Origin: a virus
DNA: 64,000 bases
Direction: 5' to 3' (one strand)
Virus record (IMG/VR): IMGVR_UViG_3300024255_000011
Span: 1-64,000 of that record
The notes under the pieces: generated by a model
The model's database searches: none
What the model saw: only the letters and a program-made list of their open reading frames with translations
What the model was told of the DNA's origin: nothing
Shown: positions 1 to 64,000 of the stretch, piece after piece
How positions within the stretch are numbered: position 1 is the first letter of the stretch
Layout of the letters: each line of letters starts with the position of its first letter
Translations under genes and position numbers: made by a program

Positions 1-1
1 A

Positions 2-2068
2 CAGGACCCTCTGGTGTTGAGTGCACTGAACTTCACTGCTAAGTCAACTGAAGAGAATAACAGGACAAGATTGAAGGGTCAGGATGGAAAGGCAGACTCA
101 CAGGATAATGCGTTTACAAAGGCAGAAGTTGGTGGAATCACAACACCAGGTAATGATAACAGAGACACACAAAGTGATGCAGATAAAGCAAGAGACACCC
201 ACCTAACTGACGCTGATGCAACAAAGTGTGGTAGCAAGGCAGAGTTGGAGAGTAAGAGATCAAAATCCATAAAGAATGACCCCCAGTCTAAACAAGCACC
301 CTGGGCACAAAGCACTAATGTCCAACAGGGTGATGGGATGTGTGGGACTATTGCCCATGCACAAGAGGACATCCAGAATAAACTTCAGGAGATGATACCT
401 CCACAGATGCGCAGGTTTATATTCAATGATGGTGTATGGGATGTGGTGACTGGTGACTGGACAGATATGAATGGTATCTACGCTCAGTTGGCAACCATCA
501 TCTGTAATGAGTTGAAGATGCCCATCAACTCCTCCAAGTCATTCAAAAATGAACTGAACAGGTCACTAAGGTCTGTCCTAATAGGAACCATGCCAGATAG
601 GGATGGGTTTGCTCGCGAGAAAGCAGAGAAGGCAATGTCCATAGTGGATGACTTGTTCAATGGCATCTTCCAGAAATCATTTATTGACATCCTCTGTTCA
701 TTGATAATGAACATGCTATCTGCAATGAATAACAATGGGGATGATAAAAACAATGACAACAGACAAGGCAACAGAGGTCCTAACACAAACACCTCACTCA
801 CCAATCTAGAAGCGAGATGTATCTCTGAAACCATTGTCAATAATGTTTCTATTATGACAGAGGCTGCCCTTGAAGCGGCGTATTCCAACGCAGAAGCAAT
901 GGGAGAAAGTGGAGGATCAGATGAAACATTAGAAGGCATCTTAAGTATCCTCGGTGGACTATCCAATGTAATGATGTTCCCTATGATACAGAAGTATACA
1001 TTGAGACCGGATGTATTCAATGCAGCAGGACCTGCTTCACAGGACATCCTGACAAAAATAACAGGTTGTCGTATGGATAGAACATACAACACAGAACTGG
1101 GTGCCTTGGGTTCCCTTATGGGGTTCTCTGGTGGTGGTTCTGGTAGTAGTGGCGGTGGCGGAGGTTCAGGTTCTGATAACAGCAGAGGACTTGACAGGTA
1201 TGAGAACACAGGGTTTGGTGGAGCTCCACTAAACAATGCGAACACAGAAATGACCAATGATATGTGTGACGAAGCATATCAAATACCTTATAAGGATGGT
1301 GACCCCATTCCTGATATGGTAAACACACCCATAAACTCAGGGGACAACAACAGATTGGATGACCCATACATCAAGTTGCCTGCAGGCAATAATGGTATGG
1401 CGAAACCCATTTCACTTCCTAGTTTGGACAAACAATGTGCTAAGAACTTTATCAATGGCACACCCAACCAGGTAGTTGTTATCAGGAAAGGACTTAAGTA
1501 TTTCTTCAATAATGATAAGGATTCAAACAAAACATTCCCATCTGTATTCATCAAAGGTTATGAAGGAACTCCTGTACCAGTAGTGGATAGAGAGAGTGGA
1601 GAACTGGTAGCAATCCTAACAAATTGTAAGGCTTTCAACCCCAACTTCCCCAACGCAAATGTGAGTATCATTTCTGACAATAATGAAACTGGCATCACCA
1701 CTGATGACCCTAACTATGATGTCACATTGGGTGGTTTCTTTATCGCCAACACTGGGTTTGAATATTGTGAGCCACAAATTGAAATCATTGACAGGGACAA
1801 GGGTATCAGCACCAATGCCAGCTGTAAACTGGTTGTTGTTGAGGGTAGGATTGTTGATTACGACATCATAAATAATGGTACGGGGTTCAAGAGAATTCCA
1901 GATATCAGAATAACTGATAGTGGCGTAACCTGTAACACCAAAGGTGGGTATGGGGCTAAGTTATATCCCATTATGTCAGTGGTTGAAAGAGAAAGTAAGG
2001 CAGCCAAACAGAAATTGCCACCCGTAAATATGTCATTCTGTCCCAGCAATCAAACTAATTTTTATTAA
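2..2068 (+). CDS. Large baseplate-associated structural protein, 5' end cut by window edge
   Basis: The reading frame is open from base 2. The first usable start inside the window is a GTG at base 14, so the true start probably lies to the left. About 688 residues are visible. The N-terminal part is polar and charged. A helical region follows (about residues 100-240), then a Gly/Ser-rich linker near residue 375. The C-terminal third is beta-rich and contains two NTGF/NGTGF turns like the GxGY modules seen in gp13 and in some fibre proteins here. It overlaps the next gene by one base (TAATG). The downstream neighbours are a gp5-like spike and a PAAR tip, which places it in the baseplate or tail hub module. 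I do not recognise a specific T4 counterpart and see no lysozyme motif. Confidence 0.7.
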   Translation, partial: QDPLVLSALNFTAKSTEENNRTRLKGQDGKADSQDNAFTKAEVGGITTPGNDNRDTQSDADKARDTHLTDADATKCGSKAELESKRSKSIKNDPQSKQAPWAQSTNVQQGDGMCGTIAHAQEDIQNKLQEMIPPQMRRFIFNDGVWDVVTGDWTDMNGIYAQLATIICNELKMPINSSKSFKNELNRSLRSVLIGTMPDRDGFAREKAEKAMSIVDDLFNGIFQKSFIDILCSLIMNMLSAMNNNGDDKNNDNRQGNRGPNTNTSLTNLEARCISETIVNNVSIMTEAALEAAYSNAEAMGESGGSDETLEGILSILGGLSNVMMFPMIQKYTLRPDVFNAAGPASQDILTKITGCRMDRTYNTELGALGSLMGFSGGGSGSSGGGGGSGSDNSRGLDRYENTGFGGAPLNNANTEMTNDMCDEAYQIPYKDGDPIPDMVNTPINSGDNNRLDDPYIKLPAGNNGMAKPISLPSLDKQCAKNFINGTPNQVVVIRKGLKYFFNNDKDSNKTFPSVFIKGYEGTPVPVVDRESGELVAILTNCKAFNPNFPNANVSIISDNNETGITTDDPNYDVTLGGFFIANTGFEYCEPQIEIIDRDKGISTNASCKLVVVEGRIVDYDIINNGTGFKRIPDIRITDSGVTCNTKGGYGAKLYPIMSVVERESKAAKQKLPPVNMSFCPSNQTNFY

Positions 2069-2991
2069 TGGCTCATAAAATTAAAGATGAGAGACAGGAG
2101 TATCAATTCACAGGTGGATTCACCACACCATCTGGACACTCATTTGAGTACTATGACACTCCTGATAATGAAAGGCTCGTACTTCGTCATTCCTCTGGCT
2201 CACACTTAGAGTTCAAGGCAGATGGAAGTATAATTATCAAGTCCCTTAAGGACATTCACACCCAAGGGTCCATCTTATCTACTGGTAGTGGTGACGAACA
2301 GAGTGCAGATACCACAACCACTCGTTATGACACTGACCACACCCTTGAGGTGGGTGGAACACTGAACATCAAGTGCTCTAACCTAAACATTGAAACAGGT
2401 GGTAAGACCGCAATGTTCTCTGGCACTGACTTTGAGATCAAGGCAAACAACATTATGGAGAGAGCAACAGAAGGAATCTCTGTTGAAGCATCCAAATCAA
2501 TCTACCTCGACACAAATGAATTCAAACAAAGATCCGTTACCACTCGTCAAGAAACTGGTAATAAAGAAGATGGTACTCCTGGCGGTCTTAACGTGCTTAA
2601 TGTACATGGCAACGCCGTCATACAGAACAACGACCCCCTTGGAGGTATCACCATCAGTTCCAAAGGATACCTAAACCTGGTATGTGGTGCAGAAAGAGTT
2701 GATGTCACAGGTTTCTGGGTACCCACACCATCAGCGTTAGGTATGGCAACTTACACACACTATGTGTTACCTGGGGTTGGAGTAATGAATAAATCCAAAA
2801 CACCTGGTGATTCCATGACAATTGTCAGCACTAATAACACAGAAGTTGTAGGTCTTGCTGATACTAAAACTGTAGGCACTCACCTAACAGAGACAGTAGG
2901 ACTAAACAGAGTCAGAAATGTAGGACTCAATGAAGTAGTTAACATTGGTGGACTCCAGGCGACATTTGCTAAAAAGATATTTCTAAACTAA
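2068..2991 (+). CDS. gp5-like baseplate central spike protein without lysozyme domain
   Basis: The protein has 307 residues. Residues 18-55 (TTPSGHSFEYYDTP, then NERLVLRHSSGS) match the style of phage and VgrG spike stems: GH, DDT-like, then a charged strand ending in SGS and an isoleucine-rich strand. The last 60 residues carry repeated VG turns (VVGLADTKTVGTHLTETVG), like the triple-stranded beta-helix needle of T4 gp5. T4 gp5 also has an OB fold and a lysozyme domain before the needle, and these are not evident here. Its start overlaps the upstream stop and its stop overlaps the next start (TAATG both times). A PAAR tip protein lies two genes downstream, which fits a membrane-piercing spike. 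It likely acts at the centre of the baseplate. Confidence 0.75.
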   Translation: MAHKIKDERQEYQFTGGFTTPSGHSFEYYDTPDNERLVLRHSSGSHLEFKADGSIIIKSLKDIHTQGSILSTGSGDEQSADTTTTRYDTDHTLEVGGTLNIKCSNLNIETGGKTAMFSGTDFEIKANNIMERATEGISVEASKSIYLDTNEFKQRSVTTRQETGNKEDGTPGGLNVLNVHGNAVIQNNDPLGGITISSKGYLNLVCGAERVDVTGFWVPTPSALGMATYTHYVLPGVGVMNKSKTPGDSMTIVSTNNTEVVGLADTKTVGTHLTETVGLNRVRNVGLNEVVNIGGLQATFAKKIFLN

Positions 2992-3923
2992 TGACTGGAA
3001 CTCCACCTCCCGCTCCCATTGTAACAAGCGGTTTCGAATATAATATTGTCCCTGGATCTATTGCTGAATCACCAAGTGGTTCATGGACAGGAGAAACTTT
3101 CAGTGACATTCCATCTGCCATTGTGTTGAATGGGTACAGAGTGTCATCAAGATATTATGTTGAGACATGTACACCCACAACAATTGATCCCAACAATGGA
3201 GAACAACTGTATAAGTGTACAAGATCATTCCCTGCATGGGAGTTGATAAGTCAAACCCTGGTAAAATCTTCACCATCAAGACAAGTTTTTGACACAGACA
3301 CTGGTGATGAACTCTTCACATCAACTCCAGGAATTTATATTGGATGGTCTGATGAAGGTGGAATCACTGATGGCACAAAGTATGAGTATGTGAGAGTGTT
3401 TGATCAATCAGACATCTCATACATCCCAAGAGCGTCAACAATCAATCAACCAGTGATTAATAAACCCACCACCATGCCAAGTGGTCCTGAAAAATATCTT
3501 ATTGATACCATTACTTCTTTTGTTCCTGACCCCAGAGAATCAGTGGATATAACTTATCTTCTGACAACTGTGTGGAGTTTGGGTGGCGTGGAGATGACAG
3601 AAAGTATGAGTATCACACATACCTTAAGTCAAAACCTTGGTGATGTTGCAGGCAAGTTGAGGTCATACCTAGAAAGATCTTATTACAGTTACGGATTGTA
3701 TCACATTCAGTTACACGAAATGGAAGAGGAAGATTTGTATGATGATGGTGGCAATCTTGTTAGACCTGAAGCATACAAGGTACCAGTTTACAACAACAAA
3801 AAATTATTAAACTCTGTGTCACCAGTAACAACAGATGACATTCTTGGTGAAGTATTAGGTACTGATGCTGGAACTATAGAAAACCTTATTCATATGATTG
3901 ACGACTACAAATTCCCGGAGTAA
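2991..3923 (+). CDS. Unknown protein of the baseplate spike operon
   Basis: The protein has 310 residues and I do not recognise the family. It starts with a Pro-rich stretch (MTGTPPPAPIV). The first half is beta-rich with aromatic residues and the last 100 residues are acidic. It has no signal peptide or membrane segment. It lies between the gp5-like spike (one-base TAATG overlap) and the PAAR gene (2-base gap), so the three genes are probably translated together. By position it is most likely a baseplate hub or wedge component. Confidence 0.6.
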   Translation: MTGTPPPAPIVTSGFEYNIVPGSIAESPSGSWTGETFSDIPSAIVLNGYRVSSRYYVETCTPTTIDPNNGEQLYKCTRSFPAWELISQTLVKSSPSRQVFDTDTGDELFTSTPGIYIGWSDEGGITDGTKYEYVRVFDQSDISYIPRASTINQPVINKPTTMPSGPEKYLIDTITSFVPDPRESVDITYLLTTVWSLGGVEMTESMSITHTLSQNLGDVAGKLRSYLERSYYSYGLYHIQLHEMEEEDLYDDGGNLVRPEAYKVPVYNNKKLLNSVSPVTTDDILGEVLGTDAGTIENLIHMIDDYKFPE

Positions 3924-3925
3924 TT

Positions 3926-4222
3926 ATGTCAAGACCAGCAACTAGAATTGGCGACTTAGATATCGTCCACGACTGCGAAGTTCCTGTAAGAATAGTAGGC
4001 AGTGAAAATGTATTTGTAAATGGCATTCCATGGTCAAGGATGGGAGATGTTAACACTGCACACAGATATGGGCGCAAATGTGATAACATCCACTCAGCAC
4101 CTATTGCAACTGGTTCAACCTCTGTGTTTGTAAATGGCAGAGGAGCAGGTCGCATTGGCGACTCAGTTGCAGGGTGTACAATGGTTGCAACTGGTAGTGA
4201 CAATGTATTTGCGGGGGGTTAG
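3926..4222 (+). CDS. PAAR-motif spike tip protein
   Basis: The protein has 98 residues. It begins MSRPATRIGD, and three related units follow (GSENVFVNG with RMGD, GSTSVFVNG with RIGD, GSDNVFAGG). This is the classic layout of the PAAR family, which caps the gp5 or VgrG needle as a small cone. T4 gp5.4 is the phage counterpart. Histidines and cysteines that could bind the tip metal are present (HDC, HRY, KCDNIH, GCT). A GGAG sequence precedes the ATG. Its stop overlaps the stop of gp46 on the other strand by four bases. Confidence 0.92.
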   Translation: MSRPATRIGDLDIVHDCEVPVRIVGSENVFVNGIPWSRMGDVNTAHRYGRKCDNIHSAPIATGSTSVFVNGRGAGRIGDSVAGCTMVATGSDNVFAGG

Positions 4223-5940
4223 GAGTATTGAGAGAACCCCTTGATGCGGTTCACTTCAATGCATCTGTCAAACTTATCCTTAAATCCTCCATTGAGAGTA
4301 TGGTCAATAACAACCACATTAGTACCTTCCAACTTATACCTGAGAATAGTAAGTAGACATTCCTTTCCCACCTCATCAAGTGAAGAGGAGAACACCTCAT
4401 CAAGAATAAGAAGGTTAGTATGAACTGAGTTCTTCATCTTACCAATCTCCCTCCAAGTAAAACACAATGCCAAATCTATTCTTGCCTTCTGCCCTTCTGA
4501 GAAGGAAGCGTAAGAGAAGTCTTGGTGCATGGGTGAAGATACAGACTCATTAAACTCCTCATCCAACACAAAGTGAATTGGGAAGTCCAGTTCTGTACAG
4601 TGTCTGCGGATACAATTGTTCATCACAGGCAGATACTTCTTAACAATCTGTGCTTTGATTCCACCATCCTTAAGTAAGTCCACAACAGTATTGTGCTCTA
4701 CAATATCTTCTTGTATTTTAAATATCTTTTCCTTTAGATCAGTCTGGTCCTCTTCCATGATCTCTAACTTACCCAGTTCCTTATCCACAGAACTTGTGTC
4801 TTGCATTAGATGACAAAGTTTATTATCCATAGTGGCGATCTCTCTCTGGTGAGAGTTTACTTCAGTTTGATACTGAAACACAGAGTTTTGCAGTGACTGA
4901 ACATGTTTCTGTCTCTGCTCACCAATCCTTATAAGGTACTGGAAGCTTTCCATTTGATCTGATGCCTGCACACATGCATCATTCAGTTTCTTTGCTTCAT
5001 TTATGTTACCTGAAATGATAAGTTGCTTGACAGCAAACTCAATGTCCTGCTTACACACAGGGCAGTTATCATGATCCTCATAGAACTTAGAGTCAAGATT
5101 AATTTTGTCAATCTTGGATTGCATCTTAACAACAATGTTATTAAGTTCTTTAAGTTTCTTACTTGGGTTAGTTTTTAATTCTTGTTGTGCAAGTTTGATG
5201 ACCTGTTTCTCATTCTCTCTTACTCTATCAATAGTAGATTGCAAGTGATCAACCTTTTTGTGTCTTTCCTCAAGTGAATCTTTAATCTCTTTGATGTTGA
5301 AGTTAGATTGATTATTGAGTTCTTCAATCCTATCTTTCTGTAAATCAATCTTATAACAGAGGTTACTTAGATCACCTGTGAGTTCCACCTGCCTGTCCTT
5401 CAGAGACCTTAGGCGATCCTTCGCCATAACAGACATAAGAGAGAACACTTTGATGTCTAGGAAGTCCTCAACACACTCACGACGACCCACAGTGGGGAGT
5501 TGCATGAAAGGAGTGTAAGAGGCAGAACCAAGGATAACAACCTGACAGAAACTCTTGAAGGTTAGTTTCAGGATGTTCTGTTCCAGGTGTGTCTGGTTGT
5601 CCTTATCTGCTGCCTTTGCTAACAACCTTTCACCATTCTTCCAAATCTCAAACACCTTAGGTTTAGCACCACGCACCACCATAAATTCATTCTTACCAAT
5701 GGTAAAAACAATTTCAGTCAACATCCCCTTCTTATTCTGAGTGTTGATGAGTTGTGGCAAACGAATTGCCCTGAACGGTTTATTGAACAGAGCAAAGGTT
5801 AGAGCATCAAGGATTGTGGACTTACCACTACCATTGGTGCCATGGATTAAAGTTGTTTTACTAGAGTTGAGATTGATGGTAACTGGAATGTTACCAGTTG
5901 AAAGAAAGTTCTTAAACGTCAGTGTCTTGAAGACGATCAT
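4219..5940 (-). CDS. gp46: Recombination nuclease subunit gp46 (Rad50/SbcC-like ATPase)
   Basis: The 573 residues match the length of T4 gp46 (about 560). Walker A is GTNGSGKS at residues 34-41. Two long coiled-coil arms flank a CPVC zinc hook at 293-296. The ABC signature FSEGQKARIDLA is at 480-491, and Walker B LLILDEV follows at 510-516. With gp47 this makes the Mre11/Rad50-type complex that resects DNA ends for recombination-dependent replication and degrades host DNA. A 101-residue gene lies between it and gp47, as in related marine phages. Its start region overlaps that gene by 29 bases. Confidence 0.97.
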   Translation of the reverse strand: MIVFKTLTFKNFLSTGNIPVTINLNSSKTTLIHGTNGSGKSTILDALTFALFNKPFRAIRLPQLINTQNKKGMLTEIVFTIGKNEFMVVRGAKPKVFEIWKNGERLLAKAADKDNQTHLEQNILKLTFKSFCQVVILGSASYTPFMQLPTVGRRECVEDFLDIKVFSLMSVMAKDRLRSLKDRQVELTGDLSNLCYKIDLQKDRIEELNNQSNFNIKEIKDSLEERHKKVDHLQSTIDRVRENEKQVIKLAQQELKTNPSKKLKELNNIVVKMQSKIDKINLDSKFYEDHDNCPVCKQDIEFAVKQLIISGNINEAKKLNDACVQASDQMESFQYLIRIGEQRQKHVQSLQNSVFQYQTEVNSHQREIATMDNKLCHLMQDTSSVDKELGKLEIMEEDQTDLKEKIFKIQEDIVEHNTVVDLLKDGGIKAQIVKKYLPVMNNCIRRHCTELDFPIHFVLDEEFNESVSSPMHQDFSYASFSEGQKARIDLALCFTWREIGKMKNSVHTNLLILDEVFSSSLDEVGKECLLTILRYKLEGTNVVVIDHTLNGGFKDKFDRCIEVNRIKGFSQYS

Positions 5941-6217
5941 TATTAAGTGATGCTAGTAGGGTTTCCATTTTAGGAATAACAAAGTCACCTGGCTCAACTA
6001 TACAATAAGCATAACCAAGAACAGTACAAAGTTTTTCCAGTGATTCTATTTCGACTTCAGTCACATGTAGAGGTTGGTCTACAGCCTCCAGTTGTACATT
6101 ATAAGTGATGGCATCATCTTTGTCAATGAACATTTGAATCATTGCGTTGCCATCACCATCAAGCGTAGCAAAGGTACCAGAATCTATATCATCAATCTTT
6201 CTGGTTAGAATAAACAT
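5912..6217 (-). CDS. Small conserved-type protein between gp46 and gp47
   Basis: The protein has 101 residues, is acidic, and I do not recognise its family. It starts MFILTRKIDDID and has alternating strands and one helix (ESLEKLCTVLGYAYC). Its ATG overlaps the gp47 stop by one base (TAATG) and its 3' end runs 29 bases into gp46. It is therefore co-translated with the two nuclease subunits and may assist them, although nothing in the sequence shows a catalytic site. Confidence 0.75.
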   Translation of the reverse strand: MFILTRKIDDIDSGTFATLDGDGNAMIQMFIDKDDAITYNVQLEAVDQPLHVTEVEIESLEKLCTVLGYAYCIVEPGDFVIPKMETLLASLNNDRLQDTDV

Positions 6218-7257
6218 TACACCTCCTGGGCTTCTATGTAAAGAGACTTGAGAATACCAATAACATTTGTTTTATCTACACCACCCTCCATCGCATTCAC
6301 ATAGTTGGTGAGTGTGGTAAGCGTGTCCTCTGACTCAATCTCTACATCATCATCAATTGTGAGATCCTGATTCTCAATCACCTTAAGGTCATGGACACCT
6401 GCCTCATATAATTTATCCATCAACACAGACAACTTTCTTGGTGTGGATTTCTCTACAACCAATTTCACCTGTGTGTTGGAGTACTTATTTGGGTTAATTA
6501 GTTTTGGTTTATCTTCATTATAATAAATCTTCTGGAACATTTGGTAAGGGTTCTCAATGAACTCCAGTTCCTGTGACACCATATCAAAGATGTGGAATCC
6601 TCTGGTGTCACCCTCATCATTCCAGTACAACTGGTAAGGGTTACCCAAGTAAGTTACATTACCTGATGAGTTTTTCTTATGGAAGTGTCCAGAAAATACC
6701 TTATCAAACCTGGAGAAGATCTTAGAATCTGTACCATGCTGACACTGGTAATCTCTGTTAGCATAAAATCCAGCAAGTTCTAAATGACCCCAAGCCAATG
6801 ACGCGTTGGTTGAGTCCAGTTCGTTAACAAACTCTTCTGCGTTTCCTTCGCAGATCCAGGGGATGACAAGTACGGGAACCTCATGGAAAACCGCTGTTGT
6901 TGGTCTGTCATATACTGTGACATTTTCATACTCTTGGAGGTTGAGTCCAGGAGAGTTGATAGATAAGCTCTGCTTGTAGAAGATGTCATGGTTACCTACA
7001 ATAATGTGTGTGTCAATGTTGCGAGCGGCAAGGGGGTCAAAGAATACCCTCTTTGCCCAGTCAAGTGACCAGTAGTCAATGCCTTTCCTGACGTCGAAGC
7101 AGTCGCCAAGGTGTACAACAGTGTCAATGCCACGCTCATCAAGAGCAGGAAAAAATACTTCCTCATAAAATTTCTCAAAATAATCATGGAAGATTTGGTT
7201 GCCCTTACGTACACCGAAGTGAGTGTCCGTAATAATTGCTACTTTACTACTGGACAT
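6217..7257 (-). CDS. gp47: Recombination nuclease subunit gp47 (Mre11/SbcD-like)
   Basis: The protein has 346 residues, close to the 339 of T4 gp47. The metallophosphoesterase motifs occur in order: DTHFG (11-15), GDCFD (51-55), GNHD (88-91), a WGH near residue 155 and a GHFH near residue 192. These residues hold two metal ions for exonuclease and endonuclease action on DNA ends. It works with gp46. It overlaps the next gene by one base and begins two bases after the stop of a 73-residue gene. Confidence 0.97.
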   Translation of the reverse strand: MSSSKVAIITDTHFGVRKGNQIFHDYFEKFYEEVFFPALDERGIDTVVHLGDCFDVRKGIDYWSLDWAKRVFFDPLAARNIDTHIIVGNHDIFYKQSLSINSPGLNLQEYENVTVYDRPTTAVFHEVPVLVIPWICEGNAEEFVNELDSTNASLAWGHLELAGFYANRDYQCQHGTDSKIFSRFDKVFSGHFHKKNSSGNVTYLGNPYQLYWNDEGDTRGFHIFDMVSQELEFIENPYQMFQKIYYNEDKPKLINPNKYSNTQVKLVVEKSTPRKLSVLMDKLYEAGVHDLKVIENQDLTIDDDVEIESEDTLTTLTNYVNAMEGGVDKTNVIGILKSLYIEAQEV

Positions 7258-7259
7258 AA

Positions 7260-7481
7260 TCAGTTTATGTTTTCTGTCAATTTATTTTCAACTCTATCCA
7301 ACTCTAAGATTTGATTGACGTGATACTTACGCCAGTCATCAATCGCAAGTTTAAAACCAGAGATTAGATTATCACTTACTTCTGGTGACGTGTGTTGGAT
7401 GTCAGCAATAATGTCTGCAAATTGTTCTGCATAAAATTGAACTGTTCCATATTCAGGTCCAGGATAGTAAACTTTGTCCAT
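7260..7481 (-). CDS. Small unknown protein upstream of gp47
   Basis: The protein has 73 residues and starts MDKVYYPGPEYGTVQFYAEQ. It is mainly helical after residue 15 and ends in a charged helix. It has no recognisable domain, signal peptide or membrane segment. It lies two bases upstream of gp47 in the same direction, so it is probably part of the recombination operon. Confidence 0.7.
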   Translation of the reverse strand: MDKVYYPGPEYGTVQFYAEQFADIIADIQHTSPEVSDNLISGFKLAIDDWRKYHVNQILELDRVENKLTENIN

Positions 7482-7498
7482 AATTAATAGAGTTGTGG

Positions 7499-8008
7499 TT
7501 ATGCCCTTCCAAACTTTTGGAGATAAGCTACATCCATATTATAATCGTCTTCTTCCTGTGTGTCAAGCTCCTCTCTAATCCCAGACTCAGCACCATCAGG
7601 TTGTTGAACATCTGTAGGGATCTCTTTCTCCATTGGTGTTCTCATGTCATCAGGGGTTACCTGATCCATTCTCTGCACCAGTTCATCCTTAGCTAAGATG
7701 GACAGATGATCAGCGTCCTTTTCAATTCTGATGTTCTTTTTATTATTATCTTTCTGTACTCTGCCTAAGGTGGCAGCAAGTTGTGCTTTCTGTTGTGGAT
7801 CTCCAGTGTCCACTTCACCATACACGTGCTCATGAGCACCTGTAGGATCCATCCCAGAAGCCCTGGCCAGATCTACTTTCTTTCTCTCTTGTGTGACAGG
7901 GTGCTCATAGTCATCCTCATTGGGACTCCCCACTGTAGGGGATGGTGGTTCCATTTCAGTCCCTAGAAGGCTTTCATATAAGTCCCACAGTTTGTTTAAT
8001 GGATCCAT
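7499..8008 (-). CDS. Unknown acidic protein between gp47 and gp55
   Basis: The protein has 169 residues and begins MDPLNKLWDLYESLLGTE, an amphipathic helix. A low-complexity acidic and Pro-rich middle follows. The last residues are VAYLQKFGRA. I cannot assign a function. The gene has its own late promoter core (8090-8096), and a strong hairpin (8025-8057) lies in its leader. Both suggest late expression separate from gp55. No enzyme motif is visible. Confidence 0.7.
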   Translation of the reverse strand: MDPLNKLWDLYESLLGTEMEPPSPTVGSPNEDDYEHPVTQERKKVDLARASGMDPTGAHEHVYGEVDTGDPQQKAQLAATLGRVQKDNNKKNIRIEKDADHLSILAKDELVQRMDQVTPDDMRTPMEKEIPTDVQQPDGAESGIREELDTQEEDDYNMDVAYLQKFGRA

Positions 8009-8024
8009 AATACCTCTTGGTGTG

Positions 8025-8057
8025 GGAGAAGGGGTCCAACAGGACCCTCACTTCTCC
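8025..8057. other. Long hairpin in the leader of the 169-residue gene
   Basis: GAGAAG plus one more G pairs with CTTCTCC (8025-8031 with 8051-8057). GGGTCC (8032-8037) pairs with GGACCC (8042-8047). The loop is AACA and there is a three-base bulge. Thirteen base pairs are possible. No T-run follows on either strand, so it does not look like a terminator. It sits between the late promoter core at 8090 and the start codon at 8008. Confidence 0.65.
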
Positions 8058-8089
8058 ACCTACGGTAGCGAAAATACGATAGGCTCTGT

Positions 8090-8096
8090 TATTTAT
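8090..8096 (-). promoter_or_regulatory. Late promoter core upstream of the 169-residue gene
   Basis: The minus strand reads CAATAAATAAC, containing ATAAATA. It overlaps the last codon of gp55 and lies about 80 bases before the start at 8008. T4-like gp55 sigma recognises TATAAATA or close variants. Confidence 0.5.
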
Positions 8097-8578
8097 TGCC
8101 TTCCTTGACGCTTCTGATCCACTACATCTTTGATGCTATTATATTCTGAGGAACTACCCAGTTGATCACTCTCAAAGAATTCCTCAAACCCAGATTTAGC
8201 AATAATTTTATCACAGATCTCAATCTGTTTCTTCTCTTTACCAATCCTTCTAATGAAGGCGTACCAACATACCTGTGTAAAATAAGAGAAAGGATTCTGA
8301 GACTTCTCTGGATCAAACCTGTGACAATACACCACACAATTCTCCACTGCATCCATCACCATGTCCTGTCTGTACATGTAGTTGGAGAAGTTAGGTCTCA
8401 TTGAGAGGTGCTCAGCAATGTCTAGGAAACACTTACCAATGTATCTGGGGATGATAGGTCTAGGTTGCTCAAGGTCCTTAGCCTCATCACATGCCTTTCT
8501 GAACTTTACCATTGCTGCATAGAACTCTTTATTGTCTATGAAGTTATTCTTTCTGCGCTTTGGTTTGATGTCACTCAT
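8093..8578 (-). CDS. gp55: Late-transcription sigma factor gp55
   Basis: The protein has 161 residues (T4 gp55 has 185). Its pattern is that of the small T4-like sigma: a basic start, a region with YIGKCFLDIAEHLSMRPNF, then DAVENCVVYCHRFDP and NPFSYFTQVCWYAFIRRI, which corresponds to sigma region 2. The last residues are acidic. It directs host RNA polymerase to ATAAATA-type late promoters, of which this window holds about twenty. Its own promoter looks sigma-70-like rather than late, which suits a gene needed before late transcription begins. A good ribosome site (AAGGA) precedes the ATG. Confidence 0.95.
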   Translation of the reverse strand: MSDIKPKRRKNNFIDNKEFYAAMVKFRKACDEAKDLEQPRPIIPRYIGKCFLDIAEHLSMRPNFSNYMYRQDMVMDAVENCVVYCHRFDPEKSQNPFSYFTQVCWYAFIRRIGKEKKQIEICDKIIAKSGFEEFFESDQLGSSSEYNSIKDVVDQKRQGRQ

Positions 8579-8598
8579 ATGGTCCTTTATTTGTTATT

Positions 8599-8627
8599 AT
8601 TATAATCCCTTTATTGAGATTAGTTAA
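8599..8627 (-). promoter_or_regulatory. Sigma-70-like promoter for gp55
   Basis: On the minus strand, TTAACT (plus 8622-8627) is followed after exactly 17 bases by TATAAT (plus 8599-8604). The start codon of gp55 is 20 bases further on. The -35 box is one base away from the -35 box of an oppositely directed promoter at 8629. Confidence 0.6.
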
Positions 8628-8628
8628 C

Positions 8629-8696
8629 TTAACACACTTCATCATTAGTGTTATACTTGTAGTGTAACAACAAATGGGATGAGTAGCTTAGCTATC
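8629..8696 (+). promoter_or_regulatory. Conserved promoter element, copy A, pointing antisense
   Basis: The plus strand has TTAACA (8629-8634), 17 bases, then an extended -10 TGTTATACT ending at 8657. The following transcribed stretch (about 8661-8696), including TAGCTTAGCTA, is nearly identical to copy B at 39849-39917. No plus-strand gene lies downstream. A transcript would run antisense to the 142-residue gene and uvsW. The element contains the stop codon of the 142-residue gene. Confidence 0.6.
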
Positions 8697-9116
8697 AGTT
8701 GATAAGTCAGGACTGCCATCAAAGATGCCCTCTAGTTTCTTTCTAAAGGAATCTATCTTATCAACAAACCCTGGATTCTTTTTGGTTTCAACCTTTCTTT
8801 TGATTGGAGAAGTTACTTTAGCAGCGATGAGAGCTTTCTCATAAAATTCAATACCGAATTTATCTAACTCTGACATCGTAACAACGTGTGTGCGATTCAC
8901 AATGGTGAGATCGTCATTAGAAAATAACATCCATCGTTTAGGAATAAGACCAGAGATTACAACTCCCTTCTCTGTGTCTATTGTAGTGTTCTCATTAATT
9001 GTTATGGGGTTAGACAATACATAAAAGTCTGTGCCATTTTCCTCTGTTGAATACACTTCTGCAAGAACTTCCTCACCAGTAATCATTTTGATTGTGGCGT
9101 GAAATGGATCTAACAT
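8688..9116 (-). CDS. Sm-like (LSM fold) small protein downstream of uvsW
   Basis: The protein has 142 residues. Residues 5-60 (FHATIKMITGEEVLAEV, then strands FYVLSNPITI and KGVVISGL) look like an Sm/LSM barrel, a fold that often binds RNA or forms rings. The C-terminal third is helical and basic, then acidic (FDGSPDLSTDS). Such genes are common next to uvsW in marine T4-like phages, but their role is not established to my knowledge. The start overlaps the uvsW stop by seven bases. A late promoter core lies 23 bases upstream, inside uvsW. Confidence 0.75.
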   Translation of the reverse strand: MLDPFHATIKMITGEEVLAEVYSTEENGTDFYVLSNPITINENTTIDTEKGVVISGLIPKRWMLFSNDDLTIVNRTHVVTMSELDKFGIEFYEKALIAAKVTSPIKRKVETKKNPGFVDKIDSFRKKLEGIFDGSPDLSTDS

Positions 9117-10591
9117 AAATTTAAAACTCCCTCATTGGTATTTATTGCCACTTCAGAAATGCGATACTCGAAATTCTCATCACAATAATACTTGATTCTT
9201 TCTGCAAGGTGTGTCAAGGTAAAGTTATTCCTCCCTCCACTCTTTCTAAAGTCATCTGCAATATCATATAACTTTACTTTACTCTTTGACTTTGTCTTCC
9301 TCAGACCTCTGCCAATGCTCTGAAGGACACGTATACGAGACTTAGATGGAGAAGCAAAAATAACATGGTGGAGATTTTTGATATTAACACCAGTAGACAT
9401 AGTACCATAGCTACCAAGGATGATATTATTATCAGATCCTTCACACACCGAACGAACTTCCTCCCTCTTTTTAACATCCACATCTCCATGGATGAGATGA
9501 ACTGGTCTGTCAGTGATCGTATCGATAAGTTCCGCAAGTGGGATGCCATGCCCCTCCACTCTAGCGAAGAGAACCAACACGTTACCCTTGAGATCATCGG
9601 CAAGTTTGCAGATGAATTCGTTTCGTTCTTGTAGTAACCCAATTCTCTCAATCTCATCATTGTAAGTTTCGAAAACTTCTGGGGGGTGTTTGAGTTGGAT
9701 GATTTCGACTTTAAGTTTAGCAAGGAATCCCTTCTCCATTAAATCAGCAGAGGATGTGGTTTTATAAACAGGTCCAAAGTGTCCTTCTAATATTAACTTA
9801 TGAACGTTCTTTCCGTCAAGTGTACCAGTAAAACCATACCTCCACTTTGCATCAGGCATCTTCTTCATAATGCCACCCAAACACTTTGCCTTAAAGTTGT
9901 GGCACTCATCTCCTATCACCCCATCAAACTGCCTGAACCACTTCTTTTCCATACCATAGATGGATTGCCAGGTGGAAATGGTACAGGGTGCTGTGGTGTC
10001 CAGAGAGTGTCCCTGATAAATCTTATGCATATTATCCTCTTCCCAACCATAGTCCAGGAAGTCCTTATACATCTGTTCCACCAGTGACTTGGAGGGAACA
10101 ACCAACAACACTCTCTTACCAATAGACTTCAGGTATCTACAGATAGAGTAAATCATAAGAGACTTACCTGACCCTGTGGGGGACAGAATAGTCTTTCTGT
10201 GTTCCTTTAGTGCATGAAACACTGTCTCCACCTGGTACTCTCTTGGTGTTACAGAGGATATCTTATTCATAAACAACTCCACACCCTCATAGAACACCCT
10301 CTCATCCACCTCATAAGGGACTCCATAAAAAGAGTTGTCCTCAAACTCCCAAGTGTACCCATGCCTGTCTAACCACTTGCACAGTTGGTATGTGAGACCT
10401 GCTGGCATTGATTTGGTGTGAGTGGATAACAATCGCACCTTTCCATCCCAGTACTTCTTCCTGTAAGCAGGAGAAAAGGAAGCGCCCTCTACATCAAAAG
10501 AGAATGCTTCCTGTAATTCGTATAGGATGTGGGGTTCACAATCCAGAGTAATATCAATCTCGTTCTTCTTCTGAATAACGCAGTCAGTCAT
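9110..10591 (-). CDS. uvsW: UvsW DNA/RNA helicase (superfamily 2)
   Basis: The protein has 493 residues, close to T4 UvsW. After an N-terminal double-stranded-DNA-contact region come the helicase motifs: Q-type REYQ (117-120), Walker A PTGSGKS (138-144), DECH box (228-231), motif III GFTGTLDG (about 254-261) and motif VI QSIGRGLRK near residue 430. UvsW unwinds R-loops and branched DNA, and switches replication from origin-dependent to recombination-dependent mode. A late promoter core lies 20 bases upstream, in keeping with late expression of UvsW in T4. It is separated from uvsY here by five appendage genes. Confidence 0.97.
   Translation of the reverse strand: MTDCVIQKKNEIDITLDCEPHILYELQEAFSFDVEGASFSPAYRKKYWDGKVRLLSTHTKSMPAGLTYQLCKWLDRHGYTWEFEDNSFYGVPYEVDERVFYEGVELFMNKISSVTPREYQVETVFHALKEHRKTILSPTGSGKSLMIYSICRYLKSIGKRVLLVVPSKSLVEQMYKDFLDYGWEEDNMHKIYQGHSLDTTAPCTISTWQSIYGMEKKWFRQFDGVIGDECHNFKAKCLGGIMKKMPDAKWRYGFTGTLDGKNVHKLILEGHFGPVYKTTSSADLMEKGFLAKLKVEIIQLKHPPEVFETYNDEIERIGLLQERNEFICKLADDLKGNVLVLFARVEGHGIPLAELIDTITDRPVHLIHGDVDVKKREEVRSVCEGSDNNIILGSYGTMSTGVNIKNLHHVIFASPSKSRIRVLQSIGRGLRKTKSKSKVKLYDIADDFRKSGGRNNFTLTHLAERIKYYCDENFEYRISEVAINTNEGVLNLC
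9139..9145 (-). promoter_or_regulatory. Late promoter core upstream of the Sm-like gene
   Basis: The minus strand reads GGCAATAAATACC inside the 3' end of uvsW, 23 bases before the ATG at 9116. Confidence 0.55.
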
Positions 10592-10610
10592 AACAAAGTG
10601 TTGCTATGAC

Positions 10611-10617
10611 TATTTAT
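10611..10617 (-). promoter_or_regulatory. Late promoter core upstream of uvsW
   Basis: The minus strand reads ATAATAAATAGTC, 20 bases before the uvsW ATG at 10591. Confidence 0.6.
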
Positions 10618-10622
10618 TATGG

Positions 10623-12428
10623 TTACCAGACTCCAGTAATTATTACTTCAAGATCTGTGCCGGTAGGCCATTTGTCATGATTGGTCGCACCGGTTGAAAG
10701 AATGAGATCCGAGTCTCCATAAAACGATTCGATTTTGTTGATCTGACCTTTATATATGAGATTCTTATTCTTAGTCTGAACTGTGATCTCAGCATTATTG
10801 TAGGATCCTCTGTAGTCGCTAAATTGCTTGCCGCCTAATGTTCTCGCTCTTATTTTTCTACAATTTCCAGTCCAAACATTATATTTGTCGCCACTGGCCA
10901 AAGGACAAAAATAGTTCGCATTTATTGAAGTAGGGGACGTTGTTACCTTCCAGGTTGGGAGTGCCGGTGCTGGTGGGGAACTTACTGTAAAGGAAATCCG
11001 CTCAGTCACTGTATCTCCACCAACACCTGTGGCCTCAACGTAATATCCATACGAGCCCGCAACTGATGGCACTGCCCTATATGAACCCGAGAGATCAGTG
11101 CTGTAAGTGGTGCTGCCAGCATATAACCTAGCACTCACTGCATCTTCTGTGTCCCAATATACAGTGAAGGAGTTGCCGGTAGTAGGGCTACTAGGAGTCT
11201 TATAGAAGTTAGTGATTTTTGGTAATGGTGGTGGTGCAACAACCTTGACTGATGTAGATTGAGTCACTGTGACTCCATCAGTACCAACGGCGTTAAGAAT
11301 GTAAGTAAGAGTTCCTGTATTTCCTGGGCTGGTAAATGTGAGATTTGATTTACCAGTAAAAGATTGTACATCACCATTTGGTTGAGTAATCTCAACTGAT
11401 TTATAATCAACTACATCCCAAAAGAGTGTGTATGCATTTCCAGTAGTTACTTCACTGACGTTAATATTAAACTGATTCACCCTGGCTGGTAGACCAAAGA
11501 GTTCTTTAAACCTATCACCAGTTACTTTATAAGTTACATCATTTACATCAGTACAAACAAGGAAATCAGTGTCCAAAAGTTCTGGTAAACTAATGGGGTT
11601 ACCATCAATTTGATCAATTAAAATTTCATTTGACGCCTGAAATGAGGCAGTTGAAGTCAGTGTAAGAGTTCTATTTGACTCATTTACATCACCAATCACT
11701 CCAGTTACAGTACCACCAAACTGCTTCACTCTCATGTTAACCTTATACTTACTCATATCAGTACCTTGTGCCAATACGAGTTTTGTTGCGGTAACATTAC
11801 TCTTAAGTTTTGCTCCATCAAGGTTAATATAGTTGATAACTGCGGTACATGCTTGTCCCGCGTTGTTCTTTTGACGAATTGAAAACTCTTCAACCTGTCC
11901 AGAAAAAGGTACACTGAAAACTTCAGGCTCGGAGTCCCATGCACTTAGTTCTAATACAACAATATTGTTGATGAGCATCTGACCCAATCGTGAGGAGCTA
12001 TGGAACCCAGCTTTGATTTCGATGCTACCATATACATCAATAGGTTGAGGGAACTCAACAACTAAGTCATGTTTGATGCCATTGTTAGTGTATGACTTGA
12101 ACGAAGTACTTTCGTCTCCGTCAAACATATTCTCATACACCCTCAATTCCTGTTGTACAGGAGCAAAAGGAGGAGAGGTCTCATCTAACCTCAGCTCAGT
12201 ATTTCTATCTCTGATATAGGCATATTGTTCATAATTTAGATCTACTGTAACTGTAGAAACTGAACTAATGACATCAAGATTAAGAGGCAACTTGAATCCA
12301 TATTGAAGACCATCTCTCTCTAGGAGTAGTGTGTCATCCTGCCTCAACTTTTCCTTCAATTCAGTGGCAGGGCACCTGAATTGCTGGTCGCCTCTATTAA
12401 CCAGAAAATTAGAACTCCGAATGCCCAT
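10623..12428 (-). CDS. Virion appendage protein with tandem N-terminal modules and two Ig-like domains
   Basis: The protein has 601 residues. The N-terminus has two copies of a short module: SNFLVNRGDQQFRCPATELK, then DDTLLLERDGLQYGFKL. The same double arrangement opens the BspA-type protein at 15407. A central beta-rich part (residues 80-310) includes a stretch about strained tissue-like jelly-roll strands (VVEFPQPIDVYGSIEIKAGF). Two related Ig or PKD-like domains follow (about 320-490), each with GNxxTxxWD and a closing VTxxxSxxV strand, joined by a Pro-rich linker. The C-terminal 110 residues form an unknown domain ending in VIITGVW. It is probably a fibre or surface-decoration protein. 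Confidence 0.7.
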   Translation of the reverse strand: MGIRSSNFLVNRGDQQFRCPATELKEKLRQDDTLLLERDGLQYGFKLPLNLDVISSVSTVTVDLNYEQYAYIRDRNTELRLDETSPPFAPVQQELRVYENMFDGDESTSFKSYTNNGIKHDLVVEFPQPIDVYGSIEIKAGFHSSSRLGQMLINNIVVLELSAWDSEPEVFSVPFSGQVEEFSIRQKNNAGQACTAVINYINLDGAKLKSNVTATKLVLAQGTDMSKYKVNMRVKQFGGTVTGVIGDVNESNRTLTLTSTASFQASNEILIDQIDGNPISLPELLDTDFLVCTDVNDVTYKVTGDRFKELFGLPARVNQFNINVSEVTTGNAYTLFWDVVDYKSVEITQPNGDVQSFTGKSNLTFTSPGNTGTLTYILNAVGTDGVTVTQSTSVKVVAPPPLPKITNFYKTPSSPTTGNSFTVYWDTEDAVSARLYAGSTTYSTDLSGSYRAVPSVAGSYGYYVEATGVGGDTVTERISFTVSSPPAPALPTWKVTTSPTSINANYFCPLASGDKYNVWTGNCRKIRARTLGGKQFSDYRGSYNNAEITVQTKNKNLIYKGQINKIESFYGDSDLILSTGATNHDKWPTGTDLEVIITGVW

Positions 12429-12433
12429 AATTA

Positions 12434-12796
12434 TTAAGTGCTCAGCAGTGGTAGTGTGTTAATATTCCTTGGCATTTTTGTGTTAACTGAATCGTCAACA
12501 TATTTTTTGTTGGTGATGTGTTCATCGTCAGTGGCAACACCAGTGTAAGATACATAGTCCGGGCCACTATAAAATAAATTCTCACCATCAATATCAACAC
12601 CGGATTTCATAGCAAATCCGCCAGCAACTCTTAGAGCTACTCCAGATGATGGTTGTACGTCTACTCTACCAGTAAATTGTCCGCCTGTTTTAGGTACAAC
12701 ATTGTCTGTTTTTGCAATACCAGAATCAGTGAATGTTACATGGTAGGAGGTATCCCCCCTACCAACAAGAAGTTTATCAGAATTTTGGATAGCCAT
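12434..12796 (-). CDS. Small appendage protein with shared N-terminal module
   Basis: The protein has 120 residues. It opens SDKLLVGRGDTSYHVTF, the short module shared by many proteins here. GGQFTGRVDV and DEHITNKKYVDDSV follow, both typical of phage tail fibre joints. It ends TKMPRNINTLPLLST, which resembles the tails of the two neighbouring proteins. It is probably a minor fibre or a decoration subunit. It lies one base after the next gene's coding region and five bases before the 601-residue gene, so the block is likely one transcript. Confidence 0.7.
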   Translation of the reverse strand: MAIQNSDKLLVGRGDTSYHVTFTDSGIAKTDNVVPKTGGQFTGRVDVQPSSGVALRVAGGFAMKSGVDIDGENLFYSGPDYVSYTGVATDDEHITNKKYVDDSVNTKMPRNINTLPLLST

Positions 12797-12797
12797 A

Positions 12798-13763
12798 TCA
12801 TACAGGGAGAGCGGAAAGTGTGGTTAGATCCATTGGAACTCTAGATCCCAGATCTACTTTAGTGTAAGAGAAGGTACCATTAGAAGAATTGTAAGACAAC
12901 TCACCTTTACTTCCAGCGGTCTCAGTTACATTATCAACACTGAAGGAATCATAACTCAGTCCTCCACCAATTGCACCAACATAACTCCATACAGTACCAT
13001 TATAAGCAATAAACTCACCACCTGTGGCCCCAGCGGGAAGAGATGCCTGTACTTCTGCACCAAAGGAGGCGTCAACAGCTCCAACCCCTGTGTTTACAAA
13101 CAAAGTACCAGATGTCACATCATCTAAAGTTGGTGCGGTACCAGTGACATCAATGTTACCACTGAAGTCAAGGTTGGAGCTCAGTACAATCTCTTTAGCC
13201 TGCCACTCACCTGCTGATTCGTTGTAGTAAAGTACTTGATTGTTTGTGACGCCTGTGACTGTTACATCACTTACACCATCAAGAGTAAGAGCATCAAGAG
13301 CTGCAGCGTTTGCAGCGTCACCAGCAGCTCTGTCAATGGCTTCTTGAGTCAGATCATTACTAATCTGTTGCTCAGCTGCTTCAGCTCTGGTCTTCTCTGC
13401 CAGATCACCTGCAATTCTGTCAGCCTCTTCTTGAGTAATGTCATCAGAGAGACCAGATTCAACTGTTTGTGCTCTGGCTTTCTCAGTGGCAATGTCATCA
13501 GAGAGACCAGCCTCAGCTTGTTCTGCTCTGGCTTTCTCAGTGGCAACATCATCAGAGAGGTCAGATTCAGCTAGTTCTGCTCTGGCTTTCTCAGCAGCAA
13601 TGTCGGAAGAAAGTGCAGACTCTGCATTTTGTGCTCTAACCTTTTCTGCTTCTACAGCTGCAAGAGAGTCAGCTTCAATAGATTGTTTTACTTCGTTATA
13701 AGAAATATTATAGGATGATTGTCCTCTACCTACAAGGAGTAGGTCATTATTTTGGAGTGTCAT
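12798..13763 (-). CDS. Coiled-coil fibre protein with shared N-terminal module
   Basis: The protein has 321 residues. The N-terminal module NNDLLLVGRGQSSYNISYNE is followed by a coiled coil of repeated 15-residue units (for example LSDDIATEKARAQ) at about residues 30-150. A beta domain typical of phage fibres follows (DGVSDVTVTGVTNNQVLYYN). The last residues are VPMDLTTLSALPV, a tail shared with neighbours. The repeats point to a trimeric rod. It is encoded directly upstream of the 120-residue protein. Confidence 0.75.
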   Translation of the reverse strand: MTLQNNDLLLVGRGQSSYNISYNEVKQSIEADSLAAVEAEKVRAQNAESALSSDIAAEKARAELAESDLSDDVATEKARAEQAEAGLSDDIATEKARAQTVESGLSDDITQEEADRIAGDLAEKTRAEAAEQQISNDLTQEAIDRAAGDAANAAALDALTLDGVSDVTVTGVTNNQVLYYNESAGEWQAKEIVLSSNLDFSGNIDVTGTAPTLDDVTSGTLFVNTGVGAVDASFGAEVQASLPAGATGGEFIAYNGTVWSYVGAIGGGLSYDSFSVDNVTETAGSKGELSYNSSNGTFSYTKVDLGSRVPMDLTTLSALPV

Positions 13764-13765
13764 AG

Positions 13766-14032
13766 TTAGAATCTAGATGCTGGGAGATGGTTTAGGGTAG
13801 ACAGGTTGCGTGGTACCACAACCTCTGAGGCATTAATTACAAGGTCTGTAATTGCACCAGCAATTACAGGAGTTGGTTCCTCGTCAGGTCCATTACTAAG
13901 ATAGAGTTCTGGGGCAGCTGGATCATAAAACATTTCACCAGCATTACCTTTGAACTCGTCAACTCCACGAGCACCCAACTTTTCTACTAAAAGTCTGTAT
14001 ACAGACTTAAGTGGTGTGAGTTGTGAGGCCAT
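13766..14032 (-). CDS. Small unknown virion-type protein
   Basis: The protein has 88 residues. A segment GNAGEMFYDPAAPELYLSNG resembles the parameter-display motif common in phage fibres (ending in a Tyr and a Gly turn). The C-terminus VVPRNLSTLNHLP matches the tails of the two downstream proteins. A late promoter core (CTAAATA) lies about 20 bases upstream. It is likely the first gene of an appendage operon that runs to base 10623. Confidence 0.65.
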   Translation of the reverse strand: MASQLTPLKSVYRLLVEKLGARGVDEFKGNAGEMFYDPAAPELYLSNGPDEEPTPVIAGAITDLVINASEVVVPRNLSTLNHLPASRF

Positions 14033-14050
14033 AAAACCAAATGTTTCTTT

Positions 14051-14057
14051 TATTTAG
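14051..14057 (-). promoter_or_regulatory. Late promoter core for the appendage operon 14032-10623
   Basis: The minus strand reads TTTCTAAATAAAAG, 19 bases before the ATG at 14032. Confidence 0.55.
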
Positions 14058-14344
14058 AAACCTTCGGATCTCAATTTTGTATCAATAACTTCTACATGAC
14101 TACAGGAACCCTTCCACTGGTACCAGTGGTATTTCATTTGGTCGTATGACTCAAAGGTAACTGACTTACCATTGGTAAGTGCTATTTTGTATTCGTGTCT
14201 GTCATAGTGTTTGTCACAGTACGTTGTGAATGTTTCGCCATCTTTATAGGCCATGTGAGTTCCATTGCAAAAGTTAGTAATCCAATAAAGGCAAAGATAA
14301 AAATATGTGATATCATGTTCCGTTAACAAATCTACGCCATTCAA
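14054..14344 (-). CDS. Small unknown protein overlapping the end of uvsY
   Basis: The open frame encodes 96 residues from an ATG that lies 32 bases inside uvsY. The first 30 residues are hydrophobic (ITYFYLCLYWITNF) and could be a membrane helix or an unused extension. A later ATG (MAYKDGETF) would give 66 residues. The rest is polar with Cys, His and Trp residues (YCDKHYDRHEY, YHWYQWKGSCSHVE), suggesting a small metal-binding or compact fold. I do not recognise it, and the start is uncertain. Confidence 0.5.
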   Translation of the reverse strand: MNGVDLLTEHDITYFYLCLYWITNFCNGTHMAYKDGETFTTYCDKHYDRHEYKIALTNGKSVTFESYDQMKYHWYQWKGSCSHVEVIDTKLRSEGF

Positions 14345-14738
14345 TCATATTCTTGACATTGAATGACATTTGATGAATCTGTTTTAGAATCTCAGATAAT
14401 GAATTGAGTGTTGTCTCATACAACGCAACTTTCATTTCGACTTTATTAACAGTCTCATCAACCGCAACCCACGACGGAACCTCCGATCGAATGAGTTTGT
14501 AATTGAACGGAGCATCCTCATACATATCTGGAGTTCCTCTACCAGAATAATACAGAGTTCTAAGATGAACAAGTTTATTTTGTTCTTGCTTCGCCTTCTT
14601 AAGTAGGAGCGAGTATTCATTGTGAAGAGTAATATATTTTGAGTGTAGTTGAGGAATCTTCATGGACGTGGTATCCAACATCACATCATCAAATACACTA
14701 TCCTTGGCCCACATGTTTTGGATAGTTTCAAGGTCCAT
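14313..14738 (-). CDS. uvsY: UvsY recombination mediator
   Basis: The protein has 141 residues (T4 UvsY has 137). It has the shared YYSGRGTPD segment near residue 64 and ends IEWRRFVNGT, like the C-terminal helix of T4 UvsY. It loads the UvsX recombinase onto single-stranded DNA coated with gp32. Its ATG overlaps the stop of the tail-tube-fold gene (TAATG). Confidence 0.9.
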   Translation of the reverse strand: MDLETIQNMWAKDSVFDDVMLDTTSMKIPQLHSKYITLHNEYSLLLKKAKQEQNKLVHLRTLYYSGRGTPDMYEDAPFNYKLIRSEVPSWVAVDETVNKVEMKVALYETTLNSLSEILKQIHQMSFNVKNMIEWRRFVNGT

Positions 14739-15400
14739 TAAATCTGTACGCCCTCCTGAGAACGTCTGTAATTAGGTATCATGGAGCTGTCAGTTGATTG
14801 AGCAGCATCCCACACAAAATAATCATAGTAATTATAACGCATCACCACCTCTGCAGTAAAGTAGTTTACATCTGAAACACTAGAATCAAAATTTAGTGTG
14901 GTGAGTGAGATGGGGAAGGCATCTCTAAACACAAACTCACTGACTGGTTGGTAATTACTGGACAGAATAAACAAAGAACAATCACACTTCCACTGGTCAG
15001 GGTTGTACTTCAGTGCTGCATTGTCATCAGTTCTCTTATTAATGCTATCCAATGACCCTCTTCCATACTTAAATTCTTTACTGCTGTATGGTGTTGCAAT
15101 CTCCCTCATCCAGTCATGAACCTGGTAGTAGTTCTTCATGTTCTCATCCACCAGAAACTTGATGTACAAGTCCTCATAGTATAACTCATCACCAGGGTGG
15201 CGTAGTTTATTATACCTTGTGCCTGTATCTGCACTCTCCATAGTGATGGAAGGCACAGATGCAGACTGACAGAAGAAGTCTACCCCACGCATATTGCTAA
15301 TGGTAAACTTGAACCCAATGGGAGACAAGAAGTTTCTGTTCTCAATGGATACAAACTTCTGCTCCGGGGGCATTGAGTTGTTATTACTTTGTAATGCCAT
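14738..15400 (-). CDS. Tail-tube-fold protein, probably tail completion or tube initiator
   Basis: The protein has 220 residues and follows the gp19/gp54 fold pattern: an N-terminal strand with NRNFLSPIGFKFTISNMRGV, a central YYEDLYIKFLVDENMKNYYQVHDW, and a closing antiparallel pair (TAEVVMRYNYYDYFVW). In marine T4-like phages the gene between gp23 and uvsY is commonly annotated as gp3, the tail completion and sheath stabiliser. The fold could also fit gp54, which starts the tube. I cannot separate these by eye. It is coupled to uvsY by TAATG. Confidence 0.7.
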   Translation of the reverse strand: MALQSNNNSMPPEQKFVSIENRNFLSPIGFKFTISNMRGVDFFCQSASVPSITMESADTGTRYNKLRHPGDELYYEDLYIKFLVDENMKNYYQVHDWMREIATPYSSKEFKYGRGSLDSINKRTDDNAALKYNPDQWKCDCSLFILSSNYQPVSEFVFRDAFPISLTTLNFDSSVSDVNYFTAEVVMRYNYYDYFVWDAAQSTDSSMIPNYRRSQEGVQI

Positions 15401-15406
15401 ATCTTT

Positions 15407-16492
15407 TTAGGGGCATCCACAAGATCCAAAACAAGGTCTGGGTAGAACCCATGCATCACAGCCTTCGTCGAACCATGAGGAGTAAGAGAGGGTAGGCACA
15501 CACCATTCAGACAGGTCCGAGTTAAATGCTTTACAAGATTTGAACAAACTCAACATTTCCGTCACATTCGACACATCCCATTTACTAAGGTCTGACGTAA
15601 AGTGAGTCGCGTTCTGGAACATATTATTCATTAACGTCACATTCGACACATCCCAATTACTGAGATCCAAAGACAAAGAGGGGTTGTTGCAGCTGTAGAA
15701 CATGAGATCCATGTTTGTCACTTTTGACACGTCGAAACCACTAATGCCATTTTCAGTTATTTGCTTTTGGCCTTTAAACATAGCGAACATAATCGTCACC
15801 TTTGACGTGTCCCAACCACTAAGATCTTGGTTGAAAATGGCTCCCTTGTCACCAAAGAATGTATACGCCATGTTTGTCACGTTTGATGTATCATATCCAG
15901 AGACGTCTCCATTGAAAACTGGACAATTGCCGAACATTGATTGCATATTGGTCACACTAGATGTGTCAATATACTCTACTCCAATCCCAGTAAATTTCGG
16001 ACTCGTATTAACGAGTCCTTCCATACTCGTAACTTTATCAGTTTTTGTATATTCTCCAAATTCAAAATCAGGGCCGTCCGTAGGGTCGGGATCAAAATTA
16101 AATGAAAACAGACCTGATGAATCCACATTACCTACGAATACAACTTCTGCCCCCTTGGGGATCGAGCTGATCTCTCCATTATCCTGCCAATCGTCTTTGA
16201 TCTTTCTCCAAGATTTATAAGGGCCACGAATACCTAAAGAGACTTCATATCCCTTTAGTCCTACACTTTTATTAGTAACATGCCATACAATATCTTCGTT
16301 ATCCCATGGGAGAGGATCAGGTGTAGGATCTGGATCGGGATCGGCGGTCACCTTAACGTTGTAAGTAACACCCGATCTAGTGACCATCAATAAATCATCT
16401 TCTTTTAACTTATCTTTTAGTTCGTCACCCTTACAGGATGAAGGAATACCATTTCTTTGGACAGCAAATAGTAAGTCGTCGGCTTTAGTCAT
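15407..16492 (-). CDS. BspA-type repeat (DUF285) virion protein with tandem N-terminal modules
   Basis: The protein has 361 residues. The N-terminus has the double module (LLFAVQRNGIPSSCKGDELK, then DDLLMVTRSGVTYNVKV), the same as in the 601-residue protein. Seven repeats then follow (about residues 160-345) of the form VTNMxxMFxxxxxFNxDLSxWDTS, the BspA/DUF285 leucine-rich-type surface repeat known from bacterial and mycoplasma adhesins. The C-terminus is Cys-rich (EGCDAWVLPRPCFGSCGCP). It is probably a receptor-binding or decoration protein. It has its own late promoter and sits between the capsid gene and the tail gene, an unusual place for an adhesin. Confidence 0.85.
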   Translation of the reverse strand: MTKADDLLFAVQRNGIPSSCKGDELKDKLKEDDLLMVTRSGVTYNVKVTADPDPDPTPDPLPWDNEDIVWHVTNKSVGLKGYEVSLGIRGPYKSWRKIKDDWQDNGEISSIPKGAEVVFVGNVDSSGLFSFNFDPDPTDGPDFEFGEYTKTDKVTSMEGLVNTSPKFTGIGVEYIDTSSVTNMQSMFGNCPVFNGDVSGYDTSNVTNMAYTFFGDKGAIFNQDLSGWDTSKVTIMFAMFKGQKQITENGISGFDVSKVTNMDLMFYSCNNPSLSLDLSNWDVSNVTLMNNMFQNATHFTSDLSKWDVSNVTEMLSLFKSCKAFNSDLSEWCVPTLSYSSWFDEGCDAWVLPRPCFGSCGCP

Positions 16493-16510
16493 AAGTCTAT
16501 AACTTTTTAG

Positions 16511-16642
16511 TTATTTATGAGTATCCTCCCTCAGAGTAACAACACATTTTTCCACACATTCTTTATCCTCTAAGTTGCATTCCACAACACACTCAAAGTA
16601 TTCTTCTACTGCGTCCCATGTTTGCTCGTGAGTTTTATTCAT
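16511..16642 (-). CDS. 43-residue twin-CX3C protein
   Basis: Between the gp23 terminator and the BspA-type gene there is an ORF of 43 codons starting MNKTHEQTWDAVEEYFE and ending LREDTHK. It has four cysteines in the order CxxxC, six residues, CxxxC, which is the layout of small helical-hairpin proteins with two disulfides or a metal site. A late promoter core lies 26 bases upstream. I have a general impression that similar short proteins occur beside gp23 in marine T4-like phages. No clear ribosome site precedes the ATG. Confidence 0.6.
   Translation of the reverse strand: MNKTHEQTWDAVEEYFECVVECNLEDKECVEKCVVTLREDTHK
16512..16518 (-). promoter_or_regulatory. Late promoter core for the BspA-type gene
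   Basis: The minus strand reads TCATAAATAACTAAA, 20 bases before the ATG at 16492. It overlaps the stop codon of the 43-residue gene. Confidence 0.55.
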
Positions 16643-16667
16643 AAGTTTGTGTTAGTTTCAACACATT

Positions 16668-16674
16668 TATTTAT
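16668..16674 (-). promoter_or_regulatory. Late promoter core for the 43-residue gene
   Basis: The minus strand reads GAATAAATAAATG, 26 bases upstream of the ATG at 16642 and just after the gp23 terminator. Confidence 0.55.
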
Positions 16675-16686
16675 TCACTCAGGCAT

Positions 16687-16711
16687 AAAAAAAGGAACCC
16701 CTAAGGGTTCC
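16687..16711 (-). terminator. Rho-independent terminator after gp23
   Basis: GGAACCC (16694-16700) pairs with GGGTTCC (16705-16711) around a four-base loop. On the minus strand the stem is followed by seven T residues. It begins 24 bases after the gp23 stop. Confidence 0.9.
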
Positions 16712-16734
16712 AGATGTGTTATTGAAACTTATCT

Positions 16735-18579
16735 TTACATCAAGTTCTCAATACGAACTCTTCTGTAGTAACGGTTGGTGTTGTCAGCCAAGCGTCCCAG
16801 ACCCTGGTTATATGGGCCACTAGGACCTTCAGCGAATGGGTTAGCGATGAGACCATATCTCGTTTTGAACCCGATGTTTGGTTGGAACGTTTGGTCAGAT
16901 ACACTACGAACCATCTGAAGAGGAACGTAAGGACAATAGAAGAGACCTGCGTCATAGGCGCTGGTGCCTTTATAACCCATCACATAGTAGTGACTGTTGC
17001 TGATGTTAGCAGAATAGGGGTCAATGTAGACCTTCATCTTACCGTTGATGGTACCTGCGAAGAGGTTACCGGTGTCGTCAACGTTGAGGTTGGCGTTCAG
17101 TGCTGGGGTGTAATCAAGCACACCAGCCATGGTCAGTGCGGAAGCAACGTCTGCGGAACAGATGATGATGTTTCCTTTGCCACGACGGGTAAGTTGAGCA
17201 ATTGCGTTAGCGTCACGCTCAATCTGGAAGAGAAGTCCTTTGAATTTCTCAACGGACCAACGACCATTGGAGTCAACGTCCAGGTCAAAGATACCAGGAG
17301 TTGCTACGTTGTTCTGTGCTCCGGGGAGTGCAGTTCTGTAAACAGTTCTAACAATCTCTCTGTTGATTTCAGAAAGAATCTCAGAGGAAAGGATGTTAGC
17401 CAATTCAGCTTCTGCATCCAGACCATGGATTGCTCTAAGGTCTTGTGCAAGTTCCAGTGAATACTGGGCCTTCAGTGCACGACCACGTGCTTCCACAACT
17501 GCCTTCTCGATGGTGAAACCCATCTGGCGGAACTCATTACCAGGTTCGCCAAGGCGCTCCATCTGAGCCTTGCCCATGCCACGCATGCCACTCAAAGTGG
17601 GATCGTAGTAAGAATCAGTAGCGTTTGTTCTGTGATCACCACCGCGGTAATCATATTCTGTACCATCGCGTCCACGTGATTTTTGGGGGTCATTTGTATA
17701 ACCACCTGTGGAGATTGCGTCACCTAGAAGACCAGGGTTAGCTCTGGTGTAGGCAGGATCTGCTGCTCTGTCAGTGTTGTAAGGAACTTCACCGGGAACG
17801 TAAGGGTGGTGAATTGACTTACCCTCAGCAATAGAACCCTGATCCTCTGGATAACCTTCGAAAGCGAAGTCAGATCCACCGGGGGTGTCATTGTCGAAGG
17901 GGGAATCCCAACCATCACCAGAAAGAGGTGCAGTACGACCATTCAAGTCATTAGGTTGCATGTAACCGGTTACCCGGTTCTTAGGATCTCCATCCCATGC
18001 AACAGTTGCACCTGATGAATCAGTCATGACGGGAACGAACTGACCGGGGACACCATCGGTACCATCAGATACTCTGTGTCCATGATATGCTGTTCCATTG
18101 GCAAACGTGTTAGCGCCTGCGGAGAAGGTAGGATCAGCTTCGTCAAAGAATGCTTCGTTAGGACCATCAGGACCATCATACTTCGAACGCATTGCGAAGA
18201 TCATGCCGGTAGGACCGGTCATGGGTTGAACGCCACAAATATCATAGGCGATCAGGTTAGGCATTGAGCGTCTGATCAGAGAGATCAGAACTGGGTCGAA
18301 ACCAGCGCGAGGGCCAGCATCAGCGTTGAGGCCGCCTTCTACTCCACCATTAACAGATCCACCTGTGAGACCTTGGAAACCGGAGCCACCAACGTTCATG
18401 GTGGGGGATTCTGTTAGTAGGCCAGAGGCGCTACCTTGTACGATTGCTTGCTCGTTGAGAAAACGTTCCTGGTTTTCCAGGAGTTGAGCGGTTACAGCCT
18501 TTCTGTATGGATCAGTGATCGGTTCAAGATCTTGATGTTGCAGAATGGGTGCCCACTTTTCGGTTAAGTAATTAGACAT
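16735..18579 (-). CDS. gp23: Major capsid protein gp23 with a long insertion
   Basis: The 614 residues make it longer than T4 gp23 (521). The conserved start (YLTEKWAPIL), the segment LISLIRRSMPNLIAYDICGV and the second half (EINREIVRTVYRTALPGAQ, then ANPFAEG and RRVRIENLM) match the family. LLTE at 54-57 is a candidate gp21 cleavage site (L/I-x-E). Residues about 155-345 form a Gly/Asp/Pro-rich insertion with many Tyr, much longer than I expect at this point. Family knowledge suggests this is an outward-facing loop of the hexamer. A strong terminator follows the gene. No late promoter core is visible between gp22 and gp23, so it may share the gp22 promoter. Confidence 0.96.
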   Translation of the reverse strand: MSNYLTEKWAPILQHQDLEPITDPYRKAVTAQLLENQERFLNEQAIVQGSASGLLTESPTMNVGGSGFQGLTGGSVNGGVEGGLNADAGPRAGFDPVLISLIRRSMPNLIAYDICGVQPMTGPTGMIFAMRSKYDGPDGPNEAFFDEADPTFSAGANTFANGTAYHGHRVSDGTDGVPGQFVPVMTDSSGATVAWDGDPKNRVTGYMQPNDLNGRTAPLSGDGWDSPFDNDTPGGSDFAFEGYPEDQGSIAEGKSIHHPYVPGEVPYNTDRAADPAYTRANPGLLGDAISTGGYTNDPQKSRGRDGTEYDYRGGDHRTNATDSYYDPTLSGMRGMGKAQMERLGEPGNEFRQMGFTIEKAVVEARGRALKAQYSLELAQDLRAIHGLDAEAELANILSSEILSEINREIVRTVYRTALPGAQNNVATPGIFDLDVDSNGRWSVEKFKGLLFQIERDANAIAQLTRRGKGNIIICSADVASALTMAGVLDYTPALNANLNVDDTGNLFAGTINGKMKVYIDPYSANISNSHYYVMGYKGTSAYDAGLFYCPYVPLQMVRSVSDQTFQPNIGFKTRYGLIANPFAEGPSGPYNQGLGRLADNTNRYYRRVRIENLM

Positions 18580-18606
18580 TGTTCGGGGTTACCTTTCTTT
18601 TGAAAT

Positions 18607-19692
18607 TCATTTAATGGTTCTAGACAGCGCCTGTGCGTATGCTGCCATTGCTGGATTCATGCCGTCATAGAGACCGGGCTCAGGTGCTTCAGCTGACTCC
18701 TCTAGGTATTCGGTCTCATGCACAGAGGCTTGAGTAACGAAAGATTCTTTTAGGATGCCGAGCTTCTGGCGATAATTTGTTTCACTTTCAAACTCTACGT
18801 TCTCTGCAAGACCTGCCAGTTTCTCTTTACCTGCCTCAGACAGATCCCAAGAGATGTCACTAAGGACACTCTGTCTCTGGTGGTGAGACATTTGGTTAGA
18901 GAGACCAACGTTGGTCTGGATTTGCTCGTTAAGTTTGTTTTCCATATCATCAAGTTTTGCGACCATAGATTCAAAGATGTCGTACTTCTCATCAGGAAGT
19001 GTGACATAATGGTCTTCAAATAGTGATCTCAAGCCACCCATAAACGATTCTGAAAGTTCGTTACGGATGCCATTTTCGACCACAAGCTTGTTCTCTTCCA
19101 GCCATTGCTGAGATGTGTAGTTGAGGAAGGCTTCAACCTTCTCTGCAATTTCCACAATCTCAGACTCAAAGCGGGTTGAGAATTCTTCCTCCAGACGGGT
19201 TACTTCCATCTGAAGCTTTTGGTTGAGGGCAGATTCAAAGATGATTCTGGCTTTAGACTTAAAGTCATCAGAAGCATCATGATCTGTGGCCAACTCGTCC
19301 AGTGCCTGACCAGCAGAAGAATCAACTTCTGCGTGCTCATATGCCTTAGGCATCTGGGTTTTCCCAGTGGGCTTTTTCTGCTCACCAGGAACAACGTCAG
19401 GACCAATGGAATTGTCTGGACCTTCGTTGCTTCTACCCTTGGTGCCATCATGCTTGGCATTACCAGGGAGAACCTCACTACCAATCTTGCCCTCAGGGCT
19501 GGAGCTTACGCTGCCGGGTGCACCCTTGAAGGGGTCAAGTTTGGTGGAGTCATCTGTGGATCTTTCATTTTCCTGAGTGGATCCACCCAGATCATTTTTG
19601 GACTGCTTAGGAACTAGTGAAGTAGGAACCAATTCCTGCATCGGATCCCCAGCACCTCCCTTTGCATTAACAGCGGTACGAGATTGAGCCAT
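18607..19692 (-). CDS. gp22: Prohead scaffold (core) protein gp22
   Basis: The protein has 361 residues (T4 gp22 has 269). The first 130 residues are low-complexity and polar. Long charged helices follow (about 135-330: KARIIFESALNQKLQMEVT, FESMVAKLDDMENKLNEQ), and the C-terminus is YAQALSRTIK. It forms the inner core on which gp23 assembles and is later cut up by gp21. It lies between gp21 and gp23 as in T4. A late promoter core lies 35 bases upstream. Confidence 0.93.
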   Translation of the reverse strand: MAQSRTAVNAKGGAGDPMQELVPTSLVPKQSKNDLGGSTQENERSTDDSTKLDPFKGAPGSVSSSPEGKIGSEVLPGNAKHDGTKGRSNEGPDNSIGPDVVPGEQKKPTGKTQMPKAYEHAEVDSSAGQALDELATDHDASDDFKSKARIIFESALNQKLQMEVTRLEEEFSTRFESEIVEIAEKVEAFLNYTSQQWLEENKLVVENGIRNELSESFMGGLRSLFEDHYVTLPDEKYDIFESMVAKLDDMENKLNEQIQTNVGLSNQMSHHQRQSVLSDISWDLSEAGKEKLAGLAENVEFESETNYRQKLGILKESFVTQASVHETEYLEESAEAPEPGLYDGMNPAMAAYAQALSRTIK

Positions 19693-19726
19693 TTTTGATT
19701 ACTTAATTTTGGTTTTTATTCTGAGT

Positions 19727-19733
19727 TATTTAG
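19727..19733 (-). promoter_or_regulatory. Late promoter core upstream of gp22
   Basis: The minus strand reads GTTCTAAATAACTC, 35 bases before the ATG at 19692, so it could serve gp22 and gp23 together. Confidence 0.55.
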
Positions 19734-19771
19734 AACATTGGTAGTTCTGTAAGTATTTCCTTTACGGAAAA

Positions 19772-20413
19772 TTATCCCATCAATAGTTGAGCGAAACCAT
19801 CTAAAATGGATTCATCCAACTTATTTGCTGGGCAGTTGTCAAGGGTGTTTTTAATTTTTTGGATGTCCTGTTCTTTCAGGAGACCATTGTCCCAGACCCA
19901 TTCCTTTCCTTCCATAATACCTTGGACGAAAGCATCTGGAGCGGAGGGATCTGCAACAATGTCAGCAGCAGTAGCCAACATAAAGTCCTCACCCACATAG
20001 TTAGCACCATTGCGCTGAACAAGAGATCCCATACCACGTGAAGAGACACCCAGTGTAACCCCATCATTGAGGAGGGCTCCGGCAATACGTCCCATTGGTG
20101 TTTCGAGAATCTTAGCTCTTCCAATGAAGTTACTCCCTTCTTGTTTTAGTGAAGTGATTTTATGAGACACGCGATCAAGATTAACAGTGGGCCCATCAGG
20201 GTGACCAAGCTCTCCCATCGCCCTATTTTTCGCGATGTATGATTCGTTATAACGATTAACTTCCTTTGCTAGAATTTTACTTTCATAAATTCTACCATTG
20301 CGGTTCTTCACATCACCTTGGAGGAAGGGTCCTTGAATATAGAAGTGTTTCTTACCACCCTTCTCTTCTACAAGAACCTCAACGGCCTCGACTTCTTCTC
20401 TAATCAGTTTCAT
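19772..20413 (-). CDS. gp21: Prohead maturation protease gp21
   Basis: The 213 residues match T4 gp21 (212). NRNGRIYESKIL (38-49), MGELGHPDGP with catalytic-type His71, and LGVSSRGMGS with Ser124/125 are the usual signature of this herpes-assemblin-like serine protease. It cuts scaffold and capsid proteins after L/I-x-E. The start overlaps the core protein gene by 14 bases. Confidence 0.96.
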   Translation of the reverse strand: MKLIREEVEAVEVLVEEKGGKKHFYIQGPFLQGDVKNRNGRIYESKILAKEVNRYNESYIAKNRAMGELGHPDGPTVNLDRVSHKITSLKQEGSNFIGRAKILETPMGRIAGALLNDGVTLGVSSRGMGSLVQRNGANYVGEDFMLATAADIVADPSAPDAFVQGIMEGKEWVWDNGLLKEQDIQKIKNTLDNCPANKLDESILDGFAQLLMG

Positions 20414-20627
20414 CTGTTACCTCTAGTGCTTGGGGATCTTCAATGTTTGCAGTTTCGATGTCACCACCGAAATCAACCACTGGAGCGAAGTAGTTTGTCG
20501 CAACCTCTGGTTTAATTTCGTTAATTGCATCATAAGAACGAGTAAGTAATTCAGAGTTCAGAACATCTGACGCTTCTGCATTTTTACCTTGGACAATCAA
20601 ATCAATAAGCTCTGCAACTCTAGACAT
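20400..20627 (-). CDS. Small acidic prohead core protein (gp67/gp68-like)
   Basis: The protein has 75 residues. A helical start (VAELIDLIVQGKNAEASDVLN) and IKPEVATNYF are typical of the short core proteins encoded between gp20 and gp21. The tail is acidic. T4 has gp67 and gp68 here, and a single gene is found in this window. It helps set prohead shape. A late promoter core lies about 19 bases upstream within gp20. Confidence 0.75.
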   Translation of the reverse strand: MSRVAELIDLIVQGKNAEASDVLNSELLTRSYDAINEIKPEVATNYFAPVVDFGGDIETANIEDPQALEVTDETD

Positions 20628-20645
20628 AATTTTACGTGTTTTGAT

Positions 20646-20652
20646 TATTTAT
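20646..20652 (-). promoter_or_regulatory. Late promoter core upstream of the prohead core gene
   Basis: The minus strand reads TAATAAATAATC next to the gp20 stop codon, 19 bases before the ATG at 20627. Confidence 0.55.
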
Positions 20653-22451
20653 TACATTGGTGCAGTGCCTGCTCCAGCACCTAATCCACCTCCACCACCT
20701 GCTCCACCCATGGATCCACCACCTCCACCCATTGGGTCCTGTGGTGCTCCATCTAATCCCATGTCACCAGGAACTCCTCCACCTTGGAAATCACCAGACA
20801 TTTCTGGTGATCCTTGTCCTGGCATTTGTTGTTGTCTCTGCATCATTTGTGCATTAGGATCAGGAATAATTCCAACGTTACGCTCATAAGAAATCTGTTG
20901 ATCAATCTCTTTGATTTCTCCATCAGTGTAACCAAGAAGTCTGTTACGAACCTGATAAACACTGAAGTACTTACCAACATAAGGTTCAGCCATGGCTGCC
21001 AAGTTGAGTTTGTTAGTCATCATTTCCATCTCTCTAAGTTCAGAGAAATGGTTATCATAAATGAAGTCAAACTGCATGTGTTCCTTCATGGAGTCAAACT
21101 CCTTAGGAGAAACAACACCCTTCAAAACTAACTGAGTTTTGAGTAAGTCAACAAACAGGTAAGAGAACTTCTTCCTCATTCTTCCAACAAACTTGGAGAA
21201 CTTAACTTCATCGCGAGTGATGTTATCTGACTGACCAATTTGGAATCCATCACCAGAGTCCTGCCTTGACACAGGTACATTCAATGAGCGATAAAGTTTG
21301 TCCTGGAAGTACTTAAGGTCTTCCAAGTTACCAAGGTTCTGACCACCAGGAAGAGTAGAAACTTCAGTACCACGGCCACCTTCTCTACGAGGCAACCAGT
21401 AGTCTTCCAACATACTCATGTACTTTTTATCGTCACGAATCTCACCAGTTGCCTGGTCGTATGTGACTTTAGTTCTGTAACGTGCCATCACGTCACGCAA
21501 GTAATTCTCTGCCTTAGCTTTAGGTAGGTTACCCACATCAATGTAGAACAACCTTCTTTCAGGTGCTCTTGCCATTCTGTAGATAACAATGGCATCTTCC
21601 ATCCATCTCAGTTGGTTCAAAGACTTATTGGCTTTGTTGAGGTAGGACAACACCTGTCCAGAGTTACCATCAACCAAACCAGAAGTTACATATGTAACTG
21701 AGTCTTTTGCTAGTCTTACTGTCTCATTATGGTTACTTCCCCATGATGACCTACCCATGTAGTTCATACCCTTCTTGTTATACAAGAAGTATTCCATTAC
21801 CCTTGCTGGCATCTGGAGTGTTGCCTGTCCAAACACCTGTGGTTGATTACCACTCAAAGGTTTTTGTGTGTTCTTTAGATAAGGCTCAGGGAGTTTGGGT
21901 CTTTGGTACTCTCTGATTAATCTAATTTTGAGAGCATCAATGTTGCGGATGTCAGTGATTCCCCTTTCAGGATTGTTAAGGTCAATTACTTTATGATAAA
22001 ATAACCTTCCATCAATATACCACTTACGAAACATCTCATGAGCTTTATTATTAAAGTCAAGGAGGTGAAGAAGGTAAGAGAACTCTTCACGAATAATGGT
22101 TTTGATTCTTTCTGACACATCCAAATTGGATAAGTCAATGGCAATGGGTGTGTCATTAGTATCAGAGGTGATAGCCTCATTTACAATGTCTTCAATGGCA
22201 CTATCCACCTCAGGGTGAAGGGCCATACACCTGTAGTTTTTAATATTTGATTGGTCTTTCTGTGCGCTCTGGTCGAGGTCGACCCCATAACCAAAAACAC
22301 CACCAGCAGCAACAGTAACTCCATCATCCGCATTAGGCGGAATGGGAGAAACCTTAGATGTAATTTCATCTAAATCTGGTTGGTTATACGAAAAACCAAA
22401 TAATCTTCCGTCCTTTTTGTTATCACTAGACGCTAGTTGTTGATCTTGCAC
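20652..22451 (-). CDS. gp20: Portal vertex protein gp20
   Basis: The protein has 599 residues (T4 gp20 has 524). Typical stretches are HPEVDSAIEDIVNEAI (78-93), WYIDGRLFYHKVID, RNIDALKIRLIRE and LGNLEDLKYFQDKLYRSLNV. The C-terminal 60 residues are rich in Gly, Met and Pro. It forms the dodecamer ring through which DNA is packaged. The start codon is GTG, with AGGA eight bases upstream. The nearby ATG at 22456 is in another frame. Confidence 0.95.
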   Translation of the reverse strand: MQDQQLASSDNKKDGRLFGFSYNQPDLDEITSKVSPIPPNADDGVTVAAGGVFGYGVDLDQSAQKDQSNIKNYRCMALHPEVDSAIEDIVNEAITSDTNDTPIAIDLSNLDVSERIKTIIREEFSYLLHLLDFNNKAHEMFRKWYIDGRLFYHKVIDLNNPERGITDIRNIDALKIRLIREYQRPKLPEPYLKNTQKPLSGNQPQVFGQATLQMPARVMEYFLYNKKGMNYMGRSSWGSNHNETVRLAKDSVTYVTSGLVDGNSGQVLSYLNKANKSLNQLRWMEDAIVIYRMARAPERRLFYIDVGNLPKAKAENYLRDVMARYRTKVTYDQATGEIRDDKKYMSMLEDYWLPRREGGRGTEVSTLPGGQNLGNLEDLKYFQDKLYRSLNVPVSRQDSGDGFQIGQSDNITRDEVKFSKFVGRMRKKFSYLFVDLLKTQLVLKGVVSPKEFDSMKEHMQFDFIYDNHFSELREMEMMTNKLNLAAMAEPYVGKYFSVYQVRNRLLGYTDGEIKEIDQQISYERNVGIIPDPNAQMMQRQQQMPGQGSPEMSGDFQGGGVPGDMGLDGAPQDPMGGGGGSMGGAGGGGGLGAGAGTAPM

Positions 22452-22474
22452 GCCATCCTGTATGTCTTATACAT

Positions 22475-22481
22475 TATTTAT
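22475..22481 (-). promoter_or_regulatory. Late promoter core upstream of gp20
   Basis: The minus strand reads GCCATAAATAATG, 24 bases before the GTG at 22451 and just beyond the gp19 terminator. Confidence 0.6.
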
Positions 22482-22486
22482 GGCAC

Positions 22487-22511
22487 AAAAAAAGGAGGGG
22501 TAAACCCTCCT
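22487..22511 (-). terminator. Rho-independent terminator after gp19
   Basis: AGGAGGG (22493-22499) pairs with CCCTCCT (22505-22511) around a five-base loop. On the minus strand the stem runs into seven T residues. It lies 20 bases after the gp19 stop. Confidence 0.9.
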
Positions 22512-22530
22512 CGTCTGTTTTGTAAAAATA

Positions 22531-23133
22531 TTAGCTTGAAATTGCGTTAAGATCAGAGCTAGGATTGATGGGTACTGCTGAAGTGTTGGGGTCACCAACT
22601 TCGATTGCACTCCAGTATTGAACACAGAGTGTCACATCGTAATCTTCAACTGTGTCATTAGTGTCGAAGTCCAAATCAATTGGAGCGACAGTGGAAGGCC
22701 ACACACCCTCAAAGCGATAAGCTCTGAGTTGATTACCATCACGATCCAGTTGTCTCACAATGGCAGAGCCAAAGTAATCAACCAAAGTGTTAGAACCAAG
22801 TACGAAGTTATGGTTCTGAATACGCTCCGACCACTCCTCAAATGCCTTTCTTGTTCTGAAAGTAACATCATTGGTTACAGTGATGGACCAATCATCATAG
22901 CTTCTGTCACCAGAAACCTTGAGCTTACGCCCTCTGAATGGAACGTCGATGAAACCAACGTTAGAGCCGGGAAGTTGAGATGCCTTGATGAGGAAAGTTC
23001 CCTCTTGCGTCGCTAGATTTGAATCAGCAACAACTGTTTCGGGGTAGGTCATCTCAACCTGGAACATAGTTGGGCGAACCCCACCGCCCTGTAAGACTGC
23101 CTTAAAGTCTTCAATACTCTTTTGATATGCCAT
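22531..23133 (-). CDS. gp19: Tail tube protein gp19
   Basis: The protein has 200 residues (T4 gp19 has 163). It has the tube fold order: VRPTMFQVEMTYP strand, LIKASQLPGSNVGFIDVPF, a KVSGDRSYDDWSITVTND hairpin and the closing YDVTLCVQYW strand. It stacks as hexamer rings inside the sheath. It follows gp18 and is closed by a terminator, so sheath and tube are probably transcribed together and released from the portal gene. Confidence 0.93.
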   Translation of the reverse strand: MAYQKSIEDFKAVLQGGGVRPTMFQVEMTYPETVVADSNLATQEGTFLIKASQLPGSNVGFIDVPFRGRKLKVSGDRSYDDWSITVTNDVTFRTRKAFEEWSERIQNHNFVLGSNTLVDYFGSAIVRQLDRDGNQLRAYRFEGVWPSTVAPIDLDFDTNDTVEDYDVTLCVQYWSAIEVGDPNTSAVPINPSSDLNAISS

Positions 23134-23156
23134 GGGTTATAACCTATTATGGGGGT

Positions 23157-25724
23157 TTAGAATGAGTTACGTCTGTGTAGACCAACGGCCTCATCAAACG
23201 TGACACCAGTCTTAGTTGCGACGAAGTTCAGGGTAATGAAGTTAATCGACCTTGCTGGTTTAATGTAGATGTCTGCAACGAATTCGTTGCGGTCTATGAT
23301 TTCAGGTGAGTTATTACTGTCGTCACAAACCACCAGGAAGTCATTCATGCCTCTCTTGGCCTGTACATTTCTCAGGAAAGGATTCACATTGTTCTTAAAC
23401 AGAGTTCTGGTAATCTCATCGTTGAACTCAAACAGAGTAGTTTTAGAAATCTTAGCGATTTCTTTCTCAACAATAAGGAACAGACGTCTGACATTGATAC
23501 GGTCAAAGGCAGAACTGTAAGCCAGTCCAGTCTTATCACCATACAGAACGGTACCTTCACCTGGGAAATCAACCACTGGATTGACTCTGTGGGTGTAGAG
23601 ATCGTCACGTTGCTTCCTACTGGGGTTGTAAGGAAGTTTAACAACGTTACGGATTTGTCCTCTGGAGAAACCAGCTGGTGAGAACCAGGGTTCTGCTCTA
23701 AAGGCTGCATAAACAAGTGTTCCAGCAACGTCACCATTGAGGGGAACGTATCTGTACTTGTCGTTGTATCTGTCATACTGATACTTGTAACCACTATCAA
23801 ACACAGAGTAAGAAGACGAAGAAAGTTCGTTTGCCCACTCGTTAATGTTAACAGTTACTTGTGTTGCAGATGACTGATTGACCACCATGTACTTGGGTGG
23901 TGAGAGGAAACACATACAATCTCTTCTCTCTTCCACAACAGAGATGATGAAGTTTGCCTTAGCAACTGCGTCATCAATGTTAGAACCTGCTGGTCCCTGA
24001 AGAATGTAATCAAGATCGAATACGTTCTCAATGCCAAACTTATTATAACCATACTGGACTTCGCCCAGTGTGGCCATCAAGTTGTCCACTCCACCTTTGA
24101 GTTGTCTACTGCCAGGTACAATGTATCCAGCGTCAACACCATCACCAATGGGGAATCCAATGGGAGACTTGCCCTGATTCAATCCACCTTTGGCCAATTC
24201 AAATGGGAAGTTGGCGTATATAAATCCAGAGAACTCATTGATCCGATCACTGTAGTAGTTCAACTCACCTTCAGGAGAAGTTGCTCCTTTAAGTTTTGAT
24301 ACACCAATGTATGCCTCTAGAACATTACCCTTAGATCCAGTAATGTCACCAGTGGCGTCATACACAATGACGTTCATCTCATCATTAGTGGCACCTCTGT
24401 CTTGGGCGTTCAGTGACGTACCAGGACGACTTGCGAATCTGTACCAGGGAAGACCTTGGAAGGCAATTTGGTTATTGTACCAGTCACCAATGTATTCGAT
24501 AGTGAAAACATTATCACCATCATAGAGAGTGTCTCCACCCGCTGGCTTGTAAGAGTTAGTCCAAAGCTCACTTCTGTTGTTGTAAATATAGGTTTCACCT
24601 AATTTACCTGGGCCAAGAAGGAATGCTTTCTGATTGTTACGTGGGTTTCTGGGCCAACCAAACATGTTGAATCCATCAAGAACGCCGTAAGTTTGAGGCT
24701 TCCAAATTGAAGAAACAATTCTATCAGTTGGTGCACCAGGTACAACGTACTCAGCAAGAAGTGTGTCAGTGTCCTGATCAGTGTCAAGAACAAGACCAGT
24801 CTCTGCCAACAGATCAGCGTCGATCAGGTTGGGGTTGTACAGAACGTGTGTTCCAACATCATAGATTTCATCAAGAATGCCGAACCCTTGATTAAGGGTG
24901 CGCTCATCGAACCTAACGGTGTCACCTTTCTGCCAATTACCAGTGGTAACCATCACTTGGAATACTCCATTGGAGTATGAGGTGATGTATCCTTTACCAT
25001 CTAACAAACCACCAGTCTCTGGGGGTTCAATTGCTTCAACATATACTGGGAAAACAGTATCATCGTCAGTCAGATAAGCATCCCAAGGATTTTGATCCAA
25101 GGTAAACTTGATGTACTTACCAATCTCTTCGCCATTGTCTAGAAGTTGAGAGAACTGAGTCTCATCAGCAACTGATACATCAAAATCACCATCTCTGATG
25201 TTAGTGACAGACAACACTGATTGATAATCAGCACCTGCGTCAATGGTAGCAATGCCAATTGCATTACCCCACTTACCTGGATCACGAGAAATAAATCTCG
25301 CTTCAGTTAGTCCCTGTTCAAATACATCCTGCAAGAAATGATCTTTATTCTTAACATAAACCGATTCAAGGTTAATGTCAAGAATATCAACCGCGTTTCT
25401 CATCTTCTGTGTGCCAACCTCTGTAAGTCCCAGAGCGTCAGCTGCTTCATCACCAATGGCGTCGTCTACACGAACCACATAACATACACCACCGTACTCA
25501 AGGAAGTTTGAGACGGTCCACCAGTATTCATAATTTTCATCAGTTGGGTCTCCAAATGTGGTTTGGAGTTCAGCTTCTGTGTTAATCTTAATGATCTGAT
25601 CAACAGGTCCTTTTTGGAAAGGACCACAGAGAGCACCGATGTTAGTAGTGATTGCATCACTTGTTCCCCTTGTTAGGTCAATCTCATTGATTAGGACCCC
25701 TGGAGAAGCGGTTTTGATAACCAT
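23157..25724 (-). CDS. gp18: Contractile tail sheath protein gp18
   Basis: The protein has 855 residues (T4 gp18 has 659). The start SPGVLINEIDLT and the early segment ITTNIGALCGPFQKGP are family hallmarks. The C-terminal core (VNPVVDFPGEGTVLYGDKT, then INVRRLFLIVEKEIAK and RTLFKNNVNPFLR) forms the conserved sheath domain. The extra length falls in the middle and is likely an exposed domain. A late promoter core and an AGGAGC ribosome site precede the ATG. Confidence 0.96.
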   Translation of the reverse strand: MVIKTASPGVLINEIDLTRGTSDAITTNIGALCGPFQKGPVDQIIKINTEAELQTTFGDPTDENYEYWWTVSNFLEYGGVCYVVRVDDAIGDEAADALGLTEVGTQKMRNAVDILDINLESVYVKNKDHFLQDVFEQGLTEARFISRDPGKWGNAIGIATIDAGADYQSVLSVTNIRDGDFDVSVADETQFSQLLDNGEEIGKYIKFTLDQNPWDAYLTDDDTVFPVYVEAIEPPETGGLLDGKGYITSYSNGVFQVMVTTGNWQKGDTVRFDERTLNQGFGILDEIYDVGTHVLYNPNLIDADLLAETGLVLDTDQDTDTLLAEYVVPGAPTDRIVSSIWKPQTYGVLDGFNMFGWPRNPRNNQKAFLLGPGKLGETYIYNNRSELWTNSYKPAGGDTLYDGDNVFTIEYIGDWYNNQIAFQGLPWYRFASRPGTSLNAQDRGATNDEMNVIVYDATGDITGSKGNVLEAYIGVSKLKGATSPEGELNYYSDRINEFSGFIYANFPFELAKGGLNQGKSPIGFPIGDGVDAGYIVPGSRQLKGGVDNLMATLGEVQYGYNKFGIENVFDLDYILQGPAGSNIDDAVAKANFIISVVEERRDCMCFLSPPKYMVVNQSSATQVTVNINEWANELSSSSYSVFDSGYKYQYDRYNDKYRYVPLNGDVAGTLVYAAFRAEPWFSPAGFSRGQIRNVVKLPYNPSRKQRDDLYTHRVNPVVDFPGEGTVLYGDKTGLAYSSAFDRINVRRLFLIVEKEIAKISKTTLFEFNDEITRTLFKNNVNPFLRNVQAKRGMNDFLVVCDDSNNSPEIIDRNEFVADIYIKPARSINFITLNFVATKTGVTFDEAVGLHRRNSF

Positions 25725-25758
25725 TATTTGCTCCTGATATATTAGTTATATCCAGGAT

Positions 25759-25765
25759 TATTTAG
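25759..25765 (-). promoter_or_regulatory. Late promoter core upstream of gp18
   Basis: The minus strand reads TATCTAAATAATCC, 35 bases before the ATG at 25724. Confidence 0.6.
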
Positions 25766-25842
25766 ATAAACTCAATGTTACAAGTGGGTTACGGGATTAC
25801 TTGATAGTTATTAAGTAAATGGTAGAAGGGGGTAAAACCTTA

Positions 25843-27570
25843 TTACCACCAATCGGTATTAGGAGTACTCTGTCCATCAAACTCCCAAGGTGAAAATGGT
25901 AGTCCATATTCATCAATCTTATCTCTGAACTTATCATACCTTTCGTGTTGCCATTCTGTCTTCCACATCCTGCCATCAGAATCAATCTCCACATCATCAT
26001 CTCCACTACCAACAACAAATCCAAACGGTGACATGTCCTCTTCCAGCTGTGTCTTATCCCTTTCATATAACTCTTCCCTAACACTCTGGTCAGTCATCTC
26101 CTTGAAGTAGTCTTGCGCCACTGCCCAAGCGTAAATAACCATACACATCACAAGGTCATCGTGACATCCATCTTCCGCAGAAAACGAATCCCTCTTCTCC
26201 ACAAAGGTGGTAAGTTCGTTAATGATTTGGAAATCATTGAAAAGAATCTTATCAGATTCCACCATTTGTTTGAGGTTGGAACAACCAAGTTTCTTAGGGG
26301 CCTTCGCCATCTTCAAACCAAGTTGGGTCTTACCACCTGAGAAACCATGACCTAACACCTGACCATTCCTTCCTCTCATTGATGTCATCAACAGGTTCTC
26401 ATACTCCATATCATAGAAGATAATGGATGCAACCTGGTCACCAATGTCATTCACCTCACAGAGTATCCATGCTTTGTTATATTTCCTTGCTACCTGAACA
26501 ATAATATCAGGGAACAACATAGGTTTTATTTCATTACTCCTGTACTTACCAACTAACTTATGAGGATAAGCAGTGATATCTATAAGAATAAAGGCAGAGT
26601 AATCCATCCTCATTCCACGAGATACATCCACAGTCATCATATATTCGTGGCCAGGGATGGGTTCCTCAAACACATCTAACCCTGCAGATGATGTGATGGG
26701 GTCATTATATGATAGAGACTTTAGTTTAGAACCTGTAATAAGAGTGCCAGCAGAACCAATGAAGTCACACTCAAATTCCTGTGCAAACTGCTGTTCTGAA
26801 GTGTTTGCAATTGTCTCCTCTTTCCACTTCTCATCTCTCCCTGGCACCTCAGACCAGTGTGCTTCTGTGTGTCTGTAACTGTTTCTCCCCTTCTCAGCAT
26901 CATTCCACAACTTATAGAAGTGGTTCATCCCATTAGGGGTAGAAACAATGATTACCTTCGTTGACTTACCAGAAGAGATAGTAGGATATACAGAGCTAAA
27001 GAATTCGTCGGCGACGTTTGTTGGAACGAACGCAAATTCGTCCAACATAACAATGTTGTAGGAAAATCCACGAACGGCGGAGCTGGAAGTGGATGAAGCA
27101 GTAATTCGTGAGCCATTCTCAAGCTCAATAGATCCTTTGTTCCAGGCAAGTACACCTTGCTGTAACCACTTAGGCAAGTTTTCATAAGATGTCTGCAGTT
27201 TTGCCATCAATTCGAAGGCAGTCTCACGTTTGTTTGCGAGAATTGCCACGTTAATGTTGTCTCTAAACAATGCCTGATGAATCAGGTAAGCTGTAACTGT
27301 AACTGACTTTCCAGACTGACGTGGAAGTTTACAAATACTGAATCGATTGTTATGGAAACTATCAATCAGGTTGCGCTGGAAAGGATAAGGGATGAAAGGA
27401 ACAATACCGTCGTCCAGACTGATAACCTTAATATAGTTCTCAAGAAAATACTCGGGATCTTGTGAGCATTTAATAACCTCCTGGACCTGCTCTCTAGTAA
27501 AATCAATTGAAACTCCCCGCTGCTTAAGTAGGGGATTGGATTTGTAGGCGGTCGAATCATTTAGTTGCAT
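25843..27570 (-). CDS. gp17: Terminase large subunit gp17
   Basis: The protein has 575 residues from the ATG at 27570. An upstream in-frame TTG would add 15 residues, but the ATG start (MQLNDSTAYK) is the more likely one. Walker A is LPRQSGKS (82-89), Walker B VMLDE (174-178), and the coupling motif is STPNG (210-214). The nuclease residues are D315 (VDVSRG), E372 (CEVN) and D471-D472 (CHDD). It cuts concatemeric DNA and drives it into the prohead through gp20. T4 gp17 has 610 residues. Confidence 0.97.
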   Translation of the reverse strand: MQLNDSTAYKSNPLLKQRGVSIDFTREQVQEVIKCSQDPEYFLENYIKVISLDDGIVPFIPYPFQRNLIDSFHNNRFSICKLPRQSGKSVTVTAYLIHQALFRDNINVAILANKRETAFELMAKLQTSYENLPKWLQQGVLAWNKGSIELENGSRITASSTSSSAVRGFSYNIVMLDEFAFVPTNVADEFFSSVYPTISSGKSTKVIIVSTPNGMNHFYKLWNDAEKGRNSYRHTEAHWSEVPGRDEKWKEETIANTSEQQFAQEFECDFIGSAGTLITGSKLKSLSYNDPITSSAGLDVFEEPIPGHEYMMTVDVSRGMRMDYSAFILIDITAYPHKLVGKYRSNEIKPMLFPDIIVQVARKYNKAWILCEVNDIGDQVASIIFYDMEYENLLMTSMRGRNGQVLGHGFSGGKTQLGLKMAKAPKKLGCSNLKQMVESDKILFNDFQIINELTTFVEKRDSFSAEDGCHDDLVMCMVIYAWAVAQDYFKEMTDQSVREELYERDKTQLEEDMSPFGFVVGSGDDDVEIDSDGRMWKTEWQHERYDKFRDKIDEYGLPFSPWEFDGQSTPNTDWW

Positions 27571-27696
27571 AATTAAAAGCTTTAATAATGTATGGGGTCC
27601 CTTTGTTAACTGCAACCATCAGTTGCCTGTAAATCCTAGTTCGTTCTTCGTCTAGTAGTAGTGGTGGTTTGATTGGTGAATACCATACCCAATTCA

Positions 27697-29538
27697 TCAG
27701 CAATTCCATCTCGATCTTGCTGCCTTACCTCTCTCACCATTCCAACTCTTGGACCTGGCACAGAAACTCTTGCGTCTTCCTGCTGCTTTACTACCTGCCT
27801 TCAGTTTAGATGGTGGTGTAGTAACTGCTGTCTTTAGGTTACCACCTGTTCTACTATTATACTTTGCAACACCCTTAGATGTCATCCCTGCACCACTGTC
27901 AGTGCTTCTCTTGTCACCAGACTTCTGTGACATACCACTCATATCTTCATTCACCTTTCTAGCAGCAATGTCTCTATCAAGTCTTGCTCGAGCGTCAGCA
28001 ACCTTCTTTGCCTTTGCCTCTCTTTCCATGTCTAATTTAGATTTTGCCTTTGCTGATTCTTTCTTATCGTCATCAGTAAGTTCATTTTCATAACCATCAT
28101 ACTTTCTATCTCTAATACCATCTCTCTGACCACCATAAGACTCTTTCATTGGGTTGGGTCTCTCCAATGAGAAGGAAGCAATCTTATCATAAGGTTTCTT
28201 CTTTGCAGGAACCTTAGGTGCCTTGTAGTTCTTATCTGATTTATATGTTTCATCAATGTCTAGGGTCTTAGGGTAATCCTTGCCACCTTTCTTAGCAGGT
28301 GATTCTCCTCTCTTACGCTTGGCGTGAATGTTATCCCACAATCCTCTCTTACCTTCACCAAACTGAATTAACTTCTCCTCACCTGTGTCATGGTCAGAGA
28401 CAAGAACCTCATAAGAATCTTCATCCTCAGTTAGATAAACAGGAGAGATGGGTTCACCAACTTCTGTTGCAATCTCATCATAAATTTCTGTGTCATCCTC
28501 AGACATAAACTCCCACACCTCATGGTCAGAGACTTCAAAGTTTTCTGACATTGCTGGGAGAATAACCATCTGGTTATACTGGTTGTCACCTGGATCAATT
28601 GATGGATAGAATGCAAGAAGTTTAGCACCAGGCCAAAATTTCTCACATGCTTTTTGCATGCTTTCTCTGGTTGGTCTTCCAACCTCAGGCCAGAAGAACT
28701 TCAATCTCTGACGCCCACCTCTGAACAAAAAGGTAACTTCATAAACTTGTCCAAGTTGGTTGATTCTAACCATCTCATCCAAAGGGAACCAACCCACTGA
28801 CTCCACCATCTGGTGCTCCTTAGCCCACACATCAGGAATCATTCCATGCTTAGATTTGAATTCTTTATGGAGTTCCTTAGGAGTGATGCCTTCTTTATAA
28901 CAAATCTCCCTCATCATTTTATCAATGGACTGCCAGGAGAGATCTTCCATGGCAAGAAGTGCATCTTCTAGTTCTACAACTGCATCATGATTCTCAGTAA
29001 TCTGTTCCTCATTAACCTGAGGCTCATGAACCTCTTCCTCTACTTCAGTTGTTTCAGATAAACCCCACTTAGATTTAAGGTGGTCTTGAAACTCCTCTGT
29101 GCTCATTGTGGAAGTGAGAGCAAAGTAATTACTAGAACCTGGAACACCTGTGTTACCACCATTAGGACCAGCAGGCAAGGATAACTTACCAACATCTCCT
29201 CCATTGCGAATTCCAATAAGAGAGTTTGTTAATGCCCTTGCGTTTGCACGTGATGCAATGGTGTCGGGTACTGTTACTGGCTTCTTCTTCTTAGTCTCAA
29301 CTTCTTCCTCAACGATTGGATTAACTTTATTTCTGTAGATATTACGAGCGACATCAGCTAATTCATTTTGAGTATAACGAGCAGTATAACTTTCCTTTTC
29401 TGTTGGAGCAGATTCCTTTACTACCTTGATGTCTAAGTTTGCCAACTTGGACGTAATATTATTAAGACCCTCAGAGATTTTCTGCTCTCGAATCTTTTTA
29501 GTGCTGTCCGAGGACAGGAAATCGAAATTCTTGCTCAT
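27697..29538 (-). CDS. Large unknown protein with a DUF6321-like C-terminus
   Basis: The protein has 613 residues. The N-terminal 130 residues are charged and helical, and the middle has acidic and aromatic segments. A Lys-rich low-complexity region covers 410-560. The last 50 residues read as PPSKLKAGSKAAGRR, then KSFCARSKSWNGER and ARSRWNC. This RKSFCAR...WNC pattern recalls short basic phage proteins grouped as DUF6321, here joined to a much longer protein. It lies between gp17 and the basic head-type protein, with its own late promoter. A virion role, possibly inside the head, is an inference from position and charge. Confidence 0.7.
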   Translation of the reverse strand: MSKNFDFLSSDSTKKIREQKISEGLNNITSKLANLDIKVVKESAPTEKESYTARYTQNELADVARNIYRNKVNPIVEEEVETKKKKPVTVPDTIASRANARALTNSLIGIRNGGDVGKLSLPAGPNGGNTGVPGSSNYFALTSTMSTEEFQDHLKSKWGLSETTEVEEEVHEPQVNEEQITENHDAVVELEDALLAMEDLSWQSIDKMMREICYKEGITPKELHKEFKSKHGMIPDVWAKEHQMVESVGWFPLDEMVRINQLGQVYEVTFLFRGGRQRLKFFWPEVGRPTRESMQKACEKFWPGAKLLAFYPSIDPGDNQYNQMVILPAMSENFEVSDHEVWEFMSEDDTEIYDEIATEVGEPISPVYLTEDEDSYEVLVSDHDTGEEKLIQFGEGKRGLWDNIHAKRKRGESPAKKGGKDYPKTLDIDETYKSDKNYKAPKVPAKKKPYDKIASFSLERPNPMKESYGGQRDGIRDRKYDGYENELTDDDKKESAKAKSKLDMEREAKAKKVADARARLDRDIAARKVNEDMSGMSQKSGDKRSTDSGAGMTSKGVAKYNSRTGGNLKTAVTTPPSKLKAGSKAAGRRKSFCARSKSWNGERGKAARSRWNC

Positions 29539-29560
29539 TTTAGCGTTTATTCTATGGTAT

Positions 29561-29567
29561 TATTTAG
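29561..29567 (-). promoter_or_regulatory. Late promoter core upstream of the 613-residue gene
   Basis: The minus strand reads CCCCTAAATAATACC, 23 bases before the ATG at 29538. It overlaps the stop region of the upstream gene. Confidence 0.55.
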
Positions 29568-30160
29568 GGGTTGTATGTGCCACGCTTAGCGCTGGTGACC
29601 TTGGCGTCTTGCATTTGCTCACCTTTGTTTTGTTGAGTGCCCTGTGCTTGTTGGCCAACAGTAGTTGCAACAGCTCCAGCTGCCTTTTTGGCCCACCTTC
29701 CATACCTACCTTTTTTAGAGTCTTCTTTGTCTAATCTATTCTCCATATTTCTTTGAGCTCTTGCTTTATCATAGCTGGGACCACCTGGTTTTTGTGAGTT
29801 CTTTGAAGTTGTGGTTCCATGAACAGGGTTCTTACTTTTCCCTGGGTTGTTTGGTTTTCTGATTCCATCTGGAGATGTCATGTATCCTTTCTGTGCTGGG
29901 GCCCTTTTGCCAACTGCCTCTCTTGATGGAGCTCCCTGTCTGGTCCTCACAATGGCTCCAGCTTTACTAAGAACTTTGTCACCAGCTGCACTCAGAGCCT
30001 TTTTGCCAGCAGACTGAGCTACTTGTCTTAAAGCACTAGGTTTCTTTTTGGGTGATAACTTATTCTGAACTGTTATGGCGTTACGGCGGGCATCATTATC
30101 GGGAGTGTACTTACCCTGAAATCCCTCTGCCTCCGCAAACCATTTTGTGTAAGTTTTCAT
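29564..30160 (-). CDS. Basic protein with a T4-style capsid-targeting leader
   Basis: The protein has 198 residues, is very rich in Lys, Arg, Ala, Gln and Gly, and has no predicted globular domain. The N-terminus MKTYTKWFAEAEG closely resembles the capsid-targeting sequence of T4 internal proteins (MKTYQEFIAEA), which gp21 removes after the Glu. Position -3 is Phe here, not the usual Leu or Ile. The composition suits DNA binding inside the head. It has its own late promoter. Alternative: the start motif may be coincidental and the protein a minor tail or scaffold factor. Confidence 0.7.
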   Translation of the reverse strand: MKTYTKWFAEAEGFQGKYTPDNDARRNAITVQNKLSPKKKPSALRQVAQSAGKKALSAAGDKVLSKAGAIVRTRQGAPSREAVGKRAPAQKGYMTSPDGIRKPNNPGKSKNPVHGTTTSKNSQKPGGPSYDKARAQRNMENRLDKEDSKKGRYGRWAKKAAGAVATTVGQQAQGTQQNKGEQMQDAKVTSAKRGTYNP

Positions 30161-30170
30161 AACTTTTTAG

Positions 30171-30590
30171 TTATTTATTTTGAGAGTCTTTTAGCATTTT
30201 CATGAGGTCATTTGTGGACCCTGACATAAAAACATTATTAGTGGTGTTGTTTTGTTGAACCTTTACCTCCTCAATTTCAATGTCCTTCATCTTCTTGTGT
30301 AAGTCATTGATTTTATCCACAACATCTGCTGCGTGTTTGGCACCAGCAAATACAACTTCATATGCTCTTGGGTGGTCTGATTGTTGTGCCACTTCCATAG
30401 CACCATCCAAACTCTCCTGCATTTTATCCACCAGATTATAAAGTTGAGCTCTGGTGTAATTGTAATCCTTCTCTCTGTCCTCAGTTTTATTACCAACCTT
30501 CACAGGTTTCTCCGCCTTAACCCTCTCAATCTTTACAGGTTCAGTTGGTTCAATGTCAAATGTTTCATTGAGATTATCGAAAGTAGACAT
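30171..30590 (-). CDS. gp16: Terminase small subunit gp16
   Basis: The protein has 139 residues from the ATG at 30590 (MSTFDNLNETF). An earlier in-frame ATG would lie within gp15 and is less likely. The central coiled coil (YTRAQLYNLVDKMQESLDGA, then EVVFAGAKHAADVVDKINDL) and the tail NVFMSGSTNDLMKML are typical of T4-like gp16. It forms the ring that stimulates gp17 ATPase during packaging. The order gp17, two unknown genes, gp16 differs from T4, where the two subunits are adjacent. Confidence 0.9.
   Translation of the reverse strand: MSTFDNLNETFDIEPTEPVKIERVKAEKPVKVGNKTEDREKDYNYTRAQLYNLVDKMQESLDGAMEVAQQSDHPRAYEVVFAGAKHAADVVDKINDLHKKMKDIEIEEVKVQQNNTTNNVFMSGSTNDLMKMLKDSQNK
30172..30178 (-). 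promoter_or_regulatory. Late promoter core upstream of the basic head-type gene
   Basis: The minus strand reads AAATAAATAACTAAA, 12 bases before the ATG at 30160 and overlapping the end of gp16. Confidence 0.5.
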
Positions 30591-30591
30591 G

Positions 30592-31428
30592 CTATGAAAG
30601 CCCGAAGAAATCTTGGTCATCTGACAAAATATCCTCATACTTTTCGATCACTTTATAAGTGTCTTTAGTTGGGTCTACTTTATCTCTCTGTTTGGGTGGT
30701 TTTGCTGTTGACTCTACCTCTGCAGAGTAACGAAGTTCTGCGGGACGTCGAACAACATCTGAACGATAGTCCAGAGTAACCTTGCGAATGTCTCTTTGAG
30801 CATCCACAGGACCAAACAAATAAGTTTTTACTGTAAAGTTTAGAGTCCAAAGAAGTGTTCTTCTTTGTGAGTAGTCTCCTTCATAATCATCAGTGTAACC
30901 AACCCCATTGAGAACAATGGCGATGTCACGCTCTTCGTGTGTTTCATCAATAACCTCAATTGAAACATTGAGTGAAGGATGGAAATTAGGAAGAACTTGT
31001 TCCAGGATTTGGAGACCATCATCCTGGTTCTTACACATAATGTTTAGTTCAACATCCAAATTATAAGGAACAGGAAGGAACTGACTGTACTGAACAGGTC
31101 TTCCTTCTGCATCCTTACCTTGTGGTGGTACAGTTTTTGAAAACTGAGTAGGAACTAACTTCCTTGACCCATCATAGTGCAAACCTTTAATCTCAAAAGA
31201 GATTCGAGGCAAGGTCATCTGAAATGCCTGCCTCTCTGGAGTGGGTTCTGCAGCAATGATAGCCAAATACTTTTGTATGGGGCCATACTGACAAGGCACC
31301 TTGTAACTTTCTAAAGGTTCACCCTTGCGGTCTGATGTCTTTCTCTTTACAATGATATTGTTGAAGACAGTTCCGAACGCAATAATGGACTTACGAAATA
31401 TTTGGTGGTAGTAATATTGACCTAGCAT
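30592..31428 (-). CDS. gp15: Tail sheath terminator/stabiliser gp15
   Basis: The 278 residues match T4 gp15 (272). The start LGQYYYHQIFRKSIIAFG and the following VPCQYGPIQKYL, LPRISFEIKGLHYD, DGLQILEQVLPNFHPS and RRTLLWTLNFTVKTYLFGPV fit the family. It forms the hexamer that joins the finished tail to the neck. A late promoter core is present and gp16 starts next to its stop. Confidence 0.95.
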   Translation of the reverse strand: MLGQYYYHQIFRKSIIAFGTVFNNIIVKRKTSDRKGEPLESYKVPCQYGPIQKYLAIIAAEPTPERQAFQMTLPRISFEIKGLHYDGSRKLVPTQFSKTVPPQGKDAEGRPVQYSQFLPVPYNLDVELNIMCKNQDDGLQILEQVLPNFHPSLNVSIEVIDETHEERDIAIVLNGVGYTDDYEGDYSQRRTLLWTLNFTVKTYLFGPVDAQRDIRKVTLDYRSDVVRRPAELRYSAEVESTAKPPKQRDKVDPTKDTYKVIEKYEDILSDDQDFFGLS

Positions 31429-31445
31429 AATAAAGGGTTTTTTGT

Positions 31446-31452
31446 TATTTAG
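31446..31452 (-). promoter_or_regulatory. Late promoter core upstream of gp15
   Basis: The minus strand reads AACTAAATAACAAA, 18 bases before the ATG at 31428. Confidence 0.55.
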
Positions 31453-32643
31453 TTACACGAACCCAAACGGGTTTTCATCTCCAAGATCTAGAATCTTAAT
31501 CTGATCAAATTCTTCTTGGATAATCTCCTCATCATTGGAGTAAGCAGGTCTTGTATATGCGTTCTGTGAAACATATCTGGCACCACTTGTTTGTCCATAA
31601 ATGAGCACTGTGTCATGCTTATTTACTGTAAGGTCTCCATAATCATCCTGCTGTTGTGGATCAATCTCATCCATATCACCCAAAGTAAGCACTCCAGTGG
31701 TGATGTCCCAGTCCATTACAGTTGCTTGGGTTGTCATCACTCTTCTTACAAACCCTGGGTCTTTGTAGAGTCTGAAGACTGTGGTGTTATCTGTACTCAA
31801 GAAGAACATTCTGTCACTAGTAACTAATGCTTCATCCATTTCAGTTGCAAGTTCAAGGAAGGTGTCATCATAGAATGGTGTGCCTGTTACCCAGTCACTC
31901 TCCTCATTCAGAATTCTCCTGCCCTTACCATCAACAATGTTCATTGGGTCTGCTTCTGTGAGATCATACATCACAACCCTCTCACCCTTCTCAAATGTCC
32001 CATCACCACTCAACATCAGATCAAAATTCATTCTGTAGTATTCAGTGGTTCTTTGTGCCTCATCCACATCATCATAACCAGTGGTGAAGGTTTCACCTGA
32101 GTACTCAAACTTCTCACACTGAATTTCAAACACATACCCTCTCCCTAACTGGAAGAATGGTTGATCAAACAACACATATTTAATTTCAAAAATGGTGTTA
32201 TCAAAAGGAAGGAAGATTAGATCTCCCTCTTTAGGTCTGGAATCAATCTCACCCTTTAGTGGATCAAGTGCAGATCCTGGCGGTTCTTCATTGATATCAT
32301 TGTAATAAGATTTAAGATAAGGAGAATAGTAAGTTGTGAATTCTGATCTTGACATCACAAATGTAACTTCATCAGAACTCCTCACACCAAATTTGGTTAG
32401 AACTTCCATTCCATTATCAAATCCATCCACTGTTTTCAAATACATTGGAATGGGCATTGCAAATTCAAAAGCATTCTTACTGCTCTCATGTAGCAACTTA
32501 TCTAAGTTCAGGTGCCTTCTTGGCATGTAAAGAATGTCAAGACCATACATCTTGATCTGTTCCCTTACCAAGTCATCAATTAATGATTGCTCACTGGTTT
32601 GACCTGGATAAGTGCTGTTAAAATATGGATTTGTGTAGGGCAT
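31453..32643 (-). CDS. gp14: Neck protein gp14
   Basis: The 396 residues make it longer than T4 gp14 (256). SLIDDLVREQIKMYGLDILYMPR (cut here at the visible similarity), the FGVRSSDEVTFVMS strand and EGDLIFLPFDNTIFEIKYV match the T4 protein (EGDLIYFPMDNSLFEI). The extra residues are C-terminal and acidic. It joins head and tail with gp13. Its ATG overlaps the gp13 stop (TAATG). Confidence 0.93.
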   Translation of the reverse strand: MPYTNPYFNSTYPGQTSEQSLIDDLVREQIKMYGLDILYMPRRHLNLDKLLHESSKNAFEFAMPIPMYLKTVDGFDNGMEVLTKFGVRSSDEVTFVMSRSEFTTYYSPYLKSYYNDINEEPPGSALDPLKGEIDSRPKEGDLIFLPFDNTIFEIKYVLFDQPFFQLGRGYVFEIQCEKFEYSGETFTTGYDDVDEAQRTTEYYRMNFDLMLSGDGTFEKGERVVMYDLTEADPMNIVDGKGRRILNEESDWVTGTPFYDDTFLELATEMDEALVTSDRMFFLSTDNTTVFRLYKDPGFVRRVMTTQATVMDWDITTGVLTLGDMDEIDPQQQDDYGDLTVNKHDTVLIYGQTSGARYVSQNAYTRPAYSNDEEIIQEEFDQIKILDLGDENPFGFV

Positions 32644-33863
32644 TATCCTACCTCATCCAAACAGGGGTCAGCCCAATCCATAGCGAATCTTGTTCTAATG
32701 GTTTCTAATTCTTGCTGGGCATCTTGGAGAATCCTATCACCATTAATAACAATACCACCAGGTAATTGAACCTGATTATATTTTGTTAAGTTTCTCCCCC
32801 ATTGAGCTTTCACCAAAGCGTAACTAAACTCTTTGAGCCACATATCATTCCACAAATCAGGATACACATCAGGTGAAGGTTTCACCATAGTTTCTAAAAC
32901 AATTGTATCTCCTACGCTTCCTAAGTTGCCATCAATGTGTAAGTGATGGGTTCTCTGATTAAAGTTATACATCCTTGGTGGATTGAACATAAAGTTAATC
33001 AATGAAAGATAACCCTGCATCACCCAGAAGTGAGACAATCCAAATCCAGAAGAGTCACAATTACCTCCACCCATTCCACCCATTAACATTGGGAACAATG
33101 AACCTGGTGGGATCATTCCTCCACCAATGCCTGAACTTCCAGTTAGAACTTTAGTGACTCCCACAACATCATCAGGGAGGACAAAAAAGTTTCTCTGTTG
33201 TCTGATTGGTTGGGATCCCCAAGTTGGAGCAGAGGTCTTAACTTTAGTAACCTGGAAGACTGCGTCATTATTACCACCATTGATTGTGATGTAATCTCCA
33301 ACCTGGTAACCCACCCCAGTATAATGAACACCCACATTTATGATGCCACAGGTAGTGGTCCTGTCTGGATACACCTTCAGAGTTAACCCTGTGCCCTGTC
33401 CAGAGGTGGTTGAACCCACTCCAATGGTGTTACCATCAGGAGTTGTCTCTAACTCTCCCCACGTGTAATCTACCTTATTGTTTTCTTCAGTGTGAATATC
33501 AGGTTGCTTAGATGTGGTTCTTGCACTAACAAGTTTATCTGATGTGGGATATCCAGTTCCAGGTTGTGCAAGGGTGAGTTCCTCAACCATACCTTGAGCA
33601 CAGGTTTGACCAGAGGCTTCTTGATCAACATAATCTACCTCATAACTTCTCCAGTTATTAAGGAATTCATTAGTAATAGTTGTTGATAGATATGCTCTCT
33701 CCACTCCATTGAAATGATTTCGCTCATTGAAGAACTGAAATGCATCCTCAATGGCTACATCCATCTGCTCATCAGCTACATTGATTTCAAGTACAGGCGC
33801 ACCTAACTTGGTAAGGATATGTTTTTTGAACTCTTGGCGGTTCTGAGGTCTTGCTACACTCAT
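32643..33863 (-). CDS. gp13: Neck protein gp13 with an inserted GxGY module
   Basis: The protein has 406 residues (T4 gp13 has 309). The start RQEFKKHILTKLGAPVLEINV and IEDAFQFFNERNHFNGVERA fit the family, as does the second half (SLINFMFNPPRMYNFNQRTH, MWLKEFSYALVKAQWGRNL). An extra beta-rich segment at about residues 80-190 contains QPGTGYPTSD and YTGVGYQVGDYITING, turns also seen in fibre and baseplate proteins of this window. It forms the connector ring beneath the portal. A late promoter core lies 19 bases upstream. Confidence 0.93.
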   Translation of the reverse strand: MSVARPQNRQEFKKHILTKLGAPVLEINVADEQMDVAIEDAFQFFNERNHFNGVERAYLSTTITNEFLNNWRSYEVDYVDQEASGQTCAQGMVEELTLAQPGTGYPTSDKLVSARTTSKQPDIHTEENNKVDYTWGELETTPDGNTIGVGSTTSGQGTGLTLKVYPDRTTTCGIINVGVHYTGVGYQVGDYITINGGNNDAVFQVTKVKTSAPTWGSQPIRQQRNFFVLPDDVVGVTKVLTGSSGIGGGMIPPGSLFPMLMGGMGGGNCDSSGFGLSHFWVMQGYLSLINFMFNPPRMYNFNQRTHHLHIDGNLGSVGDTIVLETMVKPSPDVYPDLWNDMWLKEFSYALVKAQWGRNLTKYNQVQLPGGIVINGDRILQDAQQELETIRTRFAMDWADPCLDEVG

Positions 33864-33881
33864 CTTCCAGCTGCTTTCTTT

Positions 33882-33888
33882 TATTTAG
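33882..33888 (-). promoter_or_regulatory. Late promoter core upstream of gp13
   Basis: The minus strand reads GCATTCTAAATAAAAG, 19 bases before the ATG at 33863 and just after the terminator of the 305-residue gene. Confidence 0.6.
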
Positions 33889-33896
33889 AATGCATT

Positions 33897-33920
33897 AAAA
33901 AAGGAGACCCGAAGGTCTCC
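33897..33920 (-). terminator. Rho-independent terminator after the 305-residue fibre gene
   Basis: GGAGACC (33903-33909) pairs with GGTCTCC (33914-33920) around a four-base loop, with six T residues following on the minus strand. It separates the fibre gene from gp13. Confidence 0.9.
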
Positions 33921-33942
33921 AGTAAAGTTATTTACTTTATAA

Positions 33943-34860
33943 TCAACCGCCAGCAGAGTTGTTTGCGGTAAGAGAAGCACTGATAACTGCTTCAAGTCTA
34001 ACAGCCAATTCTTCTACAGTCTCACCTACAACCACATTAGCCAATTCAGCTGCGAGTTGAGTGAGAGTCAGTCTGTAATCATCATTGGTTGCACTTGCTT
34101 TACCCAGAGCACTGTTGGCTGTGGTCTGAGCTTGACCCACATCAGTTTGAAGTGTTGCAATGTCATCTTCGTTAGTTGCAACTCTTGTAGTAAGACCTAC
34201 TACGTCATTTGACAATCCAGTGATATCATCATTGATACCATTAACACCATTTACAGCTGTCTCAAGATCAGTGATTCTGTTTTCGTGACCATTAACCTGA
34301 GTACCAAGGGCCGCAAATTCTCCAGTAATGTGAGTGTTGAGTTGCTGTCCAACATTAGCAATTGCTGCAGTGTTCTGAGCGATTGATGCAGTGTTAGTAG
34401 TACCTACACCGATAACATTGGTTACTTGAGATTCAATCTTTTGAAGAACCTGAAGGTTATTTCTGTTGATGCCATCGTTGAGGAAGGATCCTACAGCGAA
34501 GTCACCCGTGAAATAATTTGAACGACCTTTGGGTACACCAGTAAGTGCAACCAAGTTCACGATGTCAGTTGCATTCTGAGCGATGCCTGCTTCGTGATCT
34601 GCTTCAGTTTCAGCAATTAGATCGTTTACTTCTTGCTTGGTGTAAAGATTAGTATTGGCACTGGTTACTTCAACACTCACTTCACCAGTGAATCTGACAC
34701 TACCATTAAAGGTCAAGTTGTCATCAGTGATTCCACTGACGAGCTCTGTGTAGCTAAGTCTGGACGTTGTCTGGTTCTCATCATTAACAATAAACTGATC
34801 AAGACCAGTAAGTCTGTCAGCAGTTAGAACCGGAAGATTTGAAATCTTAATGCTTGCCAT
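33943..34860 (-). CDS. Coiled-coil fibre protein (305 residues)
   Basis: The N-terminus (MASIKISNLPVLTADRLTG, then LDQFIVNDENQTTSRLSYTE) is shared with two related proteins at 34909 and 38984. A middle beta part precedes a long series of Asn-rich heptads (TASIAQNTAAIANVG, LETAVNG, LTTRVATNEDDIATLQTDV) typical of trimeric phage fibres. The end is VISASLTANNSAGG. It has a late promoter and a terminator, so it forms a single-gene unit. Confidence 0.75.
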   Translation of the reverse strand: MASIKISNLPVLTADRLTGLDQFIVNDENQTTSRLSYTELVSGITDDNLTFNGSVRFTGEVSVEVTSANTNLYTKQEVNDLIAETEADHEAGIAQNATDIVNLVALTGVPKGRSNYFTGDFAVGSFLNDGINRNNLQVLQKIESQVTNVIGVGTTNTASIAQNTAAIANVGQQLNTHITGEFAALGTQVNGHENRITDLETAVNGVNGINDDITGLSNDVVGLTTRVATNEDDIATLQTDVGQAQTTANSALGKASATNDDYRLTLTQLAAELANVVVGETVEELAVRLEAVISASLTANNSAGG

Positions 34861-34886
34861 TGTTTTGTTGGAAGTTTACTTTTACT

Positions 34887-34893
34887 TATTTAT
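34887..34893 (-). promoter_or_regulatory. Late promoter core upstream of the 305-residue fibre gene
   Basis: The minus strand reads ACAATAAATAAGTAAA, 27 bases before the ATG at 34860. Confidence 0.55.
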
Positions 34894-34908
34894 TGTTTAG
34901 TTGGTTTA

Positions 34909-36141
34909 TTATGCACTAAACATGTTAGTTCTGATCAGTCCATCAGAAAGTTGACCAGTTGGACTTTGAACATAAGTCCCACCAATGGATACACCATTAG
35001 CCGCGGCGTCAGTTTCAGTGATGTACGCTCTGGGATATCCCAAGAGTTGGAATATAAATGTTCTGTCATACAAAGCTGGGTTGTCATCATTGAAACTTAG
35101 GATTCGTTCATACCTACCAGCTGCAGATACATACCCTGCGTTTTGAGTGGCAGAGTAAGCGAACTCACCTAGATTGTAATCGAAATCCGTTAATCCAGGG
35201 AAATCAGTCTTATCATTATAATAAACTGGAACTCTGTTTGCTACAAGTGGGGGAGCTGTAATTTTAGTAGTGAATACTGGATTATCAATTGGTGCCTTAG
35301 TATCAACCTCAGTTACAATTTCTTGTAGCACCTTTTTAGTTGGTTGATTATCCTGAACAAATCCAGTGCCAGTAAAAGCACCCATGTCCTGTGACAATGT
35401 AGGCATTCCACTCTGAATAATCAGAGCGTTAACCTTATCACTATTAGTAGTAGAAAGAGTTTCTAAGTCAGTGATTCTGACTTCATGATTATCAACATCA
35501 GTTCTAAGGTTAAAGATTTGGAGTTCGTGTTGATTGATTCTGACCTCATGGTCCACAGTCAGCAGTTGTAACTCATTAACATCTTTAACAAGACCACTGG
35601 TTACATCACCAACTGTTACTTCTAGTTGCTCAACCCTGAAAGTCAAACTTGAAAGTTCCCCTTCCAAATCATTGATGCTATCTGAACTCCCTCCAATAAG
35701 AGTTCTGTTATCACTACAGTAAAGTTCTAAGTCAGTTAGTGCAGCTCTGGTGGTTGCTTCAGTTCTAATGATTCCCTTAGGAAAATCTCTGAAGTAAATT
35801 GACTTTTCAGTTTCTCCAGTCAATTCAATGAGAGGTACAATCCTTTCGTCTTGGAAAGTGTCGTAATCTTCCAACTGAGAAACGATATTATCTACTTCTT
35901 GTTTGTTGTAAGTTTCATCTTTGTTATAGAAATCACCTGTTACATTATCACCAAGATTCACAGAACCATTGAATTGAATGTCTCCACTGAATTCAATGTC
36001 TCTTTCACCAATCCCTAAAACAATTTGCCTAAAACTTACCTTGGAAGTAGTGATGTCACCGTCATTAACGATGTAATAATCATCATCTGTGATTCTATCT
36101 ACCTTGATTTCAGGCAGAGAACTAATCCTTATGGTAGCCAT
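34909..36141 (-). CDS. Coiled-coil fibre protein (410 residues)
   Basis: The N-terminal 45 residues (MATIRISSLPEIKVDRITD, then YYIVNDGDITTSKVSFRQ) parallel the 305-residue neighbour, and the two share YNKQEVDN-like joints. Heptads follow (LEGELSSLTFRVEQLEVTVG, HEVRINQHELQIFNLRTDV). The C-terminal 130 residues form a separate domain with Tyr-rich strands (YFRDFPKG earlier, DRTFIFQLLGYPRAYIT late). The pair looks like a gene duplication with different ends. Its late promoter is the perfect T4 form. Confidence 0.75.
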   Translation of the reverse strand: MATIRISSLPEIKVDRITDDDYYIVNDGDITTSKVSFRQIVLGIGERDIEFSGDIQFNGSVNLGDNVTGDFYNKDETYNKQEVDNIVSQLEDYDTFQDERIVPLIELTGETEKSIYFRDFPKGIIRTEATTRAALTDLELYCSDNRTLIGGSSDSINDLEGELSSLTFRVEQLEVTVGDVTSGLVKDVNELQLLTVDHEVRINQHELQIFNLRTDVDNHEVRITDLETLSTTNSDKVNALIIQSGMPTLSQDMGAFTGTGFVQDNQPTKKVLQEIVTEVDTKAPIDNPVFTTKITAPPLVANRVPVYYNDKTDFPGLTDFDYNLGEFAYSATQNAGYVSAAGRYERILSFNDDNPALYDRTFIFQLLGYPRAYITETDAAANGVSIGGTYVQSPTGQLSDGLIRTNMFSA

Positions 36142-36158
36142 CTGTTTATGCTTTGGAG

Positions 36159-36166
36159 TTATTTAT
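36159..36166 (-). promoter_or_regulatory. Late promoter core (TATAAATA) upstream of the 410-residue fibre gene
   Basis: The minus strand reads TTTATAAATAACTCC, containing a perfect TATAAATA. It abuts the T-run of the preceding terminator and lies 19 bases before the ATG at 36141. Confidence 0.65.
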
Positions 36167-36207
36167 AAAAAAAGGAGGGATCCCTGGTTTTTGCCAGGGC
36201 CCTCCTT
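36167..36207 (-). terminator. Rho-independent terminator after the 914-residue fibre gene
   Basis: AAGGAGGG (36172-36179) pairs with CCCTCCTT (36200-36207), and CCCTGG (36182-36187) pairs with CCAGGG (36194-36199). A two-base bulge separates them. Seven T residues follow on the minus strand. Confidence 0.9.
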
Positions 36208-36238
36208 GCGACGACTGATTAGGGGGTAGCCATCTTAT

Positions 36239-38983
36239 TTAGAGGGCAGCCACTCTAGACTGGAAGTCTGCGAAGTCAGAAGAGGCGGCAACCACAGCCT
36301 GGAAGGCGGTGAGTGTAATCGTCTCAGATGCCAACTTAGCATCCAACTGAGTCTGGATGTTAGAAGTAACACCATCAACATAATTCAGTTCTTCAGGTGT
36401 TGCAGTAACAGCTGTGTTGCTGTCTGCAGCCAGGACAGGAAGACAACCAGACTGATTAGGCAGTTTGATTGTTCTGTCGGCGTCAGGATCAACAATGGTC
36501 AGTGTGGTCTCATTGCTGTCAGCAGTAGCACCTTCGAATACGATGGCGTTAGACGCCTGCATCGTCACAGTGTCAACTGTGGTGGTGGTTCCCTGAACAA
36601 CCAGATCAACACAAGTCAGTTGGTTGATACCAGAGATAGACTTACCAGCATCCAAGACCATAGCCTTAGAAGCTTCAGCTGTACCAACAGCTGCAACGTC
36701 TGTGTAGTTGAGCTCAGCAGTGGTGGCGGTTACTCCATCCAACAGGTTGAGTTCAGTTGCAGTTGAGGTAACACCATCAAGGATGTTAAGTTCTGCTGCA
36801 GTTGAGGTAACACCGTCAAGGATGTTGAGTTCAGCTGCAGTTGAAGTAACAGCAGTTGAACCAAGGGTAAGTGTTCCACCAACAACCAGGTTAGTAGAGA
36901 AGTGGCCATCACCACCAACGTCCAGGGTGTAGTCTGGATCAGTCATGTTGATGGCGAACCTCTGTCTCTCATCAAAGTGAGCGACAACTTGTCCGTTTGC
37001 CAGAACTGTCAGAACTTCTTTGCTGGAGCTGACGTAAGAAGGTGAGATCTTCCACACCACGTTCATATCAGAGTGGTCTGCTCTGCTCAGAATCAGAGAC
37101 ACTGCAGAACCATCACTCTTTCTAAGAGTAAGATCACCTGTCAGAACACCACCAAGTTTTGACAATCTCGACTCAGTGTCAGTCTCCAGTTCTTGGAGAA
37201 GAGCACGGACTGTGGTGTTGTCACTAAGTGTAGAACCAGTAAAGGTTCCCATCGCAGTAGCACTCTCAGCAGATGTACCGAGAGCGGTATAGATGTTGGT
37301 ACGAGCGGTATCGATTTCAGTTTCCACTGAATCAATACGAACACCCAGAGCAGCGTCAGCTGCATCAGCGTCCGTCTCATTCTGATCCACATCAGCCTGT
37401 ACGACAGCAACAGCTGCCAACATTGCTGTGTTCTCAGCGGCAATAGCGGCGTCAGCGTCCGTCTCATTCTGATCAACATCAGCCTGTACGACAGCAACAG
37501 CTGCCAACATTGCTGTGTTCTCTGCTGTTACCAGACCAGCTGCAGTAACTTCGTTGGCATCAACATCTGCTTGCACAGCTGCGATGGCAGCGTCTGCGTC
37601 AATCTCGTTCTGGTTTACATCAGACTGGACAGCAGCGATGCTGTTAGTGATGGTAGTGGAGAAGTTAGCGTCATCACCAATAGCGGCGGCCAACTCATTC
37701 AGAGTGTCAAGAGCACCTGGTGAGGAATCAATCAGGTTAGCAACTGCAGTATCCACATAAGCAGTGGTTGCAATCTGGGTAGTACCAGCACCCTGTGAAG
37801 CTGTGGGTGATGTAGGTGTTCCTGTAAGAGCAGGAGAAGCAAGAGGTGCTTTCAGTGCCAGTGAGGCAATAGAGGCTGCTTCGTTAGCATCCACATCAGA
37901 CTGAACTGCTGCAATGGCAGCGTCTGCATCTGATTCATTCTGATCCACATCTGCCTGAACAGCTGCCACAGCTGCAGTACGAGCAGTAGTTTCTGCTGCA
38001 ATAGCTACATCAGCGTCGGATTCATTCTGATCTACATCAGCCTGGATGGCGTTACGAGCAGCCAGTGCGGCGGCTTCGTTAGCATCTACGTCTGCTTGAA
38101 CTGCGGCAATCGCAGTGTCGGCATCGGCTTCGTTCTGATCTACATCTGCTTGCACAGCAGCAACTGCGGTGGCAGTTGTGGGGTCAGCTTCCAGTGTGTT
38201 CAGACGACCGTCGTAGGCGTTGATGTTGGTGAAGCTAGTCAGAATGACACCAGCACCATCAATAACGTCCGTTTGGTTGTCGAGCAGGAGGTCTCCCTCG
38301 ATTTCTACACGACCACCTGCAGCAGGGTGAATTGCGATGTTGTTTCCAACTTCGATACTCGTTCCACGAACAGCGTTCTTGACACTGGTGATGTTGGACT
38401 GAATGTCGACAACCGCTTTGCGGGCGACCTCGTTGGCGTCAACATCTGCCTGGACAGCTGCGATAGCAATGTCGGCATCTGATTCGTTCTGATCTACATC
38501 AGCCTGAACTGCTGCAATAGCTGCATCAGCATCTGATTCATTCTGATCTACATCAGCCTGAATTGCATTCTCAGCAGCAACTGCACGACCAGACTCAGCG
38601 TTGATGAGTGCTGTGTTAGCAGCTGTAGATGCGGCAGCGTCAGTGAAATAGTTGGGGTTGTCATTCAGTGCATCACTGATTTCCCCAAGTGTGTCGAGAA
38701 CTTCAGGAGCGTCACCCACAAGGGCTCCGATCTGAGCATCGATGTAAGCTCTGGTCGCTGCGTCAGCGAGGTCCAGAGAGGATGTGGACTCGTTATAAAC
38801 AAGGAGTCCCTGGTCACCTGTCAAACAGGCGTTGAGTTTCCCTGCAACAGGGGCCCAGGAAGAGTCTGCGAGTGCAGCGTCTGCCTCTGCCTTGGTTGCA
38901 AAGAATCGATTGATGTAATTATACTCGTCACCGGCACCTTTCAAAGCAAGGTTAGAGGTGGAGAGTTGCGTAAGTGTTGCCAT
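36239..38983 (-). CDS. Long repetitive tail fibre protein (914 residues)
   Basis: The N-terminus (FFATKAEADAALADSSWAP) is a fibre adaptor type. Two copies of a LDTLGEISDALNDNPN-type joint occur near residues 95 and 430. A rod of AVQADVDQNESDADAAI units then covers most of residues 145-530. Around 660-800 three copies of a 13-residue unit (STAAELNILDGVT) precede a beta domain (VVQGTTTTVDTVTMQASNAI) known from marine phage fibres. Near-identical DNA repeats lie within the gene. It ends in a terminator and shares its upstream boundary with the 261-residue fibre gene, with no gap. It is probably a long side or tail fibre. Confidence 0.85.
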   Translation of the reverse strand: MATLTQLSTSNLALKGAGDEYNYINRFFATKAEADAALADSSWAPVAGKLNACLTGDQGLLVYNESTSSLDLADAATRAYIDAQIGALVGDAPEVLDTLGEISDALNDNPNYFTDAAASTAANTALINAESGRAVAAENAIQADVDQNESDADAAIAAVQADVDQNESDADIAIAAVQADVDANEVARKAVVDIQSNITSVKNAVRGTSIEVGNNIAIHPAAGGRVEIEGDLLLDNQTDVIDGAGVILTSFTNINAYDGRLNTLEADPTTATAVAAVQADVDQNEADADTAIAAVQADVDANEAAALAARNAIQADVDQNESDADVAIAAETTARTAAVAAVQADVDQNESDADAAIAAVQSDVDANEAASIASLALKAPLASPALTGTPTSPTASQGAGTTQIATTAYVDTAVANLIDSSPGALDTLNELAAAIGDDANFSTTITNSIAAVQSDVNQNEIDADAAIAAVQADVDANEVTAAGLVTAENTAMLAAVAVVQADVDQNETDADAAIAAENTAMLAAVAVVQADVDQNETDADAADAALGVRIDSVETEIDTARTNIYTALGTSAESATAMGTFTGSTLSDNTTVRALLQELETDTESRLSKLGGVLTGDLTLRKSDGSAVSLILSRADHSDMNVVWKISPSYVSSSKEVLTVLANGQVVAHFDERQRFAINMTDPDYTLDVGGDGHFSTNLVVGGTLTLGSTAVTSTAAELNILDGVTSTAAELNILDGVTSTATELNLLDGVTATTAELNYTDVAAVGTAEASKAMVLDAGKSISGINQLTCVDLVVQGTTTTVDTVTMQASNAIVFEGATADSNETTLTIVDPDADRTIKLPNQSGCLPVLAADSNTAVTATPEELNYVDGVTSNIQTQLDAKLASETITLTAFQAVVAASSDFADFQSRVAAL
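36723..36839. repeat. 39-base tandem repeats, three units
   Basis: Three adjacent 39-base units (36723-36761, 36762-36800, 36801-36839) encode the 13-residue repeat of the 914-residue fibre. The second and third units are almost identical. Confidence 0.8.
37365..37522. repeat. 71-base direct repeat with 87-base period inside the fibre gene
   Basis: Bases 37365-37435 and 37452-37522 are the same except for one base (CC versus CA in GATC-ACATC). The 87-base period equals 29 codons, so gain or loss of a unit keeps the reading frame. Confidence 0.85.
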
Positions 38984-39769
38984 TTAGCCTCCGAAAAGTG
39001 TGTCGGCGTAGAGATAACCTTCGGCCAAACTGGCCTCCAGATTCCTTGCCTCAATGTGTGCAATGTAATCAGTCAATTGAGACTGAAGATTTGTGATGAT
39101 TTGTGGGTCATCTCCCAGTGCCTGTGCCAACTCATCAATAGAGTTAAGAGTTTCAGGTGCAATGTCAATGTCAAGGTTACCGATAGTCGTCTGCAAAGCA
39201 GAGATGTCAGTTGCATTCTGTGTGACATTATCAGACAACGACCCAAGGGAGGTTGTAAGACTCTGATTAACAGCGTCCACTGCTGCCTGGGTAGTTGGAT
39301 CGACTTCAAGAGCGGAAACTCTTGTGTTAATGTCTGTGATGAGATTGGGGTTATCACCCATCGCATCTGCTAACTCACTTAAGGAGTCGAGAGTGTCAGG
39401 TGCTCCACCAATGACCTCTGAAACCTTAGTGTCAACATAGGTTTTGGTGACTGGATCAATTTCCAGTACATCAATCCTGTCACTAAGTGCAGTGTCTCCT
39501 ATATTAAATGACGAAGTATTACCATCTATAGATGCCCGTAAGGCAACTCTAACGGTTTCAATAAGGGTTTCTGCATCTGTTCTGTTCTGAGAAACAATGC
39601 TTTCGAGACTTGACAGTGCACTTGCCGTGTCCGTAATAACATTAGACTTCAGGTTGTTATAACTAATCTTTCGAGATGTTCCTGTTTCCATGTCTGAGAC
39701 AAGGAACAGATCAACATCCGTAAGATCGGTTAGTGAGTTTAGCTCACTAATCTTTATGGATGCTGCCAT
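38984..39769 (-). CDS. Fibre protein with the shared N-terminal module (261 residues)
   Basis: The start (MAASIKISELNSLTDLTDV, then DLFLVSDMETGTSRKISYNN) is the same module as in the 305- and 410-residue proteins. Two joints of the type LDSLSELADAMGDNPN and LNSIDELAQALGDDPQ occur, which the 914-residue fibre also has. Heptads run between them. It ends YLYADTLFGG. Its stop abuts the start of the 914-residue gene, so both are on one transcript from the late promoter at 39828. Confidence 0.75.
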   Translation of the reverse strand: MAASIKISELNSLTDLTDVDLFLVSDMETGTSRKISYNNLKSNVITDTASALSSLESIVSQNRTDAETLIETVRVALRASIDGNTSSFNIGDTALSDRIDVLEIDPVTKTYVDTKVSEVIGGAPDTLDSLSELADAMGDNPNLITDINTRVSALEVDPTTQAAVDAVNQSLTTSLGSLSDNVTQNATDISALQTTIGNLDIDIAPETLNSIDELAQALGDDPQIITNLQSQLTDYIAHIEARNLEASLAEGYLYADTLFGG

Positions 39770-39779
39770 AGTTTTTTCT

Positions 39780-39793
39780 GAAGAACGTTCTTC
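39780..39793. other. Perfect 14-base palindrome before a fibre gene
   Basis: GAAGAACGTTCTTC is its own reverse complement and lies 11 bases upstream of the ATG at 39769. No T-run follows in either direction that would make it a terminator. It could be an operator or a leader hairpin. Confidence 0.6.
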
Positions 39794-39827
39794 ACTCCAC
39801 TTTCAATGATGTATTATTATCTTTAGG

Positions 39828-39834
39828 TATTTAG
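39828..39834 (-). promoter_or_regulatory. Late promoter core for the fibre operon 39769-36239
   Basis: The minus strand reads AACCTAAATACC, 59 bases before the ATG at 39769. The palindrome at 39780 lies between this site and the gene. Confidence 0.5.
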
Positions 39835-39848
39835 GTTTTATGGGGTGC

Positions 39849-39917
39849 TTTACACACTACCTTATTAATGTTATACTTGTAGTGTCAACAACAAATGGGA
39901 TAACTAGCTTAGCTACC
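39849..39917 (+). promoter_or_regulatory. Conserved promoter element, copy B, for the lone plus-strand gene
   Basis: TTTACA (39849-39854) is followed after exactly 17 bases by TATACT (39872-39877) with the extended -10 TGT. The stretch to TAGCTTAGCTA nearly matches copy A at 8629-8696. A late promoter core (39918-39924) begins right after it, and the ATG of a 70-residue gene lies at 39949. This gives that gene both an early-type and a late-type promoter. Confidence 0.65.
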
Positions 39918-39924
39918 ATAAATA
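39918..39924 (+). promoter_or_regulatory. Late promoter core on the plus strand
   Basis: ACCATAAATACATC, 24 bases before the ATG at 39949. It is the only clear plus-strand late core that I noticed beside a gene in the right-hand 30 kb. Confidence 0.55.
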
Positions 39925-39948
39925 CATCACTGACACTCATCTCTCGTT

Positions 39949-40161
39949 ATGGCTATACCTAAAGGTACTAAGAGGTACCAACACTTACAAACAAAAGAGG
40001 TTAGATATTTTCGTAATCCCCCTAATCTAAATGCATGGGAAAAGATTGGAACACCAGGATCCAAGAATTGGAGATGGGTCAATAACAATTCACAAGAAAA
40101 ATATATCAGCTCGAATGACCCTATCCCTGAGGGATATTCATTGGGTCGTATGAAGGGCTAA
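39949..40161 (+). CDS. Lone plus-strand 70-residue protein resembling homing-endonuclease accessory motif
   Basis: The protein has 70 residues, is basic and Trp/Asn-rich. Its end (NWRWVNNNSQEKYIS, then DPIPEGYSLGRMKG) is like the short DNA-contact module found at the C-terminus of many phage HNH and GIY-YIG homing proteins and as free-standing small genes. No nuclease domain is present. It is the only plus-strand gene between 4222 and 64000. Its stop abuts the stop of the gene on the other strand with no gap (TAATTA). Promoter element copy B lies directly upstream. It may be a remnant or a passenger of a mobile gene. Confidence 0.65.
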   Translation: MAIPKGTKRYQHLQTKEVRYFRNPPNLNAWEKIGTPGSKNWRWVNNNSQEKYISSNDPIPEGYSLGRMKG

Positions 40162-40686
40162 TTAATCGTACTGTTCTACTTCAATGGGTACGTTACGATG
40201 TTCTAGAATAAACAACTCATTAGATTCTGAGTATATATTGGCTAGAGTATCAGAAGATTCAATGAAGTCTGTATTGTCTTCAGGTATGATTGACATACCA
40301 AATTCTTCAGTAGTAAGTTTAAAGGAAACCCCATCTTGTCTTAATTCAAAGAATAGATCTACTTCATCAACAACAAAACCAGTAGTGTAAGAAACACCCG
40401 TATCATATACGGTAGAGTCATGTTGATATGGATATACAGGCCTTATTGTGTTATCAACATACCTTGCTTCCCATAGCATATTCTCATAATCACTACACAA
40501 AAAAGTGGCGGTTGGACCAGGGTATCCATCAGTCCTTGTAAAGTTAACTGGATTGCAATCTACATCATTTGAGTTATAGTCACCACACCAGTCATCATAA
40601 GTGTTACCATAAGCGTCTGTTCTATTGACACTGATTGGTTGTGGTGAGACGGGATTGCCATCAACGTCGCGTTTTACGTAAGCCAT
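40162..40686 (-). CDS. Unknown virion-type protein (174 residues)
   Basis: The protein has 174 residues and is acidic and Tyr/Asp-rich. It starts MAYVKRDVDGNPVSPQP. It contains YPGPTATFLCSDYENMLWEAR and an acidic helix near the end (NIYSESNELFILEHRN). I do not recognise it. It is coupled to the 420-residue appendage gene by TAATG, and its stop faces the lone plus-strand gene. Confidence 0.65.
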   Translation of the reverse strand: MAYVKRDVDGNPVSPQPISVNRTDAYGNTYDDWCGDYNSNDVDCNPVNFTRTDGYPGPTATFLCSDYENMLWEARYVDNTIRPVYPYQHDSTVYDTGVSYTTGFVVDEVDLFFELRQDGVSFKLTTEEFGMSIIPEDNTDFIESSDTLANIYSESNELFILEHRNVPIEVEQYD

Positions 40687-41948
40687 TAGTCGTCAGTAAA
40701 AACTGTTGATTTAAATTCTTCAAATGTTGTTGATGTTTCCAGTGCGTTGAACAGTGATACTCCTATAAAAGATCCTTCTGCTGCTTCATTAGCAATTGAC
40801 TCTACTCTTGTAATGTCATTAGAAGTGGCAATTCGTGATCTTCCTTTAAATCCAGTTTCAGGATCCTCATATCCATTATATGCCTGCGCCCCATCCTTTA
40901 GAGTAACACTGTCTTTAAGTAAATCATTTGAAGATGAAGCTTGATAGATTACTGATTCCAGAAATTGAATTCTTTGGAGAAGTTGTGCGTTTAGATCTTT
41001 CTGAGAAGAAATAAGAGAAGATGTATATGTACCATTCTCATCAATAATATTGCCATAACTTACATCAAGATTTACCGAAGTTTCGGTTGGTTCTGGATTA
41101 TATGACCTGACATATGTTAGTTCTCCAGTATTAATGTTATATCCTAGACCACCACCATGATTTTGTGTGCCATCATTCTCCTGAATGACCACATCAATCT
41201 CTGGGACGACTTCTAATGCCCAAGACTTGACATCTGATTGAAGACTTTCTGCAGAAAACTTGACCGGTCCTCCACTTTCAACTTCCAGTACACTCTGTAC
41301 ATTGGATTCGATATGAACACCACCTCTGGTCTTATTCGCAAGGATGTGAACTCCCTCTCCTACTTTGAACTTATCTCCACCGAACTCAGTGTCTGAGTCA
41401 AAAGTTTTAGCCCCGACAAATGATCCTATAACTTGACTGGCTTCAACTTTAATATCGACAAAGTTACCAGTACTTTCACCACCCTCTAAAGGAGGTTCAA
41501 CATTCATCAAAGTTTCATGATATCCAAATGGGAAGTCAGTTAAAAGTCCAGAGGTAATTGAGTATCCGCCCTCACCTGAGTACAATGAAGATGCAGTAAC
41601 TCCACCCACTTCATTAATTGAGTCTACCTTTATTACTTGATCTCCACCATCAACTCTTACCAATTCACCCACCAAATATCCAAATCCGCTGGCCACAACA
41701 TACATTTCTAGGATGACGCCTGTCCTAACTTTGATGTTAACAGTCAATCCCTGACCTACACTATCTGTGTCTAGGGTACTATTGTCATCCTGAAGAACTG
41801 AGTTCTCAGGGGTGGTTCCGACAGAATAGGCCTCACCAGTGTCATTTACCAGATCAGAGAAGTTGATATTGTCTTTTAGTAAAGTAGATACAAACCCAGT
41901 TTCGGGTTTGTATACCACTAATAGATCTGAAGATTGCAGTATTGCCAT
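40686..41948 (-). CDS. Appendage protein with short N-terminal module and GxGY turn (420 residues)
   Basis: The N-terminus SSDLLVVYKPETGFVSTLLK is a divergent form of the shared module. A beta region follows with VVASGFGYLVGELVRVDGG, the GxGY-type turn also present in gp13. The central domain is strand-rich, and a helical end (LLQRIQFLESVIYQ) may trimerise. The tail is FEEFKSTVFTDD. It has its own late promoter and couples to the 174-residue gene. Probably a fibre or receptor-binding subunit. Confidence 0.7.
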   Translation of the reverse strand: MAILQSSDLLVVYKPETGFVSTLLKDNINFSDLVNDTGEAYSVGTTPENSVLQDDNSTLDTDSVGQGLTVNIKVRTGVILEMYVVASGFGYLVGELVRVDGGDQVIKVDSINEVGGVTASSLYSGEGGYSITSGLLTDFPFGYHETLMNVEPPLEGGESTGNFVDIKVEASQVIGSFVGAKTFDSDTEFGGDKFKVGEGVHILANKTRGGVHIESNVQSVLEVESGGPVKFSAESLQSDVKSWALEVVPEIDVVIQENDGTQNHGGGLGYNINTGELTYVRSYNPEPTETSVNLDVSYGNIIDENGTYTSSLISSQKDLNAQLLQRIQFLESVIYQASSSNDLLKDSVTLKDGAQAYNGYEDPETGFKGRSRIATSNDITRVESIANEAAEGSFIGVSLFNALETSTTFEEFKSTVFTDD

Positions 41949-41961
41949 GATACTTTATGGT

Positions 41962-41968
41962 TATTTAT
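41962..41968 (-). promoter_or_regulatory. Late promoter core upstream of the 420-residue gene
   Basis: The minus strand reads ACTGATAAATAACC, 14 bases before the ATG at 41948, overlapping the previous stop codon. Confidence 0.5.
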
Positions 41969-43593
41969 CAGTAGTTGGGGAGAAGGTAGAAGTTGTTGGG
42001 TAGGAAGAAATCAACAGTTTGATGAGAGTTGGCCACCAAACTTGGCATCTTAGTAGATACCTCATCAACCCTGTTGTGTTTCTGACTTAGTGAGGTTGAC
42101 AACTCAGTGTTTGAGACGATTGATGTCAATCCAGATGCACCTATGTCAGCAGTCTTACCGCTGATTGAAATTCTCCCTTCAAGTTCCTCAACTTTGAGTG
42201 CACTGTATGTTCTGCCTGTTACAGTATTGAGTGTACTTGTAGTTACAATTTCAGGAATATCGTCATCAGTCAAGCTATCAAGTTTCTGTTTGTCTGATGC
42301 AGACATAAACCCACTATAACTTGAGTATATGTCTAGGTCACCAGTATCAGTCAGGATTACTTTTGCGTCCTTGATTGAGATGTTGTATACATTTTCATCA
42401 GTACTACTTCGTTGAGTAATTATTGAATAGTGAGGATTGCCATATCCCTCATTATTACCTGGAACATAAACAGGTACTTGAATACTTGTAATTTGTGAGT
42501 TGGAAACGCTGTCCTTGATAAGAACAAACTCATTGTATCTAAGAGTATCAATTATTTTTTCAGTCCAAATGATCTTATCATTTTTGGTTACTGTAATCGT
42601 ACCAGTTGCTGCAGTTTCGTCAATCTTTACACCGACTATTGCTTCTCCTACATTACCAATTGTTTCGTTTACAATAAAGAGTTTGTCACCATCTTTATAA
42701 GCAATATGACTTGAATTCGTTGAGATAGTTGCATTAACAACCTCACCTTGAACCATTGTCAAGTCCAGTCGCATTCCACTGCCTTGGATATTGTTGCGAC
42801 GAGGTATTGTTTCAACACCGTAACTGTAACTTTCAAGAGAAGAACTAGCAAAGTAATATCCACCAACTAATTCTCGATCATTTGATTCTCCGTCTTCATT
42901 CTGAACAAACTCAAAATCTGTTACTGCTCCAACGGAACTAACATCCGTGATCTTAACATAAACTCGATCACCTACTTCAGGTGTCTTCTGTCTAAACTCA
43001 ATAATATCATCTACTTCATAATTAAATCCACCCTGACTAATTACTGCGTCAGTAGTCCTAATGAATCCATCGATAACTGAAACCGTTAACAAAAACCCAT
43101 AAGATTTGGAGGCGTCTGTTAGATTTCTCTGTCCAGTTTCAACTCCCTCACCAAAGGTTGGGATTGTACCATTCAGTCCTCTGTAGTTATTTCCACCTTC
43201 AAACAATTCAACACTGGTAAATTCATCATCAGAAACACCTTTCCACTCAGATGTCTTCAGAGTGAGTTTGCCATCTGGATGTTCAGCTAGGTCTGGATTG
43301 ACAATATAAAAGTCACCAGTGTTGAGATTCTGTGTGTCTGCGGGTGGTTGTAGGTCTTCTGTTACCTCTCCAACAAAGTTTAGTGTGTTGGGGAAGTTAA
43401 CATCAAGGTATCCCGTTTTCTCGTCATAGACGAAGTTTTTAGATGGGAATACTTTACCTGCCACTCCACTGATCTGATCTCCCTGTTTGGCATTGGGTAC
43501 TGTCAGACCTTCAACTACTGTATTTCTCTTAGCTGTAAAATACGAGTCACCCCTTTTAACAATAAACTGATCGGTATCTTGAATAGTGGACAT
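41968..43593 (-). CDS. Appendage protein with shared N-terminal module (541 residues)
   Basis: The start DTDQFIVKRGDSYFTAKRN is a clear copy of the shared module. VISQGGFNYEVDDIIEF gives a GxGY-like turn at about residue 190, and many beta strands surround it. A domain with FMSASDKQKLDSLTDDDI, common in phage fibres near the end, precedes the C-terminal section. The tail has NNFYLLPNY. It is coupled to the 117-residue gene upstream by TAATG. Confidence 0.7.
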   Translation of the reverse strand: MSTIQDTDQFIVKRGDSYFTAKRNTVVEGLTVPNAKQGDQISGVAGKVFPSKNFVYDEKTGYLDVNFPNTLNFVGEVTEDLQPPADTQNLNTGDFYIVNPDLAEHPDGKLTLKTSEWKGVSDDEFTSVELFEGGNNYRGLNGTIPTFGEGVETGQRNLTDASKSYGFLLTVSVIDGFIRTTDAVISQGGFNYEVDDIIEFRQKTPEVGDRVYVKITDVSSVGAVTDFEFVQNEDGESNDRELVGGYYFASSSLESYSYGVETIPRRNNIQGSGMRLDLTMVQGEVVNATISTNSSHIAYKDGDKLFIVNETIGNVGEAIVGVKIDETAATGTITVTKNDKIIWTEKIIDTLRYNEFVLIKDSVSNSQITSIQVPVYVPGNNEGYGNPHYSIITQRSSTDENVYNISIKDAKVILTDTGDLDIYSSYSGFMSASDKQKLDSLTDDDIPEIVTTSTLNTVTGRTYSALKVEELEGRISISGKTADIGASGLTSIVSNTELSTSLSQKHNRVDEVSTKMPSLVANSHQTVDFFLPNNFYLLPNY

Positions 43594-43946
43594 TAGAGGC
43601 TCTCCAATTCTGGAACGTTATCAAAGTTTAAAGTATGAGTGATCATTCGAACTTCTTCTTGTCCAATTATCTGTGGTCCTGGATCTTCAACATTAACACC
43701 AGTGGATGCTGCGAACTCAAGTTTAGGCCCACTTGTGCCTCCACCAGATCCACCAGAACCATCGCCACTAGGAGTACCAAAATCGAAGCTAAGTACCCAC
43801 CTTCCCACTAAGTGTCTTTCTGACACTGGGAGATCTTGTTTTTGGTCACTATCACTAGTGATGTAAGTCCAGACTTTGTATCCATCTCCTGTGGAAAGTG
43901 CCTGTCCCTCAGTGGCGGGTAATGCGACTGGGTATAAGATCGACAT
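43593..43946 (-). CDS. Small unknown appendage protein (117 residues)
   Basis: The protein has 117 residues. The first half is beta-rich with GYKVWTYITSDSDQKQD and RHLVGRWVLSFDF. A Gly/Ser linker (GDGSGGSGGGTSG) leads to an acidic C-terminal part. A late promoter core lies 19 bases upstream. It may be an adaptor between fibre subunits, but this is only inferred from position. Confidence 0.65.
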   Translation of the reverse strand: MSILYPVALPATEGQALSTGDGYKVWTYITSDSDQKQDLPVSERHLVGRWVLSFDFGTPSGDGSGGSGGGTSGPKLEFAASTGVNVEDPGPQIIGQEEVRMITHTLNFDNVPELESL

Positions 43947-43964
43947 GGTATCAACTTTTATTAT

Positions 43965-43971
43965 TATTTAT
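43965..43971 (-). promoter_or_regulatory. Late promoter core upstream of the 117-residue gene
   Basis: The minus strand reads GTGATAAATAATAAT, 19 bases before the ATG at 43946. Confidence 0.55.
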
Positions 43972-43974
43972 CAC

Positions 43975-44024
43975 GACAAGATCCATTGTGAACATGTTAG
44001 ACAAGATCCATTGTGAACATGTTA
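43975..44024. repeat. Perfect 25-base tandem duplication at the end of a gene
   Basis: Bases 43975-43999 and 44000-44024 are the same 25-mer (GACAAGATCCATTG...TGTTA). The second copy codes the end of the 400-residue protein. The join of the two copies makes its TAA stop. Confidence 0.95.
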
Positions 44025-45199
44025 CCTGGATTGCGATAGTACTCTACTGCTTCATTTATATGGTCGCCGGGTCTGAATATTCTAACAAATTTTCGATCCT
44101 CCTCTCCACCAGCGGAGTCAAAATTGCATTGACCTTTATATTCCATTTCTAATAATTTTACATCCCACATATCAAGCCACATAGAACTACCAACATAACC
44201 AGATTGCCTGGATGAGTGAACCGAAGTGGCAATGAACCCAACACATATCATCTTTTCATCCCAGACCTTATTGGCTGCGTTCTTGCTTATGGTAAGTGTA
44301 GCCACGCCTTGAACCCGCGGGTTCCATGTACTATTGCCTTTTGGGCCATGTTCTTCCCAAATCTTCCCACCTCTTGAGTGGGTGGTAAGATTATATTCTC
44401 TTATCTTGTTATTAGCGATCCAGTACGACCCCGATTTTGTTGGCCAATCTGGTGTACCACTTTGACTCCAATCTTTAGTGACAGTGATACACTCTGCCAA
44501 GTATATTTTGGCGTCACCACTTTTAACATATGCAAGACAGAAAGCTTCAATTGGATTCCCCCCATGTTGATTATTTAAAGAAGGAAGTAAGGATTTTTTA
44601 TCTTCATTGAAGTGACATTCATACCTAAAGGTTATCGCTGATGCTCTGATATGATGGGATATTTTATCAGAATCGATGGTTGTATATGAATCTTTTCCAA
44701 ACTTGGCACCTTCCATCACACCCCACATAAACCTGTTTGAAACATTATTGTCTTGTCTTTGATATGCTCTAAACTTTACGGAACCATATTGTATACCCCT
44801 ACCATTATTAAAAAGTGTTTTGGCATTAATACCTTGTGAACTTATTTTGTTATTTTTATTGGTATCATTAATTGACCAATTGCTCCTACTCCATTCCAGC
44901 GGTTTATCATTGCCACTGAAGGCTTCACTCTCACCCATCAAATACTTAAATTTCCATTTTTTAGTCTTATTGGTACAATCTTCATAATTATAGTCAGTAA
45001 ACCCATCAGAGGTCCCGCTAAACTTTGAATTGTCGTTGCCTTTAGGACTAAAGTATCCCCCTCCCACATCGAATTCGGGTTTGGCCATTTCGAGAGCAGA
45101 ATTCAGGGGGGGATTGATTGTACTGTGTCTAAAATTTGAGGATATTCTTACAGATCGAAATGTTGCAAGACCCGTTTGACTAACGTTTGAATCTGTCAT
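43997..45199 (-). CDS. Lectin-like appendage protein (400 residues)
   Basis: The protein has 400 residues and is rich in Asn, Ser, Trp and Tyr, with a beta-sandwich pattern. The segment KMICVGFIATSVHSS, then YVGSSMWLDMWDVKLLEM, resembles the last strands of a concanavalin/LamG-type jelly roll. A similar ending is seen in the 367-residue protein at 57986 and at the end of the giant protein. The end of the gene carries a 25-base tandem duplication that supplies the stop. It is coupled to the 910-residue fibre by TAATG. Sugar binding is an inference. Confidence 0.7.
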   Translation of the reverse strand: MTDSNVSQTGLATFRSVRISSNFRHSTINPPLNSALEMAKPEFDVGGGYFSPKGNDNSKFSGTSDGFTDYNYEDCTNKTKKWKFKYLMGESEAFSGNDKPLEWSRSNWSINDTNKNNKISSQGINAKTLFNNGRGIQYGSVKFRAYQRQDNNVSNRFMWGVMEGAKFGKDSYTTIDSDKISHHIRASAITFRYECHFNEDKKSLLPSLNNQHGGNPIEAFCLAYVKSGDAKIYLAECITVTKDWSQSGTPDWPTKSGSYWIANNKIREYNLTTHSRGGKIWEEHGPKGNSTWNPRVQGVATLTISKNAANKVWDEKMICVGFIATSVHSSRQSGYVGSSMWLDMWDVKLLEMEYKGQCNFDSAGGEEDRKFVRIFRPGDHINEAVEYYRNPGNMFTMDLV

Positions 45200-47931
45200 T
45201 AGCTGACCCTCAATTGTAATTGAGAACTACTACTACTGTAGTAAAATCCACCCACCTCGACGTTACTTTGTTGGCTTTCTCCCAGATAACAAACTTGATC
45301 ACCTGGGATAAATGGAGTGGCTTTTGTTGAAGTAGGTACCCATGCGCCCCCTTCACCCTTTTCAGGGTCCCAAATTAAACTGTGGCCATCTTGAAGGTCT
45401 TTTCCGTCACCATAATCAAAATCTTGTAATTCGTTCGCTGAAATCTTGTAAACATCAACAGAGACCTGACCATTCTCATCGGTCGACATCTTCAGATTGT
45501 TAGACCGCGATACTAAGTATGATGTCTTGTTGGCTAGCCCGCTTCCGCCACCGCCGGTTTGAGGGTATTCACACCATAAGAAATCCTTATTAACAGCATC
45601 GGTGCCAAAGATACATCGATCCACATTTTGGATTGTCTTACCTAAAACATTTAAAATTTTATCTCGGATTTCCAGTGTAGGGGTTTCTGAGAATGAGAAG
45701 GTAAAGTTTTGACTGTTAGTGTTAACAAAGGTTACACCATTCGCATTTGCCACCGCTGGATAGTAAGTTGAAGTCGCTTTCTCTCCGTCGAATTTAAAGA
45801 AGGTTCTATCTCCATTATCCTCATGTAATAAAAGGTCCCTATGTCCAATTGTAGTTTTACCAGTATTTTCAACTGAGAATAACTTATAACCTTCTGTGGT
45901 GTGTATTTTGAGTCCGTCCTCAGCAGTAGCACTTGGGATTCTGATGTGCAAACGACCTGTCATATTATCACCTGACTTGAATACAAACAAGTCATTGACA
46001 TCATCAAGGGTCAGACCAGAGGTTTTATCATAGAACTTAATTTTGTAATTAAATCCCTGTTGGATAACATCAGAGTTCTTAAAGAGTTCAACACCAGTGA
46101 TGATCATTACACCATTAGGCTTCACCTCCATTGCTACAGATCTATAAACTGCGTATGCAGTCGTTCTTGCATCTGAAGATGAGATTTCAAAATAATCACC
46201 AACCTTTAGGAGTGCACCAAAATCAAGTGTAACAGGATCATCAGAACCAATCACTGATGTCCTGGGATCAATAACAACAACGTCTACGTCTCTTTGTTCT
46301 GTATTACCACCATCAACCTGGTAATCTTGAACAAAAGTTTTCCAATCAAAGATCTTACTTTCTGAGTAAAGAGGATCATTTGAATCTGCAGGTTTAATAG
46401 TTGCCGCAATACATTGAGCCCAAAAAAGACCATTTTCGTATTCAGTTGGGTCATAACTACTAGCGTCGCCCACGTCATATCCTGGATAATGTTTGGACGT
46501 ATTTGTTGGATCCTCAATATCATATCCTATATTAAGACTATCATCACATTCTGATGACTCTCCATCTAAAAGCATCCTATACTGGAAGACATCAGTGGCG
46601 TTTGCCAGTGTATCGATTCTCTGACTGACGTCTGTAATCTTATTATCCAACAATGAATCCATCAGATCCACATAGGCTCTAGGAGGGATAATACCAGGGT
46701 TAGCAGAATACTCTGGACTAATCAGGTTAGGGGGGAATAGATATTCTGAGGCTTTCTCAAGTACTACTCTGTCAGTGATAGTGGTGAACGCTGGGGTTGT
46801 AATGGCTCCCAGGTCATCAAATACTTCTGGTTCATACTTAATTTTTGTTGCACCATTGTGGTTAATGTGCCATGGTCCATTGAAATTGAATTTAGTTATT
46901 TCATTGGTAACAATATTAACAATATTCTCTTTAGGATTTGTGATTTCCAAGACTGGAAAATTCTGATCTAACTGAGAGAATCCAGTGATTTTGAAGGTTG
47001 GTCCAATGACTGGGTTTGTCGTTTGGATACCAGTTGTAAGTGCAGCTTGAATTGGGTTATTTACATCAGTGATGGATACAAACAACCCTCCACTCATAGA
47101 GTCACCAATCTTATTGACATATACTTTATCTAACGTGCTCTGTAGATCGATGACTAGCTTTACAAGATATCTGTTATCGCCATCTTGTACAGAAGGTTTT
47201 CCTAACAGAGGTTGTGATGCAACATGCTCAACATCAAACTGATACAGATAAGAAGGATCAGACTGTGTGCTGTTGGCCTCAAGAACTTTTGGGCCAATGT
47301 TTATGATCTTATAAAAACCATAATTAAAATTATCAACAACATCATTACCATTACCATCCTTAGTAATGTTTATAATCTCAATTAGAGACCCGAGGGTAGC
47401 TAGATCTAGATCGATCTTTTCGCCAACTGCTGGGGTGTCACTGATGAACACAGACAGTACATCTTGCCATAGATAATTAGATGTAGCGAGATAGAATTTT
47501 TTTCTGGAATCCTCAATCGTACTACCTGCAATGCTGTCACTATAGACAGGCAAGATAGATCTCTTACAAGCATCAAATTCTTCACCGATTGTGCCTGCAC
47601 AATTATTGGCACTCAGAACCTCAAAGTTTCCTGCGGCAACTGCATCAATCGCGTATGTGTACTCGTGTTGGATAAGAGTATCATAAAGTTCATTAGAGAT
47701 CTTGACAATTCTGTCAGTCAACCCATCAATCTGGGCGTAAATTTCAGAATCTCCATCCTTTCTGTCTTGAATTTCTCCTTCAATCTTTTGATCTAGTTCA
47801 CTCAGATCTGTATTGAAATCGTCAAGTACGTATCCTGCGATATCAGAAAGGGTAGTAGTTCCTTTTTTATATCGTTTGGATCCGCCATCACCTCTTTGAA
47901 CGTAAAACTGATCGTTTGGTAAAAGTGCCAT
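45199..47931 (-). CDS. Large fibre protein with shared N-terminal module (910 residues)
   Basis: The N-terminus NDQFYVQRGDGGSKRYKKG is the shared module. A long coiled coil follows (LDQKIEGEIQDRKDGDSEI, then LTDRIVKISNELYDTLIQHE). Further joints include KIGDSMSGGLFV and GDNMTGRLHIRI with VENTGKTTIGHRDLLLHE, typical of T4-like long-fibre shafts. The C-terminal 250 residues are mixed, with a Trp-containing display-type ending (GGFYYSSSSSQLQLRVS). It is likely a major fibre or side-fibre component. It couples to the lectin-like gene downstream. Confidence 0.78.
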   Translation of the reverse strand: MALLPNDQFYVQRGDGGSKRYKKGTTTLSDIAGYVLDDFNTDLSELDQKIEGEIQDRKDGDSEIYAQIDGLTDRIVKISNELYDTLIQHEYTYAIDAVAAGNFEVLSANNCAGTIGEEFDACKRSILPVYSDSIAGSTIEDSRKKFYLATSNYLWQDVLSVFISDTPAVGEKIDLDLATLGSLIEIINITKDGNGNDVVDNFNYGFYKIINIGPKVLEANSTQSDPSYLYQFDVEHVASQPLLGKPSVQDGDNRYLVKLVIDLQSTLDKVYVNKIGDSMSGGLFVSITDVNNPIQAALTTGIQTTNPVIGPTFKITGFSQLDQNFPVLEITNPKENIVNIVTNEITKFNFNGPWHINHNGATKIKYEPEVFDDLGAITTPAFTTITDRVVLEKASEYLFPPNLISPEYSANPGIIPPRAYVDLMDSLLDNKITDVSQRIDTLANATDVFQYRMLLDGESSECDDSLNIGYDIEDPTNTSKHYPGYDVGDASSYDPTEYENGLFWAQCIAATIKPADSNDPLYSESKIFDWKTFVQDYQVDGGNTEQRDVDVVVIDPRTSVIGSDDPVTLDFGALLKVGDYFEISSSDARTTAYAVYRSVAMEVKPNGVMIITGVELFKNSDVIQQGFNYKIKFYDKTSGLTLDDVNDLFVFKSGDNMTGRLHIRIPSATAEDGLKIHTTEGYKLFSVENTGKTTIGHRDLLLHEDNGDRTFFKFDGEKATSTYYPAVANANGVTFVNTNSQNFTFSFSETPTLEIRDKILNVLGKTIQNVDRCIFGTDAVNKDFLWCEYPQTGGGGSGLANKTSYLVSRSNNLKMSTDENGQVSVDVYKISANELQDFDYGDGKDLQDGHSLIWDPEKGEGGAWVPTSTKATPFIPGDQVCYLGESQQSNVEVGGFYYSSSSSQLQLRVS

Positions 47932-47935
47932 TTTA

Positions 47936-48157
47936 TTAAATCTCGGTTAAATCCTGAACATCAAAGTCGGTAATAATATTACCTTTAGATGCAATGTGAG
48001 TAATTGGTAAGTTTGCCACGAACTCTACAGAATCGAATCCGACAAGTTCCCAACGGTTCTTGCCTTCACTATACTGCCAAGTTCTGTTGATTTGGGTACC
48101 ATTTACGATGTTGGTACCATTATCAACTGAGGGGTCTGTTGGAAACGGTAGTGCCAT
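47936..48157 (-). CDS. Small adaptor-like virion protein (73 residues)
   Basis: The protein has 73 residues. FPTDPSVDNGTNIVNGTQIN and RTWQYSEGKNRWELVG form the NxWxYxxxxxxW display motif widespread at the ends of phage fibre parts. A late promoter core is upstream and the 910-residue fibre follows after four bases. It may be a small cap or adaptor for the giant or the 910-residue fibre. Confidence 0.65.
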   Translation of the reverse strand: MALPFPTDPSVDNGTNIVNGTQINRTWQYSEGKNRWELVGFDSVEFVANLPITHIASKGNIITDFDVQDLTEI

Positions 48158-48173
48158 GTTTTTTAGTTTTAGT

Positions 48174-48180
48174 TATTTAT
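48174..48180 (-). promoter_or_regulatory. Late promoter core for the operon 48157-43997
   Basis: The minus strand reads ACTAATAAATAACTAAA, 17 bases before the ATG at 48157 and immediately after the giant gene. Confidence 0.55.
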
Positions 48181-48183
48181 TAG

Positions 48184-51100
48184 TTATTCATCGGGATGAG
48201 GTGGGTTGTCATATTGATGTATTGGTGCCAAATTAGAAATGACGAAAGTCCTACCAGTTTTAACATTATCCTCACCAACCCAGATACATGCCGAAATACC
48301 TTTAAAGTGAACTCCAGCTGGGATCTTTTGATCACCCATAAGTCTCATATGAATGAGGTTATTGTTTTTATTGAGTTGGTTCATCTGATGATTAGATGAA
48401 GTATTATCGAAGCTGTTTCTGAACTTGTAGTTTGTAGAGCTGTCTGGAGTAAGTTTAACTGCAACACTCTTAAGAATTGTGTCGGGTTCCAAAAGATCTG
48501 GAACATCAAAACTTAGATGCATCTGAACAATCTGCCAGTTTCCTGCGTTTTCTGTTTTGCTATTGTAATCATAGAATAACATGTCAAACTCGATACCAGG
48601 TATGAATTCTCCATTGGGTATCTTAAAACCAAATGGGTCTTTCTCGGTACCATTAAGTATCTCCCAACCATAGCAGTGGTTAGATGAATTAGATGAATAC
48701 ATCACATCTGTGGTTAACCCAGCTCCTCTGACACTAAAGATATTGTCAATATTATTAGCGGAACCAAAAGTGGTTGGATAAGAAGTGACATTGCGTCCAC
48801 TATCATAGTTGGAAGCTAACTTGTATTGGGCTCCTGCGTATGATTTCCAGAAACCTTGTTTACCCATTTGAGGTGAGTATGTCAAGCTAGGTTGGAACCA
48901 CTTCTTTCTGATATCAAATCCAGTCAATTGACGATTTTCATCAATCGAAGTGTCAATGGCATATGATCGATATGAAGTAGTACTAGTTTTGTAGGGGTCA
49001 TCAAGTTCTACGTTTCTGAACCCAGTATCACCGTCCCATGGAACATATTTACGTAATGCCTTTCTGACATTGCCACCATCCAACTGAGTGTAATTGAATC
49101 CATGAGTTGCAGTCAAGTTCATGACTTCGAACTCTTTTTTGAGCGTGTTATCACCAGTAGATTTGACACACTTTGCATTTGTCAAATGGAACAAGTATCC
49201 ATTGTGTCTGACTCTCATTATTCTAGCCCACGCTCTGACAGCATGGTCTGCAACAAAGTTGAAATATATTGGATCATTACTTAACCCAGTATAGAACTCT
49301 TCATCATTTGTAATGTACTCTGGGTTAAATGGATCACCATATGTACGTTTATTATCTTCAGTAATCTCAATCTTTTTCCTTCTGATTGGATACTTGTTTC
49401 CAGGTCCTTCATCTACCATCTCAAGTAGAGTTTCGAATGGTGCCATCGCGGCGAAGTATAGCAAGAACCCAAGTAGAGCCGCCAACAGTGCTGCAATTGC
49501 CATGAGGATTTCCTTCAGGAAGGGAATATCATCAAGGTGAAGATCTTTATGTACCCTCTTATATTTCCAAGGACTTAAGTGACCATCTGGACTCCAAGTT
49601 TTTGGGTTAATACCACTCGTTGGCGTGTTTTTATTACTCTTGTCGCAAACAACAAAGAATATATAATCATACCCTATTGGAGCTGTAAGAGTAAACTTTT
49701 TGTCTACTTTTGAATTTGGATCCAATACTCTACTATTATACTTGAAATCAGTCTTAGTCGGCCGCTTATCACCAAAGGGATTGTTGGGCCCGTCTCCAAC
49801 AGATTTACACCACACAACTTGATACCTAAGATCTTTTGATTTCGTGTTGTTGTTATAAGACGGAACACCACTTTCCATCCATGAAGCATACTTAAACTCA
49901 TAAGTACTACCACCAATAATCTTACCACCATTTTTAGGAGGTTGTGCGGCACTATATCTCCATCTTGTTTCTGAGAGATCGAACTCTTTGCCTGATACTA
50001 GATTTTTGTTTCCAGGGAAAGACGGACCTCTTTGCCACTCTTTCTTTTTGATACGAACAGGTACTTCCTCTCCGCGTGGACTCCAGTCTTCAAATGATCT
50101 ACCGGAATCAGCATCGAAGTTACCAACACCAAAGATAATATACTTCGGATGTACATCCTCGTGAGGCTCAATTGGAACGGTACTTCCCTTTGCTGAGCGT
50201 TTAGCGAATGTGCCTTGATAATGGAAATAGAATCTATCATTATTATCATTCGGACTCAAATGCTTTCTCTCCTCAACCACAAACACGGACAGAGCGAAAT
50301 CGATATTTTGTGTGAGTTCAACATAGAAGTCATCAAGGTGAGCATCACCATTGATACTCAATGTATTCAGTGGTTTGATCCACTTAGAATCCGTAAACTC
50401 TGGTAAATATTGTTTCCCCGGTGCTCCTGGTTGGTCCCAAGTATGACCAGTATCACCCCAATAGGCGGGCCCAGTTATTGAATCTACCTCTCTGAAGGTC
50501 AATGGTGAAGGTTCTCCCTTAGGACTCCAATCAGTAACTAGAGGAGTTTCGTGTATGGCCTTGATGTATGTTGCAGACAGGATGAGGCCATCCTTGGAAA
50601 CGTCGATATTGATTTCCTGTTGGGTGTCCTGAAAATTTGCAATCTTCTTAAATTGTAGATCAACCCTATTTGTTAATGGATTTAAGGGATCTGGATTTTG
50701 GGTTGGATCAAACTCATAAATTTGGATTTCTTGGAAGTGAGCGAGCGCAGTCGCTGATTTTGGTTTAACTTGGTATCTACGACCAGCTTTGACCTTAATG
50801 TATCTCAGAGGTGATTCGAAATGAGTGTTACCAAATTCAGGAGGATCTACAGCTTCTTGTTCACCACCCCAATACAGGGGCCCTTCAGTTTTCCACTTTT
50901 CTTGTTCTTTAAATTTAAAACGAACAGGTTCCCCATCTCTATTAAATTTTCCAATAGCTTGCTTGCCATACCAACCATAGAATATCCTTGTTACTCCCTT
51001 AGGAGTCTTAAAGGTCATGCCATCACTCTGAGTGTCGGTTGTAATTACTGGACCCTTTTCATAGAACATATCCCTTACTTTGTCGGGTATATGATAGCTA

Positions 51101-54100
51101 TTATCGACAATGAGCCAACGAAGTAGATCCTCTGGGTGTGTACCTTGTAGTGGGATGGGAGGCCAAGACTTCGTATTATCACTTTCATCCTCAGCCCATT
51201 GTTGCATTTGGGCCCAGTTATTTTTGTTATCGTCTTTGATGTACCATATCTGATACGTACCACCTGATGAATTGAAGTCTGTATTCTTTTCAATAGTGTA
51301 GTAGGTTTCTGCCTTGACAGAATGTGTATTGAGACCTTTATAAAAATGGGGATCTGCTACAGATGGGAAGGTGTCCTTGCCCGATGAGTAGTATGCTGGC
51401 CCACTATAGGGCATCTCAGTCAGTGCCTCAAACTTGTGGTTGGTGGGTTCACCACTCTTACTCCAACTGTCTGGTCCTCTTTCAGAAGCATCGAAGTCAA
51501 ATGCACCAAAGACAATGGTGTCATTTTCTGCAGTGAAATCAAAGTGAGACAATTGTCTGTTTACATATCTACCAGCAACCCAATCTCTAAAGTTTGATGC
51601 ATCAGGCTTCAACTGTTTGATTTTATTTGAACTCCACATACGCATCTCATGAGGAAGATGGAGTTTATAATCATCAGGTTTGTAGATGTTATTATTGTAT
51701 ACATCATTTTGAAGTTTAGTGATCCTATACCTTCTACCTTTCCTGATGTTTGGTTCATCGTTCTTTTCGCCTAGAACAAAAGTATCACCATAGTAGTAAT
51801 CATTTTGTCCACCAGCAGAATGTGTTGGGTCTTCACCCCTCTCAATGTTAGGATACGCGTAGTAGTCAGTTACGTGCGCTCCTGGTTGGAATCCAGGGTT
51901 TGGAAGGTGTCCCTCCTGATCATACCCAGCCCAGTAAGCGGGACCTTGGAGCTCCTCAAGAGGCTCCTCTTTCCAGTAGACTCTAAGGTTTTCTCCTCTT
52001 GGATTCCATCCAGTTAGACCTGTACCTCCTTCTGATACTCTCCTTGCTCCAGTATGCCATGCACCTGATACTACCACACTCCAATTGTAGTCAATAATTT
52101 CTGGGAAGGTGAAATAAATTGCATTATCCTCACCATTGAAACTTCTATTATTGCGTTGGTGCCAGGCCCATCTATCTTCAACAGGAACATCCTGGTTACC
52201 ACAAACACCCATCATCCTAAAGTCTTTATTACCTGGTACGTTTAGGTCTCTTGGTGCTTGACCAAGAAGGAAAACGTGCATGTAGTTGGGGTTTGGTTTT
52301 TCAAGAGTAGGGTCAGCGGATGTCCATATCTTATACCTCTTACCTGGTTGCCATTGTACAGCAGTGCCTTCGTCAGTTGGTACCGCACCATTCAGAGGGT
52401 TAACCCAATGATTATTCTTAAGTTGATCAGTTGTTACGAGTGAGTACTTATTTGGATATGTCGCATCATTTTCCCAGTCAATCCAGTACTGAGACATATC
52501 ATTCGCATCTTTTTTGACCTCTCTGTACAATTCCAAGTAAAGAGGTTCACCTTTTTTAGACCACTGTTCCTCAGATTTGCCAGCAGCATATACCTTATAT
52601 TGAATATATTCTGATTGACAGAAGATGGTAACTACCTGCTCATCGTTAAGCCCTGATCTCCATACAAACTCCTCCATCTGGAATTCTTGAGCATCATTCT
52701 GAGACAGACCCTCCCTCTTAATGAATCTAAAGACAATATCAACGTTTGGTGTTCTGGCAGTTTTCTTAAATGCATATAGAATGCGTTGATTGGCGGGAGG
52801 TGGATTCTTAACGTCTATGATATCATCAGAGTTAATGTCAAATACACGTTCATATTGTTTTTTGGTTTGATCACTTTCATATAATTGACCCTCTAATTCT
52901 GACTGTGTTTGTCCGTCTAACCTTAGGATCTCTTTCATCTCTTGTGTGAGATGTATCATTGGTTTGTCGTACCTTGACCAGTTAGGTTCTTTGGGGTTAT
53001 TGCTGCTGTAAACTTCTTCGGAAGCCCAGAATCCACAACCTGTAACATCAGGCACTTCAGTGATTTCTACATCAATCCCTTCACCAAATCTACTCCAATA
53101 TTCATTAATGGGTCTGTCTACTAGGGGATTGCCCTTGTCATCATCTGTTTGGTCATAACGGAATGCACCAAAGAATAGGTAGTCTCCTTGAGCTTCAACC
53201 TCAATTGTTTTTGAAGCCCCTGAGTGTTTTGGTCTCAGAAGCAAAGAGTTATCATCTTCGTAGTGGTAAAACTTTCTGTTGGGATCACTACCAATTTCTT
53301 TATTTCCGAAACTAGGATCTTCGTAGTAATTAGGTTGAATACATCTATCATCTGTCCCCCAAATTATTCTATGGGTGTAGATCATGTTATCCCCAGGTGT
53401 GATATGGTATTTTCTACCTTTCCTTACCCTAATTGAGTTGTATGTCTCATTGTAATCATTCAAAGGGAAGTTATAATATGCACTATTGAAGTCTGGATAT
53501 CCTCTAAATCCCTTTCTGACATCAGTAACTGATCCAAAATCTCCAAATGCCCAGTAAGCAGGACCTTTTCTCAAGTCTCTGTTGCCCCTCGCACCACCCA
53601 TGTGCTCAATTGATACCTCTGGGGCTTGATTTACATGGTCACTTGTACTGATAGACACTGGCTCACCATTATTTTTCCAGTCTGCCTTAACACGGTTCGT
53701 GTTTCTGGCATGAAAGATCATATGACTAGAAGGAGGTGTGACAACAAACCCATTGTAATCATTCTTAAGTATAGTTCCACCGTAAATGAAGTTTACATGA
53801 TCATCTGGGAGATCTTTTTCTGGGAAGTTGTCAACATCAAGTCCGTGATTTGTCTCAAGTACAAAGTAAATGTCATAATCATACTTGGTTCTAGTGTCTA
53901 GTTCACCAGTATTAACATCACCTGAGTACGCAGAAACTTTTAATCTTTCGCCTTCTTCTACACGCACATTATTTGGTCTCTGACCAAAGAGACCATCAAA
54001 ATCTTCGCCAGGCAGATATCTATTAAAATGATTCAGTGGTGTTTGCCACACATCATCATGGAAATTGGGTCTTTCTCTGTTGATATGGAGCTCACCCCAG

Positions 54101-57100
54101 TATCCTGGACCATGAATCCATTTTGCTCTGTCAATTTTTTCTGTAATCGTCCAAGGTTCACCTCGGTTACCCCAATCCTCTTGATCTATTCTATCAGGAG
54201 CTATAGCACCAAGCAGTATCTGAGCGTCTCTATTGGCCAACTGAAATGTTCTGTAGTTTTCGTATCCAGTTCCCTTAACAAAGGTTCTTTCTGTCCACTC
54301 ACGTCTCCAAGAATCATCACCATCATTGGAAATATCAGTACCCTCTGGGTACTCTGAGACCCATAACTTCTGTTTAATTGGTGCTGGTCTCGATCTCAAC
54401 TCCTCGTAAATATTATCTTCTGGTGGAATACCATAAATTCTGTAGTATCCAGGTTGACCAACATATTGCTGACCTTTACCTGCCGACTCATGTGAAATTG
54501 GCTTAATCCAATATTCATCATTCAAGTCTGGCAGTTGACCAATACTCCAACCATATGGTTTGGTGTCAAGTACCGCGGCAGTCTGAACGTCGGAATAATA
54601 TGTGGCACCTTTGATCTCCGTTCCATCATATCCATCATAAGGATCGCCCTTAATTTTTGGTGTTACAAGTACATCAATATACTTACCCTCATTAAGTTTA
54701 CCTTCATAGTCAATACCCATGTAATTATATCCAGGTGGGTAGTATTCCCTCTTTACTTTCGATCCTTTTTTGGTGTTGTTGACCCCAAACCACTGCCAGA
54801 ATGAAGCACGCATGTACCTTTTCTTGGGTTTATACGATTTGTATCCTGTAGCGTTCCTCTTGTCGCAGTTATATCCCTCAACGGTTGGGCCTTGACTATC
54901 TCCAGCAACCCAAGGACCATCTTTAGTGCTTGCAAACCACCAAGTAATACCAAAGTCAGACGGACCTTTATGTTCGCACTTTGGTACAATGAAATTGTAA
55001 TAGATACTCATTTCATCGTCACTAAATGGCCCATAAGTATGACAAATATTAGTAGGAAGTTTGTCGTACATTGACCAATCTGGCATGGCTGCAGTACTTC
55101 CAGATGGAACACAGTACAATCCACGCCATTCTTGTGCAGTAAAATCTGGTCTATTATCATAGTAGTTGGTCACCAGAATGTCTACACCAGGTTCAGCTTC
55201 AGTGGCTACTCTGTTTCTTGCGTCGAATGTGGCAGGCTCTGGTGCTGGCCCATCATACAGTGAGTACACATCAAAATTTACACTACCATCGTGTTCGTGT
55301 CTGTCCAACACAGTGATAATTTCTTGTCCATTACTATCATATGTGCGGTATTCGCACTCTGAATATTTGAAATAGTTAGAGATTTGTCCGCCTGCATCCA
55401 TGCAAGCATCGCACCATCCGAAATGTCCTTTATTATATTGATCTGATGTGTATACAAATCCTGTTTCCAGAACTACAGCCAAAGCTCCATTGACATATCT
55501 GAACTTTGATGCTCTCTTTTCTTTTGTAACATCACGAATGAAGTTAATAAGATTCAGTTGATCGTTGTCAGTATTTCTATCAAGTAAATACTCACCAATT
55601 TGCTCAAAGTCGAAGTCTTGATTGAGTACCCTTGTGGCCTCTCTATTTCTGATGATATATCCTGTCAGAAGGTTATTGATAACCTCCCTCCAGCTGAGAT
55701 CTTCACCATTCTTAATTTTTTGAGAAATGTTATCAACAGATACAATTACTTTATGATCGTATTCTTTTTCTACACCAAGTTGTTTATTGATATAGAAGTT
55801 GGTCATATCATACAGAACAGCAAGTGCAGTATGAGTTTGTGGGTCATCAGTAATTTTGCGTGCAGATAATTTCCTAAACGATCCACGTTTGATAATTTCT
55901 TTGAGGTTAAATCCAAACTCACTAAAGTTATTTGAAATGGATTTCTGAATCGCATTGCACTTATCGATGGCATTTTGAATGATTGCCTTGTCGTGATCGT
56001 TATACTCGCCTGTCCCGCCACCTGTTGGGTCCTCTAACTCATCAAGATTGAAAGACCCAACGCCTTCGGCTTCGGGAGTTTCTGAAGGTGGTCTCCAGTC
56101 AGGCCTGTCCCCAGTAATTTCACTAATGAGCTCAATTAGAGTCATGTCCTCAAGGGCTTCCATTGCTTCTTGAAGTTTTTTGACATTAGCTTCAAGAAGA
56201 CCAGAAGAGGTGTCAATCCTATTCATTGTATAGGCAAACTTTATACCTACGTTTGATTTCGTTTCCGCAGAGACGTTATAGTGTGATCTAAAAAATCCTG
56301 ACATGCCAACGACGCCATAGTCAAGACCTTCCGTTGGTTGATTTGGATATCCCATTTGATCCCTGCCCCTACTGTTTCCAAGGACAAACACCCATTTTCG
56401 ATCCGATTCATTATCTTCATAAACCATACCAGAACCTTTCGGTTGATCGGCGAACGCATTGTTTCCACCAGGCATGGAATGGAATCCAGCTCTTAGATAT
56501 AAATCGCAGTTACTTGGGCCATTGGTCAGCTTACCAGACTGCCATTTGTCCATGGACTTATGGATAGTAGTTCCAACTCTATCCATAGCATCGACTGCAT
56601 CTTCCTTTTTATCTAAGAAAGGGTGCACCCAAATAAACTTCTTTGGTTCTGCAGTAATAAACTTAACTACCTTTTCTGGTAAGTTCAAAATCCTGTGGGG
56701 ATTCATTGGTTCATTATCAATACCATCTGGCATACCCAGTTTTACGAGTCTAACCTTGAGTGAATTCTGAGTTTGGTATCCATTTTCTGGGGCTACAGTA
56801 TAATTCTTATAATCCCATCCAGACCTATACCAGATTTCTAATCCTGGACATTCTGGAAATTGATGTATACTATCAACATTGATATTTTCTGGGCTCCAAG
56901 GTTGACTTTCATCTAGTTTAATTTGACCACCGTGACAAAAGATAACATCCCTCAATATATCACCAGGCAACCATGCTGCTTCTTCTAGTAACTCATTGAG
57001 TGTTTCTTCGTCAATATCAATGTTATCGAATATCGGGTTACTGACAGTAGACACACCACTACCTATAGTGGATACTGTGACGTCGTCTACAATTTGATAA

Positions 57101-57207
57101 TTGAGGTCGTTTAACTGTTGGTTATTAGAATCGCTGGACGAGTCGTTGGTGTCCTGATCTTCGTACTGAGAGTCTCCACCACTCCCATAATTATATGAGT
57201 AAGTCAT
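48184..57207 (-). CDS. Giant 3007-residue repeat-domain adhesin
   Basis: The gene is 9 kb long. Residues 1-680 are a unique N-terminal part with helical segments. From about 700 to 2540 I count about ten domains of roughly 140-185 residues. Most begin with GPAYW (about residues 1032, 1215, 1755, 1935, 2108, 2246, with variants GCGFW near 1391 and GPSFPG near 2393). Most contain a strand such as RKGRRYxI and end in FGAFxFD...WSxxGEP. A hydrophobic helix (LMAIAALLAALLGFLLYFA, near 2560-2590) then precedes a C-terminal beta-sandwich of about 400 residues with lectin-like end strands. No known family is recognised. Its ATG overlaps the collagen-like gene by four bases. Repeats suggest a long flexible fibre with carbohydrate or surface binding, which is an inference. 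Confidence 0.85.
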   Translation of the reverse strand: MTYSYNYGSGGDSQYEDQDTNDSSSDSNNQQLNDLNYQIVDDVTVSTIGSGVSTVSNPIFDNIDIDEETLNELLEEAAWLPGDILRDVIFCHGGQIKLDESQPWSPENINVDSIHQFPECPGLEIWYRSGWDYKNYTVAPENGYQTQNSLKVRLVKLGMPDGIDNEPMNPHRILNLPEKVVKFITAEPKKFIWVHPFLDKKEDAVDAMDRVGTTIHKSMDKWQSGKLTNGPSNCDLYLRAGFHSMPGGNNAFADQPKGSGMVYEDNESDRKWVFVLGNSRGRDQMGYPNQPTEGLDYGVVGMSGFFRSHYNVSAETKSNVGIKFAYTMNRIDTSSGLLEANVKKLQEAMEALEDMTLIELISEITGDRPDWRPPSETPEAEGVGSFNLDELEDPTGGGTGEYNDHDKAIIQNAIDKCNAIQKSISNNFSEFGFNLKEIIKRGSFRKLSARKITDDPQTHTALAVLYDMTNFYINKQLGVEKEYDHKVIVSVDNISQKIKNGEDLSWREVINNLLTGYIIRNREATRVLNQDFDFEQIGEYLLDRNTDNDQLNLINFIRDVTKEKRASKFRYVNGALAVVLETGFVYTSDQYNKGHFGWCDACMDAGGQISNYFKYSECEYRTYDSNGQEIITVLDRHEHDGSVNFDVYSLYDGPAPEPATFDARNRVATEAEPGVDILVTNYYDNRPDFTAQEWRGLYCVPSGSTAAMPDWSMYDKLPTNICHTYGPFSDDEMSIYYNFIVPKCEHKGPSDFGITWWFASTKDGPWVAGDSQGPTVEGYNCDKRNATGYKSYKPKKRYMRASFWQWFGVNNTKKGSKVKREYYPPGYNYMGIDYEGKLNEGKYIDVLVTPKIKGDPYDGYDGTEIKGATYYSDVQTAAVLDTKPYGWSIGQLPDLNDEYWIKPISHESAGKGQQYVGQPGYYRIYGIPPEDNIYEELRSRPAPIKQKLWVSEYPEGTDISNDGDDSWRREWTERTFVKGTGYENYRTFQLANRDAQILLGAIAPDRIDQEDWGNRGEPWTITEKIDRAKWIHGPGYWGELHINRERPNFHDDVWQTPLNHFNRYLPGEDFDGLFGQRPNNVRVEEGERLKVSAYSGDVNTGELDTRTKYDYDIYFVLETNHGLDVDNFPEKDLPDDHVNFIYGGTILKNDYNGFVVTPPSSHMIFHARNTNRVKADWKNNGEPVSISTSDHVNQAPEVSIEHMGGARGNRDLRKGPAYWAFGDFGSVTDVRKGFRGYPDFNSAYYNFPLNDYNETYNSIRVRKGRKYHITPGDNMIYTHRIIWGTDDRCIQPNYYEDPSFGNKEIGSDPNRKFYHYEDDNSLLLRPKHSGASKTIEVEAQGDYLFFGAFRYDQTDDDKGNPLVDRPINEYWSRFGEGIDVEITEVPDVTGCGFWASEEVYSSNNPKEPNWSRYDKPMIHLTQEMKEILRLDGQTQSELEGQLYESDQTKKQYERVFDINSDDIIDVKNPPPANQRILYAFKKTARTPNVDIVFRFIKREGLSQNDAQEFQMEEFVWRSGLNDEQVVTIFCQSEYIQYKVYAAGKSEEQWSKKGEPLYLELYREVKKDANDMSQYWIDWENDATYPNKYSLVTTDQLKNNHWVNPLNGAVPTDEGTAVQWQPGKRYKIWTSADPTLEKPNPNYMHVFLLGQAPRDLNVPGNKDFRMMGVCGNQDVPVEDRWAWHQRNNRSFNGEDNAIYFTFPEIIDYNWSVVVSGAWHTGARRVSEGGTGLTGWNPRGENLRVYWKEEPLEELQGPAYWAGYDQEGHLPNPGFQPGAHVTDYYAYPNIERGEDPTHSAGGQNDYYYGDTFVLGEKNDEPNIRKGRRYRITKLQNDVYNNNIYKPDDYKLHLPHEMRMWSSNKIKQLKPDASNFRDWVAGRYVNRQLSHFDFTAENDTIVFGAFDFDASERGPDSWSKSGEPTNHKFEALTEMPYSGPAYYSSGKDTFPSVADPHFYKGLNTHSVKAETYYTIEKNTDFNSSGGTYQIWYIKDDNKNNWAQMQQWAEDESDNTKSWPPIPLQGTHPEDLLRWLIVDNSYHIPDKVRDMFYEKGPVITTDTQSDGMTFKTPKGVTRIFYGWYGKQAIGKFNRDGEPVRFKFKEQEKWKTEGPLYWGGEQEAVDPPEFGNTHFESPLRYIKVKAGRRYQVKPKSATALAHFQEIQIYEFDPTQNPDPLNPLTNRVDLQFKKIANFQDTQQEINIDVSKDGLILSATYIKAIHETPLVTDWSPKGEPSPLTFREVDSITGPAYWGDTGHTWDQPGAPGKQYLPEFTDSKWIKPLNTLSINGDAHLDDFYVELTQNIDFALSVFVVEERKHLSPNDNNDRFYFHYQGTFAKRSAKGSTVPIEPHEDVHPKYIIFGVGNFDADSGRSFEDWSPRGEEVPVRIKKKEWQRGPSFPGNKNLVSGKEFDLSETRWRYSAAQPPKNGGKIIGGSTYEFKYASWMESGVPSYNNNTKSKDLRYQVVWCKSVGDGPNNPFGDKRPTKTDFKYNSRVLDPNSKVDKKFTLTAPIGYDYIFFVVCDKSNKNTPTSGINPKTWSPDGHLSPWKYKRVHKDLHLDDIPFLKEILMAIAALLAALLGFLLYFAAMAPFETLLEMVDEGPGNKYPIRRKKIEITEDNKRTYGDPFNPEYITNDEEFYTGLSNDPIYFNFVADHAVRAWARIMRVRHNGYLFHLTNAKCVKSTGDNTLKKEFEVMNLTATHGFNYTQLDGGNVRKALRKYVPWDGDTGFRNVELDDPYKTSTTSYRSYAIDTSIDENRQLTGFDIRKKWFQPSLTYSPQMGKQGFWKSYAGAQYKLASNYDSGRNVTSYPTTFGSANNIDNIFSVRGAGLTTDVMYSSNSSNHCYGWEILNGTEKDPFGFKIPNGEFIPGIEFDMLFYDYNSKTENAGNWQIVQMHLSFDVPDLLEPDTILKSVAVKLTPDSSTNYKFRNSFDNTSSNHQMNQLNKNNNLIHMRLMGDQKIPAGVHFKGISACIWVGEDNVKTGRTFVISNLAPIHQYDNPPHPDE

Positions 57208-57956
57208 ATTGTCTCCCTAATTGTAACATATAGTGTTCCGTCAGATTCTGTTAAATACAGTCTACCTGGTGGTCCTGAACTTGGTACATAAGGAATGACC
57301 TGTGCGTTAGCTCCCCCATGAGCACCATTGAGTCCATTAACACCATTCTGTCCACCTGGCCCTGTGGGTCCAGGTCCACCTTGTGGTCCGTTTCCACCTG
57401 CAGGTCCTTGAGTTGCACCAAAGGTACCAGCGTATTTCCATTCGAATGAAATGTCCCAGAAGAATACTGAAGATGTGTCATATCCGCTTGCGCCAGGAAG
57501 ACCCCCTTCAACAAAATTGTCATCGGGCCCCGAACAAAGTGCACAATCACCAATAGTTGGACTATAATCGTTTAGATAATATGGGTACAAATTGCTGGTT
57601 ATATCTGGTGTACCTCCTTTCCCGTCAGTGATACCGTTCTTTGTAACTTCTTCAAACAATTGTTTAGAATTATTGACAACAATCCTAAGGTCTAAACCTT
57701 GGCCTGCAGGTCCAACTGGACCTTGGTCACCCTTATCACCTTGCTTACCAGGAGTTCCATCCACGCCTCTGCTTCCTGCAGGTCCCGCGGGCCCAACAGT
57801 TCCTGGAGTACCTGGCGATCCGACTGCACCAGGAACTGGCACATACTGAAGATTACCCCAAAGGTTCCATGTGGATCCATCCCAGACCCACAATCTATTT
57901 CCGTCGACAAAGTGTTGATTTTGTCCGGGTGATGATGGAAATACTGTTTCTGACAT
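57204..57956 (-). CDS. Collagen-like fibre protein (250 residues)
   Basis: The start SSPGQNQHFVDGNRLWVWDG is the WxWDGxxW display motif. Two Gly-X-Y blocks (about residues 41-90 with VGPAGPAGSRGVDGTPG, and 185-220 with GPQGGPGPTGPGG) flank a globular part that holds CALCSG. It likely trimerises as a collagen helix and could carry or assist the giant protein, whose gene overlaps its end by four bases. A late promoter core is upstream. Confidence 0.8.
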   Translation of the reverse strand: MSETVFPSSPGQNQHFVDGNRLWVWDGSTWNLWGNLQYVPVPGAVGSPGTPGTVGPAGPAGSRGVDGTPGKQGDKGDQGPVGPAGQGLDLRIVVNNSKQLFEEVTKNGITDGKGGTPDITSNLYPYYLNDYSPTIGDCALCSGPDDNFVEGGLPGASGYDTSSVFFWDISFEWKYAGTFGATQGPAGGNGPQGGPGPTGPGGQNGVNGLNGAHGGANAQVIPYVPSSGPPGRLYLTESDGTLYVTIRETI

Positions 57957-57975
57957 TGTATTAATACTTTATTGT

Positions 57976-57982
57976 TATTTAG
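57976..57982 (-). promoter_or_regulatory. Late promoter core for the collagen-like and giant genes
   Basis: The minus strand reads ACATCTAAATAACAA, 20 bases before the ATG at 57956. It is the only late core seen upstream of the 9-kb giant gene. Confidence 0.55.
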
Positions 57983-57985
57983 ATG

Positions 57986-59089
57986 TTACGAATCAGTGTC
58001 GACTGTGCTTGTCTGATGTAGGGTGATAAGTGGGTCCTTTTTACTGATTGAGTTATATATACTATACAACTCTGGCCTGATAATATTATATGGAGAGGCT
58101 TTAGCATTAAACCCATGGTATGAAGGATCATCATAGAAAACTTTTGCACTAGCTGGATCAATAACTTGTACGTCGCTAACATTAAACATTCTGTTTTTAC
58201 TGCTGCTGCTGTTTCCATATGAGTGTTGCCAGTGGAAACCCAGAAAAATTGAGTTAGCTGGTGGAGACTCGTGCTGATTAATCATAGCGCGGATTCTAAA
58301 GGGTCTGTCGAGTAAATCAAGATCTTGATTCGCGCCATTCTCCGGCTCCATGATCTCGTCCCCTGCACCCTTCGTGAAGGAACCGGTGTTTCTAAAAATG
58401 TATTTGCCATTCGCTGGATCGCAGTTGGCTTTGCCATTCCAATTATCTCCATTGGGTGTCAATTTATTACAGATGTACCGGCCATATTCAAATGAGTACC
58501 ATATCCCCCAAATTTGATTGATTTGTTGCCTTGTGTAAAATTCTTGCTTGGAGGAAGATGAGAGCTTATGGTTTGTTCCTGCCCCAGAAATAGCTCCCAT
58601 AGATTTACTTACATAATAAGTAAAGCTAATACCCCTCACTGGATAAGGGTATCCTTTCTCCCCTCTACATGTGAAACCACCTCCAAAAGAATTCGCCGAA
58701 TTCTTTGCATCGGAGAAACATACAATTGACGTGGGGTACATTTCCTCCGCGTCATCAAAGTTAGCTGACATATTATTAATATGGGTTCTTACTTTAGATC
58801 CCACTTTATAAAAGATGCTGTAATCAGAATGCCTGTGTTTACTATTTTTGTGTCCTGTATATCCATTTCCATAAATCACAGTCTGATTTCCACCAAATCC
58901 ACCGCTTCCACCAGTGTTATTGTTAATGCCAGTTCCATCCATTAGTGTGTAGTCATTACCAATATTTTCATAGTAGATTTCCCCACCCCATGGAGTAAAG
59001 AGATCATCGTTAAAACTTTTTGGAGCTACTTTGTTGTTACTTTCGGCTTTGATTGGAGTAAAGCCGTGAATTGTTCCTACATATCCCAT
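57986..59089 (-). CDS. Lectin-like appendage protein (367 residues)
   Basis: The protein has 367 residues from the ATG at 59089 (MGYVGTIHGFTPIKAE). An earlier ATG in the overlapping gene would add 13 residues but would cross that gene. The protein is Asn/Gly/Ser/Tyr-rich with a GGSGGFGGNQTVIYGNGYTG stretch. The C-terminal SIFLGFHWQHSYGNS and RMFNVSDVQVIDP resemble the last strands of a jelly-roll lectin and the same region of the 400-residue protein at 43997. It is coupled to the 507-residue fibre gene (TAATG). Confidence 0.7.
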   Translation of the reverse strand: MGYVGTIHGFTPIKAESNNKVAPKSFNDDLFTPWGGEIYYENIGNDYTLMDGTGINNNTGGSGGFGGNQTVIYGNGYTGHKNSKHRHSDYSIFYKVGSKVRTHINNMSANFDDAEEMYPTSIVCFSDAKNSANSFGGGFTCRGEKGYPYPVRGISFTYYVSKSMGAISGAGTNHKLSSSSKQEFYTRQQINQIWGIWYSFEYGRYICNKLTPNGDNWNGKANCDPANGKYIFRNTGSFTKGAGDEIMEPENGANQDLDLLDRPFRIRAMINQHESPPANSIFLGFHWQHSYGNSSSSKNRMFNVSDVQVIDPASAKVFYDDPSYHGFNAKASPYNIIRPELYSIYNSISKKDPLITLHQTSTVDTDS

Positions 59090-60612
59090 TATCTTTGATT
59101 CCAGTAAAGAGTGCCGCCATCTGACCACAATGCTCCAGGCAAATTAGGATCTTCTTCAGGAACTACAAGTGGTCTTGAATCCACGTAGGCCTTGTTCGCT
59201 GCGTGCTGAGGAGCAGTAGGATCTTGTTCCAACAAATATAATTGTCCCGTCATAGAATTCGACTGACCACCGGCCTTCGGTAGATAAGTTGATAAATCAG
59301 CTTTGATCTGATCTTCGATGGCCTTTTTGGGCATCAAGGACTTGTCATTATTATAAGATCCCTCAAAATGAATCTCGTCACCAGAACTTTTATGATAAAC
59401 ATACAGAAGATCCTGTGTGTTAATGTCGGTTCCCTTCTTCCTTCCTTGAACTATAAAAGTACCTGCGTTGTTATTCGCCTCACCTGATCTATTGATAGTT
59501 AGGGCGGTAGTTCCATTTAAAGTGCCGCCTTTTATTTGTAAATATGGTCCCTTAGTATTATCACTGACACTTATACTACCAAGACGCCTGTTAAGATGAC
59601 CCTTTGTCACCACTGCAGTGTCTGTCTTATCATTATCATAATCTAGATCATGATCATGCTCACTGTTTAAATTGACATCATTGTCTGAAGTGTTAACAAT
59701 AAAAAGGTGTTCAGTTTCATTGATACCCTTAACGGATAGTACTTCAGGGTCGGTATTGGTGAGTCTTAGATATCCACTGATGTCACCACCTTCGGCACTA
59801 AAGGACTTTTTGTAATTTGTAAATCTATAATAGGTATTAGTGGATGTGAACAGCATCTCCTTCTCAGGAGACGAAGAAGAATGGTACTCTACTCTGATAC
59901 CTAGGTACTCTGTATCACCAGAAGAATTTTCGTCTCTGTCCTTATACTCCGTAACCTGTTTGACTTTGTAAATGCTGTAGTCAAAATTACCATCAGATCC
60001 TTCAAATGACACTTCAAGAGTGTCACCGATACCCATGTTGTTAAAGATATCAGAGAAAACTCCTTCTCTATCGTTCTGGTGAATGAAAAATTCTACAATA
60101 TCTCTGTACTGAGTACTAAAGACGTTGACACCTGGATCAGAAATTCCCTGATCTAGACTATCGTCAACAATTCTTTTGTTGATACCTGCGATTGTAAAGG
60201 CAGTGGCACCAGGTACGCTTGCTTCATATGTTACATGTTCCCAGTCGTCAAGTTGGGTGGCCAGAGCAACATCATAGTCAATAAGATCTTCAAGAACACT
60301 GCCTCGTATTCCAGACTCCAGATTGCTATTTGCCGCCGCGTTACCGGAAACGTAATTATAATTAGAATCAATTGTAATATCACTGGTTGCACTGACAAGA
60401 TCATAACCCCTCTCTAGGGCTGTCTTGTCGTCATCAAGCTGGGCGAGTACCCAGTCTGTACTTGCGACGTTATCTGGTCCAACAATGTTCCAGCTATTTG
60501 TTAGCGGATCATATTGGTATACGATCCCACCTGTCTTTTCGAGTTCAGCGATATCACCTGGCTTAGGATAAATTGCACCCGGACTAGGATTTCTTGGAAA
60601 GTAAATTGACAT
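59089..60612 (-). CDS. Fibre protein (507 residues)
   Basis: The N-terminus FPRNPSPGAIYPKPGDIAE and YQYDPLTNSWNIVG is the display motif type. LSAEGGDISGYLRLTN and SNSMTGQLYLLEQDPTAP are fibre-shaft joints, followed by HAANKAYVDS. The end is LPGALWSDGGTLYWNQR. It looks like a tail or side-fibre shaft. It is followed directly by a lectin-like gene in the same direction, a shaft-and-tip arrangement. Confidence 0.75.
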   Translation of the reverse strand: MSIYFPRNPSPGAIYPKPGDIAELEKTGGIVYQYDPLTNSWNIVGPDNVASTDWVLAQLDDDKTALERGYDLVSATSDITIDSNYNYVSGNAAANSNLESGIRGSVLEDLIDYDVALATQLDDWEHVTYEASVPGATAFTIAGINKRIVDDSLDQGISDPGVNVFSTQYRDIVEFFIHQNDREGVFSDIFNNMGIGDTLEVSFEGSDGNFDYSIYKVKQVTEYKDRDENSSGDTEYLGIRVEYHSSSSPEKEMLFTSTNTYYRFTNYKKSFSAEGGDISGYLRLTNTDPEVLSVKGINETEHLFIVNTSDNDVNLNSEHDHDLDYDNDKTDTAVVTKGHLNRRLGSISVSDNTKGPYLQIKGGTLNGTTALTINRSGEANNNAGTFIVQGRKKGTDINTQDLLYVYHKSSGDEIHFEGSYNNDKSLMPKKAIEDQIKADLSTYLPKAGGQSNSMTGQLYLLEQDPTAPQHAANKAYVDSRPLVVPEEDPNLPGALWSDGGTLYWNQR

Positions 60613-60616
60613 AGTA

Positions 60617-61153
60617 TCAAGGATTAATAATTGACTCTAGTTGAGCAACTTGCTCTGTAAGTTGATTAACCTGAGACTGAAGATCGTTAACCAGTGAGGC
60701 AGTAGACTCTGTAAGGTAATGAGCTGTTGTGACACTAACCCAGTTACCTGTGTATGGATCTACAGTATTGCCATCATCATCAACAACAGGTGAAGCGTTT
60801 GGGGTTACATAATAAATCTTCAGGAGACTATTTTTAGTATCATACCAACAGGTTCCAGGAAGTGGATCAATTGGGATGTCAATATTATATTGGTCTAGGT
60901 TTGGATAAACATCGGCCAACGTTGGAGGAGTATCACCACTGTAAATAATTGATCCGGTGTTTTGACCAGAGGTGACTCCAATCCAACCAGGAGTACCTTG
61001 TGAATCAATATCAGATGAAAATACGTACATCTGCAGAGAGGATGAACTGACCCAAAGTTCTCCATCTCGTCTGAGAGGAGAATTAACATCAGGTTCTACC
61101 GGCCTAAGAAGTACCGTGTTTCTAAGTTCTGTTACTCCGGGAGTGCTAGTCAT
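60617..61153 (-). CDS. GDLW-type appendage protein with C-terminal coiled coil (178 residues)
   Basis: The protein has 178 residues. RRDGELWVSSSSLQMYVFSS is a GDLW-type display motif. A second unit ends in NWVSVTTAHYL. The C-terminus (ASLVNDLQSQVNQLTEQVAQ) is a coiled coil with an abcdefg Leu/Val pattern. It probably trimerises. A late promoter core is upstream and the 507-residue gene follows after four bases. Confidence 0.7.
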   Translation of the reverse strand: MTSTPGVTELRNTVLLRPVEPDVNSPLRRDGELWVSSSSLQMYVFSSDIDSQGTPGWIGVTSGQNTGSIIYSGDTPPTLADVYPNLDQYNIDIPIDPLPGTCWYDTKNSLLKIYYVTPNASPVVDDDGNTVDPYTGNWVSVTTAHYLTESTASLVNDLQSQVNQLTEQVAQLESIINP

Positions 61154-61170
61154 TGTATTACCCTTTTTGT

Positions 61171-61177
61171 TATTTAT
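61171..61177 (-). promoter_or_regulatory. Late promoter core upstream of the 178-residue gene
   Basis: The minus strand reads GTAATAAATAACAAAAA, 18 bases before the ATG at 61153, overlapping the previous stop. Confidence 0.55.
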
Positions 61178-61851
61178 TACTCAACCAAACCAACCTGACT
61201 TCTCAGAGTATCTACTCTGGCTTGTAGAGAGTTTGTTGAGGTGTGTAAGTTTCTAAGTGATGATGCAGGAAGTTGATTATTAAAGTTTTCCTTTGGATTC
61301 TCAATTGCCTCAATAGATCTTTGAGTAATTGAAGCCCACTGCCAACCAATCATATCCCCGTCATCGTCACGAAGTTCAACTCTCACCTTAAGATCCACAT
61401 CTTCTCTGTTAAAGTACATATGACTTTGTTTGAAGATATCAATTCTATTTTCAGGTGTAGGGATAGTGATGTCATCACCATCTGAAGCTGTTGGAAGAAT
61501 CAGATAGTCATAAGCTCGTTTGTTAGTTGTCAACGCATACCATCTATTAGGTTGTGCGTCTTCAAACGTCATTTCGTTCTCATTGTACACATACATCAAG
61601 TACATGTTGTTGGGGTCAATCCACAAGTTGCCACCATCTGGATCCAGTGGTGGGTTTGGAATATCGGTACCTGGAATGTAGAAGAGCCAAGAATTTCTTT
61701 CGAAATCGTAATAGTAAGGCCCAGATGTGTACTCGTTATTTGTGATTTGATAGTTTACTGGAGCATTTACAAAATACTTTGGTGCCGGTTTGTTAGTGCT
61801 TTGAGCAGCCGCAGAGTATTCAGTTGCTTCTGTGTTATAGGAATTTGTCAT
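61177..61851 (-). CDS. GDLW-type appendage protein with C-terminal coiled coil (224 residues)
   Basis: The protein has 224 residues. PDGGNLWIDPNNMYLMYVYN is the display motif, preceded by a unit with YYYDFERNSWLFYIPG. A beta domain (VDLKVRVELRDDDGDMIGW) follows. The end LHTSTNSLQARVDTLRSQV is a coiled coil. It sits two bases from the 380-residue gene, so both are on one transcript. Confidence 0.7.
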   Translation of the reverse strand: MTNSYNTEATEYSAAAQSTNKPAPKYFVNAPVNYQITNNEYTSGPYYYDFERNSWLFYIPGTDIPNPPLDPDGGNLWIDPNNMYLMYVYNENEMTFEDAQPNRWYALTTNKRAYDYLILPTASDGDDITIPTPENRIDIFKQSHMYFNREDVDLKVRVELRDDDGDMIGWQWASITQRSIEAIENPKENFNNQLPASSLRNLHTSTNSLQARVDTLRSQVGLVE

Positions 61852-61853
61852 GG

Positions 61854-62996
61854 TTATGTGAGGATGAGCTCACCTTGTAAGGTTGAATCTAGATCATTCC
61901 AAACGTAAATAGTTTGTTGGTTATTAATATTCAAATTACCAATTGAAAGGAGGTAGCCAAAAGCATCACCTGTTTGACCCTCAGTTGGAATATCCACAAT
62001 TGGACCATACTCAATTCTCTCTGTGCTGATTATGTCATTCTGTGTTGCTTGGCCAAATGGCTTAGTTGCAAACTTGAATGCAAAGGCGGTGTCATCTTGA
62101 AGAGAATTAATTGGGATGACAAAGAACTGAGGACTCAGTAATGTTGAATCCACTGAGAAGTTACCATCACCTGTAATGACTTGAGTCGATCCGTCGTTAA
62201 ACGCAAGGAATTCTTCGCTGACACCATCTTGATTCACAAGGCCAATTCTCATTCCAATGTATTGTAAAGGATCAACCTCAAGAGGTACTGGTCTCAATCT
62301 AATAGCAGGAGAGCTCTTAGACTCAGAAACAAACTGATCTGAGTATTCTTCCTTAGCTGAAAGTTTACAAGAAACGTTAAATGTTACTTGAAAGTCTCCA
62401 TCAAAAATTGCAGTTCCTGGTTGAGCGGTTACGTTAGTGATAGCAGAATTAGGATTACTGAATGTAATGTAATGCTTTGTTAGTACTCCATCGACATTCC
62501 TTTCGACATACTCAGGTGCCGATCTCCACTCGTAATTGATATATGACTCTGGTGCACCACCTTGTGGTCTGGTGATTTGGAACATAGTCTCTTCACCTTC
62601 GAAGGGAGTAGACTTACCAGAAATCTCAATTTTACCAATAACAAGATTACGATTTGGATCTTCGGGTGACATCTCTGGGTTGGTAGAGGATACCCACCTA
62701 CCCTGTACAGGATCAGAAGAATCGAGAGTTGGAGGTTTATGATACACTCTCAACTCGCATAGTCTTTGATCCCACCACAAGTCACCATCAAGAAGTTGAA
62801 CACCCTCGAGCGCAGGATCAATGGTGTCACTATACATCTTAGCGCCAGGGCTATTCAAAGTCTTCCAGGAATTCTTTCCTGGATCCCAAAAATACACAAC
62901 CTTAGTTTGTGGATGAACCCAAGTGGAGTAACTTTCTACTCCTAGACCGCCTGGTCCACTTGGGAAATCATCAGAATCTAACCAACTATCTGTCAT
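61854..62996 (-). CDS. GDLW-type appendage protein (380 residues)
   Basis: The protein has 380 residues. Two display units open it (VYFWDPGKNSWKTLNSPG and LDGDLWWDQRLCELRVYHKP). A large beta part follows (residues 130-350; for example FQVTFNVSCKLSAKEEY, QVITGDGNFSVDSTLL). The end is NQQTIYVWNDLDSTLQGEL. No coiled coil is visible. It starts an operon with a late promoter and is probably a fibre subunit. Confidence 0.7.
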   Translation of the reverse strand: MTDSWLDSDDFPSGPGGLGVESYSTWVHPQTKVVYFWDPGKNSWKTLNSPGAKMYSDTIDPALEGVQLLDGDLWWDQRLCELRVYHKPPTLDSSDPVQGRWVSSTNPEMSPEDPNRNLVIGKIEISGKSTPFEGEETMFQITRPQGGAPESYINYEWRSAPEYVERNVDGVLTKHYITFSNPNSAITNVTAQPGTAIFDGDFQVTFNVSCKLSAKEEYSDQFVSESKSSPAIRLRPVPLEVDPLQYIGMRIGLVNQDGVSEEFLAFNDGSTQVITGDGNFSVDSTLLSPQFFVIPINSLQDDTAFAFKFATKPFGQATQNDIISTERIEYGPIVDIPTEGQTGDAFGYLLSIGNLNINNQQTIYVWNDLDSTLQGELILT

Positions 62997-63013
62997 AATC
63001 CTAGTGTTTTAGT

Positions 63014-63020
63014 TATTTAT
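63014..63020 (-). promoter_or_regulatory. Late promoter core for the operon 62996-61177
   Basis: The minus strand reads CCAATAAATAACTAAA, 18 bases before the ATG at 62996, overlapping the previous stop. Confidence 0.55.
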
Positions 63021-64000
63021 TGGTTTTCTTGGGACTCTAGGATAGAGAGTCTAGCACTCATTCTAGAAATCTCATTTTTCAGTTCCTCAACCTCTGCATT
63101 TACTTCAAATGCCGTTGTTGCGGGAATTGATTTATATCCAGTACCCTGAACAGGAACCCATACAAAGTCAGTGGATCCAGATGGGATGTAAGCGACTCTC
63201 ATTTCAGCGGAGTCAGTATCAAACCAAAGATCACCAGACTTCGTAGTGCCCTTTAGAGGTTGAATTGAGTCGACATGTACCTCAAATCTGTTATCAAGGA
63301 CAGCCTTAAGGTCACCTGTCACAGAAATCCAAGACTTAGCTGAGAAGTTGTATGTGTATATTATGTAAGTCTCTGCGTCAATCCAGAGATCACCATTCTT
63401 AGCTATTGAAATAGGAGGCTCAGAGTCCTGTAACCAGATGTTACTGAAAGACTGAGTTACATTATCTTCTCCACCACCAGATGCTGCACCCAATTCAATC
63501 CAGAAGACATTTTCATCTGGCTTGTTGATTAGGTCATCATCAGAAGGATTAACGGTTCTGAATTCACAAACATAGATGGAGTAGTCAGTTGGATCGATCC
63601 AAAGATCACCCCTCTGAGGTACATAGTGACCCTTGACATCATTGATATCTGGGATAATATGTACTGTTGGTTTCAGTGTGTGAAGTTCATTCAGAATGTC
63701 AAGGTTCAGGATATTGGCCTGTTCCTGAGTTTCATATCTGATCAGTTCACCATCAGGTCCAACAATATCACTGGTACCTTGAGGACCATCACCTAGGGCC
63801 CCTCTCGAATCACCAAAGAACCTTTTGCTAGTCTCGACCGCACGAGGAGTGTTAACGAGAACAACATCTCTAGTAGTTACTCTGCCCAGTGGGTTGTCGA
63901 TACAAACAGATCCCGACGCGGCTCTCATAAAGGTCCCTTCAGGACCCTGAGGACCTGATCTACCATAAACCTTAGTCAGGCTGTTAGTGCCATTCAGGTT
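63017..64000 (-). CDS. GDLW-type appendage protein, 5' end cut by window edge
   Basis: The frame is open to the right edge. The first internal ATG is at 63928, but the upstream codons read VYGRSGPQGPEGTF, a collagen-like stretch, so the true start lies outside. At least 327 residues are visible. Three GDLW units (GDLWIDPTDYSIYVCEF, GDLWIDAETYIIYTYNF, GDLWFDTDSAEMRVAYI) follow in series. The end is a coiled coil (VEELKNEISRMSARLSILES). It is a large relative of the 178- and 224-residue proteins. Confidence 0.75.
   Translation of the reverse strand, partial: NLNGTNSLTKVYGRSGPQGPEGTFMRAASGSVCIDNPLGRVTTRDVVLVNTPRAVETSKRFFGDSRGALGDGPQGTSDIVGPDGELIRYETQEQANILNLDILNELHTLKPTVHIIPDINDVKGHYVPQRGDLWIDPTDYSIYVCEFRTVNPSDDDLINKPDENVFWIELGAASGGGEDNVTQSFSNIWLQDSEPPISIAKNGDLWIDAETYIIYTYNFSAKSWISVTGDLKAVLDNRFEVHVDSIQPLKGTTKSGDLWFDTDSAEMRVAYIPSGSTDFVWVPVQGTGYKSIPATTAFEVNAEVEELKNEISRMSARLSILESQENQ

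Follow-up and report, generated by a model that had tools for sequence, protein, structure and literature searches.

A conserved divergent promoter architecture predicted between the Sm-like gene and the late sigma factor gene gp55 of T4-like cyanophages

Across the T4 superfamily, gp55 acts as the master switch for late transcription, and in T4 the late protein UvsW unwinds R-loops. So-called 'anti-late' RNA was reportedly described in T4 during the 1970s by Geiduschek and Grau and by Frederick and Snyder, and is said to be sigma-70-dependent RNA that is complementary to late transcripts and precedes late transcription. The putative antisense RNA considered in this work would resemble it in these respects and stems from the same superfamily. 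However, T4 anti-late RNA is said to have been mapped as bulk RNA, whereas the site near gp55 is one defined, conserved predicted promoter. The DNA analysed here, called the window below, comprises bases 1 to 64,000 of a source record that is 108,850 bases long.

Antisense RNA has already been found in a T4-like cyanophage, namely CfrI of S-PM2, an RNA that is about 225 nt long and lies at psbA and a homing endonuclease gene; it has been seen experimentally and was proposed to act as a cis-antisense regulator (PMC2984593, PMC5931967). In contrast, the site described here is a group-wide prediction located at gp55, the Sm-like gene and uvsW, and given this location and the lack of any Rfam match in the window it was not assigned to the CfrI family. 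A search of full-text literature with few subscription papers among it revealed no earlier report of an antisense promoter conserved at gp55, and priority cannot be claimed.

Bidirectional promoters of bacteria likewise contain overlapping sigma-70 elements on opposite strands, with potential competition for polymerase (Warman et al. 2021, cited in PMC10268837; PMC12825309). They share the -10 element and have starts 7-25 bp apart, whereas in the gp55 unit the -35 elements are shared or adjacent. In the window the -10 boxes are separate and the predicted divergent starts, 8592 (minus strand) and 8664 (plus strand), lie 72 bp apart, which places the unit outside that class. The same divergent sigma-70 layout is present outside the cyanophages in Sinorhizobium phage phiM12, again between the Sm-like gene and gp55, but there an annotated open reading frame (ORF) of 50 aa follows the antisense promoter (TTGACA-16-TATAAT).

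Promoter pair in the window and in its close clade

The window virus is a T4-like cyanophage. Gp46 and gp47 were identified in it by PHROG and Pfam searches, together with the three genes that surround the region of interest:

8093-8578, minus strand: gp55, late sigma factor, 161 aa (PHROG 234, E=1.8e-61; relatives 75-86% identical)
8688-9116, minus strand: Sm-like protein gene (T4-GC139, 'methylamine utilization'; Pfam Sm_like, E=9e-11; PHROG 471)
9110-10591, minus strand: uvsW helicase gene (PHROG 16, E=4.5e-104)

The nearest named relatives of this gp55 are found in the Synechococcus phages S-B68 and S-CREM2 and in the Makaravirus group (75-78% identity), and metagenomic relatives reach 88%. 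The region of interest had no megablast match among named phages, and relatives were therefore gathered by protein-level searches.

The original prediction placed two back-to-back promoters in this region, one for gp55 and one in the antisense direction. Re-reading of the sequence returned exactly the same boxes, spacings and coordinates, including the single base (8628) that separates the two -35 boxes:

8627-8622, minus strand: gp55 promoter, -35 box TTAACT, read from the sequence; a weak element that the close clade does not conserve
8604-8599, minus strand: -10 box TATAAT of the gp55 promoter, 17 nt from the -35 box; TATAAT conserved; predicted start at about 8592
8629-8634, plus strand: -35 box TTAACA of the antisense promoter; TTNACA kept in relatives, with 2.0 bits at most positions
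8649-8657, plus strand: extended -10 of the antisense promoter, TGT followed by TATACT (8652-8657); 17-nt spacing conserved in relatives
8649-8669, plus strand: clade-wide block TGTTATACTTGTAGTGT(C)AAC, from the -10 box to about +6; predicted start at 8664; same block in relatives

With a score of 10/12 and a 17-nt spacer, the antisense promoter fits the sigma-70 type (two hexamers near TTGACA and TATAAT, 16-18 nt apart), and it outscores the sense promoter (p ~0.01 vs ~0.04 relative to dinucleotide-shuffled versions of the local 170 nt). One back-to-back pair of 10/12 promoters was found in the window, compared with 0.05 per mononucleotide shuffle. A plain scan of 20 kb yielded 38 promoter-like sites for 44 expected, i.e. 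not above chance, so that a single sequence is by itself weak evidence for promoters. Single-sequence support is modest, and conservation is the decisive evidence. As a separate observation, the window ORFs 7499-8008 and 5912-6217 contain internal putative sigma-70 promoters scoring 12/12 (7566-7538 and 6126-6098, minus strand), which read toward a 73-aa gene and gp46.

The antisense boxes recur upstream of gp55 in the close IMG/VR relatives with a spacing of 17 nt, or 18 nt in a few, and the -35 box is frequently a perfect TTGACA (e.g. TTGACA-17-TATACT in L002). A longer block, TGTTAYACTTGTAGTGTCAAC, spans the antisense -10 and the predicted start. Both promoters of the original prediction hold up as features of the sequence, with a correction to the gp55 one, whose TATAAT is kept while its -35 box is weak and poorly conserved, drifting in the close clade to TACACA, TTTATT, TGGACT or TCGACA. 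Since the gp55 -35 drifts while the antisense boxes stay, the 'wrong-way' promoter is more strongly conserved than that of gp55. No clear antisense site was seen in S-CRM01, nor in several near relatives whose intergenic regions are short (L009, L016, L019, L021-L025 and S-B68), indicating that it is dispensable in some lineages.

Conservation across T4-like cyanophages

For the wider comparison, 116 non-redundant gp55 upstream regions of T4-like cyanophages from IMG/VR and from named isolates were used. A perfect antisense match to TTGACA-N16-18-TANNNT lies within 100 bp upstream of gp55 at 90 of these 116 loci, against 0.26% per bin in the other 100-bp bins of the same loci, a local enrichment of about 300-fold, and at 90% of the loci the best antisense site exceeded 95% of the local shuffles. 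The promoter is present in P-SSM2, P-HM2, Syn19, S-RIM2, Syn9 and S-PM2, scoring 11/12 in the last two. Nowhere else in the 175 kb of Syn19 is there a perfect antisense match, and the site is one of 2-4 per genome in P-SSM2, S-RIM2, S-TIM4 and P-HM2; ACG-2014f has a near-match (TTGCCA) instead. The minus-strand antisense starts are predicted at about 123698 in Syn9 (DQ149023.2; gp55 start at about 123752), 84439 in S-PM2 (AJ630128.1; gp55 84515), 124805 in P-SSM2 (AY939844.2; gp55 124869) and 120709 in P-HM2 (GU075905.1; gp55 120788). Loss of the box spacing in close relatives, the check set by the original prediction, was not observed, the antisense boxes and their spacing being kept across the cyanophages.

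When the 92 loci with a 17-nt spacer were aligned on the antisense -35, a sense -10 was found 16-18 nt from the antisense -35 heptamer, mostly TTGTCAA, in 51 of them; with this spacing a single -35 would serve both directions. In most of the distant cyanophages the gp55 -35 is TTGTCA or TTGACA. Two clades with gp55 proteins about 50% identical to each other both keep a TGT at the predicted antisense start. Comparison of these loci shows the region between the Sm-like gene and gp55 to have a conserved architecture of predicted divergent promoters, and the best-supported part of our analysis is that the antisense site near gp55 appears to be a functional promoter under selection.

A dyad is centred on the predicted antisense start (104 loci). 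Its arms change together between phages (AACAG/CTGTT, AACTT/AAGTT, ATGAG/CTCAT, GTAGT/ACTAC and GTTAT/ATAAC, with CAGGA/TCCTG in phiM12), and cross-pairing of arms between phages gave fewer pairs than observed in 200 of 200 trials, relatedness not being controlled. The dyad is weak in the window itself. In a given genome a few sense promoters carry it too. It is a possible operator of a phage regulator; GU-type and AC-type mismatches do not distinguish the strands, and together with the position of the predicted start in the middle of the dyad this leads us tentatively to prefer a DNA operator over an RNA hairpin.

Predicted path of the antisense transcript and further promoter copies

In the antisense direction the 3' end of the Sm-like gene is reached first and then uvsW. 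A conserved antisense ORF was rejected on 102 cyanophage loci, the longest ORFs being scattered and mutually unlike. Intrinsic terminators were predicted within 600 nt of the antisense start at 9 of these 102 loci, against 10 in shuffles; in the window there was none between the antisense start and uvsW, and no short sRNA with a nearby terminator was found at gp55. A structured or known RNA was likewise rejected, as the window gave no Rfam match at the gathering threshold and its leader did not fold better than shuffles (z=-0.6). Cyanobacteria are generally not known to have Rho. With no ORF, terminator, Rfam family or unusual fold, the antisense transcript would enter uvsW. That gene is itself preceded by a motif resembling late promoters:

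10611-10619, minus strand: late-promoter-like motif TAATAAATA of the TAAATA type, 19 nt before the uvsW ATG

TAAATA occurs within 70 nt upstream of uvsW at 22 of 30 non-redundant loci, for 2 expected, and in those 22 it is mostly located 25-32 nt before the ATG. It was not seen before uvsW in Syn19, S-TIM4, S-RIM2, P-HM2 and ACG-2014f. Only 9 of 116 loci have TAAATA before gp55. Because of the motif at uvsW, the sigma-70 antisense promoter would face a unit that looks gp55-dependent.

A general sense-direction terminator between the Sm-like gene and gp55 was rejected (8 of 116 loci vs 3.1 expected), P-HM2 and a few relatives having one. In P-HM2 (L181, ~120740-120785) a terminator-like hairpin, CCCCGC-TTGACA-GCAGGG followed by T7, holds the gp55 -35 box TTGACA in its loop and would be a combined terminator and promoter.

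The exact 17-mer of the antisense block occurs twice in the 108,850-base record, and the second copy is also in the window:

39847-39917, plus strand: further copy of the antisense promoter, its motif at 39849, together with the leader, in a 71-column alignment with 8627-8697

This copy runs opposite to the surrounding structural genes and precedes a 70-aa ORF (39949-40161, plus strand), whose only named relative is SCRM01_028c of S-CRM01, 68% identical, likewise on the opposite strand and beside gp13. In S-B68, S-CREM2, S-H34 and MA01 the block lies in sense orientation before clusters of small ORFs, and Syn19 and S-RIM2 have a local version, of the TTGACA-17-TANNNTAACCATGTRAGGGTT type, that is found before cpeT and before a small-ORF cluster as well. 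From this recurrence in sense orientation we take the motif to be a promoter class of these phages, with few members per genome, of which the predicted gp55-antisense site is the most conserved among those seen. As the motif appears to drive ordinary sense genes elsewhere, it may merely be the standard promoter of the phage group. Two further occurrences were observed. In L207, L208 and L209 another copy of the 17-mer block, in antisense orientation and not at gp55, runs into a 123-aa ORF. In S-B68 (L094, record 122081, minus strand) inspection by eye showed an antisense copy of the motif with an apparent terminator, a hairpin and a T-run (GACCCTTCGGGTC-TTTCTTTTT), within ~100 nt behind it, which makes this a candidate for a free-standing small RNA among structural genes.

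Possible roles of the divergent unit

The reading we prefer, tentatively and at somewhat less than an even chance, is that of a divergent promoter unit combining anti-late transcription with mutual exclusion of the two promoters; transcription, its timing, the exclusion and the effect on uvsW are what we infer from the layout. Host-type sigma-70 polymerase would start gp55 from the TATAAT promoter, and the same polymerase, starting from the back-to-back promoter, would make an untranslated antisense RNA through the Sm-like gene into uvsW. As the -35 boxes abut in the window and coincide in about half of the relatives, one bound polymerase would exclude the other, whereby the antisense promoter would also temper gp55 output. 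Antisense transcription would oppose uvsW-Sm expression while the sigma-70 polymerase is active; after gp55 has captured the polymerase, activity of the antisense promoter would cease and the late-type promoter of uvsW could act. For an anti-late RNA, i.e. a sigma-70 transcript directed against a late gene, the orientation fits, and the lateness of uvsW is indicated by the TAAATA motif only. In Escherichia coli, competition for polymerase at overlapping divergent promoters has been established when transcription is strong enough, and basal transcription from the tested bidirectional promoters was too low for it (PMC12825309). The lineages that lack a clear antisense site, the isolates without TAAATA at uvsW and the sense-orientation copies of the motif speak against this reading.

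The switch of the original prediction, linking early transcription, gp55 synthesis and control of uvsW, is architecturally plausible, with no terminator before uvsW and a late-type motif at that gene, whereas its word 'early' is uncertain, since cyanophage sigma-70-like promoters may serve middle rather than early genes. Host-like promoters of Syn9 were reportedly assigned to middle genes by Doron et al. in 2016. Sigma-70 motifs have been described for early genes in S-PM2 and Syn9 (PMC2984593).

Promoter competition only is a rather unlikely explanation, according to which the antisense promoter would be a brake on gp55 through the common -35 and the RNA a by-product. It agrees with the TTGTCAA heptamer common to both directions in about half of the 92 aligned loci, and with the absence of an antisense ORF, a terminator or an unusual leader fold. 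However, the window's clade has separate boxes, and there the gp55 -35 drifted while the antisense promoter stayed, together with ~10 nt past its -10, and occlusion alone would not call for conservation of the start site.

A further reading, which we consider unlikely, is that the late sigma gene has a switch built into it throughout the T4-like cyanophages. In this case sigma-70 polymerase would make gp55 and, from the shared -35, transcribe against the gp55-dependent uvsW-Sm unit, read-through from which would feed gp55; gp55 would then displace sigma-70, ending the opposing transcription and locking the late state, and a regulator at the clade-specific dyad would tune the antisense start along with a few early or AMG promoters.

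That the site drives a small divergent gene, for a short peptide or small RNA, with the overlap of the Sm-like gene and uvsW being incidental, is distinctly unlikely. The annotated ORF of phiM12, the 70-aa ORF behind the second window copy with its S-CRM01 homologue, and the apparent terminator behind the S-B68 copy all point to it, but at gp55 the 102 cyanophage loci have no conserved downstream ORF, terminators nearby are lacking and the window has no Rfam match.

Quite improbable in our estimate is a protective antisense RNA, which would pair with the uvsW-Sm mRNA and protect this mRNA against RNase E of the infected host. Kyanoviridae, too, are reported to show antisense transcription (PMC10976474); however, one conserved antisense sigma-70 site at one gene differs from the genome-wide coverage described, and Syn19 has no other perfect antisense site.

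Chance, i.e. an AT-rich intergenic region that looks promoter-like on both strands, would agree with a window-wide number of such sites no higher than in shuffles, but is highly improbable and was rejected in view of the local enrichment in relatives, the fixed 17-nt spacing and the conserved start site.

A promoter kept in most of these viruses probably has a role in infection timing, and one that is retained in more than three quarters of the sampled cyanophages, opposite to the genes and at gp55, is a strong lead. Cyanophages lack MotA and AsiA (PMC2984593), and the divergent unit may bear on how phages without these two proteins set the timing of gp55. If the preferred reading is true, the early-to-late transition of these ocean viruses would have a concrete regulatory element to its name and, as a general lesson, phage antisense promoters could be taken to come under strong selection.
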